The position numbers were made by a program, and so were the translations under genes. The notes beneath the pieces are model-generated. The model saw only the letters and a program-made list of their open reading frames with translations. It was not told the origin of the DNA and did no database searches. This document shows, piece after piece, positions 1 to 64,000 of a stretch of 64,000 bases of DNA. The DNA is from Nymphaea colorata. Taxonomy: Eukaryota > Streptophyta > Magnoliopsida > Nymphaeales > Nymphaeaceae. The DNA lies in assembly GCF_008831285.2 (NCBI RefSeq), contig NW_022204764.1, positions 1 through 64,000 of the forward strand, in the 5' to 3' direction. Each line of letters starts with the position of its first letter. Position 1 is the first letter of the stretch.

Positions 1-95
1 CCAACCCAACCCCAACCCCAACCCCAACCCCAACCCCAACCCCAACCCCAACCCCAACCCCAACCCCAACCCCAACCCCAACCCCAACCCCAACC
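1..95. repeat. Telomere, CCCCAA repeats
   Basis: About fifteen tandem copies of the hexamer CCCCAA, with one shorter CCCAA unit at the very start, run to about base 95 and then give way to AT-rich unique DNA. C4A2 is the telomere type of oligohymenophorean ciliates such as Tetrahymena and Paramecium. It marks the left end of this window as a true macronuclear chromosome end. Confidence 0.97.
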
Positions 96-162
96 AAATT
101 ACTTTTACATGATATGTTGAACATCTAAGCACAATACTTATATATATTTTTTAATTATAATT

Positions 163-417
163 ATGAAAACACAAGCTTTGGAAAGTGAGATCCCAATAAA
201 GTCTGTCAAAAATGCTAATAATTATCTGACAGTCACAAAGGAGAGCAAGAAATATCGAATTAATATCAAGGATATAAAGAAACTCTACAAAATCGAAAAA
301 AGGCGTGTTTCTGCCCCGCCTTTTGAAACCTTAAAGGAAATTAACGTGCAGACTGCAGAATCAGAAATCTAAGAGCCTCAGATTTTGATTTTAGCTCAAG
401 GGATCAGCTTTTAATGA
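163..417 (+). CDS. Small subtelomeric protein, paralogue of the gene at 2145
   Basis: The first gene after the telomere encodes a basic protein of 84 residues. TAA codons at 370 and 412 are read as Glu and the frame ends at TGA (415-417). The centre, with the segments KKYRINIKDIKKLY and KRR, aligns with the product of the gene at 2145-2378 (KKRYKLFVNDIKKVF followed by RR), so the two are subtelomeric paralogues. I recognise no domain, signal peptide or membrane segment. The shared block is highly charged and could be a nucleic-acid or protein-binding surface, but that is only inference. No intron is apparent. Confidence 0.55.
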
Positions 418-2144
418 AACATTCATTTTTGATTGTTTATTTCTTAATCTTAGCTATTTTCTTTACTTAACCAAACGCCATTCTATAATTCTAAACGCTT
501 AGAAGGACTTCAAAGTTTTGATGATTAAAATGCAACGCATTTTTATTTCATTTAACAAATATTTTTGATTTTTATTGATCAAAGGCTATGCCCCTATTTT
601 TAGCCGAAATCTTATCCGATTAAATAATGTCATTATCTTGAATGAAAGTGGTCAAGAGGTTCTTTAAAGAAACATAATGGGATAACTATGTTTATTGCTT
701 TTCGTCTCACCCTCCCTATTTTCTAATACTGCTTTATTCCCTTGATTAAAGCATCAAAATGATCTTAAAATGATCTTTAGAGTTAGGAAATATGATTATT
801 ATCTAAAAAGTTAGCAAAATCTTTGATTTTATGATAAGTTGGTATGTTTATCCCTTCATGAAAATGTAAGAATGCTCCGAAAGAAGACAAACTAAAAAAT
901 AGAAAAGATAATAAGAGTTTCATCTAGTTTTATGTTGAAAACAGCTCATTTCCTTACTCATTCGAAAAGATCATTAAAATTTCACATGCTTCACATATCA
1001 TGTATATCAGGCCATCTCTCAAGACAATTTTCTTGGCTTTATTTTGGTTTTTCTAGCATAAAGGTAGCTTAGCGTAAAATCCTATAGTTTCAGAAATGGC
1101 TCAATTGTGTTCAGTTTGACCCTCCGGCAAATATGCCACTTTTAGGTAGTATTAATCTCACTAATATTTTCCTTCAATTTCACTATAGAACATACAGATA
1201 TATTTTTTTGATCCACCAAAATTCGTCATTTTTTATTTGTCGCTTGTATAATTTACATTTTGGCACGATATTGGTAAGAGGAGAATAATTAAAAATTGAG
1301 ATCAAAACAAAGAGAACTATAAAGTTGGGGTGATCTTTTGGAACCTTAGAATTAAGATCCCAATGAAACCGATATCACCTTTCGCAAATCACTATAAAAA
1401 ATCGGTGATCATCATCTGTCACAATACTGAGACATAAACAGTCTACCGAAGATAATATATTCTTCAGGATTGGCTGCTTAGGAAGGAATGAAGTCGACTG
1501 TTGGTGTTTTATGATTAGTCTACTTGGCATGAAATTGCCAATATAGGAAGCATAACATGTAGATGTGAAAAGTGTAATGGATGCCCTAAAAACTTGCATT
1601 TACTCATGAAAAACGATAATAAATTAAGCCCATGATAAGAAATTTCCATCTAAAGAAAAAGGATTCATGTTTCTATATTTTTCCATCTCATCAACTTAAT
1701 CAATCACCAACATTTACTCACAGTCCTTCCTCCAAAAAGACGCCTCTTGACTAGAGAGTTAAAATAGCATCATAAAAATTTCTTCCTCAAGCTTTGATTA
1801 CATGAGGTGATCAACATGCATATGCATCAGTTGATCAACTTAAGAGTTAGAGTGGATTAAAAACTTGGTTTTTGGCCAGTTTTTAATGTAAAAACACGAA
1901 TTTTTTACCTTCAGCTGTGTACTTTAGTACAAATAGTTGATTAAATGCGCTTGCATCATGTAGATTAACAGCGAGTATCACTAAGAGTGAATCTGGGCCA
2001 AATAAGGAGACTTCAGGAGGCTCATAGCAGTTCAAAGGAGGCAGCCTGAGCAGGATCAAAAGATTTGTATATTTTATATGGTGTTGTTGATTAATCTACG
2101 TTTCGGTTGTATTGAATCATAATATTTATTGTTAATTCGAAAAG
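418..2144. other. Subtelomeric AT-rich spacer without recognisable genes
   Basis: About 1.7 kb of AT-rich DNA between the two small paralogous genes. Short open frames exist on both strands, for example a 74-codon frame on the minus strand at 1375-1599, but none shows a family motif or compositional sign of coding. No tandem repeat, tRNA or transposase was seen. Confidence 0.5.
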
Positions 2145-2378
2145 ATGAAAAATATGGAGGGAAGTGATGAATAACCAAAGGATGTGAAGAATAAAGAAAT
2201 GGGATACATCGGCGTGATGAAGGGAAAGAAACGATACAAGTTGTTCGTTAATGATATTAAAAAGGTTTTTAGACTGCAGAGGAGAATAATGATTTCCATC
2301 CCGGTTTTTCAGGAAAAAATGATTCCTAATGATAATACTGATGCTGATATAGAAGACAATGTGGAAATTTAATCATGA
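2145..2378 (+). CDS. Small subtelomeric protein, paralogue of the gene at 163
   Basis: A 77-residue frame starts at ATG 2145, with a second in-frame ATG at 2154, and ends at TGA 2376-2378. TAA at 2172 and 2370 are read as Glu. Residues about 25-50 (KKRYKLFVNDIKKVF, then RR) match the central part of the first telomere-proximal gene, while the N- and C-termini differ and are acidic here. The conserved core flanked by divergent tails suggests an expanding subtelomeric family. Function unknown. Confidence 0.55.
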
Positions 2379-4517
2379 AATTTACTATGGGGTCTGAGAA
2401 GTATAATTACGATAGTTTATATCAATTCTTATTTTACCTAACCTAACTATTAATCAAACGAAAATAAAAAATTAGAAAAATCCAGGTGTAATTAGACCAA
2501 TTTTCTTTATTTTTGCCTTGATTTATTCTTTTTGTGCATAAACTAACGGTTTTAGATGCTTTTTGCTCTTTAGACTCATTCCAAAGGAGTATAGGGTATT
2601 TTTGCTATAAAATGGACTCATTTTGCAAATTTCAGACCTGTTTGGGTCTTAAAATGATCAGTTTTGCAGAAAAATAGGTAGAATTCATAGAAAAAAAGAT
2701 TGTTACTATGATATCAAACTAGCTTAGTTAATAAATGCGAGAAAATAAAGACAGTATAACCAGGCCAAATTTTTACAAAAGCTCTAAAAGACCATAAATA
2801 TTTTAAAATCAAAATAATCATAATCACCCTTTAATTTGTTTAAGCAATATTTTATCTTTTATGAAAACATACAATATCGGCAATATGGAAGCTTTAAAAA
2901 ATTCATATCATGATTTTTTAGTGTAATCAAAGATAATGAAGGTAAATGCCCTGTATTGGCATGGTTTATTTGATTATTAAATCCGAATTGATTATAAATT
3001 GATTCAATTTGAAAAGTTTTTAATTAAGAGGAAAATAAGTTGTTAGCAAAAGCATATGCAATACAAAAATGTAATAGATGAGCTGAAAGCTTATAGTTAG
3101 AAGCTAAATGTAAAAATGTTATTATCTTGAGCTTCGAAATGTTGTTCATTTTCTGATTTATTTTTACACCTCAATAAAAGCAATTATAAAGCTGAATCAA
3201 TAGCTAATCAAAACATGACATTGATTTCTTGCTTCAGATGTTATTCATAATATCTAAACATGCCTAAATGAGCCCATGGATTAGATTAATATCAATAAAC
3301 ATGTATTCGTCAAATAAGTATTTTACCAAAACAAGTTTGCCATCAGCTTGGCATATCTTTGCTTTTATTGATGATTTGCATATTTTAAGGGCCATCTCAT
3401 TTAATTAAGTAATTTATTTATTGTAAAAAACAATAGATGCTAATGGAAAAACAATATATTCTTCTATAGCATTATTTTAAAGCAGCTAATATTATTTAGG
3501 CAATAACTCGAGGCCATCGAAGAAATATTTGATTATTTGAGGCAAGATATTGTGAAATTTTCAAGAATCCGTAAAGAAAAGGTTAAAAGGAATCATGCTT
3601 TAAGGTTCTTACTTCCCTCACTTTTGAAGGATGTGCATCTTAGTCGGTTTTTTACATCGTTAATTCAAAGCGCTATTGTCTGCTTTCCCAACGGCGGGCA
3701 ATTCCTTTGTTCCAGAATCGAAACCGTCGCAAACATTTTACTTATCACAGGATCCCTTCTTTCCCACGCTTCTTTATGAATAAATTCTATCACTAAACGC
3801 TGGCGGAGCCAGCAGGTTGTACGATCTTATATTGTTTTCGTTCCAATCATCGAACATTTTAAAAAGGTTCTTATGCTGGCCTTAATCACTTGATTTGGTT
3901 GGCTCATCAGATATCCTTGTCTTTATTGGGTCTTCTTTACGCTTCTGCTCTATAACGACGACCTTAGTGGGCTACCTTTATGACATACAAGCTCCCATAA
4001 CGTTCTGAAATTAATTTTTATATCACTGAATAGTGGTTCCAGTTTTAAGGCTTTTAATCACAATAAATATATGAAGGGTAAAAATCATCCAAGATGTTCG
4101 GAGGTTTATTTATCTTTGCTAGATCCATATTCGTAAAGCATTGAGGCAATCTGATCAAGCATAATCCGTAGAATTTACTTAAGCTTTTTGTCTTTATTGG
4201 GCATAACGCTTCTTAGTCTTCGTTCAAGGAGTTATGGATTATGTAAGATTTACAAAATGCAAAGGGAAACACTTTGGACTTATTTGCCACCGTTTGCAAT
4301 GCTAAGTTGAGAAATTGATATTAATATTGGTTTATTTGTTACTCTTTATACTATCCTTTAACGAAATGGCTATTTTGATTTTCGTTAATATCTTATTGAC
4401 ATGTTTTTAAATATTGGCGGTTTCCCTTAATCACACCTCGATGATCAAATAAAACACCACCAAAAATATGCAAGAATTTTATATATAGCGAAGGGTTTCT
4501 AAAATTGGTTTATTTGA
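2379..4517. other. Long AT-rich spacer with a doubtful open frame
   Basis: About 2.1 kb with no gene I can support. A frame open on the plus strand from about 3411 to TGA 3777-3779 contains a charged segment (around 3500-3600) that could be coding, but it has no convincing start and no recognised domain. It may be a decayed gene or mobile-element remnant. A 14-base string beginning TTGTCTTTATTG occurs twice, near 3917 and 4187, each time followed within a few bases by ACGCTTCT. Confidence 0.4.
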
Positions 4518-5269
4518 TCATTGGTCTGACTGTTTCGGGGTTGAATCAGATAGTTCGCTGTCACTGTCGTCATCACTGCCTCCACTGACCTCAGGCAAAA
4601 GAAACACTTCCCGATCCTCAAAAGAGGGATCCCTTCCTTCGCTCTTGAGTATTCTTTCGCGTTCTTGTTTTTTCCATTGATTGTAGCGCCTGCTAAACTT
4701 GCAATACCAGCCCTTGGAGGCCTTGAAGTCTGCCATTTTGCTTAACCTCTTGGCTTAGGCTCGGATGTCCTTCTCGGTTACTAAGATTTTTCCGTCGATT
4801 TTGGTGTAGAGAGTGAGTTACATCTCGCCGTCAGTGGGCCGTCCGCCTCCTTCCTTGCGCTCGCATCCGTTTTTCTTCCACCTAAGCAGGTTTCTACGTG
4901 GAATGCCGTATTTTTCTGAGATTTCCTTTGCGTCAACTCCGTCTAGAATCTACGTGATGTGTTAAATACTTGCTTGACGGCTTCTTCCTTCTACGCGACA
5001 GTGTATTTTCGGTAGTTGCCGCGATGCTTGCGCACGATCTCTGACTTTTTGGAGGAGTTCGGTCCGCCATTTGCGTTGAGGGGGTGAAGAAGCCGAAATG
5101 CCGAGAAGCGTTGATAATCTGGATGTTTGAATTTTTCGAAGAATCTGATGCCAGGAGAGTCAGGAAACTGTCGAATATCGAAGGACGGTATGTCGATTGC
5201 GGGTGGGTGGGGGTACACGTTGGGAGAAAAACCCGTTTGGTCCTTACTTTTGTCCTATTATCTACTCAT
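4518..5269 (-). CDS. CENP-B/pogo-type HTH DNA-binding protein lacking a DDE domain
   Basis: Reads from ATG at 5269 to TGA at 4518-4520 with one 20-nt GT-AG intron at 4950-4969, giving about 243 residues. The middle contains two helix-turn-helix modules in the order found in CENP-B and pogo/Tigger transposases. The first is a psq-like HTH (DAKEISEKYGIPRRNLLRWK). The second is the CENPB-type HTH signature FKASKGWYCKFSRRY. These proteins bind specific DNA as the N-terminal part of a transposase. Here the second HTH is followed only by a basic linker and an acidic Ser/Asp tail, so no DDE catalytic domain is present. It may be a domesticated transposase DNA-binding domain or a truncated element. 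TAG and TAA are read as Glu within the HTH block, in keeping with the peritrich code. Confidence 0.82.
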
Positions 5270-5508
5270 TTAATCATCATACGCCAGGCAAATATTAACA
5301 GTATTGAGCATACTACCACCACTATTTGTCTCCGGCTATTTTGGAACCATACTCAATTCCTACATTTGTAAGGGCGCTCCTATAACAGGAAATATGCTAT
5401 TTTCAAATACGGGAAAAAAAATTAATTTAGATCATGTATTTCTTTAAAGAACCATAAATTATTTGGCAAAGGTGGGCATAGGCATTATTATTGTTAGTTG
5501 ATATTCAA

Positions 5509-6890
5509 ATGAAATTTTATATATTAGTGATATCCTTAATCTTTGTCCACTGCCAACTCCCTGATTAGCCGCCCCCCAAGTACGCAGACCATTAGAAAGA
5601 TTCGCCCTTTTGACTGTGACGCATGCTCGTAACAATTCGTATGAAATATTTTTGAACTACCTAAAGCACTATGCTGAAACAGAATGCTACGAAAAATTAA
5701 TATCAGAGATCTGCATCATATGGAATAACTAGAAATTACCTGACGAAATCGGAGCATTAGATCGAGAGCTATACTGGAGGATGCCTGTCTACTTTTATCT
5801 CACCAAAAATAATTCGCTGAACCATCGCTTTAGAGCACCGAAGGAGGCAGGTGCTGAAGTGTTTTATTCGCTTGACGATGATATTATGGTCGACTGTGAG
5901 ACCCTTAACAAAACATATATGCACTTTTGGACAGGGAAACAGTCTCAGCCAGGGCGTTTCGTCAGCAATTAAGTCAGGAGCTTTGGATATATGCTAAACA
6001 AAAAACATAGTTCTTCTATCAGGGCCACTCCTTTGCAAACTATTTCACAATCGCATAAACTGGAGCCACTTTCTTCCCTAAACATTACCTCAATCTTTAT
6101 TATCTGAAATTAGATGAATTAGAACAATTAAGAAGGAAAGTTGACAACGTTACAAGTTGCTAAGATATATTTTTCATGGCAATAAGCAGCATTTCTATCC
6201 GTAAATGTATCCTGAGTATTACAGCCAGAAAAAGATTATAAAAATACAAACCCAGCGATTGGACTTTCACGCGCAAAAGGACTTGTCCCTCTCAGAACAA
6301 GCTGTATAAACTATCTAACTGATACATTCGGATACAACCCACTGAGATTGTACATAAGAACCCGAATAAATACACGAATAATTGGAAATTCAACAATATT
6401 GACATCATCATGCAGACAAAATTAGAGGATTAGGGAATGTCGGCTTCATATAAGCTATTGAGAACGAGTTCGATAAAGGATAAACTATAAACTTGCCATC
6501 TCCAGCTCCAGCCTAAAATTTTAGAATCATGAGCCAGCTGAAAACAATCCTGATGAAGTAGCATAATAATAGCCCAAAGAAGAAGATTACACTTCTCAAG
6601 AATCTTCAAAATACTTAATCTAAATACCAGCTAAGCCCGAAAGCAAATAAAACAAATAGGAAGGGACTTCTAATCTCAATAAAGATCAACCAACAGAAGT
6701 GAAAGAAGGGTTTTCGTTCCTGGAATATAAATTCGAGCTGTTAGTGGGTTTTCTAATATCAGTAATAATACTGTTAATCATATGCGTTGCTCGTCTATTG
6801 AGAATGTATAGAGAGCTCAAAAATAAGAACAATCCAACATAACTTGCTATTGAGCAATAATAAAGTCCTATGCGTAATGATTATTCATGA
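5509..6890 (+). CDS. GT64 exostosin-like glycosyltransferase, type I membrane protein
   Basis: Starts with a hydrophobic signal peptide (MKFYILVISLIFVHC). The catalytic domain shows the exostosin/EXTL GT64 landmarks in order: KFALLTVTHARNNS, NSLNHRF, the nucleotide-sugar/metal motif SLDDDIMVDC, NYFTIAETGATFF, VDNVTSCEDIFF and CINYLTDTFGYNPL. GT64 enzymes transfer N-acetylhexosamine from UDP-sugars in the ER/Golgi. To connect these blocks I infer GT-AG introns of 20 nt near 5580, 17 nt near 5960, 16 nt near 6211 and 24 nt near 6439. A Glu/Lys/Pro-rich linker follows, then one membrane span (LLVGFLISVIILLIICVA) and a short cytoplasmic tail ending at TGA 6888-6890. Most EXT proteins are type II, so an N-terminal signal with a C-terminal anchor is unusual. 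Splice joins are inferred and the last one is the weakest. Confidence 0.8.
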
Positions 6891-7238
6891 TAAAATATGA
6901 TTAAGGCCAAATATATCTTTATCAACTATTTAATTAATTGCAAAAAACAGTTATTTCGAAGAAAATCAATAAGTGCCTTTGAATTTGCAAACTTATTATC
7001 AACGAATTTCATATTGGAGATAATCTAGGCCTTTACTCCGTTTATTGTCTCTGAGTATTGTCATTTTACAATTTTGATTTCCTAATTTTCAGCTTAAAAA
7101 TTACAGTTTTATAAATCTTTGAATTTTTTCCGAGATTCTAATAGTTTTTACTAAAACACCAATCCCGACTAAACTTACATTTTTACGTGAATAATATTGA
7201 AATTAATTTCTTCCTTATCGTATTCTATAATCGATACA
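6891..7238. other. AT-rich intergenic spacer
   Basis: About 350 bp of AT-rich DNA between the glycosyltransferase gene and the Aurora-like kinase gene. I see no open frame with a motif and no RNA gene. It presumably holds the promoter of the kinase gene. Confidence 0.5.
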
Positions 7239-9057
7239 ATGATTAGAAGACCAAGCTACAAGCAATTTTTGAACCAATCAAAGGAGGTTCAATCATCAAT
7301 CAATCTTCCATTCAACGAGTCAGTCTCTCCTCGCCCTCGCGCTACTGATACATCCCAAAACGAAGCAAAAGCAGGGGTTCCAATGGGGAAAAAGTATGGC
7401 AAAATAAATATCTTGATGTAGTTAAGTATTTTCCCGATGATCCGAGAGCACTGCGCCATACGTACGCAAAATAACCCTATGGTCGATCAACTATAAACGA
7501 TTCGTTTAGCAAAAGTTTTCAGATGCTCTCACCCAATAGAATAAATGATCAAAGTAACTTCAGGGCAACATATACAAATGCCAATTTTCGGCCGAGCTAT
7601 CGCTAATAGTCAAAAAAATAGCCAACTACCAATGAATCTCCTCTTTAATTTTCAAAGTGTTATGTTGCTAGGCCCCTCGATGCCAACCTCCAGCACAACT
7701 CCACCTTTAACAAAGCACTTTATCAATCTAAATCGAGCACGAGGTTGCATCCTATGCGGAATGATGATCAGATATAAAATGAGCTTGAAAGACTAAAATA
7801 GCTGAGAAATAGAAGAATGCAGAATAACGTACAAACTATCTATAGATACGAAGACAAAGCCAAAATTTAGAATCATGCCATAAATGTCCCCAGATCAACT
7901 ATTAATATTATGGGAAAAGATGATAAAGAAAATAGGGGTGATAGAAGCATTGAAATCGATAAAAGGAAGGAAATTGATCAACAAAAATAAAGAAATTAAA
8001 AATCTAAATCTCCTATTCGATCAACACATCCTCAAACAGAAAACAGGGGATATACTCCCATACAGTTTAGGAAAAAACGATCAACTAAAATTAAGATCTT
8101 CGAGATACTTCTAAATCTCCATTGAAAAAGGTATTAAGTGCTGTTGCAGCAAGCAAACTAGAAGCACCCAATCAGCTATCATCATCAAGCATAAATGATA
8201 TTCCCAAAGCGTCAAAACAAAAATCAAAAAACCTCAGCCTTCAAGACTTTCATTTAGGGAAGAAACTAGGAGAAGGAAGGTTCGGAGTTGTATGGGTAGC
8301 ATTTCACAAAGCATCAGGAGCCATTTTTGCTCTCAAAAAGATTTCAAAGTCAACAATTAAAGGAATTTGATGATTTAGCAGTTCATTTTGGAGGTCAAAA
8401 TTCAGAGTTTCTCTAAAGCCTTATATCGTTAAAACATATGGCATTTTCGATGATGAATAAAACATATACTTGCTGTTAGAGTACTTATAAGGAGGAACGC
8501 TTTACAATTCTCTAAAGGCAAAAGGAAAAGGAAAACTATTTTAGGAATAAGTATCAATAAAAGTTGGCATGATATGTGAGGCAGTAAGCTGTCTACATTA
8601 AAAAGGAATAGCCCATAGAGATATCAAGCCTGAAAATATCATGATCACTCATGTAAATTTGGTTTAATTTAGGAAATTTGCAAACTAGGAGATTTGGTTG
8701 GGCTACTTGCTGTGATCAAAGAAGAAGAACGTATTGCGGCACAACAGATTATGTTGCTCCTTAAATAGTATAAGGCTGTAATATGACATGAGCGTCGATC
8801 TTTGGTGTATTGGAGTTTTAGCTTTCGAGCTATTGTCAGGTCGTGCTCCTTTTACATATCAGCAGGCAAGAAACTTTCAATAAGATAAAAAACGTAAGCA
8901 TATTTTATTCAGGTTGACTCATCCACTCTGAAATACCCAGACTACTTTACTTAGATGCTATAGACTTGTCGGTAAACTTATTAAAAAGAACCCAAACTAA
9001 AGAATGGACATGCAAATCGCACTAAGACATTCCTTTATAACTAAATATCACTTTTGA
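7239..9057 (+). CDS. Aurora-like Ser/Thr protein kinase with several frame breaks
   Basis: A long N-terminal extension (about 7239-8110) with a coiled-coil stretch (LENELERLKELRNRR) leads into a kinase domain. Visible elements are the P-loop LGEGRFGVVW, the ATP-site lysine in FALKKI, the hinge LLLEYLEGG, HRDIKPEN, KLGD followed one frame over by FGWAT, then RRRTYCGTTDYVAPE, and a C-lobe ending NPNERMDMQIALRHSF. The DFGWA and CGTTDYVAPE signatures are of Aurora type. The APE glutamate is encoded by TAA (8762-8764). At least five single-base shifts are needed (near 8110, 8368, 8412, 8693, 8777 and 8963), mostly one missing T in a T run. True GT-AG introns also occur (20 nt near 8653, 19 nt near 8894). 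It is either an active gene damaged by base-calling errors or a pseudogene. Confidence 0.75.
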
Positions 9058-9109
9058 TTATTTACTTCTCATCTTAGCTATACTTGGACAATATATTTGA
9101 ATGATCAGA

Positions 9110-9847
9110 TCATATTTTTATGTTGTTTATCTAGTCAATCAAACTGTTAAGGTCCTTTAATTTAACTTTACATTAGTTTTTTAATTGCCCAAACCTTTGA
9201 TTGATGGAAGCGTCACTTGCTTCAATAGTCTTATCATCTGTGAACCTGACTCCACTGCTGCTGACATATGATCTCTTAACCATACTGCTCATAATTTCAG
9301 TTGTCAATGCCTTCTTCTCTGCTTGGTTTTTGATAACTTCTTCAAAGATAAGTACAGTATTCTGCTTTTCAGATTGACTCGTCAGTTCATCTAATTTTGT
9401 CTTTGTCCTGTCTTTTAGGATCCTGAGCTCCTATTTCAGCTGGTCTGACGTTTATTTAACTTTTTTAGTTAGCTGTGCGTGTAATTCTAGGTTTTTACGA
9501 TGATCTGCAGGAGGGTCTTGCTGGGTAGCTTGGTAAGCGATAAGCTCAGCAGTCAGTAAATTCGAAAATTTTTAAGATTCAATCAAGTTTTTTGAACTTA
9601 ATTTTTGTATTGTGCCCCCAACTGCTTTGAGTTCGCAATTTTTGCATGTTAGATTGGCTTGACACCTTACCCGAATACCACCTTTTAACTGATATTCTTT
9701 TAGCAAAGGCTGCAGAGTTTTACTTTCAATGTGTTTCGTACTTTCTACGCGAAATCGCCTTGTATCTTCACCACCTATTTTTTCTTGTTTCCGAATAAAA
9801 ACATAAGAGTAATTATAATAAATGGAGCTTGGATATTTAATTAACAT
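9110..9847 (-). CDS. Coiled-coil protein with a CxxC motif, function unknown
   Basis: A clean single-exon frame of 245 residues, reading from ATG at 9847 to TGA at 9110-9112 with several internal TAA/TAG codons read as Glu. The first third carries CQANLTCKNCELKAVGG, with three cysteines that could bind metal. The remainder is a long charged helix (KTKLDELTSQSEKQNT and neighbours) likely to form a coiled coil. I do not recognise the family. It is convergent with the kinase gene, with only 52 bp between the two stop codons. Confidence 0.7.
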
Positions 9848-10470
9848 TTTAAAAAATGAGTATTCAATAGGTGTTGTTATGTTGGCTCAGCTTATTTTAA
9901 AAAATAAATCAAATCTTTTTTTCATATTCTTGGCTAAGGATCTCACAAAGCCAACACGATCAAGGATAGACTAAAATTCCAACAATTTGCTTTACTATGT
10001 TTGTATATTTTGCCAAACTTCGCTAATAAATAAATACTGTTTGATAAATACTCAAATGATGATTCTGGTAATTATAATTAATTCACATAAAGTTGAAATG
10101 ATGATACTCAAACATTCATGACTTCTCCGTGGATGCTGTCATAGTTACTCTGATATTCAACAAGTGAGAATAACCGCTTTCACTACCATGCTTCACCTTC
10201 GGCTAATTTAATGTTGAAGGGCTGCTTATATCATGACATGATTGATTATGATTTTTTGAGAATACAATAAGCCAAGTAGCGTATGTGCTTCGAGCCAATT
10301 ATTTTTGGCAATAAAGCATTAGAGAAGCTAACGTCTTTCATATTTATTTATCGATGACTTGACTAAAAAAGGAAAAAAAATTGAATGAAACAATCACATA
10401 AGCTAAGGCAAAATATTGAAAATAGCCATCATATTTGGTTTTAAGCTTATAGTTAATAGTTTATAATTTA
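9848..10470. other. Intergenic spacer between divergent genes
   Basis: About 620 bp of AT-rich DNA between two divergently transcribed genes, so it should hold both promoters. No supported open frame, repeat or RNA gene was found in it. Confidence 0.5.
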
Positions 10471-11666
10471 ATGCTCAGTCAATAAAGCCAGCAAAACATA
10501 ATAAACATTACGTTTAAGCCAGAAGGGTTATCGTAGCGAATGAAAAAGCAAGTCTCAGGATTGGTAAGCGCTTTGAATTAGCCAATGATTGAAATAAAAA
10601 AACTACGAGCTTATCTTGCAGAGGGATACCTGACGAAGCTTCGATTGTCAGGTAGTATACCTGGAAAGTTATATTGGGATATCTTCCAAGAGTGAGAGCC
10701 AAATGGCCCTAACAGATACAAAAACAGCAAAGGATATATAAAGATTTCATCAATCAGTACCTCCCCGAAAGCAAATTTCAAGATTATCCAATTCTAATGA
10801 ATAAAAATCATCCGAGTTGGAAATAATACGAGTATGATTACTACTTGTGGGAACAGATCTAAAAGGATACGTGTAGAACGCAGTCAGATCTTTCATTTTT
10901 CTCAGAAGAAGTACAATCCATACAAATTCCTTTTGCTACAAGCGCTCGCAAGTAAAGATATAAGATGATTCATGGTGACGGACCAGATGTATTGAAAATG
11001 TGGCTATCAGATAAAGAATAACAGAGAAAGACATATCGGTATGACTATATGTCTCGAATTCTTTTTGTCTATGCGAAACTGAACCCAAAAGCTGCATATG
11101 TTCAAGGCATGAATGAAGTACTAGCCCCTATCTTTTATCTTGTCAACACTCGCAAGAAATAGATGATCGATGAAGCAGCCTGCTTCTTTATGTTCAATAA
11201 TGTCATGACAGATTTAATTGAACTCAATATTGAGGCCTTCGATAAAAGGGAAAACGGAATACATGGAAGGATACAAGAAATAAATAAAATTTTGCTCGTA
11301 TTTTTAAATTATATAGGCAGTAGAACCCAAAATTTGGCAACGCCTGCAACAACTAAAAATAGATCCGTTTTTCTATTGCTTCCGATGGCTTACCCTACTA
11401 TTTGCTCAAGAGTTTGAGCTTTTTGAAACACTGAGAATATGGTAGAGCATATTTTCTTCTAGGATAGAGCTAATTTTGTAAATTTTTTTGCAGTGACACT
11501 CATATCTTTCAGTAAAGAGACGATCATGAAAGAGAGTATTCACGCATACTCACATATTAAACATATCGTGAACACATCAACTTAGGAAACGCCTTATTTA
11601 GAGCTAGCGAAATGTACCATTAGCTCAAAGGAATGGATATTATTGGATGGCACAAAGAAACTATGA
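10471..11666 (+). CDS. TBC-domain Rab GTPase-activating protein (TBC1D13-like)
   Basis: Reads from ATG 10471 to TGA 11664-11666. TBC domain landmarks run in order: KKLRAYL, GIPDEASIVREYTWKVILGY (arginine-finger box region), RYDYMSRILFVYAKLNP, YVQGMNEVLAPIFY (the glutamine-finger box), then FYCFRWLTLLFAQEFEL and a terminal FFAVTLISFSKE. TBC proteins switch off Rab GTPases by supplying an Arg and a Gln to the active site. The KLNPxxxYVQGMNE block and the spacing resemble TBC1D13. In-frame or frame-restoring introns are inferred: 18 nt near 10521 and 19 nt (GTATTTTTAAATTATATAG) near 11300. Two single-base shifts in T runs (near 10615 and 11448) are also needed. A plausible partner is one of the Rabs of this organism, for example the Rab21-like gene at 34 kb, but nothing here links them. 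Confidence 0.85.
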
Positions 11667-11990
11667 TAAAATTCATCACCAGAAGCCAAAATATTAACAA
11701 AAACAAAAGTCTGATGAATATCTTTAAAAAATTTATTTGATTTCTTTATCGTTTCAAGCTAATCACTATTAAGCAGCAGTTAATCAATAAAACCTTTCTG
11801 TAAATCCAAATATTAAAAAGTTTTCTAACAGACTGTTAGATATTCCTTTTTCAATGATATTTTATTTTAAATTTTAGTCATTGGGTTTTCTTAGTTTTTT
11901 GATGATGTGTCATATTTAATTGTTGGGTTGACAGAAGCAAGATTTATGTAGATTCATACCCTCACTAATGCCATATTTTCTATCGAAAAA
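11667..11990. other. Intergenic spacer
   Basis: About 320 bp of AT-rich DNA between the TBC gene and the following coiled-coil gene. Nothing recognisable was seen in it. Confidence 0.5.
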
Positions 11991-12758
11991 ATGGTTGGAT
12001 CAGAGGGACAGACTGAGCAGCTATTTGTTTAGCTTCATAAACTTTCGAAGCAAATTACCTCCTTTGCTAAGACACATTAATCTACCATTTTGCAAAATAA
12101 GTAGAGTCAAAAAGAAAGGCAGCAACTTCGAAAAAAACTCAAAAAAACAACTGCTAAGCTTGAGAAAAAGGAAGAGGAATGCTAACAACTTAGGAATTAG
12201 TTGGCCAGTACAAAGGATATGTATGACCACAAAATCAAAAGACTAGTAAAGGAACGCGACGAAAGGCCTTGCGAAGATCAAAAAAGAATCGAGAAGGAAA
12301 CAGAACGGAAGGCGTCAAAGGCTAATAAGTCGAGAGAGGTTCAATGCTAGATTTTGAATGAACCCTTAGTGAAAGAATTATAAGAGCGGAATTTATGTCT
12401 GTTGCGAAAAATCAACAATTTGGAAAAAGAGTTAGAGGAATAAAAAAATGACAATAACTCTAAGCAGTTATATATTGATCCTTGTTAACGGCGTTGGACG
12501 GAACTGAGGAAAGCGATCTTGAAAGCAGCAGCGAGGAAGAGGCTTAGACTATTCCTGGCTCTGCAAGCTGCTAAGACATTAACGATGTTTCAACTATTGA
12601 TGCTGATTCTTTGAAAGATGAAGAGCACCAACTGGAGTCTTTTCCCTAAGAATAAAAAAAAACTTGGCATTAAATGGAGTTCGAAGGCACTCATGATGAT
12701 GAGAGATGGTACAAGCACATGCTTAATGCACTCAGAAGAGTCGGAGGATGGATTCTGA
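11991..12758 (+). CDS. Coiled-coil protein with an acidic C-terminus
   Basis: From ATG 11991 the frame encodes a long Lys/Glu/Gln-rich coiled coil (for example QQLRKKLKKTTAKLEKKEEE), with many TAA/TAG codons read as Glu. Near 12490 the coding shifts frame and continues as an acidic Ser/Glu/Asp-rich tail (ESDLESSSEEEA) that ends at TGA 12756-12758. The heptad-like pattern supports a structural or scaffolding role, but I recognise no family. The positions of the frame shifts near 12490 and 12725 are approximate. Because the next gene starts only 25 bp downstream in the same direction, a single longer gene interrupted by an apparent TGA cannot be excluded. Confidence 0.55.
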
Positions 12759-12782
12759 GAAGATGATAAATATTAAATTGAA

Positions 12783-13515
12783 ATGCCTCGAGACTATTTT
12801 TTATACTATACCTAAGTTTGTTATAATTAGGCATTATTCCATTTTAAGACCTACTTGCCCACACCTATGAAACCTTCTAAATTACCCGAACAAATCTATA
12901 ACGAATAGCAGGCATTTTACCGTTTATCTTAATCAAAATCGAAGCTTTTTCCCCACATCAAGGAATAATATGAATATCGGATTACGAATAGGTTACTAAT
13001 TCAAAAGATAATGAATCCACGAAGGGACAAAATTATCATGGACTCTCTAGCGAATGCTTCTTCAAAAAATGCGAGCAAGAATATCAAGAAAAACCCTTTT
13101 ACAATCAACTTCATTCAGTATGGAAGAAATAATTTCATTAAAAATAAGTAAAAATAGAATTGTAAGTCCTCAGTATTTATGACTCCAAAGGATAATCTAT
13201 CAGAAGCATAAATTGCAATTGATAATTTTGTGAATCTTCACTCCTTAGAAAAAGAAAATTTACTTCATGAACCAGTTGAGCTTTATTTAACAAACAAAGT
13301 AGGAAAAATTCGGAGAAACATCACAAGCACAAGACTCAAGCAAAACTTCATCTTTTGAATCCTACTATGTGCAAATATGGACAAATAGTTCGCCAGAAAA
13401 AATAATACCATCAAAAAAATACAATCATAGACGATATCTAAGGACAATAAAAAAGTTGGAAGGCCCCGATTCTCGTGAATATCTGGGCTTCAACGATTTT
13501 GATTTATAAGGCTGA
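12783..13515 (+). CDS. Conserved-looking protein of unknown function
   Basis: The frame is open from ATG 12783 (MPRDYFLYYTEVCYNE) for about 190 codons with TAA/TAG read as Glu. After a one-base shift in an A run near 13340 it continues (SSFESYYVQIWTNS, then EGPDSREYLGFNDFDLEG) to TGA 13513-13515. The aromatic-rich composition and long open frame argue for a real gene. No signal peptide, membrane span or known motif is visible. An acidic stretch in the same frame lies directly upstream of ATG 12783, separated from the previous gene by its TGA. Confidence 0.5.
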
Positions 13516-13646
13516 TTCTTGATTTTTACACCGATATCATTCCATTTATTCGTATCTACAATAACAGGTTAAAAGGCAATTTAATTTTGGCACCAGATCC
13601 ATAAGTTCCTTAGATTTTTATTATTCCAATTTATATTGATATCCTG

Positions 13647-14815
13647 ATGCAACACAGAAATTCAGAAGGTGGAGTGACCGATTCTTTCATAAGATAATAA
13701 GACTCTTCAAACTTTTGTGTGAAGATCCTAAAGAAGGTAGACATCTTTTCATTCATCCCAGTTCCTAAGGATGATTCGGTTTCAACAAAGCAATCACTCA
13801 TCGGCACGGCCCTCTTTTTCGCCATCTTTCTAACCTATATCATATATGACTTCGTTAAGTTCGTTCAAAGCAATCCGCCATCATTCAATCATATCGGACC
13901 CAACTCGACAACAATACCTATGTTTTGCCTCGATTCGCTTATGCATACATGAATGGTTCATTGACCGATGACACTCGAACATTCGAAGACTTGTTCACTA
14001 TCAGCTTCACATCAATCGCAAAGGCTCAAGGAGTCTAAAAATCTTCAATGTAAGCTGGGCATATGTGAGCTATAATCAGTCAACAAATGTGTCAACAAAT
14101 TTTGACCTAATTCCATGGATGAGTGATGCGACAAAACAATTCTACTTCATACTTAGGACGCCAACATAGCCTCTTAATGTCAATGGTTTGCTTTATTCTT
14201 CAGATTCACCACGTATATAAGATTCAAGCTCAATTTTGTAGCAATGCAACGTCAAGTGTGCTTGCTTGGATTACAACACATCTCAAGCAGACCTTGCAAG
14301 CCATGGGCGTATCTTTTTGTTCATCTAAAATCAGCCAGATGGATCATCTATTTCTCTTGAAAAAGGATCTCCAAACGGAAACAACTACCTTCTATATAAC
14401 TTTTTCGTCATTCAAGGCCTCTACAAAAGAGTTAACATCAACTTCCAAGTCATTAAAGATGAGATCTCCCAGATTACCTATGGAGATGGTCACCATAGAA
14501 AACTCAGCGACTTCAAATCTAATCTGTATTTGAATAAGTGTCAGATTCAAGTTACAACAATTCGAATCTCGACGCTATCGCTTCAATATGCAGCTTTCTC
14601 CTCAAATAATTAACAATAGAGTCAGCTTTACAACGCTCATTGACCACATCAGTTTGTGGGGTGCTTTTTGGGGAGTTTTATTTGCTGTTTTTGCCTTATT
14701 CTTCCTTTCTTACAATAGACGTAAGTTCTACAAAAAGAACCCCGAGTGGAGCAAGTTCAAAAAGGCAGCAGGATCCAGCATCAATCATTCAGATTAGGAA
14801 AAAAACCGATTATGA
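13647..14815 (+). CDS. Two-pass membrane protein with a large luminal domain
   Basis: Begins at ATG 13647 (MQHRNSEGGV). Residues about 30-70 hold KVDIFSFIPVPKDD followed by a membrane span (LIGTALFFAIFLTYIIYDF). A soluble domain of about 250 residues follows, with a Cys pair (QCNVKCACLDY) and beta-rich sequence. A second span (LWGAFWGVLFAVFALFFL) lies near the C-terminus, then a basic tail ending at TGA 14813-14815. This N-span, luminal domain, C-span layout recalls a family of ciliate membrane proteins of unknown function, which is recollection rather than proof. Single-base shifts in T runs near 13920 and a join near 14615 are needed. Confidence 0.65.
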
Positions 14816-14901
14816 TCTTATAATCCTCTACATCTTAAACATATATTAAGCGAAGAAAATCGCCATCATTTATTAGCTGCATTTGCAATAATTATAATTA
14901 A

Positions 14902-15912
14902 ATGGAGTAAGCAGTAAGCAGAATTCAAAGGCGGAATACTACTCGGCGGACCTACAGGAAACATATGGAAAACTCAACACATTTATCGATGTCTAATCTC
15001 TTAATTTAGAAATTAAATGAAAAGATTGTTAATCGAATCCAACTTGTTCAGCAAACCTATCTTGAAGATTATAAAACCCAAGTAAAATAAATGTCAGAAG
15101 AACTTAAGAACATAAGAAATGTTCTTGATGAATAACTACTTCGGCAAAGATGTATCTATGTATAAATTTAGCAAATGAAAAATTGTTTTACCTTTAATAA
15201 GAAAGAGATTTCTTTAGAGGACAAACTATGAAACTCAATGAAGAGGTCACTGCATTAACTAAAGCAAACGCCAAGATGAAAGCATAGCTATAAGAAGCTC
15301 GCGCATAGGCTGCCAATTATAAGCATTTGGTATATGGGTTACAAAAAAAAATTGTCAAAGTGCATAATGACGCATTTTAGCTTGAAAAGTTAAATAATTC
15401 TCCAACGAAAATGCCCTCATTGGTACCTTAAAAATAGCTCTTATCTATGTCTCCTACAAAGACAACTCTGACTCGAATTTCCCCTTTAGCTAGCTATCCA
15501 TAAGTTCGAAGCATTCATAAATCATTAGAGCTTAGAAAGACGCTTAGTAAAGAAGGGCAAAGCAGTGAATTAAAAAGAAGAGAGGAATACTTGACTAATG
15601 CATCAAAGACATAAAAAAGAAAATCTTCTATCGAACTATGGGCGAAAAGTAAAAAATGTCCTATGTAGATCGCAAAAGCAGTTCTTCAACGAATGGAACT
15701 AAATTAACTTCGAAAAGTTTACAAGAACTGACAAATAAGATCTAATTAAGTCTATTCTTTACCGAGATGACATCTTAAATGAGTTTTATTTGTTTATGGT
15801 GGGCAAAAAAGAGGGAGATAAGCTCGAATCAAAGAAAACCCTCATTAATAAAAGCGCCTTTAGCGATAAGATATTCAAAATAAAGCTTTGCGGTTTAAAT
15901 GATTTAGCTTGA
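14902..15912 (+). CDS. Coiled-coil protein of unknown function
   Basis: Starts at ATG 14902 and gives a coiled-coil N-terminus (KLNEKIVNRIQLVQQTY, then LNEEVTALTKANAKMKAE after a one-base shift near 15227). A Ser/Thr/Pro-rich middle is followed by a compact C-terminal block (SILYRDDILNEFYLFMVGKK) ending at TGA 15910-15912. TAA and TAG are used freely as Glu in the coiled-coil part. No enzyme motif is seen. It is probably a cytoskeletal or basal-body type protein, but that is only inference from the coiled coil. Confidence 0.55.
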
Positions 15913-15993
15913 TATCTATTATTCTTATACATTTATTCGCTGACAACTTATTAATTTATATTCTAGGCTATAGAGTATATAATTAGTTTTGTA

Positions 15994-16626
15994 ATGAATT
16001 ATGATTCGGACTTTGTGAAATTATTAGTCACTTTTCCAAACCATGTCGATCTCGATTAAGTAGCATCGACATTACGTGAAAATTATGTCATCATTCAACA
16101 TGTGGTCAAGCACGGCAATAGCTAGTTGCTTATCAGCTTCGACTCGATGGCTGAACTTCTAGAAATTGATTTTGTCAAATAATTCGGGGCCATATCGTCA
16201 AAGGTAAAGAATAGCAATAGCTTTTACAAGCAGATGAATGAAGAAAATTAGGTCTCAACAGAGAATATCGAAACTCCTTCGATCTTTTCTTCCAATATCA
16301 TGGACAATTTAGACAAGCAAACGGTTCTCAACGATCAAAAATAAATAGTAAAACGGCCAAGGTTAACTTCTTTAGATGATTATGTTGATGAATATGAAGA
16401 AGCCGTAAAAAGGCTTGCACTTTTCAATTAGGATATTACGTTTACGCAAAAAAGCGAAATATAAGTGAAAAGCTAGGATGATTGCTTTGAAAAAGAGGAA
16501 ATTGGAGTTTAGGCAAGCAGTTCATAAGGGGAAAAGTAAAATATTTGGGGCCATGTCTTCAGCGGAGTTGTTTTGACATCTTTATTAGTTGGTGGTGTCA
16601 AAGCATTTAAGTTTTTCCTTGGCTGA
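15994..16626 (+). CDS. Tail-anchored acidic protein of unknown function
   Basis: A clean single-exon frame of 210 residues from ATG 15994 to TGA 16624-16626 with about sixteen TAA/TAG codons read as Glu. The N-terminal part (FVKLLVTFPNHVDLDEVAS) looks globular and the middle is acidic. The last 20 residues form a hydrophobic segment (HVFSGVVLTSLLVGGVKAFK), so the protein may be tail-anchored in a membrane. I do not recognise the family. It lies 81 bp downstream of the preceding gene on the same strand. Confidence 0.7.
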
Positions 16627-16939
16627 GTTGATAATAATTTCTCTTTATTTGATAAAATTAGGATCAAATAAAAAAATTTGATGCATATGCTGCAAATGTT
16701 CTGATTCATACAGTTTATATCTCATTCAGTATAAAATTAATTGAATCGACTCCTTATTTATCCTACTTTTGCTCATCTTTTTAAACTGGATAAACTTAAG
16801 CAAAATTATGAATAATACTCCAATAATATTAAAGGGATGTTCTTTATCAATGATTTTACTCTTAGCAGATTGCTTTCAAAGTATGCTATCTATGCTTATA
16901 TTTCTATAAAAGAATTATCTATCATTTGTATTGTTTTTG
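16627..16939. other. Intergenic spacer
   Basis: About 310 bp of AT-rich sequence upstream of the giant deubiquitinase gene. Nothing recognisable was seen in it. It presumably carries the promoter of that gene. Confidence 0.5.
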
Positions 16940-19900
16940 ATGTAAGATATTTCGCAGATTCCTGCTTGGGATCCTGCTACAGTTCTAGCCGAGCTAGAAA
17001 AAACGCCGCTTGACCAAAAGATACTAAAGACCAAGCTAGACAAGCTCTATCAGATTTCGGCCTACAATGAACTAGAATATGTAGGCGAGGTCTTGGAAGC
17101 CTATGCATGGATCAAGCTTTCCCACGAACGGTAAGACTTCTCGCGCTACTTCGTCAACGAAAAAAGCGAGAAATGGTTCCTAGAATAGTTCGTGGCCACT
17201 GCAATTCGATATATGATCATCTGTAGACGATTTAAGCATGTTGTTCTCATGGTCCTCACTCAACAAATGATCGTAGAAGGACTCAGACTATATTCTCATA
17301 AATTCGACCAACTCGACAAATTTCCAAGGATGACATCAATCCTCAAAACCTCCTTAGAGTTTGACAAGCAATTTTATAAACTGAATTATATCAATGATTA
17401 CCCCTCTCTATCCACCCCAAACCGAAGCTGATGTTGCAAGGATTGACCAGTTTCTGTCTACATTGAAGAATGGAGATCCAGTCGATGTTCTCAAAGTTGA
17501 TACTCATTCGAAGCGTTTTTGCTGGCTACCAGGAACTGTTAAGAAGCAAACAAGCTTAAGCATCCAAATCCAAACTGAGTGGGATAAGAATATTCTTCCT
17601 TTGGACAAGAAAGGAATGTATGTTCATCCTCCAGGATCAAAAGAAGCCTTTTATCGATGGAGAAAAGATATAAAAGAAGGCGATTTTGTTGATTTCCAAG
17701 ATAGCAGATCACTTGGGTAAAAGCAAAAGTCAGCGAAAGGAAAGAATAAAGTGACACCTAAGGAAAAAGCACTGATCTTTTGCTATAATGGTAAGATCTA
17801 AGTGAATGGATCTCATTAGGAGACCCTCGCATCCAAGAGCCTGGACTATTCAGCTCAGAAAAAAATATTCCAAGATCAATAACATAAGGGTATCTTGATG
17901 ACTACAATGATATTCTTCTCGATCCTGAAATGAGAAGTGTGGGAATCATTCGTCCAGAATTCAACAAATCAATGCTTCTGATCGATTTTATCAACATTAC
18001 TCAAAGCGACTTGAAGCTCTTAGACCGTGCCCTCCAAGCTGTAAAGACACGAAAGTTTGGTATTGAAGTCACTGCAGATCTAGTTGGATGTATTGCCTCA
18101 CTACATCCCTTATTGCATAGAAAATTCGCTATTCAATACCTACCTCAAATGATTTAAGCTGTCCTCGACTATGTTAACAAGGCAGATGAGCTAACTATTC
18201 GTAACTTTTCAAAGGAACGCTTCGAGACTATTAACTTAGCACTCACAGAGTTTCTCAAAAGAGTCAAACCATCATTTTAACGCAAGTTTATCTGTGAATA
18301 ATTGCAACTCAGCCTCACTACAAGGTTTTTGCAATCTGATTTCTTGGATCGTAAGCTATACGCTGTATCGCTCTTGACAACTCTTTTGAAGCAAAGCAAG
18401 CATCGCGTCCTTAGGAGATCTGTTGAAGAATTGCTTTCTTGGGTGAAAGAAAAAGGAATCCTTCCTCTTATCTACAATGAAAAATCACATTCCGAGTTGA
18501 TTGCAAGATCTTCAGATTTCCTGCAATACTATCTTCTCAACCAACCTAACTCTTAGGAACTTCAACCATTGCTTTAATGGAACGAATCTATCCTTAAGTT
18601 AGTCAACGATTGCTACGAATATTTACCTGAGAATTTCCGTGAATAGCTTGTGCAAAAAATCAAACAAAGGACTAATGTGACCAACAAGGATGCACTTGAC
18701 ATCATCAAAAGGACTAGTGGATGCGAGACCTGGCTTCTAAACAATGGAGGATAAAGCTGGGTGTCTGTTGTAAAGGAGAAGACCAAAAAAAGAGATCTTA
18801 TTATCGAGGTCTTTACTCATCCATTTGCAGTCGTCGAAAAAATCACAAAAGAAGTCTCAGAGCTATACGAATGCCGCTTTAAAACAGAATTTTTCTTACA
18901 ACTGCACGAAGCCAACTATTTACCCAAGGTTTTACAAGATGAAACCTTGCCATTCTTGAAGAGAGTCCAGTTTGCAGCGATTGCTATCGAGACTTCTTCA
19001 CAAATCAAAGATGAATTGTTCCAAGCATTGGCTCCACATACAAGGAGAATGGATGAGCTTCCTTCTGAAGCTCAAGCTTTCTTTGTTGCTCTTTTGCCAA
19101 AACTTCATAGCAAGCATGTTGCTCAACTGTTTAGAGAGAATTTCACAGATATTACCAAGCTATAATTGATTGGAGTCGGCCAGTTCAACTTCTTCAAGGC
19201 AGTCTTCTTCCGCATAAATGAATAACAAAGGTTTATTGAAAGAAAAATCATTAGTGTATATCCTTCTCACCATTCAACAAGAAAAGAAAGAAAAGAAATC
19301 CTAACTATTCGAGCCAACCCGAACCAGCTCCTTGGCATGAAAGAGTTGATGTCTATAGTCTTTGGAAGCAATGACTTAAAAGTGACTCAAAATGCACTTG
19401 AGTTTATCGGCTTCTTATTCGATCATTTGTCTCCTGAACTTGCATCAAGTGTTGTGGAATTCAGATCAACTCTTCTTGAGAGTTGCCTCGCAAAGCTTTA
19501 TACAAGCACAAACAACCAAGAAAAATACTTAAGGATTATTTCAGGATTGCTTGATGAATCAGAGAAAAATGGAATTGATGCTGAGCCAGCTGTAAATGCT
19601 TTGTTCTTGAGTCAAAGCTTGACATTGAGAATCGTTGATCATTTTAATGTCAATAAGAGCAGAATGCTTATGGAAGTTCCAGCACACTTGACTCTTCATG
19701 AGCTGAGAGGCCAACTTGCTCGCCAACTAAATGCATATCCACATGAATTGAAACTCCTTGTCGGTGACAAATAACTTGACCCAAGGCTCAGTGGAAGAGT
19801 TATCCATACTCTTAATTTGAATAACGCAGATTTAGTTGCAGAAAAGAAGTCAACTGTTGAAAAAGTTAGCCTATGCGAAGCAGATGGCAGCCTAAATGAA

Positions 19901-22900
19901 AAATGCAAAGCTGTTCTCAGAAGTATGTTCCGTGAGTACAGCCAGTGTGGACTCATGAGCAAGCCTCAATGCCAAAAGTATCATCAACGTTGTGTTGGAG
20001 AAGTTTCTTCATTATCTGAGAATAAAGTTGATAAGATCTATGAACAATATGATACAGATAAGGATGGGTATCTCACAGAGACAGATTTTCTTTCATTTTA
20101 TGAGTATTCAGCCAAAGTCAGAGAAAGCACAGTGTGGAGTAATTTGGAAATGTTTGGAATTCGCAATGATCTGGAAGATTTACGGGAGCTTGAGATCACT
20201 TACCCAGATAGCTCTTCAATGGTTCGCCACTTACTATTCAACAACTAGTTGTTTATGACTTTACTAATCAAGCTCTTGCAAGCCCCTGAGCCTCTAGCTA
20301 CTGCTGCATGGCAAGTTTCAAGCCGACTCCACTTCTTTCTCGTGAATAATTCTTTAAGCTTGAGCTTGATACTTCAAAGCCGATGCTCTTCCGTTACTGG
20401 CTTTATGAAGTTGCTGCAGGAGAGAGATGGTAACTGATGACATCTGAAATTCTTGAGAGATTGCTAGTTGCTGATATATAAACTACATGCATCGGCCTAA
20501 AGGCAGCAATTCATTCTCCTCAATTCGAGGTTTAGACATTCGCAAGGATCCTTCTGAATCTTAAGAAGATCAATGCTCAGCCACAGCTATCATTCCATTC
20601 TCAAGTGGTTTTGGATAACACTTTGAAGATTCTTCAATGGTTTTTGAAGGAAAATGAGGCAATCAGGGCTCATTTCGCTTAAAAACATGCAGACTATGAC
20701 ACTATTCTGACCACTGGATTGATGTCGAAGAATGCAGCTGTTCGCAGAATGTACTGTGAAACTGTTGAGACCATTATCACAGAATCAGCAGAAGAAAACA
20801 TTGAGATTTTCGAACCATTCTTTAGGCTAGTTTACACCAATTTCGAAAAATGCGATAAAGCTACCCTCTCCATTGAATATTTCGACTTATATTCTCAGTT
20901 GTTGGAAGTGCTAAAGCAGCATACAACCCTGCTGCCTAAGCTTGAACTCAACTGGCTTATTTTGACAAAAAGCATGATTTCACTCTTCCTTAACCATCGT
21001 CAACAGAAATCGGTCTCAACTCTCCTCCAGATCAAGTTGCCCAGGGTTATTTAAGGATTTTGAGAAAGTTACTTGATTCTTCCACTGTAGGATAATTAGT
21101 TCCTCTTGTCAAATTTTTGTTCCAGCAAAGTCTGTTCCCTGAATCTGGAAAGAATAAGTTGAAAAATGCAAAATCAAGACGCTAAGCATATGAGCTTTTG
21201 TATGCCATTTGTTCAGTCCGTGATGATAAAGGAGATTCACCTGGTTTGCAAGAACTTTTTGCTGCTGGATTTAAGGCAGTTTACAAAAAAATGTCATCAA
21301 ATAAATCATCAACCTCAAGCTATGGCTTTTCATCATATTTCTACAGCTATAATGAAGCACGATCTGAGCTCGGCTATGCAGGTATTCGCAATCTGGGGTG
21401 CATTTGCTATATGATTTCTATGCTTCAACAGCTCTTCATGACCCAATCATTCAGATCTCTTGTGCTAATGGCTGACGATGGGCAGCCAGAGTGCCTTGCT
21501 AAGCGTGCTGGCAAGTAAATTGATGACAATATCTTCCATCAACTTCAGACTATGTTTGCCAACCTTGAGCTAACATAAAAGCAAGACTATACTCCTGACT
21601 AATTTTGTTTCTCTTTCAAGGATTTCGAAGGCCAACCAGTTAATGTCTCAATCCAACAAGATGCTCAATAGTTCTTGAATCTATTCTTCGACAAGATATA
21701 AACCTCTCTGAAGCCTACACCATTTAGAAGAATTTTAGAAGATGCATTCGGAGGCAAAACTTGCAATCAGACATTTGCTCAAATTGCAAGGCTGTTAATG
21801 AGCGCTTCGAGCCATTTTACCCACTATCACTTGAGATAAAAGGCTACCGCAACATTGAATAATCATTCCAGAAGTTCATTCATGGCGAAGTGATTTCAGA
21901 TTATCAATGCGATGCTTGCAAAAAGAAGACTGATGTTACCAAGAGCACTTTGTTGGCCAAGGTTCCTAACTTTTTCATCATTCACTTGCAGAGGATGTGC
22001 TTTAATTATGATAAATTTGAAAACGAAAAAGTGAACTCAAGATGGTAATTCCCAACAACCTCAACGTTTACCCTTACTCACTGGACAGCCAAAAAGGCGT
22101 CGGAGATTCATCTGACTATGAGTTCGCCTTAAAAGGAATCGTCTTGCATTATGGCTCTGCAGAGTTTGGTCACTACTTCAGCTATATCAAATAGTCATAA
22201 AATCGTTGGATCTAATTAATGATGAGCGTGTAGAGAGTTTGATCCACATGACATTGAAGTCGACTGCTTCGGTGGTAGCATTGGAGAAGGAAAGTCAAAG
22301 CGCTTATCTCTTAGTTTACGAGAAAGTTAAGAAACCCCAATTCACCTTGAGTTTGATAGTGAAGAAGAAAAGCAAACTACCATATCCAAGTTTTCACTAG
22401 CAGATTCAGTGATTGTGCATGAATAATAGAAAAAACCAGAAGGATAAGAAACGAAGAAATCAAACCTCTTGAAGTATTGGACCAAGAAAAATAATAAAAC
22501 AACCGAAAAATAAGCCAACAAATAGCCTGAAAAGCAAAAGATTTTAGTAGAGCTTAGCTCTGAAGCTATTCCTACATATGTTCCTGAGCACTTAAGATAG
22601 CGAATCAGCAAGGCTAACGAATAATTCAGCTTCACATTGAATCTTTCTAATGATGAGTTTGCACATTTCTTACATAAGATACTTTCTATTGACCCTCCTA
22701 GCACTCTTAGCACTGAGTACCTTGAACTTTGCTACTAATGCTTCCCTCTCAGAACCTTAGTTGATGAACAAGAAGGAATAAGTCTATCTGATGGGCAACC
22801 AAGAGATTTAAATAAATCATCGGAGGACACGGTTGGGAGTTCTTAAAGTCTTTGGACAAAATTGGGAAAGCGATATTCTCTCGATTGAAAGAAGCACTCG

Positions 22901-24567
22901 TATTGGTATGAAAAACTTGCTGCAATGTGTTATCTCTGATATCATCCGATCCTCAGACTCTAATGAATAATCCATGAAAAAGAGGCTCTGGTTAGAAGCT
23001 TCTTGCAAAAGTTCACTGAAATGATGGGTGGAGAGTTGCTAAGCACTGGATGCGCTTCAGAGAATATTTGAAGTTTGGATAGGACTTATTGCTGAGTCTC
23101 AAACTGTGAGATAGTGGTGCAAAGAAGTGAAGATGGTATAGAGGCTTTTAGACTTTATCCTAGAAGAATATTCTCCTTTGCCAAGGAAGGCCATAAAAAT
23201 ACACTCTACGCAATATGCATTATGGAGCAGAGTTTTAATTCCCTCTAGAAGTTCTCACCCTTCTTTGAAAGAAGGTATTACTAAGTGACGCTGAGCGCAA
23301 CTGCATGAGCACTATGCATTCTTGGAGAAAGTCATCAAATTCCCAGCTGAACATTTCAACATTATTGACTACCTATGCAGAAACGACAGGCCATTATCTT
23401 AAAAATTCGCTTATTTGATCCTCGTTAGACAGGAAAGTATCACAAAGTGATGAAATTAAGCCAATTATCGCATCAGTCCAAATTCTTGGAGATTAAGGAT
23501 GATTTCGACAGATGCGTGTTGATTGGCTGATTGGATTCCCTCATATGTTGAAAACGCAAGAAGCAACTCATATGGAGTTATGGATTAATCCAGAACAAGA
23601 AGTTATCTTGAATACGTTTCTCCTGTTCGATCACTACCCTTGACTCAACAACTGATCAAATTCAAGAGCAGAGCTCAGCATGTTGCATGTTACTCTTTCC
23701 TTGCTTCTTCAGCTTGAAGCAGATGGTTTCATTCATAATCTCGATGCATTCCCTTCACTATTTGCCTTTACTCATCCATTTACGTTTTGGTTTGAAGAGT
23801 TTGTGGATAACTACTATGAATAAACGCACAGATCATTTATCGCCAAGCACTACACTGAGTATGGAAATCGTGTCAAATCATTGTGGGAAAATAGACCAAA
23901 GCGAGCATTCCCATCTCATCCTCTGTACCTGATCGGCAAGACGATTGAGCGCTATCGTGCTAAAAAGACAGAAACTAATGAAATGCTTGAAGTTGAGACA
24001 TTTGATATCTAATCAAGTCTTCTAGAGCTCAATGAAGATAATGCCTTTTTGAACAAGAAAAATATCAAGAATTTCCCTGGTTCTGAAGATTTTAGAGTAA
24101 AGGTGACAACATCTTATGGAGGATCTGGCTTTTTAAGCATGGATAGAAGCAATCAATCTAGTGATGATGAAGAGCCTCAAGATAAAAAAGCCAACAATCC
24201 ATTTGATAAGGTTATAAAAGGCAAACTTTTAAGGAAAATTGTCATCAAAAACTTGACTTACGATAACCTCTTGCTTGTAGCTAGACTTAAATCTGCAAAC
24301 CCTGAGCCCAACTTTAGTCCCACTAACTTTGAAGTTAGCTTTGAGGTAAAAGGTGGAAACAGCTATGTGTTAACTCTTCACAAAAAAAGAGTGGACGAAC
24401 CTTTCGGAGAGTACTCACTTGAGCTGATTACACTGGGACAAGCAACACGCGAAGGTTATTGGCCGCGCCAAATCATTTCTGAAGTCGGAGAAAATGAGCA
24501 TGAAGATGAGGAGGAAGGCTCTGAGGACTCAGATGAAGGCTCGAGAAACCCTATCTGGGTTATATGA
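16940..24567 (+). CDS. Giant ubiquitin-specific protease (USP9X/USP24 type) with Ubl and EF-hand
   Basis: About 2,540 residues from ATG 16940 (ATG TAA GAT, so M-E-D) to TGA 24565-24567. A long helical N-terminal half (HEAT/ARM-like, 17.0-19.6 kb) is followed by a ubiquitin-like segment (about 19.60-19.80 kb, SLTLRIVDHFNVN to HELKLLVGDKELDP). A canonical EF-hand loop comes next (DTDKDGYLTETD, about 20.05-20.09 kb). The peptidase domain starts at the Cys box GYAGIRNLGCICYMISMLQQ (about 21.37 kb), where the second Cys is catalytic and the Asn five residues before it is the oxyanion residue. It continues with QQDAQEFLNLFFDK, a zinc-binding pair (CSNC and CDAC), HLQRM and the His box LHYGSAEFGHYFSYIK (about 22.15-22.20 kb). 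The enzyme cleaves ubiquitin from substrates. The domain order matches the USP9X/USP24 group. A few one-base shifts are needed (for example near 17390, 20270 and 22830). Confidence 0.88.
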
Positions 24568-24611
24568 TCGCATCCATAATTAAATTTCTGCAATATAACA
24601 ATGAATTATCA

Positions 24612-25510
24612 TCATATTTGCTCATTGTTGATAAACTTATCCAGTCGAACATTGATCCGCTGCTCAAATTCCTCGATTCTTTCTTTGGTAGATGGGCTAA
24701 TCACAACCATTGAGAAAAAGATATCCTCGTCTTCTGTTCCGAATCGAAGAAAAACTAGATCGCTAAGCCTTCGGTCGACGAAAGTATAGAGCTAGCTGTT
24801 AGCTCTGTCTGGGAAAATCATATCAGCTGCATGCAAAACTTCGTCAAAGACTTGATTTTTGTACTAAAAGATTTGAATCATGATCTCGGGGTGTATAGGA
24901 GTTGTATTATCTTGCTTAGTCCACTGAGCTGCTTGACATCTGTTAAGATCATTACCTGGTCCCATTGCTCTTTACACTCTTCAGAATATTTTTCGGCTAG
25001 TACTAGCCACTCTCTCATCTAAAGTTTGAAAAATTATAGAATCGCCTTTAGGCTTCTTGTTCTAACTTCATCGATTTGCTTTTAATAATTCATCAATATC
25101 TACTTGTATATCTGGAGATTCGCCATGTTTTATCTGCGTAGGCGGCGAGATTCAAGTGCAAGCCTTTTGAACTAAGCAAACGAAAGCTCATGATAGCCCT
25201 CGTATATAGCCTTTACTGCTTAATATGCAAAATCTTGAGAATTTTTTGCCGCGTTTTTTACATTATTGACCACACGGATCAAGCTTTTGGTGAGCTATTC
25301 GTTGTTGGGATTCAGTTTCGGCTCTTCTATTGGAGGATTAAGCTATTCAGCTTCAACTTAAGATGACACTTCAATGTGGCTTTTCTAAGGTTTCCGTGAA
25401 AAAGCGCGGAAGGTAAGATAAGCTAAGCCTGTTAAGGTGACTGCTCCAAATAAGCCAATGAGGAGCTTACTTTAGTTCTCTCTGATTTTTTCTGCGAACC
25501 TACTAAACAT
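24612..25510 (-). CDS. Membrane-anchored helical protein of unknown function
   Basis: Reads from ATG at 25510 to TGA at 24612-24614, about 299 residues. A single membrane span lies near the N-terminus (LLIGLFGAVTLTGLAYLTF, residues about 17-35) after a short basic lead, followed by a long, mostly helical soluble region rich in Glu and Lys. The layout resembles inner-membrane-anchored mitochondrial proteins, but no family motif confirms this. One one-base correction in a C run near 24888 keeps the C-terminal part (LSDLVFLRFGTEDEDIFF) in frame. Its stop is only 44 bp from the stop of the convergent deubiquitinase gene. Confidence 0.65.
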
Positions 25511-26431
25511 AATCTTAATAATTATTGTATATAAATAATAGAATTGTTGTATCAGCCAAATATGCCTAAAGCTCAAGCAATCCTTAGATGGATAGTGAGT
25601 AGTAATCAAATATATATAAACAAAGCAATCCTTATTTGTCAATTATGCAAGATTGACCAATTAAGTAATTATTTTCATGCTCTTTATTATGCCCGAACAA
25701 GATCTGATTGTCTCTTCACTCTCTCAATAAAATGTTGGTATAATCGAAACTGATTTAATGGCTAAATGGGCCGTTTGTAGAACAGATAAGCAAAAAAGCC
25801 AAAATATTTTAATCTATCAACATTAATCGAATAGTGTTTATCTTCTACGATTGTAAATGTGATCTTTAAAGAATCTGTAAACTCAGATTATGAAACCTAT
25901 TGCTTGCCTTTTGAGTCAGTTATGCTGATTGACTTAAGTTTATTTCTACTGATACGACTGTGTGCTTACTCACATAGAAAAACTCCCCAAGGATCACATT
26001 TCGTTCATTAAAATGAGAAAATGCTTTAGGCTTTATAAAGTTATGCTATGGCCTATCGATATTAGGTTCTCTTATATTCTTTTATTAAGAGTTTGGCAGT
26101 TTACATTTATTCTTGGTCTAATTTTTTCACAGCTATAATTTCTAATAGCAAGGGCATTATTTTTAAACAGATTAGTTCGCAGAAGCAAAATATGTCAAAT
26201 TTTCATTTATTTTGTTCATCTGTCAAATATGTTCATAATTGGTCGAGGATTAAAATTTCAAGATATTATTAATATTTTATCCAAAAAGATTTTCATTTTA
26301 AATAAATATTTGCTCTAAGCCGATGATTTTAACTTTTCCCGATGAGTATAGGACTGTAAGTAAATTGTTTATTAGCTTGATGTATAATATTTTTTGAAAC
26401 AAATCAAAGCCTTGCATTCCACAGTCTTAAA
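25511..26431. other. AT-rich intergenic region
   Basis: About 920 bp between two divergent genes, strongly AT-rich. It contains short open frames such as 25544-25753 on the plus strand that lack motifs and are not supported. No repeat or RNA gene was seen. It should contain promoters for both flanking genes. Confidence 0.5.
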
Positions 26432-27383
26432 ATGCCTCGAGAAAATAACCCCAACATTCTCCTGAAAGTTCGCAAACTGCCTGCCAAGCAAGATGAGCCC
26501 CTTGTGATCCTCCCCCAGAGCCTCCCTCTCCCACTGCCCCTCGCCAAGCCTACTCTCCTTCCCTCCTCTCAGCCATAGTTTCATGCTGAAATTCCTCTGG
26601 TAGAGCCCCCCCTTCAGCCCATTGCCAAGACAGCCGACTGGACCCCCGCAGACGAGATGAAGCTATCAGAACTGCACAACTAACTAGGAAACAGATGGAG
26701 CCTCATTTCGCGCTCCTTCCCAGGAAAGTAAAGAATTTCATATTCAGAAGCGACAACTGCATCAAAAACCACTTTTTCTCGAGGCTGCGCATGTCACTTA
26801 GACACCTCAACAAACAACTGCCCGAAGGCACTGACACAAAACCTGTCAAAATGCACGTTGTTTATAAGATTATGTCAACATGCTAAGAAAGGTTCAATCC
26901 AAACTCTTAATTCATCCAATCATTCATCGACTCCTCTTACTGTATTCCTCATAATATTTAGAACTCAAAAATAAAATTTTGGATTTCTTGGCCAAAAAAG
27001 ATAATCCTTCAGAAATCTTTGATGTGGAGAAGATTATTTAGGAGATGCATGTCTTTAACAAGAGATTCAAACTAAGGGCAGATGTCCTCAAAATTCCTAA
27101 GGCTTCAAGAATTCCAAAGATAAAAAAACAGAGGGCAGCATCAGAGATATAGTAGGATGAGGACAGCGTTAACTCAGTTTAAAGAATCCCGATCACTGAT
27201 CCCAGAATGATGAGCGCATTAATGAAGCTCCATCAACTGTTTATTAATGGAACAGCCTGGAGGCCATCCTCTAAGAGAGTCTCCGTCTATCTTAAGTTCT
27301 CCAAATCAGAAATGAGAGAGTAGAAATCAAAATGGTTGACACATCTGAGTACCTTTGTAAATAAATTCTTATTTAGTCAATGA
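26432..27383 (+). CDS. Myb-like DNA-binding protein (single R3-like repeat)
   Basis: From ATG 26432 the N-terminus is unusually Pro/Leu-rich and locally GC-rich. It is followed by one Myb repeat: WTPADEMKLSELHNELGNRW, SLISRSFPGK, then, across a 20-nt intron (GTAAAGAATTTCATATTCAG), SDNCIKNHFFSRLR. The spaced tryptophans and the DNxIKNHFxSxLR recognition helix are those of an R3-type Myb repeat, which binds DNA. A second 20-nt intron near 26938 joins a charged C-terminal region (ELKNKILDFLAKKDNPSE, FNKRFKLRADVLKIPK) that ends at TGA 27381-27383. It is probably a transcription factor. It is convergent with a second, unrelated-length Myb gene at 27500. Confidence 0.82.
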
Positions 27384-27499
27384 AGAAGAGGCCCTGTGTG
27401 ATGTTTGGGCTTTTGAGCCTTCTTGGAGTGAGCCTTTCTTCTGATTATGTTAAAAATAGCATCAATCATATCCATGAATAATATTAAAACTTCAACTGA

Positions 27500-28547
<1,048 letters not shown>

Positions 28548-28707
28548 CAATAATTATAAATTAATGCCAGACTCTTGCTCATGCAATTGCGCCACCACTG
28601 CCCGCATCTTTTTGGGTTCTTTATGCTCAAAATTGAAAGCCATAGTCTTTTAGAATGGAACTTGGTAGATTGCAGAGTTAAATCCTCTCATTTTATATTA
28701 TCTGAAA

Positions 28708-29337
28708 ATGATTGCGATAAAAATGACTTCAGGGTTGCAGATAATTGCAGTTTTTCTCTCTTTTCTGCTTGCTTCGTTGTGCCATTCGTGCTGCCATCAA
28801 ATGAGAAGGTAGGTAGGCCGATCAGCTTTGTGCATCCTACACCCTGATAATAATTCTGGAGTGAGAGGAGTTGTCACTATGCATCAACAAAGCCCACTGC
28901 ATCCGCTCTACTATTAGTTTGCAGTGGGAGGATTGGGAAATTTGGCACATCATGGAGTTCATATTCACGAGTATGGTGATTTGACAGAAGGATGCAAGAG
29001 TGCAGGTCCTCACTACAATCCTTATGGTAAGACCCATGGTGGTCGCAAAGATGTGAGTCGACATGCTGGTGATCTTGGCAACCTGCTCACAGATGCCAAA
29101 GGGGCTGCGGAGATGTGCATCACTGATCATGTGACCACCCTCTATGGAGAAAAATCGATAATCGGTAGGTCAGTGGTAGTCCACAAAAATAAGGACGATT
29201 TGGGTCGAGGAGGAGACCTTTAATCAACCAAAACCGGTAATGCTGGGGCAAGATTAGCTTGTGGAGTCATAGGAGTTGCCAGCTAATTCAAACATTTCAA
29301 ATGGAACCATGACCTTCATTAAGCACAGAGTAGATGA
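28708..29337 (+). CDS. Secreted Cu/Zn superoxide dismutase
   Basis: A 209-residue frame from ATG 28708 (an in-frame ATG at 28723 is an alternative) to TGA 29335-29337, with no intron needed. An N-terminal signal peptide is clear (IIAVFLSFLLASLCHSC). The enzyme domain carries every metal ligand: HIH and the shared bridging His in GPHYNPYGKTHGG, the zinc His and Asp in SRHAGDLGN, and the last copper His in GRSVVVHKNKDD. The disulfide cysteines lie in EGCKS and RLACGVIGV. It converts superoxide to oxygen and hydrogen peroxide, here in the secretory pathway or outside the cell. A short TAA-containing extension after GVAS adds about 18 residues compared with typical family members. Confidence 0.95.
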
Positions 29338-29437
29338 ATATCTATATTATGCTACAATCCTTAAAATTAGAATTTGATTAAAATCGTTGATTAAAATTGT
29401 CATTTCTCGTAATGTTCGATCTATATATATAAATTCT

Positions 29438-29881
29438 ATGATCGACCACAGCAAAGATGGCAAAGAACTAACTTTCCTTTTCGATTGGATGCGCATCGCC
29501 CGCAAACCTCATCAATCGCTCAGACAAGACATCAAGATGCTATTCGATTTGATCGCCATCCCAGTCAGTGATAGTTAGATCAGAATCATAGAGAAGACTA
29601 TTGACCCTACAGGCAACAAGAACGAGCTTACAAAGTAAGATCTTCTAAACTGCTTTATTGTCGAAGAAGAATATCGTAAATCTAGAGAAAAAGAATTACT
29701 AAAGGCATTTAAGTATATCAGTCATGATGAGGAGGAAATCTCATTTGACAAACTAAAGGAATTTTTCAAAGAGGAAGATATAGACTCAGCGACCGGCGAA
29801 ATGATACTCAAGCAACTGGCTGAATATGAGTCCAAACCAGGAAAGTTCGATTTTAAGACTTTTACTACAAATCTCTACTGA
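29438..29881 (+). CDS. Calmodulin-like protein with degenerate EF-hands
   Basis: A clean 147-residue frame from ATG 29438 to TGA 29879-29881. Size, helical pattern and segments such as DPTGNKNELTKEDLLNCF and SHDEEEISFDKLKEFF have the shape of paired EF-hand helix-loop-helix units. The loops lack several of the oxygen ligands needed for strong calcium binding. It is therefore probably a calmodulin/centrin-like adaptor with reduced or no calcium affinity. The assignment to the EF-hand superfamily is inference from pattern, not from a perfect loop. Confidence 0.65.
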
Positions 29882-29964
29882 TGTTTATGCGAACTATGAT
29901 TGTTTATCCAAATCGAAAATCCAAACCTATTCAATCTTTCATGCTTCTTATGTTTTAAATTATT

Positions 29965-31249
29965 ATGAGTTTTAAATGAGCAAATAAAGTCATCCTCACC
30001 TCTTAGCACAAGAACTACAGGTTGGTCTTCGGCAAGCAAAACTAATCTAAAAGAAATCATATTGCAACAGTAAAAGGTTCTTAAGATAGGAACGTAGATT
30101 ACTACAAGCTCGATAAGGCCTCACTTAGAGCTGTATTAGAAAAAATAAAATGCGAAGTAGTCAAGCAATCTTCATACAAATTCTACCAAGAACAAGCACA
30201 CGATAGAATGAATTAACAAGTGGATACTCTCTTTACGTCTGATTCTCGGAAGCATAGTTACCTAGTGATGTCTTTAAAGAAGCAACTGCTTTTCCACTAA
30301 TGCGTTAAAGAGAAGAGGGAGTATTTAACTTATAGCCCTTTATCGACGCATCATCTCTAAATAGTTGAGAAGAGTTGTATGGAGTCGATAATTCAATCGG
30401 TAGGCCCTACGCAAGAAATATCTATTGGTCGACCGAGAAGTTACTCCTTACAAAGTGGATGAAGAACTTAAAATGGCAATCAGCAAACTAGCTTCAACCA
30501 ATTAGATGACACTTAAAGACAGTCAAAAAGATGCTGCTTTGAGAATTATGCAATACTTTGTGAAAATTAGCAATAAAATCCCGCACAGATATCATAATTA
30601 TATCGCTTTGAATGTGGTTGACCTCTTCAGCTTTCATTCTCCATCAAAGTCTTTAGATCTCGGAGCAGTAGCACTTGGCCTTGTTGGAGTCGCTGATTCA
30701 TACAAAGAACCAGACGTTTAGATCCGGTTTGCAAGGATCATGCGTGCTATAACAATCGTAGACTCAGAGTCCGCATCACATATTCAGTAATTTTACTTAG
30801 AAGATGGAAATGGGAAAAGAGAGCTGAACGAATGCTTCTAATACTTTCGGCTTACACTTGGAGCAAGCCATCTTCCTATTCCTGCAAGCCAGTTTCTTAT
30901 CGACCAACTCATTATTCGCAAGTTTTGTTCTTTCGATATGTATGTCTTTTTCGCTATTGTTCTGCTAATAATCAGCGATGAGTTCGATCGATAGGAAAAG
31001 AATAAGCCTAAATTGAAGGACATAATAGATCGAGCTAAGACTATTGTAAAGTTGGAAGACTTCGTCGAAGCTTATAGCACTATCTACCAAGTAATTCCGG
31101 CATTTCACTCTGCTGATGACCTTGGATCTCATCCGAATAGCGAACTCTTGCTAGAAATGATAGCATGCGATAGTGCCAAGCCCGGAGAAGACGACTCTAA
31201 CTTCGTGATGGATCTCGATGAGTAGCCTAGAATCGGCCATAAAATTTGA
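29965..31249 (+). CDS. Helical protein of unknown function
   Basis: From ATG 29965, a 21-nt intron directly after the first codon (GTTTTAAATGAG to AAATAAAG) opens the frame. A second, 16-nt intron (GTAGGCCCTACGCAAG, about 30398-30413) joins the two halves, and the frame ends at TGA 31247-31249, giving roughly 415 residues. The N-terminal half contains DYYKLDKASLRAVLEK. The C-terminal half is strongly helical (KDAALRIMQYFVKISNKIPH, LGAVALGLVGVADSYKEPD). No domain is recognised with confidence. The acidic C-terminus (FVMDLDEE) precedes the convergent porin gene by 52 bp. Confidence 0.6.
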
Positions 31250-31301
31250 AGCTAAGTCAATATTAAGCGGATAAAAATGGTGATTTTTGGATATTGAGGG
31301 A

Positions 31302-32257
31302 TCAAACATTGAACTCAACTTGTGCTCCATAGCTGAATGTGCGCTTTTCTCCGAGGAGGTCCTTGCCAGAAACACCGAGTGATGTCTTGGCGATTCCGTT
31401 GAAGGCGACAGAAGGAAGGCGAACCAGTAGAGATGCACTATAGTCAGTCTTAATGCTTGCCTTAACAACCCACTTGTTCTCAAATGATTGTTCAGCCACA
31501 AACTGGGCATTTTCGAACAGTTTTCCCCTGGTGTTGAGGACAGCCTAAGTAGAAATAGATTTACCTCGATGCCGTATTTCCAGTTCTTGAAGCTGGAAAT
31601 GGCGTCAATCTTGACGTTATCGAAGTATCCGTTGGCATCTGACCAGTTGAATCCAGTTTGACGGAATTTACTGTTGACCAATCGCAGGTAAACAGAGCTG
31701 GCACTATCGTGAGTATAGCCAAACAAGAGGTCGTTTTTAACCAGAACGTGGTCATAAAGTCCATAAGCAGCTAGGACACCAAAGATAAATTTATCTTGGG
31801 TCACCACTGTTCGGTTGTACCAAGTGGCTTTCTGCCTATCTGGGGTGACGTCAATTTTTAGCCTGTTATCAGTGTTGCATTTGGGTCCAAGATGAGCTGC
31901 TCCCAATCTGAGAGTCACATTTTACAATGACTTGGAGGCACTGACACCCGCATAGAGGTTCCATTTTTTTCCTTGGTGCTCGGTGATTCCGTTATCGAGC
32001 TGAACTTTGAAGCTGTCAGACTTGAGCTTAGAGTACAGGGAGCGACCCTGAGGTAAATCAAACCACAATTTGACTTCTTCAGAAATCGATCGATCATGGT
32101 TGACGGTGGCCTTCACATTGACGGTGCTTTTTCCTCCTTCACTGTTGACCTTAAAGTTGAGGAGTTTCTCGTGAACAAAACCGTCAGTAATGAAGGAATA
32201 AGGAAGCTTGGGGAAGTCTGTCCATGGTTCAATCTTAATTGATTAGGGCTTCGACAT
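31302..32257 (-). CDS. Mitochondrial porin (VDAC family)
   Basis: Reads from ATG at 32257 to TGA at 31302-31304 with one 20-nt intron at 31545-31564, giving 311 residues. The sequence has the alternating polar/apolar beta-strand pattern of the 19-strand VDAC barrel and ends with a strand matching the mitochondrial beta-signal pattern (RTFSYGAQVEFNV). Internal segments such as VTLRLGAAHLGPKC, LLFGYTHDSASSVYLRLV and ASLLVRLPSVAFNGIAKT fit successive strands. VDAC lets ATP, ADP and small metabolites cross the outer mitochondrial membrane. The length is slightly above the usual 280-300. The only TAA codons needed are read as Glu. The identification rests on pattern and order rather than one diagnostic motif. 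Confidence 0.75.
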
Positions 32258-32565
32258 TATCTCAAATAAAAATATATCAATTTAATCAAGGCCTTGATTA
32301 TTTAAGATACTAACAAAACTGAATCTCGTGGAAAATATGAATTTGCTCTTTTCTACGTATCTAACTCGAGAATTTATTGCTTTTCCTAAATTTTCTAAGA
32401 GTTTTTAAACGTTTATTGATGAAGGGCAAGATTCAAAATTATTAATGGCTCTGAAAATCTTTAAGAATCTTCTTCGATATCAATAAAGTTTGCCTCTATG
32501 ATTTATTGATGGATTATTACTTTTTTCTTTTTTTATTTTAAGCGAAGTGATTTAAGATAGTAATA
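32258..32565. other. AT-rich intergenic spacer
   Basis: About 310 bp of AT-rich sequence between the 5-prime end of the porin gene and the 3-prime end of the next minus-strand gene. Nothing recognisable was seen in it. It likely contains the porin promoter. Confidence 0.5.
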
Positions 32566-33484
32566 TCAATCAAGGATAAAAAAGTGCTCAATATCCTCAG
32601 CATTCGGACGCAGCAGATCGTTGAAGGTTAGCATCTTTCCAATCGCATTCTTTACCCATAAAGGCAGCGAACAAGTGATAGGCGGAACCTACTTTAGTCT
32701 TCTGAGCCATTCCTTTTCATCTGTGCTATATTTCCATGGATTCTATCCGCACACCATTCTATAGAACGTTACTCCCAGACTCCAAACATCACTCTTCGGA
32801 CTGAACCTCTTCTCCTTTATTATTTATGGGGCAATAAATTCTTCAGTTCCAACACTATAGATGGAGGTAGTTTTATCAGCATCAGTAAGACTCACAGCAA
32901 AGCCAAAATCACTTAGCTTAGCTTATCCTGAGTGAAAAAGTATGTACCGTTGTGGAGAAGAATATTTTGCGGCTTGATATCTCTATGGCAGATGGAGTTG
33001 CGATGAAGGTAGACTAGGGCGGAAATAGTTTGCCTCATGATAGGCAAAGCAATTTAAGGGGAGATAGAGCCCTACTTCTTGATGAGAGCCTATAGGGATC
33101 TAAATCAGTTAGCTATTACCCTTGGTTGCAGTACTCTAAGAAGAAATAAAGCTGGGAGTTGTTTTCTGAGTACCCATTAAATCTGATTATGTTGGGATGG
33201 TCGATTCTCTACAACAACAATGCCTCATTCCTCAAAGATTTTACATAAAACTGTCTTGCGGTTTCCTTGATCTTACTATTGTTGATTTTTTGTAAAAGTT
33301 TGGCTTTTGAGATGGCTTTGACTGCTAAAACTTCAGAAGTGGCCTTGTCCCAACAAGCGAAAACTTCGCCAAAGGTTCCCTCTCCAAGATAAATGTTCTT
33401 GATTTCATACCGATTGTCAATGATTTTGAGGGTTTCGGAAGGTCTTTAGGATCTTATCGCTTCGTTTACGCTTCTTTTCTGCAT
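32566..33484 (-). CDS. Ser/Thr protein kinase
   Basis: Reads from ATG at 33484 to TGA at 32566-32568 with two 20-nt introns (33100-33119 and 32928-32947), about 292 residues, essentially one kinase domain. Visible elements are the P-loop [13 protein letters not shown], the lysine in LAVKAISK, the hinge [30 protein letters not shown] and the activation segment [17 protein letters not shown]. The conserved Glu of APE is a TAA codon (complement of 32824-32826). [20 protein letters not shown] completes the C-lobe. All catalytic residues are present, so it should be active. The closest broad class is CAMK/STE-like and the substrate is unknown. The frame is also open upstream to an ATG at 33718, so a longer N-terminus is possible. 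Confidence 0.88.
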
Positions 33485-34026
33485 TACAACTTTTTAAAAT
33501 TATTATAAACTCTTCTTAAGCGTAATCATTTTAAAAGCTGAAGCACATAAATAATCTCGAAAAGCTATTTTTTCGTTTGAATCTACACTAACACAACAGG
33601 ATAAGCCAAAAAAGGAACATATAAATGGTGTTTTGTTTAGCTCTTTTATAATTTGTTTAGAATTATCTTCTGAATGGAATTCAAAGATAAAAGGATTGGA
33701 TGAAGTGAAGTTTGGCATCCTTAGAGTTGAACGAAAAAATATTCACTTGTATTTATCTTTTTAAATTAGGGTTTAACTTCATGAATAATTTGCTTTTCCA
33801 ACTAAACGAAGGATTTAGTAATTTTTTATGATTAAAATGCTTATTTTTCTAGCTAGAAGTAAAGATAAAGAGCCACCATAGTTTTAGCAGTATTAGTTTA
33901 CTTTTAGCTTGCATTTACATCTGCAAAACCAAAAAAAAGATAAATCTTGTATACCATAACACGAAATAATTGAGTTGTTTCTGCCACAATTTCCAAATAT
34001 GTCAAAATGAATGAAATAAGAAAAGA
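33485..34026. other. Intergenic spacer, possibly including a kinase N-terminal extension
   Basis: About 540 bp. The part from 33485 to 33718 is open in frame with the downstream kinase and begins with an ATG at 33718, so it may encode 78 extra residues. The AT-rich stretch just before 33484 instead looks like a leader. The remaining 300 bp show nothing recognisable. Confidence 0.4.
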
Positions 34027-34650
34027 TCAGCAACATTATTTTTTATTTTTACCTTTATCTTTCTTTTGTGATTACATAGTAAGTTTGGGTCCTCTTTTGC
34101 TTTTAGATTTAGATTGCTTATATATCTTTGATGCCTTTTCCGCCAAAGCCTGAAAAATCGCATTAATATTGAAGCCATTCTTTGCTGAGCAATTAAAATG
34201 CACTGCTTGATGACTTAATGCAAATAATTCCGCCTCTCGCTTGTCGACCCTCCTTGTGCTTTCAAGGTCAGATTTATTTCCTGCAATTATGAGTACGATG
34301 TCCTTCGGCGCATGCTGCTGAAGCTCTTCAATCCACCTCCTCATTTGCGAGAAGCTTTAAGTGGAAGTGATTTCATACACTACGATGGCGCCCACTGCAT
34401 CTTTATAATAGATAGGTGCAATCGAATTGAACTCTTCTTGGCCTGCAGTGTCCTAATCTAAGATATATCTTACCCAGATACATAACTTAACATCGCCGCT
34501 TTCAGTTTTGATTATCTTTTCCAAATAGCTTGCATTTATGGTAGGCTGGGTGCCTTCTTTGAATTGATTGTTTACAAACCTCATCGCAATCGAAGTTTTA
34601 CCGACTCTTCCTCCACCTAGGAGCACCATCTTCAAGGAATCTCCTTCCAT
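34027..34650 (-). CDS. Rab21-like small GTPase
   Basis: Reads from ATG at 34650 to TGA at 34027-34029 with one 21-nt intron (34453-34473) that splits the codons for W and D of WDTAGQEE. G-motifs are complete: the P-loop GGGRVGKTS, a switch I stretch TINASYLEK typical of Rab21, [26 protein letters not shown] and SAKNG. The C-terminus, read with TAA as Glu, is basic and ends KNKKECC. It thus has the two cysteines that are geranylgeranylated in Rabs, and this is lost if TAA is read as a stop. Rab21 acts on early endosomes and in phagocytosis. About 200 residues, normal for a Rab. Confidence 0.93.
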
Positions 34651-34716
34651 AAATATCAAGAATTAATACTGATAAATTAAAGAAATATTTTTTATGATTA
34701 ATTCATCAAAAAGATA

Positions 34717-35520
34717 TCATTCATCATCCTACATCTGTAGCAGCAATCCGACCTTCTTGCTGCATAGGTTTGTCAGCCGTTTCTTCAACAATAGTTAGAA
34801 GGGACTGTACTTAATCGAGCTGGCTTTAAGAAGACTGATAATTAGAATGAGCTGTTGAGAACTTGAGGCTTGATATGCACTCTCAGATAGAATGCTGAAC
34901 TTCTCACATTTGCTAATTTAAATCAATGTCCGTAATTATGAAAGCCTTTTGTTGGTATTTTAAAGACTGGTAAATCGATTGATGCAATTATGAAAGCCTA
35001 TCTTTTCATGCTTTTAGTCGCATTAGAAGCAGTATTCCTAATTTTAGTCTCCTTGGGCATATTCGTTCCCGATTTTGACGATTATACTCTTCTCTAAATG
35101 GCTTTCCTCTATCACCTCAAACATCCATGCGCCAAATCAGATGATCGAATAAATGGGCCTGCTTCGATTTCTTCAGGATTCGCGGGTGCAGATTTATAAT
35201 TAGTATACGAGGTGATTTGATTAGGAGACGTGAGGGTGCTTTTGCATGATTTTTGAGGAGTAAGAATGGGCATGAATGTTTAATCCGTCTTTGCAAGTTG
35301 GTTCAAACACTTCAATTTAATTCTGTTTATTGCCAATCGACTGCTTGCTTCCTTCTCGAGGATTAATGACTCCTCAATTTGGGCCAGCTGGTTGAAGTAT
35401 TTCGCTGACCGCACTCGGGCATGCTCGACATTATAAATAATTTCAATCAAGATCCAGAATATAAGCTATTTGAATCAGTAATGCGCCTTCTCCTTTAGAT
35501 AGAATAAAAATATTTAGCAT
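34717..35520 (-). CDS. Protein with a Cys/His cluster, function unknown
   Basis: Reads from ATG at 35520 to TGA at 34717-34719. The N-terminal third is helical (YFNQLAQIEESLILEKEASS) and the middle is Ser/Thr/Pro-rich. The C-terminal part contains CFECDEKHEKIGFHNC, which could bind one zinc ion, followed by a Leu-rich helical end. Two one-base corrections (near 35445 and 35115) join the three parts. No family is recognised. It lies divergently to the first of the STK32-like kinase genes. Confidence 0.55.
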
Positions 35521-35726
35521 GATTATAATTGTCATTTTTTCTAAATTGTCATTTTTTCCTTGATTATTTTTCCTAACTTTTCTTAAGTAGCAAAGACCAA
35601 ACAATTAAAATGATGTTTAACTTCATAATCCCTTAATAATAAAAAACTTTTTCAGCTGATTACAAATGTTTAAATACAATTGAGAGTTTTAATATTTATT
35701 ACTCAATATTACAAATTGATAGACGT

Positions 35727-37232
35727 ATGAAACTTCAGAAGCCGAAGTTACTCTATTAGCTAGGACCCACACCTACATTTAAGCCTGGAAAAGATCCAAC
35801 GGTCTCCCCTACTACAATCGCCATCAATTTCACTTTTCTATAGAAAATATTCAGGCTAAGTTGTTGATGATGCGCTTAATACCATAGCCTTCAAGCCAAA
35901 CTGAGGAATATTCGAAAATTATCATAGAAAAACGAAAGTAAAGCAGAGCATCTCACGGAATTAGAGAAGATAGTTTTAAGCAGAGAGTATATTTTAAGAA
36001 AAAAACTTCTATAAGCCAACACCTCACGGCCCACCAAAAATGCTAGATATCAACAAAAAAATAGACCGATTCAAGGAAGAAATATGGATAGGAAATCTCA
36101 TACGGGAGTACAGCGAAGATTACGAGTAATTATATCTGCACCCGAATGCAAATAGTTTCGCCCACCTAATGACGATAGGAAAAGGAGGCTTTGGTAGAGT
36201 ATGGAAGGTTGTCGAAATACGCTCAAGGAGGATATTTGCGATGAAAGTCATGCGAAAATCAACAATTTTAAAAAAACAATCGACCTGTCAGTAATGAATG
36301 AAAGATTACTGCTAGCAAAATTAAGCATCCTTTTTTGGTAAACATGAAATATGCCTTTCAAGATGAAGATCGGCTCTATCTCGTTATGGATTACTGTAAC
36401 AGAGGAGATCTACGCTATCATCTCATCGGAATGCCAGGTTCCAAGAACACTAAACACGCTTCTTCTTGGCTTGCATTATACTTGCATATAGTATATGCAT
36501 TTTATGAATATTATTCACCGTGACCTGAAGCCATAAAATCTTGTATTAGATGATAAAGGCTATGTAAAGATCATGGACTTGGGGATTTCTCGACAATTGA
36601 CTCCTGATAATAGAAATGACACGAGTGGGACTCCAGGGTATATGGCTCCTGAGGTCCTTTTGAGAAGAAATCATTCTTATTATGTTGACTTTTATGCACT
36701 TGGAGTGATTGGCTTCGAGTTTATGATCGGCAAGGTATTCTTGATTTAGATAGAGACCATATATAGGAAAAGATCGTTAAGAGCTAAAGCAAAAAATCAT
36801 TGCGAAACAAGTTCAATTGACAAGTATCCCTGAAGGATGGAGTAGAGATAGTGTTGATCTGATAAACAAGCTTATTCAGCGAAGGCCCTAGGATCGGCTT
36901 GGATTCAATGGAATTGAATAGATTAAAGCTCATCCTTTCTTCAAGAACGTTGACTGGGGGTTATTGCATCAGAGAAAAATAGTAAGTCCTTTCATTCCAA
37001 AAGTATACATTAAGTGATATAGACAATCGAGAAAGATTTTCGAAACTACCAAAACGGTATCCCTGACGCTACATGTGTCTAAAATGGCAGCTAGAACGCG
37101 CTGGATTGCGGGTCTGATGAAGCAAGCACAGCGTTTAAGGGATATGAATATGATGGAAACTGGGCAATATTACAGAAAATCGTCATTGTGCATAATAACC
37201 AGACCAGAAAGGCAAAATCATTTATAAAATGA
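35727..37232 (+). CDS. STK32-like (AGC-group) protein kinase, copy 1
   Basis: Starts at ATG 35727 and ends at TGA 37230-37232. A variable N-terminal region of about 150 residues is followed by a kinase domain: [80 protein letters not shown] (DLG in place of DFG), [15 protein letters not shown] and IGFEFMIGKRPYIG. The Glu of KPEN is the TAA codon at 36534-36536, where copy 2 has GAA. Introns of 19 nt (GTATTCTTGATTTAGATAG) and 20 nt (GTATACATTAAGTGATATAG) are clear. The family character (RDLRYHL, GKRPY) fits the STK32/YANK branch of AGC kinases. Short indels near 36290-36325 and 36500 interrupt the frame. It sits in tandem with a close paralogue. Confidence 0.82.
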
Positions 37233-37516
37233 TCATTCTAACTTTTTTCTCTTTTAAATTATCCATTTATGATTATGAATGGGTTGAAAGTAGCCAGAAT
37301 CATCCGCATTACAATAATTCTCTTTTGAAATACTTGCAATTTCATGTCTCCTAGCAAGTTAACAAGCAGAAAATGCTTGATCAGAAGAAATCTATCCGAA
37401 AAAGTGCAATAAACCTTGCCGAACGCTTCCATATAATTTTTTTAACAACCCGATTACATACCTTTAATTATATTCAAGAGTTTAATGTTTATCGCTGTCT
37501 ATTACATTTTTAATCT

Positions 37517-39029
37517 ATGGCGCTTCGGAGGATGAAGAGGCTTGAAGAAACAAGCCGAACTCCTAAATTTTAAGTGCGAAAAGAACAATCAACTTATAGT
37601 CAAGACAATTACCAACGTTTCCATTTTTCAATAGGCAGGCAGCCTCCTCAACAGAAAGATTAAATCTCTAACACCATCACTATTACCTCGAAATACGGTA
37701 ATTCGCGTAGGCTCTCTTAATCGCGACGAAACTAAAGCCGGCTCAAATCAAATGATAAGCAAAGACCATTTTTAGTTGATAATATTTTCGACGAAGGCCA
37801 CACAGATAAACCGACAACTCCACGAGGTCTAAAAAATGCAAGTGTTTATGTCAAAAAAAGTTTTGATTTGGCAAAAGATAAACATAGCTTCTCTTGCAGT
37901 AAAATCAAACAGAAGTATGTTAATAAATAAATGCCCATCCGAATGTTAATAGCTTCACTCAACTGATGGTGATTGGAAAAGGAGGCTTTGGTAGAGTATG
38001 GAAAGTCGTGGAATTACGATCAAGGAGAATTTTCGCAATGAAGATTATGTAAAAGTCCAAAGTTCTTCAAAAAAATCTGCATTTTCAGTCATGAATGAAA
38101 GATAACTGCTGGCTCAAGTGAGGCATCCCTTTCTCGTGAACATGAGATATGCATTTCAAGATAGTGAGAGACTTTACTTGGTTATGGATTATTGCAATAG
38201 AGGAGATATGCGCTACCATCTCATTCAAACGCGCATTTTCCAATAACATTAAGCTCGATTCTTTCTTGCTTGTCTTGTGTTATGCTTGGAGTACATCCAT
38301 TCGATGGAAATTATTCACCGTGATCTTAAGCCTGAAAACTTGGTCCTAGATGATAAAGGATATGTGAAAGTCATGGATTTAGGAATTTCTCGTCCATTTA
38401 TTATTTAGAATGGGAGAGATACTAGTGGAACGCCGGGATACATGGCTCCTGAAGTTCTATTTAGACGCAATCATTCATATTGCGTTGATTTTTATGCCCT
38501 TGGAGTGATTGGCTTCTAATTTATGACAGGCAAGGTACGATTTATTTTAAGTAGAGACCGTACTCAGGGATCGAACGCCAGGAATTAAGGCATATGATCA
38601 ATATTAAGCAAGTGCAGCTCACGAGCCCTCCTTAAGGATGGAGTGGAGACAGCGTTGACTTCATAAATAGGCTTATTCAAAGAAAACCTTAGCATAGATT
38701 AGGCTTTAATGGCATCGATTAAATCAAATCCCATCCTTTTTTCAATGAAATTGACTGGCAGTTATTGTATCAAAAGTAGATTACCAGTCCTTTCATCCCA
38801 AGAGTAAAGAATATAACGAATGTAGACCATTGAAGAAGATTATAACTATTATAGACGTGGGATACCAGCATTGACAGAAAATTAAGATATCAATAAAGCC
38901 GATTATGATATCAATGAAGCAAATAAAGCATTTAAAGGATACGAATATGATGGAAACTGGGCAATTTTGCAAAAAATATCTCTTTCACGAGGATCCCCAA
39001 ATCGAAAAATAAGATCGCAAATAAAATGA
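37517..39029 (+). CDS. STK32-like (AGC-group) protein kinase, copy 2
   Basis: Tandem paralogue of the gene just upstream, in the same orientation. ATG 37517 begins a basic, Ser-rich N-terminal region unlike that of copy 1. The kinase domain is about three-quarters identical to copy 1: [84 protein letters not shown] and FMTGKRPYSG. Introns of 20 nt (GTACGATTTATTTTAAGTAG) and 22 nt sit at the same codon positions as in copy 1. The C-terminal tail [14 protein letters not shown] is shared by both copies and may be the AGC hydrophobic-motif equivalent. Ends at TGA 39027-39029. A one-base gap in a T run near 38088 is needed. Confidence 0.85.
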
Positions 39030-39097
39030 GTCCTTCTCCTATTTGTATAAAATTTATTCAAGATAATCTTCGAATTAATTAGATAATAATGACATGA

Positions 39098-42048
39098 TCA
39101 CTTTTCATAAAGTTTATTGAGGATTTCGATCTGTTCCTCATCATGCTTCTTCTTTTTACCGACGGCGGTGGATGCTGAAGTCTTCCTGCTGATGCACTCC
39201 AAAAGGGAGGTGCTGATCTTGCCGTTACGATGAAGCCACTAGAGAAGCACTGAAATTCTGGGGTTAACGTAGCTCCAAGCACCTGAATTACGATGCTCTT
39301 CTTGGAACCACACAAACTGTGTGGCGTTTTTATAGCGTCCAGAACGCTGACAAGCGAGGAGTAGTGGAGAGGAGCAATCTGTTCGATTCTCACCAAAGCG
39401 ACATCCTAAATAGAATAGTAAATACCTTTCTTCCAAGAGTAGTCCGCTTCTCCAAGGCAGAGTAGTAAGCTTGACCATAAACGAGGACCACCTTTCTCAC
39501 CTACTTAAGGTCAACAGATGCATCATCTATGATAGTATCATAGTGATCACGGTTAAGGTCTGCGAAGGAGCTTCCAGCCTCTTTGAGCTTAAGAAGCTTT
39601 TTGTTGAGGAAGCTGATCAGTGGCTTACGGTAGTCACGTCTCATTTGTCTTCTGAAGGCATGGAAAGATTGCAGGTGTAGAAGAGCAAATAACAGCCATG
39701 TTGGTGTGTCTGAGGGCGCTTGGATCAAACCTCGGTTCATTATTGACGATGAGATCACTCCAGTTATCGTTCATCATTTGGAGAATCTTTCCATTCTCCT
39801 GAACTATGTTCTGGGCCCTGACCGTCCATACCATGAGGCAAGCTAAGAACAAGTCCATTCTGAACTGCCCATTTGCTCTATCCAGAAGTAAGATAGTTAT
39901 CGGCAATTATCTGAGCACCATTGCGAAGTCTCCAAATTGTGCTTCCCAGACAGTGAGGGTATTAGGATTAGTAAGCGCATAACCGTACTCGAAGCCCATT
40001 GCTGCGTATTCACTCAGTAAAGAATTTTCTATTTGGAAACGATCCTTTTCATGATCTTTTAACAATTATTTAAGAGGTATGTACTTCTCCTCAGTTTTTG
40101 ATCAACGAGCACAGCATGCCTATGCGAGAAGGTTCCTCTTTCAACATCTTGCCCGAAAATCTTACATTGAAGCCCTCATCAAGGAGAGAACCAAAGGCAA
40201 GACTTTCAGCAGTACCAAATCAATACCTTAGCCAGATTCAATTGAGTCTCTGCGAGCATTATAGATCTTTGTGATGTTTGGGTGAAGATTGAATCCTTGG
40301 GGCACTGCTGATATCTTTCGGCCAATATTTCGTAAGACATCATCCTTGATTCCTGTACGCTTGATTTATCCCAATTTCGTGTAGTCAACAACGCTATGGT
40401 AGGTGCGGCTGCGCCAGTTCTTAATATCGAAGGTCGACTTAAGACTCTCAGCATAAGCTTCAGCGATTCTAGCAAGTTGCTGTCCCCATAGTTCCTTCAC
40501 TTCTCCATCACTAATAACACCCTCTTTCACAAGCTTTTCAGCATAAAGATGGTAAATATTTGGTCTTTTGCTGATGCTTGATACATCATTGGCTGAGTGA
40601 AGGAAGGCTGATCCTGCTCATTGTGGCCATAGCGACGATAGCCGATGATATCAACGAAGATATCCTTTTTGAATTTTTGACGATATTTGACTGATAGCTT
40701 AATAACTCTATTGACGAGCTCTGGTTCATCTGCATTCACATGGATGATGGGTGCTTGAATGGACTTAGCCACATCAGTGCAGTAAAGCCCTGAACGTGCT
40801 TCAGCAGGAGTGGTAGTGAAGCCGATTTGATTATTTGCAACAATGTGAATAACACCATTAATGTTATAATGGTTAAGATAGGCCATTTGCAGGGTTTCAT
40901 AGACAACACCCTGTCCTGCAACTGCTGCGTCACCGTGAATGAGTACCCCAAGAGACTTTTCTTCGTTCTTGAGGGCATCTTTTACTGCTTTCACATGTCC
41001 CATGACTACAGGGTTTACAGTCTATAAATGGGAAGGGTTAGGCAGGATTGAAAGACGGATATGCTTGCCATGAACCTCGCGTTCAGTAGTCACTCCCAAA
41101 TGATACTTGACATCTCCTGAGTTTCCCCATGATAGCTCCTTGTCAACATTTTCCTGGAATTCTGCGAATATTTTTTGCATAGGTTTATTGAAGACGTTGG
41201 CAAGAGCATTTAGCCTACCTCTGTGGGCCATTCCCAAGCCTATGTACTCAACTCCTGAACTGGCGGCTTCCTCGACGAGTTTGTCTTAATCGTGGATGTT
41301 TTACTTAGTCCTGAGATCATTGAATCCAATCCTTCAACTCCAAATCTTTTGCTGGTTTTGAGCTTATCGCTAAGGAAGGAGTTGAAAGTCTCTGCCTTAG
41401 TCAGTTCTTGCAATATCGAAATTTTCTCTTATTTAGTTGTCTACTCCGCTGAGATCTTCTCAAACTCGTGCATGATCCAGGCTCTTTCATCGAAATTGCT
41501 GATGTGCATGAACTATATGCCCATCTTATTTGAGTAGATAAACTGTAGACGGTGCAAAATTTCGCGGAGAGTCCACTGTTGCTTCTCGCTAAGAAATCCC
41601 TATATCATCAGGAGGGATACTGCAATCTTGTCTTCAAAAATTGGGCTGCTAGGGAAGGTGAATGGCTCGTCGAGATGGCGGTCGTGCAGGATCTTGTTGC
41701 TGAAAAGATCATGATCCAGCTTGTTCTTGACATAGACCTTTCCGAATTCCTTGAAGTTGACCAGTCCTGTATAGGGGAAAAGCTACGGAGTGGGTCGAGC
41801 ACTGCTTCCTCGTGTCCTCGCATTTTGTAATAACGGATGAGCATGTAAGCAGACAAAGCCAGAGTCTTCTCTCTCTCGATGTGTTCAGGAGTGCCAACAG
41901 GCACATGTGAGAGCTTTTCCTGGCTGTTGAAGACCGCATGCCAATCGTCATGTACATCCTTGGGATTAGCTTTCCAAGCCTCGTACATAGCTTGTGAGTA
42001 CTTAGTGCTAAACTTGGGCACGAGTAATCTCAATCCTCTAAAAATCAT
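39098..42048 (-). CDS. 2-oxoglutarate dehydrogenase E1 component
   Basis: Reads from ATG at 42048 to TGA at 39098-39100, about 965 residues after removal of introns. The first 20 residues ([15 protein letters not shown]) look like a mitochondrial targeting peptide. Family landmarks follow: [63 protein letters not shown] (its Glu is TAG at 41022-41024) and the thiamine-diphosphate box [20 protein letters not shown] with [64 protein letters not shown] and [13 protein letters not shown] complete the series. It is the decarboxylating subunit of the TCA-cycle complex in the matrix. Introns of 20 nt are visible (for example GTAGCTTTTCCCCTATACAG and GTATTTACTATTCTATTTAG). Single-base gaps in A/T runs near 40576, 40217 and 39338 interrupt the frame. 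Confidence 0.95.
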
Positions 42049-42207
42049 CGATAAGTAAGATAATATTCGTCACCAATAAAGCTAAGTTGATTTATAATAC
42101 TAACCTGCCAACCTAATACAAGAGTTGCTGATAAATGGATGAATAAACAGTGGATTGAAATGCTTGCAAGGAAATGCTATGATTTATGATAGACTCTAAT
42201 ATAAAAA

Positions 42208-45200
42208 TCAATCTTTGGAGAAGTATTGCTGGATCTGTAGAAAGACAGGCTCGTATTTTTTGCGCCAGTAAACACTGCTCTTATCGAAGTTTATGTGGTT
42301 TTTCTCCAGTTATTATAAGATGATTTTAATTATTCCAAAGTTTACCGAGTCTGTATCTGCCTCAGAATCCTTAAGTGATTTTAACATGTCAAAGTAAGGA
42401 CAAAGCTAATGACAGTATTCTATTGTCAATTACTTTCCATTTGTCTCTATAAACTTAAGGAGCTTTTAGTTGACTTCATTAAGGATTGCTTTGAAAGCTC
42501 CTATTTTCTAGCTACTGCATTTCTTAATTATCTTGGAGAAATTTTTAATGCCAACTTTCATGGTCTAAGCTTGAGCGATATTTTCAATCTTTACCATTTT
42601 TTCATGTACTCCTATTAGAACAAGGAAAAGAGGGAGAAAGGTACGGTGAAGAAGATCAGCAAAAAGCTCAACAGGTATAATGCTTGATATTTCGGCTAAT
42701 AATTGAGTTAAAGTATGGATGCAGGATTGTCTTGTCTCACCATGAGAAGATGCTACGGCAAGTAGGTATATCTTATTGAAGAGTTTGATCCAGAGAGCTT
42801 CGTTTAGTGGATGCTGAGCAGCCATTGTTTTCATATGATCAAAGATGCTCCAGACAAGGTTCACAGTTTTGTATTCCTCTTTACTGTCGTTGCTTAGTAA
42901 CGCTACTGCATCTATAACAGCGCTCAATTTTTAAGCTGAAGCAACTCGGAAGAGTGCTTCCTTAATGATCATTTCTTGAAGCTCATATACTTCTTAAATA
43001 AGTGCTTTTCCTTGTCCTTAAGCAATCAGCCTCATGATGCGGAAGAGCTAAAGCACACCTTGCTCAGTGCGAATGCTTGCAAGAACTAATTTTACATGTT
43101 GAAGGATGAGCTTGCTTATTTCAGACAATTTTAGCTTAGCTAACTCCACATATGTTGATAAGACCAATTATTAGTTAATATCGCTTCGGTTCAGCAAAGC
43201 CGGAACTATACCCGCTAAATGGCCCATAGTACGAGCCTGTACCTCTATACTTCGATGCGAGCAGCAAGAGATCCAGAAACCTGTAAGAAAGTTCCATTAA
43301 TTTGGCAATGAATCAAGATTTTGCTAAAGGATTAGCTTTAACTTTCCAAAGGTGTAGTCAAGTAATCTCAAACAGCGGTCCTGAGGTGCTTTACCTGCTT
43401 TTTTCTTTTATTATCGAGGCTGCTAAAGATCTGCAAGCATGCTATTGGCGCACTGGACCAACGCCTGCAATGTTTTGCGGAAGGAATGAGGGCTGTGGAC
43501 TAACCTTTGCTCAGAGTAGAGTTTGTCAGCCATTGAGCATACCTCATCTAGCTAATCGAACCCACGGCCATCTTGCCAACTAGTTTGCACTCCTGCCATC
43601 ATGTGAAGAAGTGCAGTGAGACCAAGACTATCGAGCAAAGGATAGTACCCATATATAAGGTTGGAACCCAACTGAACACACTGACTTGCTTTAATTGCCT
43701 GCATTTTCGTATCTAAAAGAGTAGAAGTGTTGAGAAGTTCTTGTAAAATGCAATTTCTTGTCTTACTTGATGGACATATCTTTGTTATTTCAAAATTACA
43801 AGGAACCAGTACTGAAATTCGATGATAAGCTTTCGCACTGGCTGTTAATTTGAAGTTTCATTGAGGTTAAGAGAAGTTAGATACCGAATGATGCTGACAA
43901 CTGTTCGAATCAGTCGCTACCATCTCTTTTTTTCACTCATTGGCTTTGGCTCAGATGCTTATTCCTTTTATGATAGCTAACTTCTAGCAGAGTTAAGCTA
44001 CTACTCAGGTTGGCCTTCTAAGTCTTTTTCAAATTGCTTGCGAAGCTTTACAATCAGATTTCCTTGATATAAGTATTTGTACGGATGAGGCGTGCATGAT
44101 CAGAGTCGTTAATTTTGTTGAAATCTCCGCACATTTTTTCGAGGTAAAAATCTTTATTATCGGTCGAAAGATCAACCGAAATAGATGATAGGCAGAGCTA
44201 TTCGATGATCTTGCAGATAACATCTAGAAGGATAATTGCCTTGTCTTATTCGATTAGGAGAAACTTAATATTTATTAGCTTACATGTCCTTCGATAACCA
44301 GCAGGCTGATCCCTTCCAAGAGGATGTAGAGCTTGGTGCCTCTCTAAAGTTCGTTTAAGACTTTAAAAAGTCCTAAATTCTCACGGAAAGGAACTACTTC
44401 TCCACAAATTGGATAGGCTTTGATTGAGAGTTGGATGGAAAAGTAGATGAAAGACTTATAGTACCTGATAAAATCTGCAAGGCCTCCTTTCTTAAAGTTG
44501 ATGTTCTTCTCGTTTTCCTTTTTATTTTGTTTTCCATTGTGACCTGGGCTCTTACTTTCTTCAATGTGCAAGAATACCTTTTGGATTGAAAACTTATACA
44601 TACTATTCAGGAGCATTGTTATGTTCTTATGATTGGCAAGTGCCTATATATGCTTAACTGGATAGTGCCTGATCGCAACAATTATAAGATCCCAAACAAT
44701 TCCTTTAAATTATATGTCTTTAAGCCATGTGAATCTTTTATTATTTAGTACAAATTCCAAAAACTGGTCCAAAATTGGCAAAGATGGTGCTGTAGCTTAG
44801 GCAGAAAATATGATTTCTGTGAGTGCAAAGAGTGCACTGACGCTGATATTCTGGATTATTGGGCCTGATAGGCAGCAGTCAAAGCATATGGAGTATATTC
44901 TTATGAAGAGATTTTCGTTCGCATATTGTAATAGTTGAGCGTCGATGAGGCTAAACGTAGTCTGGATGATCCTTAGGACCATTTAAGCATCTTTATATTT
45001 GTTTTTGAGAAGTTGCACGATATCGATAACGTGATACAAAATAGTGCTAATTTCTTGCCGATAGGTCGACACATCGAATAATCCTTCTCCGCTCTTTCCC
45101 TGAGCCTAATCGACGATTTTTACGAAGGCAATTACTTTTCCAAGGATGCTCATGATGAGAGTATTAATACCTAAATCGAAGCATATCTACCTTTCAGCTC

Positions 45201-45436
45201 AACAATGTGAAGCAGATGCGATAGGATTGCTTTGGTGAACTACAATGAATCTCGATCAGTTCCGAGCAGGAGTCTATTAATAAGGGAGTTGTTGGTCTGT
45301 GTGATGCAATGCTTACATCTGCAGCTGGACGAGACAGTGATCTCAGTGAGTTGGTTAGATTTTTAAGATCAGTGAGAACATTGTTGATGAAGTTTGTTAT
45401 ATTTTGGTTCGCCTATTGGTGAGAGCTTCCTTACAT
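42208..45436 (-). CDS. Large HEAT-repeat protein, probably MON2-like trafficking factor
   Basis: Reads from ATG at 45436 (MEGSSHQEANQN) to TGA at 42208-42210, about 1,060 residues, with a 20-nt intron at 45297-45316. The whole product is alpha-helical without catalytic motifs. Two blocks recall MON2/Sec7-related proteins. One is an N-terminal segment around 44.8-45.0 kb (FSLIDAQLLQYANEN, NISVSALFALTEIIFS). The other is a C-terminal segment around 42.6-42.9 kb (NLVWSIFDHMK, LWIKLFNKIYLLAVASSHGE, SCIHTLTQLLAEI). MON2 works at the trans-Golgi and endosomes. The assignment rests on these two blocks and on size. Several frame joins in the middle are unresolved. Confidence 0.5.
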
Positions 45437-45605
45437 GAGCCTATTTAAATTATCATATACACCATTGTAAATCATCATAAATAATTCAACAACTTAGTCA
45501 CAGTGCAAACGTTTATTCTTATTTGGTTTTTTCTAAAAAAGGTATTAAAGTCACTTTGGGATTATCTGTCATGCGTATTGTTAAATAGCTTGTTTAATAA
45601 TAATA

Positions 45606-46547
45606 ATGACTTCTCCATTTAAGGAAATAATAAAGAGGGCGGTTAGCACAAGAGAGAACCACATGAAAGAGGCTTTCTTACCCGATATGAGTATTCGCAG
45701 GACTTCGCTTTAGATGTCAAGTCATTTCAGTCCCAATCGTTTCAAAAATATCCAACTTAATAGGAAACCCCGCATCGAACCTGAAAGGCGAAAACAGAAG
45801 GATAAAATTTCAATGCATCCCTTCTCTTATGTATCTCACAAAAGGGAAGAGCCGGAGGAGTTTAAATCAAACGAACAGGCAAACGCATTCATTTATCAAA
45901 ATTACGACATCCTTGACCTATCGTATAGTCTTATATCATCATAAATTAGCAAATTTACCCTCTTTATCCTCTACATGATACTGGTCATCATCAGATACGC
46001 TTCTCTATTCTGTCTTATATACATAACTATTATAACAGAATCAAAGTATTGGGAATGGATCTTTAGCATTTTTCTCACTTATGTGATCTATTTCATCTCA
46101 ATGATCAAGGTTTCATTGCGACCTGCATAAAACAAATGCTAAACTATCCTTAAATTGACTTTTGATAGTTTACAATCAAATGAAGCAGTAGAATATTTTC
46201 AAATCATTGAAATGAGGAAGCTGTTTCAATCAATTTGCCGTGCTTTGATTCCTCCCTAATTCTCATTTATCTATATAATTGGTTCAAGCCAAATGAAACG
46301 GATCGAGATATACTGTATGATCAATTATATCTATTCAGGTATCGAAGCAATCGTATACTACCCCTTTTTTACAATATACACCTCAATATACTTTGGATCT
46401 ACGATGGGCTAAATTCCATAAGCAGCCTACCTTATAGTTATGGGAGCAATAATAACAGCTGAATCTATCTTTGTTATGGTTACAGCTTACCTTATATGGT
46501 ACGGCTGCAAGAAGAGGGGATATGGACGTTAAAACCTGAAAAAATGA
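45606..46547 (+). CDS. Multi-pass membrane protein of unknown function
   Basis: A clean, intronless frame of 313 residues from ATG 45606 to TGA 46545-46547. The N-terminal 110 residues are soluble and rich in Arg, Lys and Glu. About four to six hydrophobic segments follow (for example FTLFILYMILVIIRY, WIFSIFLTYVIYFISMI, AIVYYPFFTIYTSIYF, AAYLIVMGAIITAESIFV). The C-terminus is basic. No transporter or channel signature is recognised. The frame needs no correction at all, which shows that at least some genes in this window are error-free. It is convergent with the next gene, whose stop is 83 bp away. Confidence 0.72.
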
Positions 46548-46630
46548 TTTATTGCATTTCTTGTTCTTCAATCATGGATTAATATTGCCATTTTTATTAA
46601 TATGATGATAAACTATTAACATACAGTGCC

Positions 46631-49623
46631 TCACTTGAGTAGGAACTGGATTTATTTGAGTGCCTCCTTGACAAGTAGTGTCCAAACGATGTGTGAAAGC
46701 TAAACCAATATCTATGCCTCTTCGTCATCATGGAAGAACCACTTTTCTTACATCTCAAGACCTTGATTATGACATATCTTACGAAATGCTATAGTAGTTT
46801 ATAAATGCGTTCATCTTGCAATCGTCGAACGTAGCTAGAGTCCGAAGCTATATCCTTGATCAAACTGTCTTCTTTTTGTACCATCAATCCGCATACAAAA
46901 GCTGCACATTTAATCACTTCTGCGCTTGATTTCGTCATCGCATTCTTTATATTATTATACTTACCTTGAGATCACTATCCTTGACAGTATGTTGAAAAAG
47001 TGAAGATTTTTTCCAAGTAAATGGTTTTCCCCATATTCCATAAGCACGATGATAGTCTAAATTTTCATTCAGGCAATCAAATATAGCTTTTTGATGAATG
47101 TGAGTACAGTTTCTAAGGAAATTGATTCGTTGTTCATCTCTTTTCTCGTCATCATAGTATTTCGGAAAAGAGAGGCTTTGGACCTTCACAACCTAATTTT
47201 CAAAGTAAAGAAAAATATCTGGCTCTAAGACAAGTAAGTCAGCTTATTCAACATCATCACCATAGTCATCCACGGGTTGGTTGTTGTAAAGGCTCAATCT
47301 TAGAGATTTGAGAATTTCAACTTATGATGGACCTAAAGGAGTATTGAGTTTTTTCATCATTCTTTCTCTATTGCTCAAAGGAGAGTTATTAATGTAGTTA
47401 TTACTAAGAACGAATTGACCTATTTGTTCGACGGACTCCTTGACTTTATTCACGTTAGTAGATATGCCAATCTTTCTGTTTTCCTTTTCATTTTTTTTCT
47501 TTTTTTGTGACTGAATATATGCCTTTATTGAGTTTAAAATTCGGTTTGCAGCTTAGTTCTTCTATGATCCTGCAGCATTTGGTTAGTTTTCATTTTCAAT
47601 AGCTTCTTGATAAAGTTCAATACATATATCAAGAAAGATGAACTAAAATATGTCTTCTTTATCCTCTTAAGTGAGTTTATGTGAAGCAGCAATAGTTTGA
47701 TTTTAGGGGACAGGTGGCTATTTTTCCTCCATTTCGATTCTGACAAGACTGCTTATTATCATATTCTCATCTTTTTCTGAAATCCTGCTGTTGGTAATGT
47801 CACTGGAGATGGGCATAAAGCCAGGCTCACCATCCATAATCTAAAGATCATTACGCGAATCTGAATTTTCATCAGATAAGCTAGGCTCAACCAAGAGGTG
47901 CTCTTATTTAATCAAAAAACCATTTTCTTTAGTCAATTTCTTTATGATTCTTTCATTTTTTAACTCCTCTAAAGATTCAAACGAATTAGAAGGGACTCTA
48001 TTTTTAAGAAACAGTTTCTCACTCAAACATTTCATTATCTTATTCTGTTTCTTGCTTTTCTTAGTCTAAATTGCTTTTTAATTGGAACCGGATTATCCTA
48101 AGATACGGCTTTCAATTAGATTTCTAATATTTTTGTATTATTTCCACATTTTGCCCTTGATCTTGATTAATTAGTTTTTGTAATTTTACTCCCACTGCTC
48201 AAGCTCGAAGATTTGATCTCCATTCATACGATAATTATCGACAAGTTCATCTCGGAGGGAGGGAATTTAAAATAACTATTTATTGATTTCTTGGTCGATA
48301 TTTTCAATGAAATGGCCTCCTTTGTTGTTGGTTTCGCTTTATAAAGGTTGAGTTTGATATTATTCGATTCTTTCTGAGCAGTTTACAATGGCATTTTTAT
48401 CTTTGGGTGTATTATTCAAGCAAAATGGTGAGCTGTTTTGCGATTTCATTTTTGTTTGGTGATGAAGCTAGTTTTTATTGTAAAAATTTGACGAATTACT
48501 AAAGGCGTTCCGATTTTTCTTGCTTCTGAGGGTGTACATGCTTATTACTTTAAGATTCTGAGTCTTCATTTTTGGACCATAAGCTGGAATTGGCGCTTTA
48601 ATCACTCATGTCAGATTCATCTTTTGGCTAATCAATAATGCACTTAGGCTCTGAAGTTAGTTGAGTATAGTATTATACGATATTTTCGGTGCATTAACCT
48701 CCTTAGTCAATTTCTTTTTTCTTGCAAGATCTTGATAGACGTCTTTGAGCTGCTTAAAAGATTAAGATTATTGTTGAGGGGTTAATTATTTGGAAGACTA
48801 CTTAGCTTGGTAATTTTTGATCTATTCTGACTTTTCGTGCTACTAAACCTCGTTTATCTTCTGTACGTCTACCACTTATTTGCTTATTTATCTGGACCTA
48901 ATGTTGTTATAATATTCTGAGCTTAGCTTTGTCTTGAGAACTTCACTTTCATCGTAGGCCAAAGCTAACTTCATCATATCGAGCTTAAATCGCTCTAGCT
49001 TATCTTGCAAGTTCTCTTCTTTCTGTTTGACTTTTCGATACTAACCATGTGTCGCTCTCGGTTTTTTTCTGCGGTATTTTTAGGGGCTTCCCTTAATATC
49101 TGTGAATGTAGAGAAGCCTTTGTAATGCGTATTATATTTTGTCTACTTAGATTGAGTCATATTTGGGAGTCTTTTGTCGAATGACTTTTGCTAGTATTTA
49201 CTTTTCTTGAACCCTTATCCTGGTAAATTTTGCTTGGTTCGTTATTTGTAAGAATTTTGGATTTTCCACTGATGCTATTGAAGTTGAACTGCAGTGATTC
49301 TGATGATTTCTTAACCGGATTGGCTTCATATTGTTCCATCCTAGCACTCATGAGAGAGGACTGATTCACATCTTATTCTTCTTTTTGCAGTCTGGGTTCG
49401 TTTTCTGGTATGGCTAATGTGATATCCATGTTGTTTATCCTGTTCAAAAATTTCTTTTTAATTTTTATAGCTCTTTTTTGCTTATTTATCCTTCGGTCTG
49501 CCCTTACAGATTTACCTTTCTGACAGTTCTTTAGGTTGCTCCTCCTTCAGCTGATTCGTTTTAAGCTTTGCGATTCTTGCTATGTTTGCCTCTGGCAGTA
49601 TTTGGCAATTGTTCAGATTGCAT
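46631..49623 (-). CDS. Large charged protein with a DUF4378-like C-terminal domain
   Basis: Reads from ATG at 49623 to TGA at 46631-46633. A long, charged, Glu/Lys/Ser-rich and partly coiled-coil N-terminal region (SARMEQYEANPVKKSS, RRKKPRATHGEYRKVKQK) precedes a compact C-terminal part. That part contains FIFLDICIELYQEAIENE, YDDEKRDEQRINFLRNCTHI, HQKAIFDCLNENLDYHRAYG, WGKPFTWKK and a final KWFFHDDEEAEILVELSHI. This arrangement resembles the DUF4378 domain of plant and ciliate proteins, a tentative match. Introns of 17 nt (after GSRK), 20 nt (GTAAGTATAATAATATAAAG) and 20 nt (GTCTTGAGATGTAAGAAAAG) restore the frame. One-base shifts remain near 48310, 48620 and 49490. In some spans more than one codon in ten is TAA or TAG (Glu). 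Confidence 0.6.
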
Positions 49624-50003
49624 TCTTTAATGATACTTAAGATCTGAAGGTATTTAGTGGTGCAGGATGTTTTTAGGATTAATATTGAAAGAGATGTTTA
49701 TGTTTAGGGGTGGATTTTTACCCAACGAAGCGATATTTTTTTGCTTTCCTTTACTGCGCATAAGAGTTGATTAATTATAACTTATAACTTAATCATAAAT
49801 TTTATCTTAACGCATGAAAGATTACAAACTTTCATTGAATTCAAACTCGAACGGCTATGCCTGCTTATGTTTTATTAAAATGACAATATTGAAAGTTGTG
49901 AAGGTAATATTTCTTTCAATTTTTATTCGAATTGCATTAATAGGAATAAATATACAGATAATCTAAAGAAAGTCAATCTAACAATTTGATAATAATAACT
50001 ATT
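49624..50003. other. AT-rich spacer between divergent genes
   Basis: About 380 bp with very AT-rich segments (around 49750-49830 and 49910-50000), flanked by start codons pointing outward. No open frame with a motif was seen. It should act as a shared promoter region. Confidence 0.5.
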
Positions 50004-51500
50004 ATGAGGTAATCGAAAAATGAAGTTTAATATAACGACTGCATCTTTTGCGAGGAAGACGCAGGAGACGGCATCTTCTTTATGATGAACGATGCCATAA
50101 AGGTCAAATACATAGAAAATCCCAAGGAATCGTCCACATCTTATATCGACGCCCTGCTCAGGCTGGAAGGCCCAACTAACCAAGAAGAGGCAGAAGCCGG
50201 CTGCAAGTATCGCGAATGGCTTGTGCTCGATGACCAAGATGAATTTCTAAAACGAGAGTACAAAATAGAAGAATTCGGCGGGAAGATCGCTCAGTTGTCT
50301 GAGTACTATAAGTTCCACAACGACATTCCGCGTGTGGTGGAACTTAGTGTCGAAAAGATCATGAGCCGCTATTACGATAAAAAACGCGAATACGACTACA
50401 AGCGCATCAAAAAGGTCCTCAAAGAAGAGCAAGGCCTAAGCATCACAAGTGTGCAAGACTCCAGTTCAGCCATCTCTGATTCACAGGTTGAACGCAAATC
50501 GAGGTATAGTACACTTCTTCATGGAATTTCTCAAGCGAATCTCAACGACCTCTCAGATTCAAAAGTACTCTATGAACTGTGCAAGCAAATTGATAAGGCT
50601 ATCCCTCAAAGCAAGCATGACAACCTTGTAATAAAGGGATCCTTCCCAGAGGATCGCAATTTCGAGTATTATCTGAAGGCTGAGGAACAGAAACTGAAAG
50701 ATAAACTCAGATAAAGAAACAAGGTCAGACAGGGAGGAAAGATATTGAAGAAATTTAACTATGATGAATTTTTAAAGAGCCGATAAAAAGCAAGTGAAGA
50801 CTCGAAAGAGGTAAAACCTACAAAGGAATAGAAGAAACCTGAAAAAGAAGGCAAATTTGTTTACAATACAAACATAAAAATTGAAATTCGAAACGCTATG
50901 TTCTATTCCGAAGGCCAGCCTCCTCTTCAAATGACCAACCTAGAATATGATCAGGGTAGTAAAGACAATAGATTTAAGAAGAAACCAGCACTTGGGCAAG
51001 GTAGCAGTATCAAACCTTACCGTTCTAACCAAAAGATAGCAGCAGAAATTTACAAATCAAGCCAACACGACTTGCGATTAAGAAATCATGCTATTCTTGC
51101 TAATCAGCGCGTTACAACGAAGGAAAATGTCAACCTTTCTCGCTCCAAAGAAAAAAGAAAATCATCTTCCAAGCAGCTTCAACCAGATCTAAAGAAGGGC
51201 CTTCATGCCCAATCAGCTCGTAAAATCCTCCACAATAACGAATGGGTTCTCACAAGCAAGCCAGGAAGAAGTCTAAGCACCTCCACTATCAAAAAAAGAT
51301 CAATATCCACTCATGCTGGAGTGGTAGGATCAAGCTCAACCAAGCGATTAGAGCGTGGACTTATAGAGAAACGGCCAGTTGAAGGAATTTCTCGGTATGG
51401 ATCGTCATAGTACAAGCCAGTGATGTTGACCGGAAAGGATGGGAAGAGTGTTTCTATTAAATAATTGCTTAGTCGAAAGCTCAAATTCAATATTCAATGA
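50004..51500 (+). CDS. Conserved-looking protein with an N-terminal CxxC, function unknown
   Basis: A clean intronless frame of 498 residues from ATG 50004 to TGA 51498-51500. The true N-terminus reads MRESKNEVEYNDCIFCEEDA and thus adds a CIFC motif ahead of the ATG pair at 50082. The first half is acidic and helical (EAGCKYREWLVLDDQDEFLK, IPRVVELSVEKIMSRYYD). The second half is basic and Ser-rich (KEKRKSSSKQ, SLSTSTIKKRS), suggesting a disordered, possibly microtubule- or nucleic-acid-binding tail. The family is not recognised. TAA/TAG are read as Glu at several positions, such as EKKPEKEG. Confidence 0.7.
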
Positions 51501-51719
51501 TATTTTATCTCTCATAAAAGCATATCAAAGAATGCAAAAAAATATAGGACTATTAATTCAGTAAAACCCATTTTGTAATAAGGATTGAGAATGTGGTTAA
51601 TTTTTCATAATGAACGAAGCCTTTCTTACAAAGAATTCCCATTTTATTTGAAATTTTACATAATTCTATACAAAATATAAAAATCCAGGGAAAAACTGTT
51701 CCAATCGTTACGGGAATGG

Positions 51720-52040
51720 TCATTAAATTGCGAAGCATGTTCCATTTGTGAGATTATAACCCTGTTGACAGGTGAAGCACTTGGGCCGAAAATAATTTGA
51801 TCCTTAATAATGAGTGACTAGGCAGTTTGGTCCATTTTATGTGATCGCTAAGAAATGAAGCGTAATAGGCACTACGACTCCAACTACTATCAGAGTTATC
51901 AGGACTGCCAATAATGCAGTCAGAAATATCTGAGTGAAAAAGGCTGTACTTTTTTTATATTAAGGTAATACTCCTGCAACCGTAAGTAATCTCGCTATGT
52001 TATGGCCCTCTATCTTAGCTCCTTCAGCCGCTGTTTACAT
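51720..52040 (-). CDS. Small single-pass membrane protein with a Cys-rich outer end
   Basis: Reads from ATG at 52040 to TGA at 51720-51722, 106 residues. A short soluble N-terminus is followed by one strong membrane span (IFLTALLAVLITLIVVGVVV, residues about 45-64) and then an extracellular or luminal tail with NCLVTHYEG and CFTCQQGYNLTNGTC. The CxxC...C pattern resembles a single unit of the growth-factor-receptor-like Cys-rich repeats common in ciliate surface proteins. It may be a fragment of a larger gene or a genuine small type II membrane protein. Codons in the same frame upstream of the ATG are also open for about 20 residues. Confidence 0.6.
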
Positions 52041-52200
52041 GGCAGCTTATTTTCCAATGATCTCATTTCGATTATAAACTATTACAGTCGACAGATAGAA
52101 TCAGATAGAACGTCACCGTTCGAATGAATCTAAGAGACCACAATTTACGCTTCATTATAGCAATACTAATAGCTTATAGATATGCAAATGTGGGATCAAA

Positions 52201-53868
52201 TCATTTGAGGGCGGCAACGAGTTCATTCAAGGAGATTTTGTTATCGTTAGACTTGTTAATCACTGTAAACAGCTCACTTATTTCTTCTTCGGAAATGTTG
52301 AAATTCAGTTTGGTTCTGATAAACTTGGCAAACTCTTCAAAATCAAGCTGGCGGTTGCCATCGCTATCAGCCATCTTAATGATGGTTTAAGGGCTGATGT
52401 TCATCCACTTGATGTAACCGACCAACTGACTTAGATTACGAGCAGCACGCTCCTTTTGGAATGTATGAATAGTGGGAGGTTGCTTGTGGGAAGGCATCCT
52501 TACGGTAAGGAACTCCAAAAATTCTTGCTTAGAAATCAGGCCGTTTTTGTCATTATCGAAAAGGCGGAAAATTTGAAGCACTTATTCTTTAGTATAGCAA
52601 GGAGCAATTGTAACAATGAACTTAGAGAATTCGGCGAAGTCCAAAGATCCACTATGGTTGGCATCGATTTGTTCAAAAATCTTGAGGGGATCGGCTTTTT
52701 GGGCCCTTAAGATGGCCACAACTTCATCGATTTTGCGAGACAATACATCTTCTGAGCTTCGGTAGTCTACTTGAAGGAGATTCTTGTCGATAACTGACCA
52801 ACTAATAACTCCTGTTTTCCCACTCTCCAGACTGTCCAGGTAGTTGAAAAGAGTCGAGGATTCGTGAGTTGTGATGAGAGGATTGATTTCCTTGAGGACA
52901 GAAAAGAAAACTCGCTGATCAATAATTTGTTGAGAATACTTAGTCTTGAGTTGTGGCCAATTGATGTTGTATTTTATGATATAAGTCTGCAGTTGGATTA
53001 GCATTTTCTTTGTGTAGGGGTCGACTTTGACTTCTTTAACTTCAGATCCAACCTCCTTCTGTTTAATCAATGGGTGTTCAAAGACTTGCTCCCATGACAT
53101 CCTCTTGTCTTAATCAATGACTAAACTTTTCAAAAGGAAGTCTTTGGTGTTCTATCCGATCTTAGCGTTGTAAGGGAAGCTCAAAGACTTATGATAGATT
53201 CCGCTGAGATATTCTTCCAAGCTACGACAAGGCCAAGGGGCATATCCGAAGATCATTTCATAAAGCATGAGGCCCAGACTCCATATGTCTGATTTGGCTG
53301 TATAGGGTTCGTTTTTCAGCAACTGTGGAGCCATGTAAATGGGAGTTCCGCAAATATCGGTGAGCTTCTTTCGACCTAGGATATCTGCTTTGCATGCGAA
53401 ACCGAAATCAGCGACCTTATAGTGATGATTCTTGACGAGTGTGTTTGCCGGTTTTATATCACGATGGATGTAACCTTTGTGAACGAGGACATTGAAGCCC
53501 ATCATGATCTCCTCGAAGATAGCCACACATTCTGGTTCAGTAAATTTGCGTGAGGCAAGTTCTTTACGCAAGTCGGTATCGCAGAGCTCGAGGATCATGT
53601 ATGTATAATTTTTTCCGATCTTAGCGTCTAGCATCTTGACTGTGTGGTCAGAGTTGACATCCATGGTAATCTGAATTTCGCCTTTGAGAGAGGCCATAAG
53701 GGTGGGATCTTGATTGAACTCTTCCATTCTCATCTGCTTGATGGCATAAAATTGTCCGTCTTGGAGGCTCTTGACCTTGAAGACTCTTCCGTAGCTGCCC
53801 TCTCCGAGGAAAATTTTATTTTTCCAATCAAACTTGTCGCCAAAAGGAAACTCTTCGTTTGCTTCCAT
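52201..53868 (-). CDS. ULK-like protein kinase fused to four EF-hands
   Basis: A clean, intronless frame of 555 residues from ATG at 53868 to TGA at 52201-52203. Residues about 1-270 form a kinase domain: FLGEGSYGRVFKV, FYAIKQMRM, HRDIKPANTLVKN, VADFGFACKA, CGTPIYMAPQLLKNEPY (Q instead of the usual E, as in ULK/unc-51 kinases) and DIWSLGLMLYEMIFGYAPW. After a linker come EF-hand loops: DANHSGSLDFAE and DNDKNGLISKQE (both canonical), DSDGNRQLDFEE, and a weaker NKSNDNKISLNE. The layout is that of a calcium-dependent protein kinase, but the catalytic domain looks ULK-like rather than CaMK-like. Calcium would be expected to regulate activity directly. Confidence 0.92.
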
Positions 53869-54142
53869 CAAGATATGATAAACTTCTAACTATTATTAGT
53901 AAAACTAATATTCCTTGTTTTAAATAAAAAAAAATTTACGGAAACTTCAAAAGGTTCTACAATAGGCTGGTAAAGTTGTTCAAAATCTTCTTAAGATTTA
54001 TTGGCATTTAGTTCGATTACTTATTCAAGGATATATTCAACCCACAATGGTTATTTGATTCGAAGGATATGGCGCATAAATAATCAGGAATATGATGGTT
54101 TGGTAACTACTTTGATTGAATCAGGATATATTATTTACATTT

Positions 54143-57134
54143 ATGAACCTTGATATTTTTGATTCCACAAGGCATTGGAGTTACTCTGCTGACGACGAGC
54201 TCGCAGAAGTTGAGTTTTCATCATTCGAGAAAGAGGCACGTGAAATTCTTCCAAAGAACTTCTTCGATCGTACGTTTTCCCTCACATAGGTAGCGCCTTA
54301 CTCGGACTATCTTTTATGAAAAGCACTAGACTGTACAAGGCTCTAAAAACTCTTCCCAAGGGAGTCTTACATAACGTGTTCTTCGATTGCTGTGAAGATG
54401 TTGAGTTTGTAAGGTTTTATTTACTTAGTACCGCAATCACGTCGTGGGGGATCAAAATGTATATGTCACTGAGGATTTTGACAGTTTTAGAATCGGTACC
54501 AAGGAAGAGGCCTTGAGATATAACTGGGTATCCATGGAGAAGGGGCGCAAGATGTACAAAAAAGAGGAGGATTTCTTGGCAGCCATTTCTAAAATAACAA
54601 TTTTCGACACAGAAGAGCTAAAGACAGTCTGTAGAGGCAAGGATAATGAAGCATGGAACCTTTTCGAAAAAAAAAGTTCGAACTCCACTGTGTTGATATA
54701 CTCCAGACACCTCTTCACTGCATATGTGAAGCATATGTTACGCAAATTTATTCGGAACGGCTACCAACGTATTGAATTCCGAGCAGAATTACTAAAACTC
54801 TCCCTATACGATGCCCATGGAAAGTTCATCTGCAAATTACCAGAAAACGAGTTCGCTGTAGCCTTCGATGAGGCATTTGCAGAAATTGAAAAGGAGTCTC
54901 CTCATTTTACAGTCGGGTTTATCTTTTGCATACGCAAGTCTTGGAGTGAGCAAGAGATTGAGTAACATTTGGAAAAAATCTGTGAGTTAAATTGGGCAAG
55001 AACTGTTGGAATTGACTTTGTACAAGAGGAGGATCGGTACGGAAGCTTGTAGAGATATGACCGCATTTTGGAAAAGGTTCTAGCTAAGCACACAGATGTG
55101 AGACTATGGAAAGTTTATCACGCAGGCGAAACTAAAAATCATTTATCTCGTAATATTGAGTAGGCAGTGGTTGCAGGAAGTGTTCGCATAGGCCATGGCC
55201 TCAATATTTTGCAGAGAGTGGAGTTCCTTCCTTTTTGCAAGCACATTTGCTTTGAAAAATGCCCTATTTCTAACCTTTTGCTCGGCTATACTGGTGACCC
55301 TCGTGAATCCTCGGCTCCCATTTTACTTGGTCTTGGCTATGCAGTAAGTATCAACATCGGTGATGCTGGAAAGTTCGGAGTTGATGACGGCACTGCTGAC
55401 TTCTTTGTCTCATCAGTCTCATATGATTGGACTCTAAAGCATTTAAAGCTGGTTGCCCTGCATTCGATCAATCATGCACTATGCAAAGACCGGCAGCGTA
55501 GATATATTTTGAAGAAATTTAACTAAAATTGGAATGCTTGGGTGACTGAATTCCTTCATGGCACTCATCGCGATAACCATTAACGCATTCGCAGACTCGA
55601 TATCTTTACAAGCACTAACAACTGGAAGTACACCAAAGAAGATGAGCTGGCGTAAGAAAAGTTTTAAGAGGTCCGTCGCCGTTAAATTGCCAAGCTTCCC
55701 GAAGATTTCTTTCACAGTACTATTTTTGGCATATAGAAACCACGCTCACGCATCTTTAGCATATCCGAAGTAGTGAACTTTATTAGTTCCTTAAGGATAT
55801 CCGAAGGGTGTTCTGCATCATGATCATTTCGACTGTAATGAAGATGAAGATTTCGTAAGCCATTTCTAATAAAGTATCGCGAACATATCATTACTGATCC
55901 GAACATTTATCTGGCAGCCGACAGGAAATCATTCAAAATTGGCCCAGCAGAACAAGCACAAAAGGAAGGATGGGTGAGCTTTAAACAGTTAGCTGATGAG
56001 CTGCCTAACCAAAGGAAGGTCGTCAAGTTTGTGTCTAATTTGACAATGTTATCAAGAGAGGAATTGCTTGTAGTTTCTGGAAATCAACATGAATTCTGGG
56101 TTCTTTTTGAGGAAAAGATATGCAACTTCTTCATTTTGGTCTTCGCCCTTCACGTCTTTAAGAAATATGTGAGACATGTTCTTCTCAAGTATATCAAGAA
56201 CGGATACTAACGTGTAGAGTTCCGCGCACTGCTTTGCCAACTTGCAGAATATGATGATAAGGGGAACTTCGTGAAAAATCATGATGAAGGCATGTACATG
56301 CAAGCCTTTGACGAGGTTTATAATCAAGTCATTCAAGATCATCCCTCATTTAGCGCTTCTTTCATCTTCTTTGGACTGAAGGCCTTGAGTGAAGAGAAAA
56401 ACTTCTAAATGCTCGACAAAGCATGCTCTTACGAGTGGCCAAGAATGGTTGGCATTGATTTTGTCCAACAAGAAGATCCTTATGGCTCAATGGAACCTTA
56501 CATTCGTGTGGGAGACAAGATCGTGAAAAAATGGGCTCACCTTGATCTCAAGAAAGTTTACCATGCTGGAGAAACTAAAGATCACCTTAACAGCAATGTT
56601 GAGCTGTCTGTCAGATCAGGTAGTGTGCGAATTGGGCATGGACTAAATATCGTCAAGCGAATTTAATATCTTAACCAATGTCGTCACATCTGCTTTGAGC
56701 TAAACCCGATCTCCAACCTACTTACTGGTGGTATGACTGACATCCGTATGTCAACTGCGCCCCTTCTGTTGGGATTAGGATATGCTGTCTCTATAAGCTC
56801 AGACGATCCTGGAAAATTCGGCTATGAAGACACCACAGTTGATTATTTCGCATCTACAGTTTCCTTCAACTGGAGCCTTAGACATCTGAAGCTGATTGCT
56901 TATCACTCTATCAATCACGCTATCGTTACTGAGGGCGATCGCATCAAGATCTTGGAGTCATTCGAAGCTAAATGGACTAGCTGGATTAATCGACTCTTGG
57001 AACGCGAACTCAGGGAAGGAGCTCAATGGCCAAAGAGAGTTGGTGCTCCTTACGATGAGGAGTCAAAATATGAAGAAACTTTAGCCCGAAGAGCCCCAAT
57101 TTTCGCTTCCAGAGTTAACAGCATTGAAGAATGA
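54143..57134 (+). CDS. Double-domain adenosine deaminase (ADGF/ADA2 type), first domain degenerate
   Basis: Begins at ATG 54143 (MNLDIFDSTRHWSYS). Two ADA-type domains of about 470 residues follow each other without a TGA between them; the second begins near 55590 with the homologous LDIFTSTNNWKYT and has no start codon of its own. Domain 2 has the complete metal site: HDH (55819-55827), YHAGE, IGHG and SSDDPGKF. Domain 1 keeps YHAGE and IGHG but has NVF in place of HxH (54373-54381) and NIGDAG in place of SSDDPG, losing three zinc ligands. Active family members deaminate adenosine to inosine. The protein ends at TGA 57132-57134 after about 990 residues. No signal peptide is obvious. One-base shifts near 54316, 54430 and 55797 are needed. 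Confidence 0.82.
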
Positions 57135-57206
57135 TAAATAAAAGAATCCATATTATGAAAAAGAATAAAGATTATAGTTAACGCTTTAATAATTAGATAG
57201 TCAGCA

Positions 57207-59886
57207 TCATTTTTATGAAGAATTCGGTTGCTTGGTAATCCTTTTGATAAATTCTTCTAGATCTTTTTCACACTTCACAACGTAGATTAAGTACCCTTTC
57301 TTCCTCCAATATTGCTCTGCATCTCTTTGCATGTCGATCTGCTTATAGTTCAGGAAGTGATTCGGTTCATTTTAATAATTACGGAATAGCACAATTGTAG
57401 GTTGATCGTTGTTAATAGTCACTTTTAAATCTGCGAGATGAGGCAGCTCAAGATAGTTGGCAACAACTTCAACTCCACTACTTTTATTGAATTTCAAGAA
57501 GGTTTATATCTGAATGCGTAGATAATCTTTCTGCTTTTCAAAGCGACGCATTGCTTGATAATGAAGGCTTTTGGCTGCACAGTTTCCAATATTTGGCAAA
57601 CCATACACTTCTTGGCTGAAGGGAATGATTGCTCGATTGAGCTCAATCATATCAAGGTGCTCTTGATAGTAATATGAAAAGATAGGCTTTTCAGTTTCTT
57701 TTACTATTTTTGTTAATTGGGCATGGTAAAGTCGCTTGATAGCCTCTAAATCTCTGTTTTGAATAGGGAAACTCTTTGGATTTGCCTTCTCCATAAGCTA
57801 GATGAAATTGTGAAGCACTCCTGGATAAGCAAATCGTTGCTTGAGCGTATTGTAAAAGAGAGTAGATCCTATCGACTTGCTTAGGAATTGCTGAATAAAA
57901 TTAGTAGCCTCTTGTGGGGTTTGCTTTTTAAGATTATCGTAGTAGTGGTTTGCAAGTTAAAGGAGTGTACACATACGGGCATGAGGGTTATGACGCCAGT
58001 TGGAGAGATGATCAAGCTTAAGATTGTAACGATGATTAGAATTCTTCAGTTAGTCCATCAACTGCCCATGCTGGCGGTTCAAATTTCGAATACTTAACTG
58101 TGAGCACAAGCCATCAATTTTTCGCCTTTCTAATGTTCCAGCTGTGATATTCTGAATCCCTGTCCGGATAAAATAGATATGGTGACTGAAGGATGATGCA
58201 GTTAAGAAGGACTAAGAAGTTGCGTCAGATTAGGCAAGTAGATACCAAACGCTTGGATCAAAGAGTTCGCTTGATAGCTTTGCTGCAGTATCAAGTTGTT
58301 CCTTAGTTGGCTTATTTGCTATTTTAGAATAGATGAGAAACCTCTTAGCCAAGCTAATTTCACGAGTCACTTGATGTATATGATGTAAGTGGCCCCTATT
58401 CCGCTCCAACTTCTACTTTTGCTGCAGCAAATATTTCATAAACTTATCAGCAAAAACATCAGATTTGAACCCGAATTTTTCACATACAAAGCAATGAGCT
58501 TCAAGCTTATCGAACTTTTCCAAAGGATACATGATCATAACTTTTTCCAGCTGAGAAAGGAGTTCATGTATATCCTTAGTATCTTCATGGCCATAAAGAA
58601 TGAGAATCACTTCAAAGAGCCCCCTAAGACGCTTAATATCCACTAAAAGCACACCGTTATTAAAGACATTAAGAGCGGCCTTGAAACTATATTCATTAGA
58701 TGATTACATATCTAAATAAACTTTTTTTGCGCGTTAATAATGATCTTGAGTGAGAAACGACGTTAACAATTGCACTTGAATTATAGGCTCTTCAGAGTTA
58801 ATGTATTCTAAGAGGCTGCATTTTAAGAGGATTACTTTGATTCTTGGCTGAGTAACTTAAAGTACTGGTCTATTAGCTTGTTATAAGTTAGAAAGAGCGC
58901 TCTCAGTCCCTTTACTCCAACCTATTTATGATTTTTGAATCGATGTAGCTGAACAATACACTTAATCTTGACCATAACTTCTGATAAATCCATAGTTCGT
59001 GGATCTTTTTAAAGAGATTTTTCGAGCCGGCTCATATTGTTCAGAAGAAAATCATCTGTATAGTATTACATGCCTAGAACAAGCTGAAAGCTGTTCCAAT
59101 AGTCAAGCTCATTAACAAATCGGCAATTTTATTTAATTTAATTTGTTCTTTGACGTTGCCAAGCATCTAAGTTTTAAGGTTTCACCAAATTTCCTTCTCC
59201 ATCTTTAATCTCTCTTTGACCTTTCAACGCCAGTGCCATATCTTCAGCTAATTTTCGTGTTTAAAGGCGATTTCGAACCTAGTTTTTTACAGATTGCTAG
59301 AGAAGCTTGATGACAAGTGCGCTTATCAGGGCTCGAAAAGATTCATTGTAGAATCCATCGATAGCTTGTACGATTTTGACTAACTTTGTGAGAATATTGG
59401 GTTTTAAAAGGTTAAGGAGAGACGGTACAGTGATATCAGCATCGCGGAGATTATCAAGGTGGCCATAAATCTGCTTTAGTAGAATGATACTGTTTCGGTG
59501 AACATCGAGATAGCCTCAATGGAAGGTTCAATACGATGGATAAGGGCATAAAGACACTCGACATGCGCTTCCAACACTTGGTCAGTCTCTTCAATGTTGT
59601 GATTAGATGCCATAATTTTGGTGATTCCTCTCGACCTGAGCATTTTAAGCATATCTGATGATGGAAATTTAATGCTGTTCTCGATGCTATTCCTAAGCAA
59701 AGCTTGATAAGCTTTCTTCTGGAGAGGAGCTTTCTGTGGCTAAGCTTGTGGTTTGAGAAATGCGAAGGACTGTCGAGCCATTCGATGCAGGTAATTGTTG
59801 GTCCTGCAGGCCATTAATCCTTTGATCATAATTATCCTTTATAAATCTTAAACACTCAGATAAAAATTGATTAAGGTTGTAAACCA
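57207..59886 (-). CDS. Large helical protein of unknown function
   Basis: Reads from ATG at 59886 (MVYNLNQFLSECLRFI) to TGA at 57207-57209, about 880 residues. The product is mostly alpha-helical (for example LLNLLKPNILTKLVKIVQAI, VECLYALIHRIEPSIEAI). The C-terminal 80 residues (VEVVANYLELPHLADLKVTI, PTIVLFRNYENEPNHFLNYK) are distinct and could be a separate alpha/beta domain. No motif identifies a family. A few frame joins (near 59700, 59480 and 57500) are uncertain and could be introns or one-base errors. Convergent with the adenosine-deaminase gene, 72 bp apart. Confidence 0.5.
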
Positions 59887-60023
59887 TGAGAAGCTAAGTT
59901 TTATCTAATAATAATTAATTGCTGCTTTTAATAATGCACTCTACATAGAGGGAAAGACATGCAAGCCATTTCGACAAATCGCTTGATCGAAAAGAACCAA
60001 AATAGTAAAAGTGCAAGTGGAAA

Positions 60024-62571
60024 ATGCGAATCATGTCATCTAAGCCTATAGAAAAAAACAGTGATCGTTCAGAATACTCGTATCCTTCTCCTCGTATGAA
60101 TCACTGCTCAGTCTTCTACAAAGGAAAGATATACGTTTGGGGTGGCATCACTTCAGAGGTTGAGCCAAAATCTAACCCTTTATTCCTCCACATTTACGAA
60201 ATCGACTCGAAGAAATGGAAGCGGGTATGGACCAAAACAACATGCAAGGATCTTGATTCTTTCTCAGGACAGTGCCACGCAATCATCAATAACCGATGGT
60301 ACTTATTCGGCGGGGTCGGCAAGGATGATGAATACATTTCAGATTTGTGGAGATTCAACCTTGATTCAATAGAGTGGGTTAAATGTGATCAAAAAGGCGA
60401 ACAGCCAAGTCCATCAGAAGGAGGCCGACTTATTGCAGTCTAGAAAAACTGGCTTCTTCATTTTGAAGGATTCAACTCACGTAGCACAGTAAGCAAGCAT
60501 TATGCTTTCTTTATACAATCGACACTAAATCGTGGCATCGCTGTGAGGGAAACTATGAGTATTCACTTAAGTTTCGTCTTGGGACTGCTCTCTGTGTTCA
60601 CAATGGTCGAATTTTCATGTTCGGTGGGGCATACCAATCAGGTGAAAAGCTCCAGTACCTAAACGATATGTACGAGCTGATAGTTCAACTTCCCACCAGA
60701 GTTAGCAAGGCAAGGCTTGATATTAGAGTGATAAGTAAGTCATCCCATCTTCCTCCCCGATGCGATCATTCTCTTTTTCATTAAATAGGGACTATCTCTG
60801 CCTGCTGGAGGTCATAATGAAGATTAGTTTTTCACAGACTATGGATTTACAATATGAAAACCTAGCTATGGATCGCAAACCCTTCATATCACTTTTCAGC
60901 ATTGAAGCGGATTGGTTTCTCTTTCGCAATTTCAAATGGAGAATTCTTTTTATTTGGAGGGCTTACTAAACATGAAAATGGAAGATGTAGTTGATGAATG
61001 ACCTTTGGTCTGTGAAGGTAGGATTGGATAGTCTGAACTATAATGAGGAAGAAAATGAAATCACTGAATCTTCTTATAATTATGCATGCTGCCTTTGCTA
61101 CGAGAAACGAAAAAACTTTGTATTTGCTTGTAAACCATTTTCAAGCCAATCAATAAATGACTTTAAGTAAACTATTGAATATCCTTTTGCTGCTTTCGGA
61201 TTATTAATTGATAACTCTCTCATGCTAGGAGCTACTGAGATAATGGTTCAGTTCGATAAGGATTCTCATGGCTTATACTATATAAAAGTTGAAGATAACG
61301 GTAAACCAAACTGGGAGTAGTAGGAATTTTTGTCAAGCATGGTCTCTTTCTGCAGCCAAAACCAACTTATGCTGGTGGGGTCTGATAAAAAGGTCAAGAG
61401 AAGCATCATAAGGAGCAACCAAGCGAAATAATATGGAGTAAACCTTAAACTAGGCTGTTTGAGGCTGGGAAAGCGCTTTTTGACTGTTTCTTATTTTGGA
61501 TAATTGCTTCGAGTGCATCTTTTTTATGAGGAGAGTGGAAGTGATGAAAATGAAGGCCGCTAGTACTTTATGCGCTATTATGTTTTTGATGAAAAAACGA
61601 AAAAACTAGTTGATCCAGGCATGAGTAGTAATCAATAATTTATTGACCATGAATACTGGAAGTATGTCAGATAAGTCTTGGCAGGTAAAATTTACAAAAA
61701 TGTTGTATACATCTTTGATACCATCATTGACGATGAAGATCAAGAGCTCAAATGCAAAGTAGAGCTTAATGATTTATTTTTGGAAACACTGAAGATATTG
61801 AAAAGCTTAAAAGGCACGGATATTGCATAAATGACTCAATCGACATCTCTCTTAAGGCCTACTTATCAGCTTTGTATCTGAAAAATGACTACTTTTCAAT
61901 CAACATCGGCTTTGGAAACACCTTGACAAACATAAATTTGCAATATTCACTCTAGCAGATTGATCGCTTGTGCAAAACAGGAAACGCAATTGAGCTGGAT
62001 GGAGTAGTATAGTTTGATTTCAAGTTCGCAGAATTCTACTATCTAAGGAAATTCCTCACAATAGTAACTTTTGTTTAATTTAGAAACAAACCATCGCTTT
62101 TTTAGCAATGGGATGCTACTTTATTACAAAAATCGGCTTATTTGCCGCCATAGGCCACCTTTGGGATAAATGGTTCCTATCTTCTCACTTAAAATTGAGT
62201 ACAGATTGCATACCAATTTTTGGATTCGCCTAGTTACCATAGAATGTGCCCCACAATGCATCAAAAACAGTATTTTATTTATTATGTAGGCCTTTAACTT
62301 TACCATTATGCTGGAAAAGATGCTTTCCCGCCTTAATTTCGTCTAAGAAAGCTTCAGGAGCAGAAGCTCTTAGTTCTTACCAATGTCTACACTTCCGCAC
62401 CCAAAGGCGAGGATATAAGAACCTGAATATCCAGATCCTGCTGTCCAAAAGAGAAAGTCTTTACTCGAAAACAATGAATAAAAAGGAATCAAAAAACGAT
62501 ATTTTGAACGCAACTATGATGAGCCACGAAAAAGAACGAAAAGAGAGTAAATATATAAAATATTATAGTGA
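60024..62571 (+). CDS. Kelch propeller fused to a MORC-like GHKL ATPase domain
   Basis: From ATG 60024 (a second ATG at 60033 is possible) six kelch-type blades follow: YKGKIYVWGG, NNRWYLFGGV, a degenerate third, HNGRIFMFGGA, YLCLLGGH and SNGEFFLFGGL, the last closing with MNDLWSVKV. The frame then runs into a GHKL domain of MORC type: YPFAAFGLLIDNSLMLGATE (motif I), YYIKVEDNGKP (motif II), EYGVNLKLGCLRLGKRF (motif III), ISLKAYLSALYL and GMLLYYKNRLI. A basic Lys/Arg/Glu tail ends at TGA 62569-62571. MORC proteins are chromatin-compacting ATPases and kelch propellers bind proteins. The catalytic Glu of motif I is Leu (61201-61203) and DxGxG is DNGKP, so ATP hydrolysis is doubtful. Several one-base corrections in T runs are needed, including the one at about 60992 that joins the two parts. 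Confidence 0.8.
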
Positions 62572-62743
62572 AAAAGCAGAATTCACTCCACCGAATTACA
62601 AGCCCAAGGAAGCCGATCAGGAAGGGCGAAGACACGGCACATGAGCCAATCCAGCAGTCAGAATCGAACCCAGCTATTTTAATAGAGCACTAGGACAGCT
62701 CCATACAAGAAATCAAGCATTTGTGAAGCAAAAGAGTAAATGA

Positions 62744-63592
62744 TCACTTATTCCTGCATTTCTAACACTCATAAGTTCCCACATAATCCATTCTCATATA
62801 AGGCACTTACCGAAGCGCTACTTGGGCTTTCCGTTGATGGCATTTTTGACAGAGAACAAATACCCGCTTTAATTCAGATGATTTGCACATTGGGCAGTCT
62901 GGCTTGCGAGTAGCCCATTAATATAGGCATTTGAAGTGGTATGGATGGCCACAACGAGTTGAAACATTACTTCCTGCCTCTAAACAAATTGAGCAAATTT
63001 GATCACTAGTATAGGAGTGAAACGTTTTCCTTTATTTTCGCTATTCTGCTGGAGTGAGGTCTATGATGTTGGACAATGAAAGACTGTTATTTACAACAGC
63101 ATTTTTTCTCACCTCTTAGGCTTTTTCCTTACAAAGACACCCAATTATTTTTTATCTAATTTTGGAATTCCAGAGACTATGCAGCATAAAGCAACGAAAA
63201 TGACTGTAAGAGTTACAATAACGATAATGGTTACTTTGGTTTGATTAGATGATGGGATAAGGCATGATGTTAGGACTGGATTTTAAATACTTGAAGCTGA
63301 GGATCGCAGCATTGTGTCCCACACTCAGATATCCCATATGTGACCGTAGTCGATTCTGGCTGATTAGAATTACTTTCTTGGGGAGATTATTGAAGGATTG
63401 ATTACAGGAGCTGAAGAAGTAAGCAGTTGAGTTATTTTGAGCACATGCTTGGAAGCATACTTTGCATCCATTATCAGTCTGTACGCAACTGAGAGGGCAC
63501 GAATCGTCTTTTGAGAAGACTAGATACGCAAAAAGCGTAAATAGTGGCCAGAAAAAGACAAAACGGCTCCCATTAATAATATGCTTCCTCAT
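62744..63592 (-). CDS. Transmembrane RING-finger E3 ubiquitin ligase
   Basis: Reads from ATG at 63592 to TGA at 62744-62746. An N-terminal signal/anchor (FVFFWPLFTLFAYLVFS) leads to a Cys-rich outer domain (CPLSCVQTDNGCKVCFQAC), then a membrane span (VTIIVIVTLTVIFVALCCIV). The cytosolic part carries a RING-H2-type finger, CSICLEAG followed by TRCGHPYHFKCLYEWATRK and CPMC, with eight metal ligands in the right spacing. A second Cys cluster (CQKC, CEKC) lies near the C-terminus. RING proteins of this layout ubiquitinate membrane or luminal cargo. The three segments lie in two frames, so a 29-nt intron near 63110 and a small indel near 63250 are inferred. Confidence 0.8.
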
Positions 63593-63735
63593 AATAATAT
63601 TATTAAGACCAAGAGAGCTTTAAATCTAACCATTGCTCTTGATATGGAATTAAATATATTTATTTTTATTTTTCTTGATTAATTTTTTGATTAACAAGAC
63701 TAATTAATCTAATCTTTTTATTTTATTGCACACCC

Positions 63736-64000
63736 ATGGTTTCCGCCTTTTCTGTGCCGAAAGCAAAAAGAGGTCCTCATTCATTGATTTAGACGAAAAA
63801 ATCCCAGACAATCCTGGTCCTGGGCAGTACAAGTATCTCCCTTTTTATGCAGCCCATAAAACAGCCCCAAAATCGTCAAGAGCACTGACCCACTTTACAG
63901 GTATATGGTTTAACTAAGGAAGCTTCGGAAAGGATATCCGTCGAGATGAGAAATCAAACAATCCAGGACCAGGAGCCTACGAGCCAAAAGAATCTCTTGT
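63736..64000 (+). CDS. SHIPPO-repeat (ODF3-like) axonemal protein, cut by the window end
   Basis: A start at ATG 63736 (MVSAFSVPKAK) is followed, after a one-base shift in an A run near 63768, by FIDLDEKIPDNPGPGQYKYL. An 18-nt intron (GTATATGGTTTAACTAAG, about 63900-63917) joins TGSFGKDIRRDE and SNNPGPGAYEPKESL. PGPGxY is the core of the SHIPPO/STPGR repeat of outer-dense-fibre-like proteins, which line the inside of axonemal microtubules in cilia. The repeat array continues beyond base 64000, so the gene is partial here. Confidence 0.85.

Follow-up and report, generated by a model that had tools for sequence, protein, structure and literature searches.

Apicomplexan MORC proteins, including that of Plasmodium, combine kelch motifs with a GHKL ATPase in the passages found (PMC7820235, PMC6693557, PMC7440042, PMC11483127, PMC12891473), and in PfMORC the kelch part is described as N-terminal to the GHKL domain (PMC7820235, PMC7440042). 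In addition to the kelch repeats, excerpts on apicomplexan MORC mention a CW zinc finger (PMC11483127, PMC11620747), and a passage on Plasmodium MORC, there given as kelch plus GHKL, links it to ApiAP2 proteins, EELM2 and HDAC1 (PMC6693557). The retrieved part of one paper calls the N-terminal kelch propeller apparently unique to apicomplexan MORC and says that PfMORC is without an S5 domain (PMC7440042); that of another treats apicomplexan morc as a single gene and invokes the domain architecture for parasite-specific roles (PMC11483127). An earlier note on the DNA analysed here held that no kelch-MORC fusion had been described, a statement that these passages overturn (PMC7440042, PMC7820235, PMC6693557). 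The fusion is already known, in the passages found from Apicomplexa only; what is new is its occurrence in a ciliate and the shared loss of a catalytic residue. A literature search for ciliate, alveolate or chromerid MORC returned no paper on a ciliate MORC as judged by titles and abstract openings, and the MORC match in the retrieved part of PMC12399478 was an author's name. The words "kelch" and "ciliate" do not occur in the text of Iyer 2008 (PMC2292703), and a remark on kelch could not be traced there.

Results

Origin of the contig

The window, the stretch of 64,000 nucleotides analysed here, comprises positions 1-64000 of contig C265 (65,404 bases; 64.0 of 65.4 kb covered), which belongs to a 408-Mb assembly made up of 783 contigs. 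CCCCAA telomere repeats cap C265 on the left and on the right. The MORC genes on the large contigs C2 (36 Mb), C7, C9 and C14 are split into exons and use the standard code, and we take them to be of plant type. Because CCCCAA repeats stand at both ends of C265 and the large contigs bear standard-code, intron-containing MORC genes, the window is very probably one ciliate macronuclear chromosome that was co-sequenced with a plant-like organism. The ciliate origin suspected earlier is supported. The same repeat is also found on at least eight other small contigs (C19, C22, C23, C32, C34, C35, C45 and C47), at both low and high coordinates in six of the eight, and the assembly may therefore contain a large part of a ciliate macronuclear genome; the backward control of this repeat search is the identical repeat and is therefore uninformative.

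Genetic code

TAA and TAG are decoded as an amino acid. The best conserved locus with such codons is a tubulin gene on C497 (L020); opposite its seven TAA or TAG codons, the tubulin of C438, which is free of these codons and served as the reference, has Glu six times and Ser once. At four more diverged tubulin-like loci, Glu stands opposite 4 of 10, 8 of 19, 4 of 9 and 1 of 4 such codons and Gln opposite 0, 2, 1 and 0, respectively, the second and third of these loci (both on C38) opening with the same series and so not being independent. Between the two kelch-MORC proteins described below, Glu is found at 8 and Gln at 3 of 35 positions opposite TAA or TAG codons. TAA and TAG therefore probably encode Glu, matching NCBI table 30 (the peritrich code), on the assumption that C265 shares the code of C497; the genes of C265 themselves do not decide, with Pfam scores under the Gln and the Glu reading of 51.1 and 50.5 for A_deaminase, 155.7 and 157.5 for a kinase and 188.5 and 188.7 for a second kinase, and no Pfam family under either reading for a fourth window protein. 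Translation with Gln (code 6), which was the earlier reading, is probably wrong, and we dropped it as the main one since the tubulin favours Glu, even though the Pfam scores of window genes cannot discriminate. A literature search on the peritrich code found no paper.

A kelch propeller joined to a GHKL module

Joining the open pieces across 60024-62571 on the plus strand yields a protein of 850 residues, the features of which are collected in Table 1.

Table 1. Features of the kelch-MORC locus and of the contig end (window coordinates).
Feature	Position	Strand	Basis
CCCCAA telomere repeats, left end	10..93	+	repeat search; right end (65.4 kb of C265) outside window
Kelch blades 1-3, initial open piece starting at ATG	60024..60506	+	PF24681, E 3.4e-23
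Remainder of six-bladed kelch region, four pieces due to frame changes	60509..60991	+	pieces 60512-60781 and 60821-60988 match kelch families
End of last blade, linker, GHKL domain and start of next domain, one open frame	60991..61779	+	translation; HATPase_c_3 (PF13589), E 0.0011 on uninterrupted piece 60985-61878
GHKL motif I AAFGLLIDNS, Leu (TTA) replacing catalytic Glu	61189..61218	+	codons; alignment to AFAELLDNA of plant-type MORC
DxGxG motif VEDNGKPNW, second Gly replaced by Pro	61288..61314	+	aligned with VEDDGGGM of joined exons of plant-type gene
Motif III GVNLKLGCLRLGKRFLTVSY	61435..61494	+	best position for plant block GNGFKTSTMRLG; weak MORC2 match, E 1.3
S5-like domain (Morc6_S5), one internal frame change	61848..62145	+	PF17942, E 0.011, under cut-off
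KNRLI element	62128..62142	+	translation; block scan
Basic tail KKRYFERNYDEPRKRTKRE, resembling a nuclear localisation signal by eye	62491..62547	+	translation only
TGA stop	62569..62571	+	translation

The frame-joined protein matches the kelch model PF24681 at 5.1e-52 over three stretches, and visual inspection shows six blade signatures (VWGG, LFGG, HFEG, MFGG, LLGG and LFGG). This model, of KLHDC2/KLHL20/DRC7-type kelch proteins, scores best for the propeller half; these families are not known to carry a GHKL module. Downstream, HATPase_c_3 is followed by Morc6_S5, with respective E values of 0.0069 and 0.11 for the 850-residue protein (Gln reading), 0.0033 and 0.024 for a 526-residue version (Gln) and 0.0013 and 0.011 for a 509-residue version (Glu), all of them under the curated cut-offs (at best 19.4 of 25 bits for the GHKL and 16.3 of 26.2 bits for the S5 match). 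Other weak Pfam matches in the open pieces are to COMP (0.06) and E1_UFD (0.16), and Pfam scans with an E limit of 1, covering both kelch-MORC proteins except for the last piece of the second one, showed no zf-CW. The propeller thus lies N-terminal to a MORC-like GHKL domain, as in apicomplexan kelch-MORC, and motif I, DxGxG, motif III and KNRLI follow one another in MORC order, both as the earlier note had proposed.

That note's mention of a corrected protein implied a broken frame, and seven frame changes are indeed found within 2.5 kb (near 60507, 60776, 60807, 60842, 60991, 61779 and 62103). Six go one way and one the opposite way, and six of the seven, the exception being that near 60842, fall at runs of two to six equal bases. 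Since the last blade, the linker and the GHKL domain share a single frame, the fusion stands without a single frame correction. Two HSP90 genes on similar contigs (L041 on C513 and L042 on C536) show at least two frame changes each over about 1.5 kb by tblastn, a count that uses four of seven tblastn rows and leaves out three overlapping ones from other frames, and in which gaps may be introns. Frame breaks therefore do not single out the kelch-MORC gene, and an assembly error is likelier than decay. These HSP90 genes warn that erroneous small insertions or deletions may be numerous in the contig set.

A second locus with the same domain order

A second gene (L009) lies on the minus strand of contig C614 at 32980-35871; this contig is 37,245 bases long and ends in the CCCCAA telomere repeat at its high end. 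With the GHKL-S5 half of the window protein as query, seven matches were obtained, of which three were to itself, two to C614 (1.9e-13 and 0.012) and two, both weak, to C10 (0.064) and C8 (0.29). The reverse search from C614 gave 12, three of them to itself and three to C265 (kelch 6.6e-15, GHKL 0.0024 and S5 0.077), while the other six match the kelch part of C614 only (the best, on C10, at 3.6e-6); searches in both directions used the Gln reading. An uninterrupted frame of 380 residues, in which six blades can be made out by eye, encodes the kelch part of the C614 protein, and GHKL, S5 and KNRLI follow, in the order seen in the window gene. Pfam matches this protein at 1.9e-41 for kelch, 0.00049 for HATPase_c_3, under the cut-off as in the window protein, and 0.071 for Morc6_S5, likewise below its curated cut-off; the weakly matched, putative S5 domain of both proteins has the position and order expected for MORC. 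Just after motif III the C614 protein also matches MED6 (PF04934, E 0.00066), under the cut-off although better than its own S5 match, and further matches below cut-off are to Rrp15p (0.025) and DUF1176 (0.067).

Aligned with the window protein, the C614 protein is identical at 218 of 744 positions (29%), or at 233 of 799 when a further C614 piece is included. Three frame changes, near 34665, 33850 and 33190 and all in the same direction, interrupt the C614 gene, and the similarity between the two loci continues across the frame breaks. Because the second locus repeats the domain order, chance or a chimera is very unlikely as the source of the fusion.

Degenerate ATPase motifs

Motif I reads AFGLLIDNS in the window protein and AFGLLVDNS in that of C614, compared with AFAELLDNA in the gene on C2, which retains the Glu. 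The catalytic Glu is therefore Leu in both proteins, which counts against an active MORC ATPase and not against MORC descent. This Leu is not a single read error or a misread TAA, since the codons differ (TTA in the window, CTC in C614). Neither protein has both glycines of DxGxG, which reads DNGKP in the window and DNGST in C614, although both still have the Asp of DxG and, in motif I, the Asp-Asn pair. The two substitutions noticed earlier, Glu to Leu in motif I and the second Gly to Pro in DxGxG, are borne out, and both losses recur in C614. That the Glu is lost in both copies argues for a conserved form that does not hydrolyse ATP, and the window protein, as far as its sequence tells, is probably a MORC conserved in a hydrolysis-dead state. 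In the C614 protein, DxGxG and motif III are separated by a charged low-complexity insertion, which spans 73 residues when aligned and lies at the expected place of the ATP lid.

Strength of the MORC assignment

Four blocks, for motif I, motif III, S5 and NRLI, were taken from plant-type MORC and slid along both proteins, and each of the eight scans reported its best position at the expected place, with MORC order kept and KNRLI where plant MORC has it; the blocks were picked after the resemblance had been seen, ties are possible and the two proteins do not count as independent cases. Out of 5000 shuffles, those that scored equally well numbered 2638, 260, 1124 and 173 for the four blocks in the window protein and 314, 60, 48 and 200 in that of C614. 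A fifth, C-terminal MORC block landed in the kelch region of both proteins. Comparison by hhalign of the protein pair with the joined plant-type exons gave a score of 27.1, a probability of 5.4% and an E value of 0.0072, pairing motif I and DxG; one of 100 column shuffles scored above the real pair, and the proteins taken singly gave E values of 0.047 and 0.4.

A two-protein profile, searched up to an E value of 1, matched no solved structure, and in a single-sequence search of the same kind MORC2 occupied the fourth to sixth of six rows. An AlphaFold2 model of the 263-residue open piece had a mean pLDDT of 35.2 and was uninformative. Across the assembly, HATPase_c_3 gave six matches, two of which were on small contigs (C513 and C536) and were HSP90 by eye, and Morc6_S5 gave 12, on C2, C7, C9 and C14. 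Both searches missed the two kelch-MORC genes, and so neither shows that a canonical ciliate MORC is absent. In a pattern search, no match was confirmed among 301 in the viral and 64 in the genome contig collection. The GHKL, S5 and KNRLI blocks nevertheless stand in the order of the plant-type genes and of animal MORC (MORC2 in the PDB), and although the ciliate proteins have strongly diverged from the plant type, MORC descent of the second half is likely.

Discussion

We favour, at a probability of about 0.6, the reading that this gene encodes a ciliate kelch-MORC, with a six-bladed propeller, a divergent GHKL domain, an S5-like domain with KNRLI and a basic tail, that would act as a nuclear scaffold, probably without hydrolysing ATP. 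The domain order is conserved at two loci, and both copies have lost the catalytic Glu. Compared with published descriptions of PfMORC (PF3D7_1468100) and PbMORC, it is likewise an alveolate combination of kelch and GHKL, with the kelch part first as in PfMORC. It differs in that the ciliate-bearing assembly has two copies, whereas apicomplexan morc is called a single gene in the passages found (PMC11483127), in that no CW zinc finger was detected in the window and C614 proteins, whereas the apicomplexan protein is described with one, and in that an S5-like domain is weakly detectable, whereas the retrieved part of PMC7440042 says that PfMORC is without it. The loss of the catalytic Glu in the ciliate proteins may be a further difference.

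Several other readings have to be weighed against this one. The second half could belong to another GHKL-S5 branch (SMCHD1-, Hsp90-, MutL-like or lineage-specific) to which kelch was joined independently of apicomplexan MORC. PF13589 is named for several GHKL groups, the Morc6_S5 scores are weak and the profile finds no MORC structure, all of which would fit such an origin. However, HATPase_c_3 is followed by Morc6_S5 in both proteins, the KNRLI and K-x-G-x-x-R-x-G blocks lie at the places of plant MORC, and kelch followed by GHKL is the PfMORC order, and we therefore consider another branch unlikely. It is quite unlikely, too, that ATP is still hydrolysed through another acidic residue, by a MORC clamp that functions despite an unusual pocket. 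Such a clamp could make use of the retained Asp-Asn of motif I and Asp of DxG, but the Glu position is Leu in both proteins and the presumed lid region from DxGxG to motif III is altered, in C614 by the charged insertion.

The broken frame together with the lost catalytic residues could also be taken as the decay of a pseudogene, and the seven frame changes in 2.5 kb would fit this. Nevertheless, the HSP90 genes of C513 and C536 break frame as well (with introns possible for some of the breaks), the direction of the changes and their location at equal-base runs are each shared by six of the seven, and C614, to which the similarity spans the breaks, shows both motif losses too. We therefore rejected decay, which appears improbable. 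That two adjacent genes, one for kelch and one for GHKL, only seem fused is hardly credible: a frame change does fall inside the last kelch blade at 60991, near the junction, but the junction itself is a single open frame and C614 repeats the domain order, and this reading was rejected on both grounds.

If the gene is a kelch-MORC as we propose, the propeller would bind or recruit partner proteins, and the GHKL-S5 part would pair and may hold DNA or a partner copy, clamping or compacting DNA without an ATP cycle; lacking the motif I Glu, such a clamp would not be driven through its cycle by hydrolysis. We infer this ATP behaviour and dimerisation, as well as a nuclear location and repression. 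The role is proposed by analogy with apicomplexan MORC: the scaffold may repress genes or mark chromatin as that protein does. On the same analogy, a role in chromatin or RNA silencing and in macronuclear genome processing is plausible. A ciliate kelch-MORC, if true, would place the origin of the fusion nearer to the alveolate ancestor and provide a harmless system for studying the task of the propeller, and the conserved loss of the catalytic Glu would suggest that ATP hydrolysis is not needed for a MORC to be retained. More tentatively, and with considerable doubt, kelch-MORC might be an ancient alveolate chromatin protein that predates the split of ciliates and apicomplexans, was duplicated here and is now a catalytically dead scaffold serving a life with two nuclei, by which chromatin of the developing macronucleus would be silenced or sorted.

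Other features of the window

Rfam and tRNA scans of the window gave no match. Upstream of the kelch-MORC gene lies a tandem pair of adenosine-deaminase-like genes (54444-57134, plus strand), the first of which (54444-55823) matches PF00962 at 1.4e-13, while the second (55974-57134, plus strand) is alike by eye. On the minus strand, 52201-53871 is a single open frame for a protein kinase with EF hands, of the calcium-dependent kinase type. Finally, 63760-64000 holds the start of a gene with PGPG repeats that resembles, by eye, PG-rich proteins of the sperm tail or axoneme.
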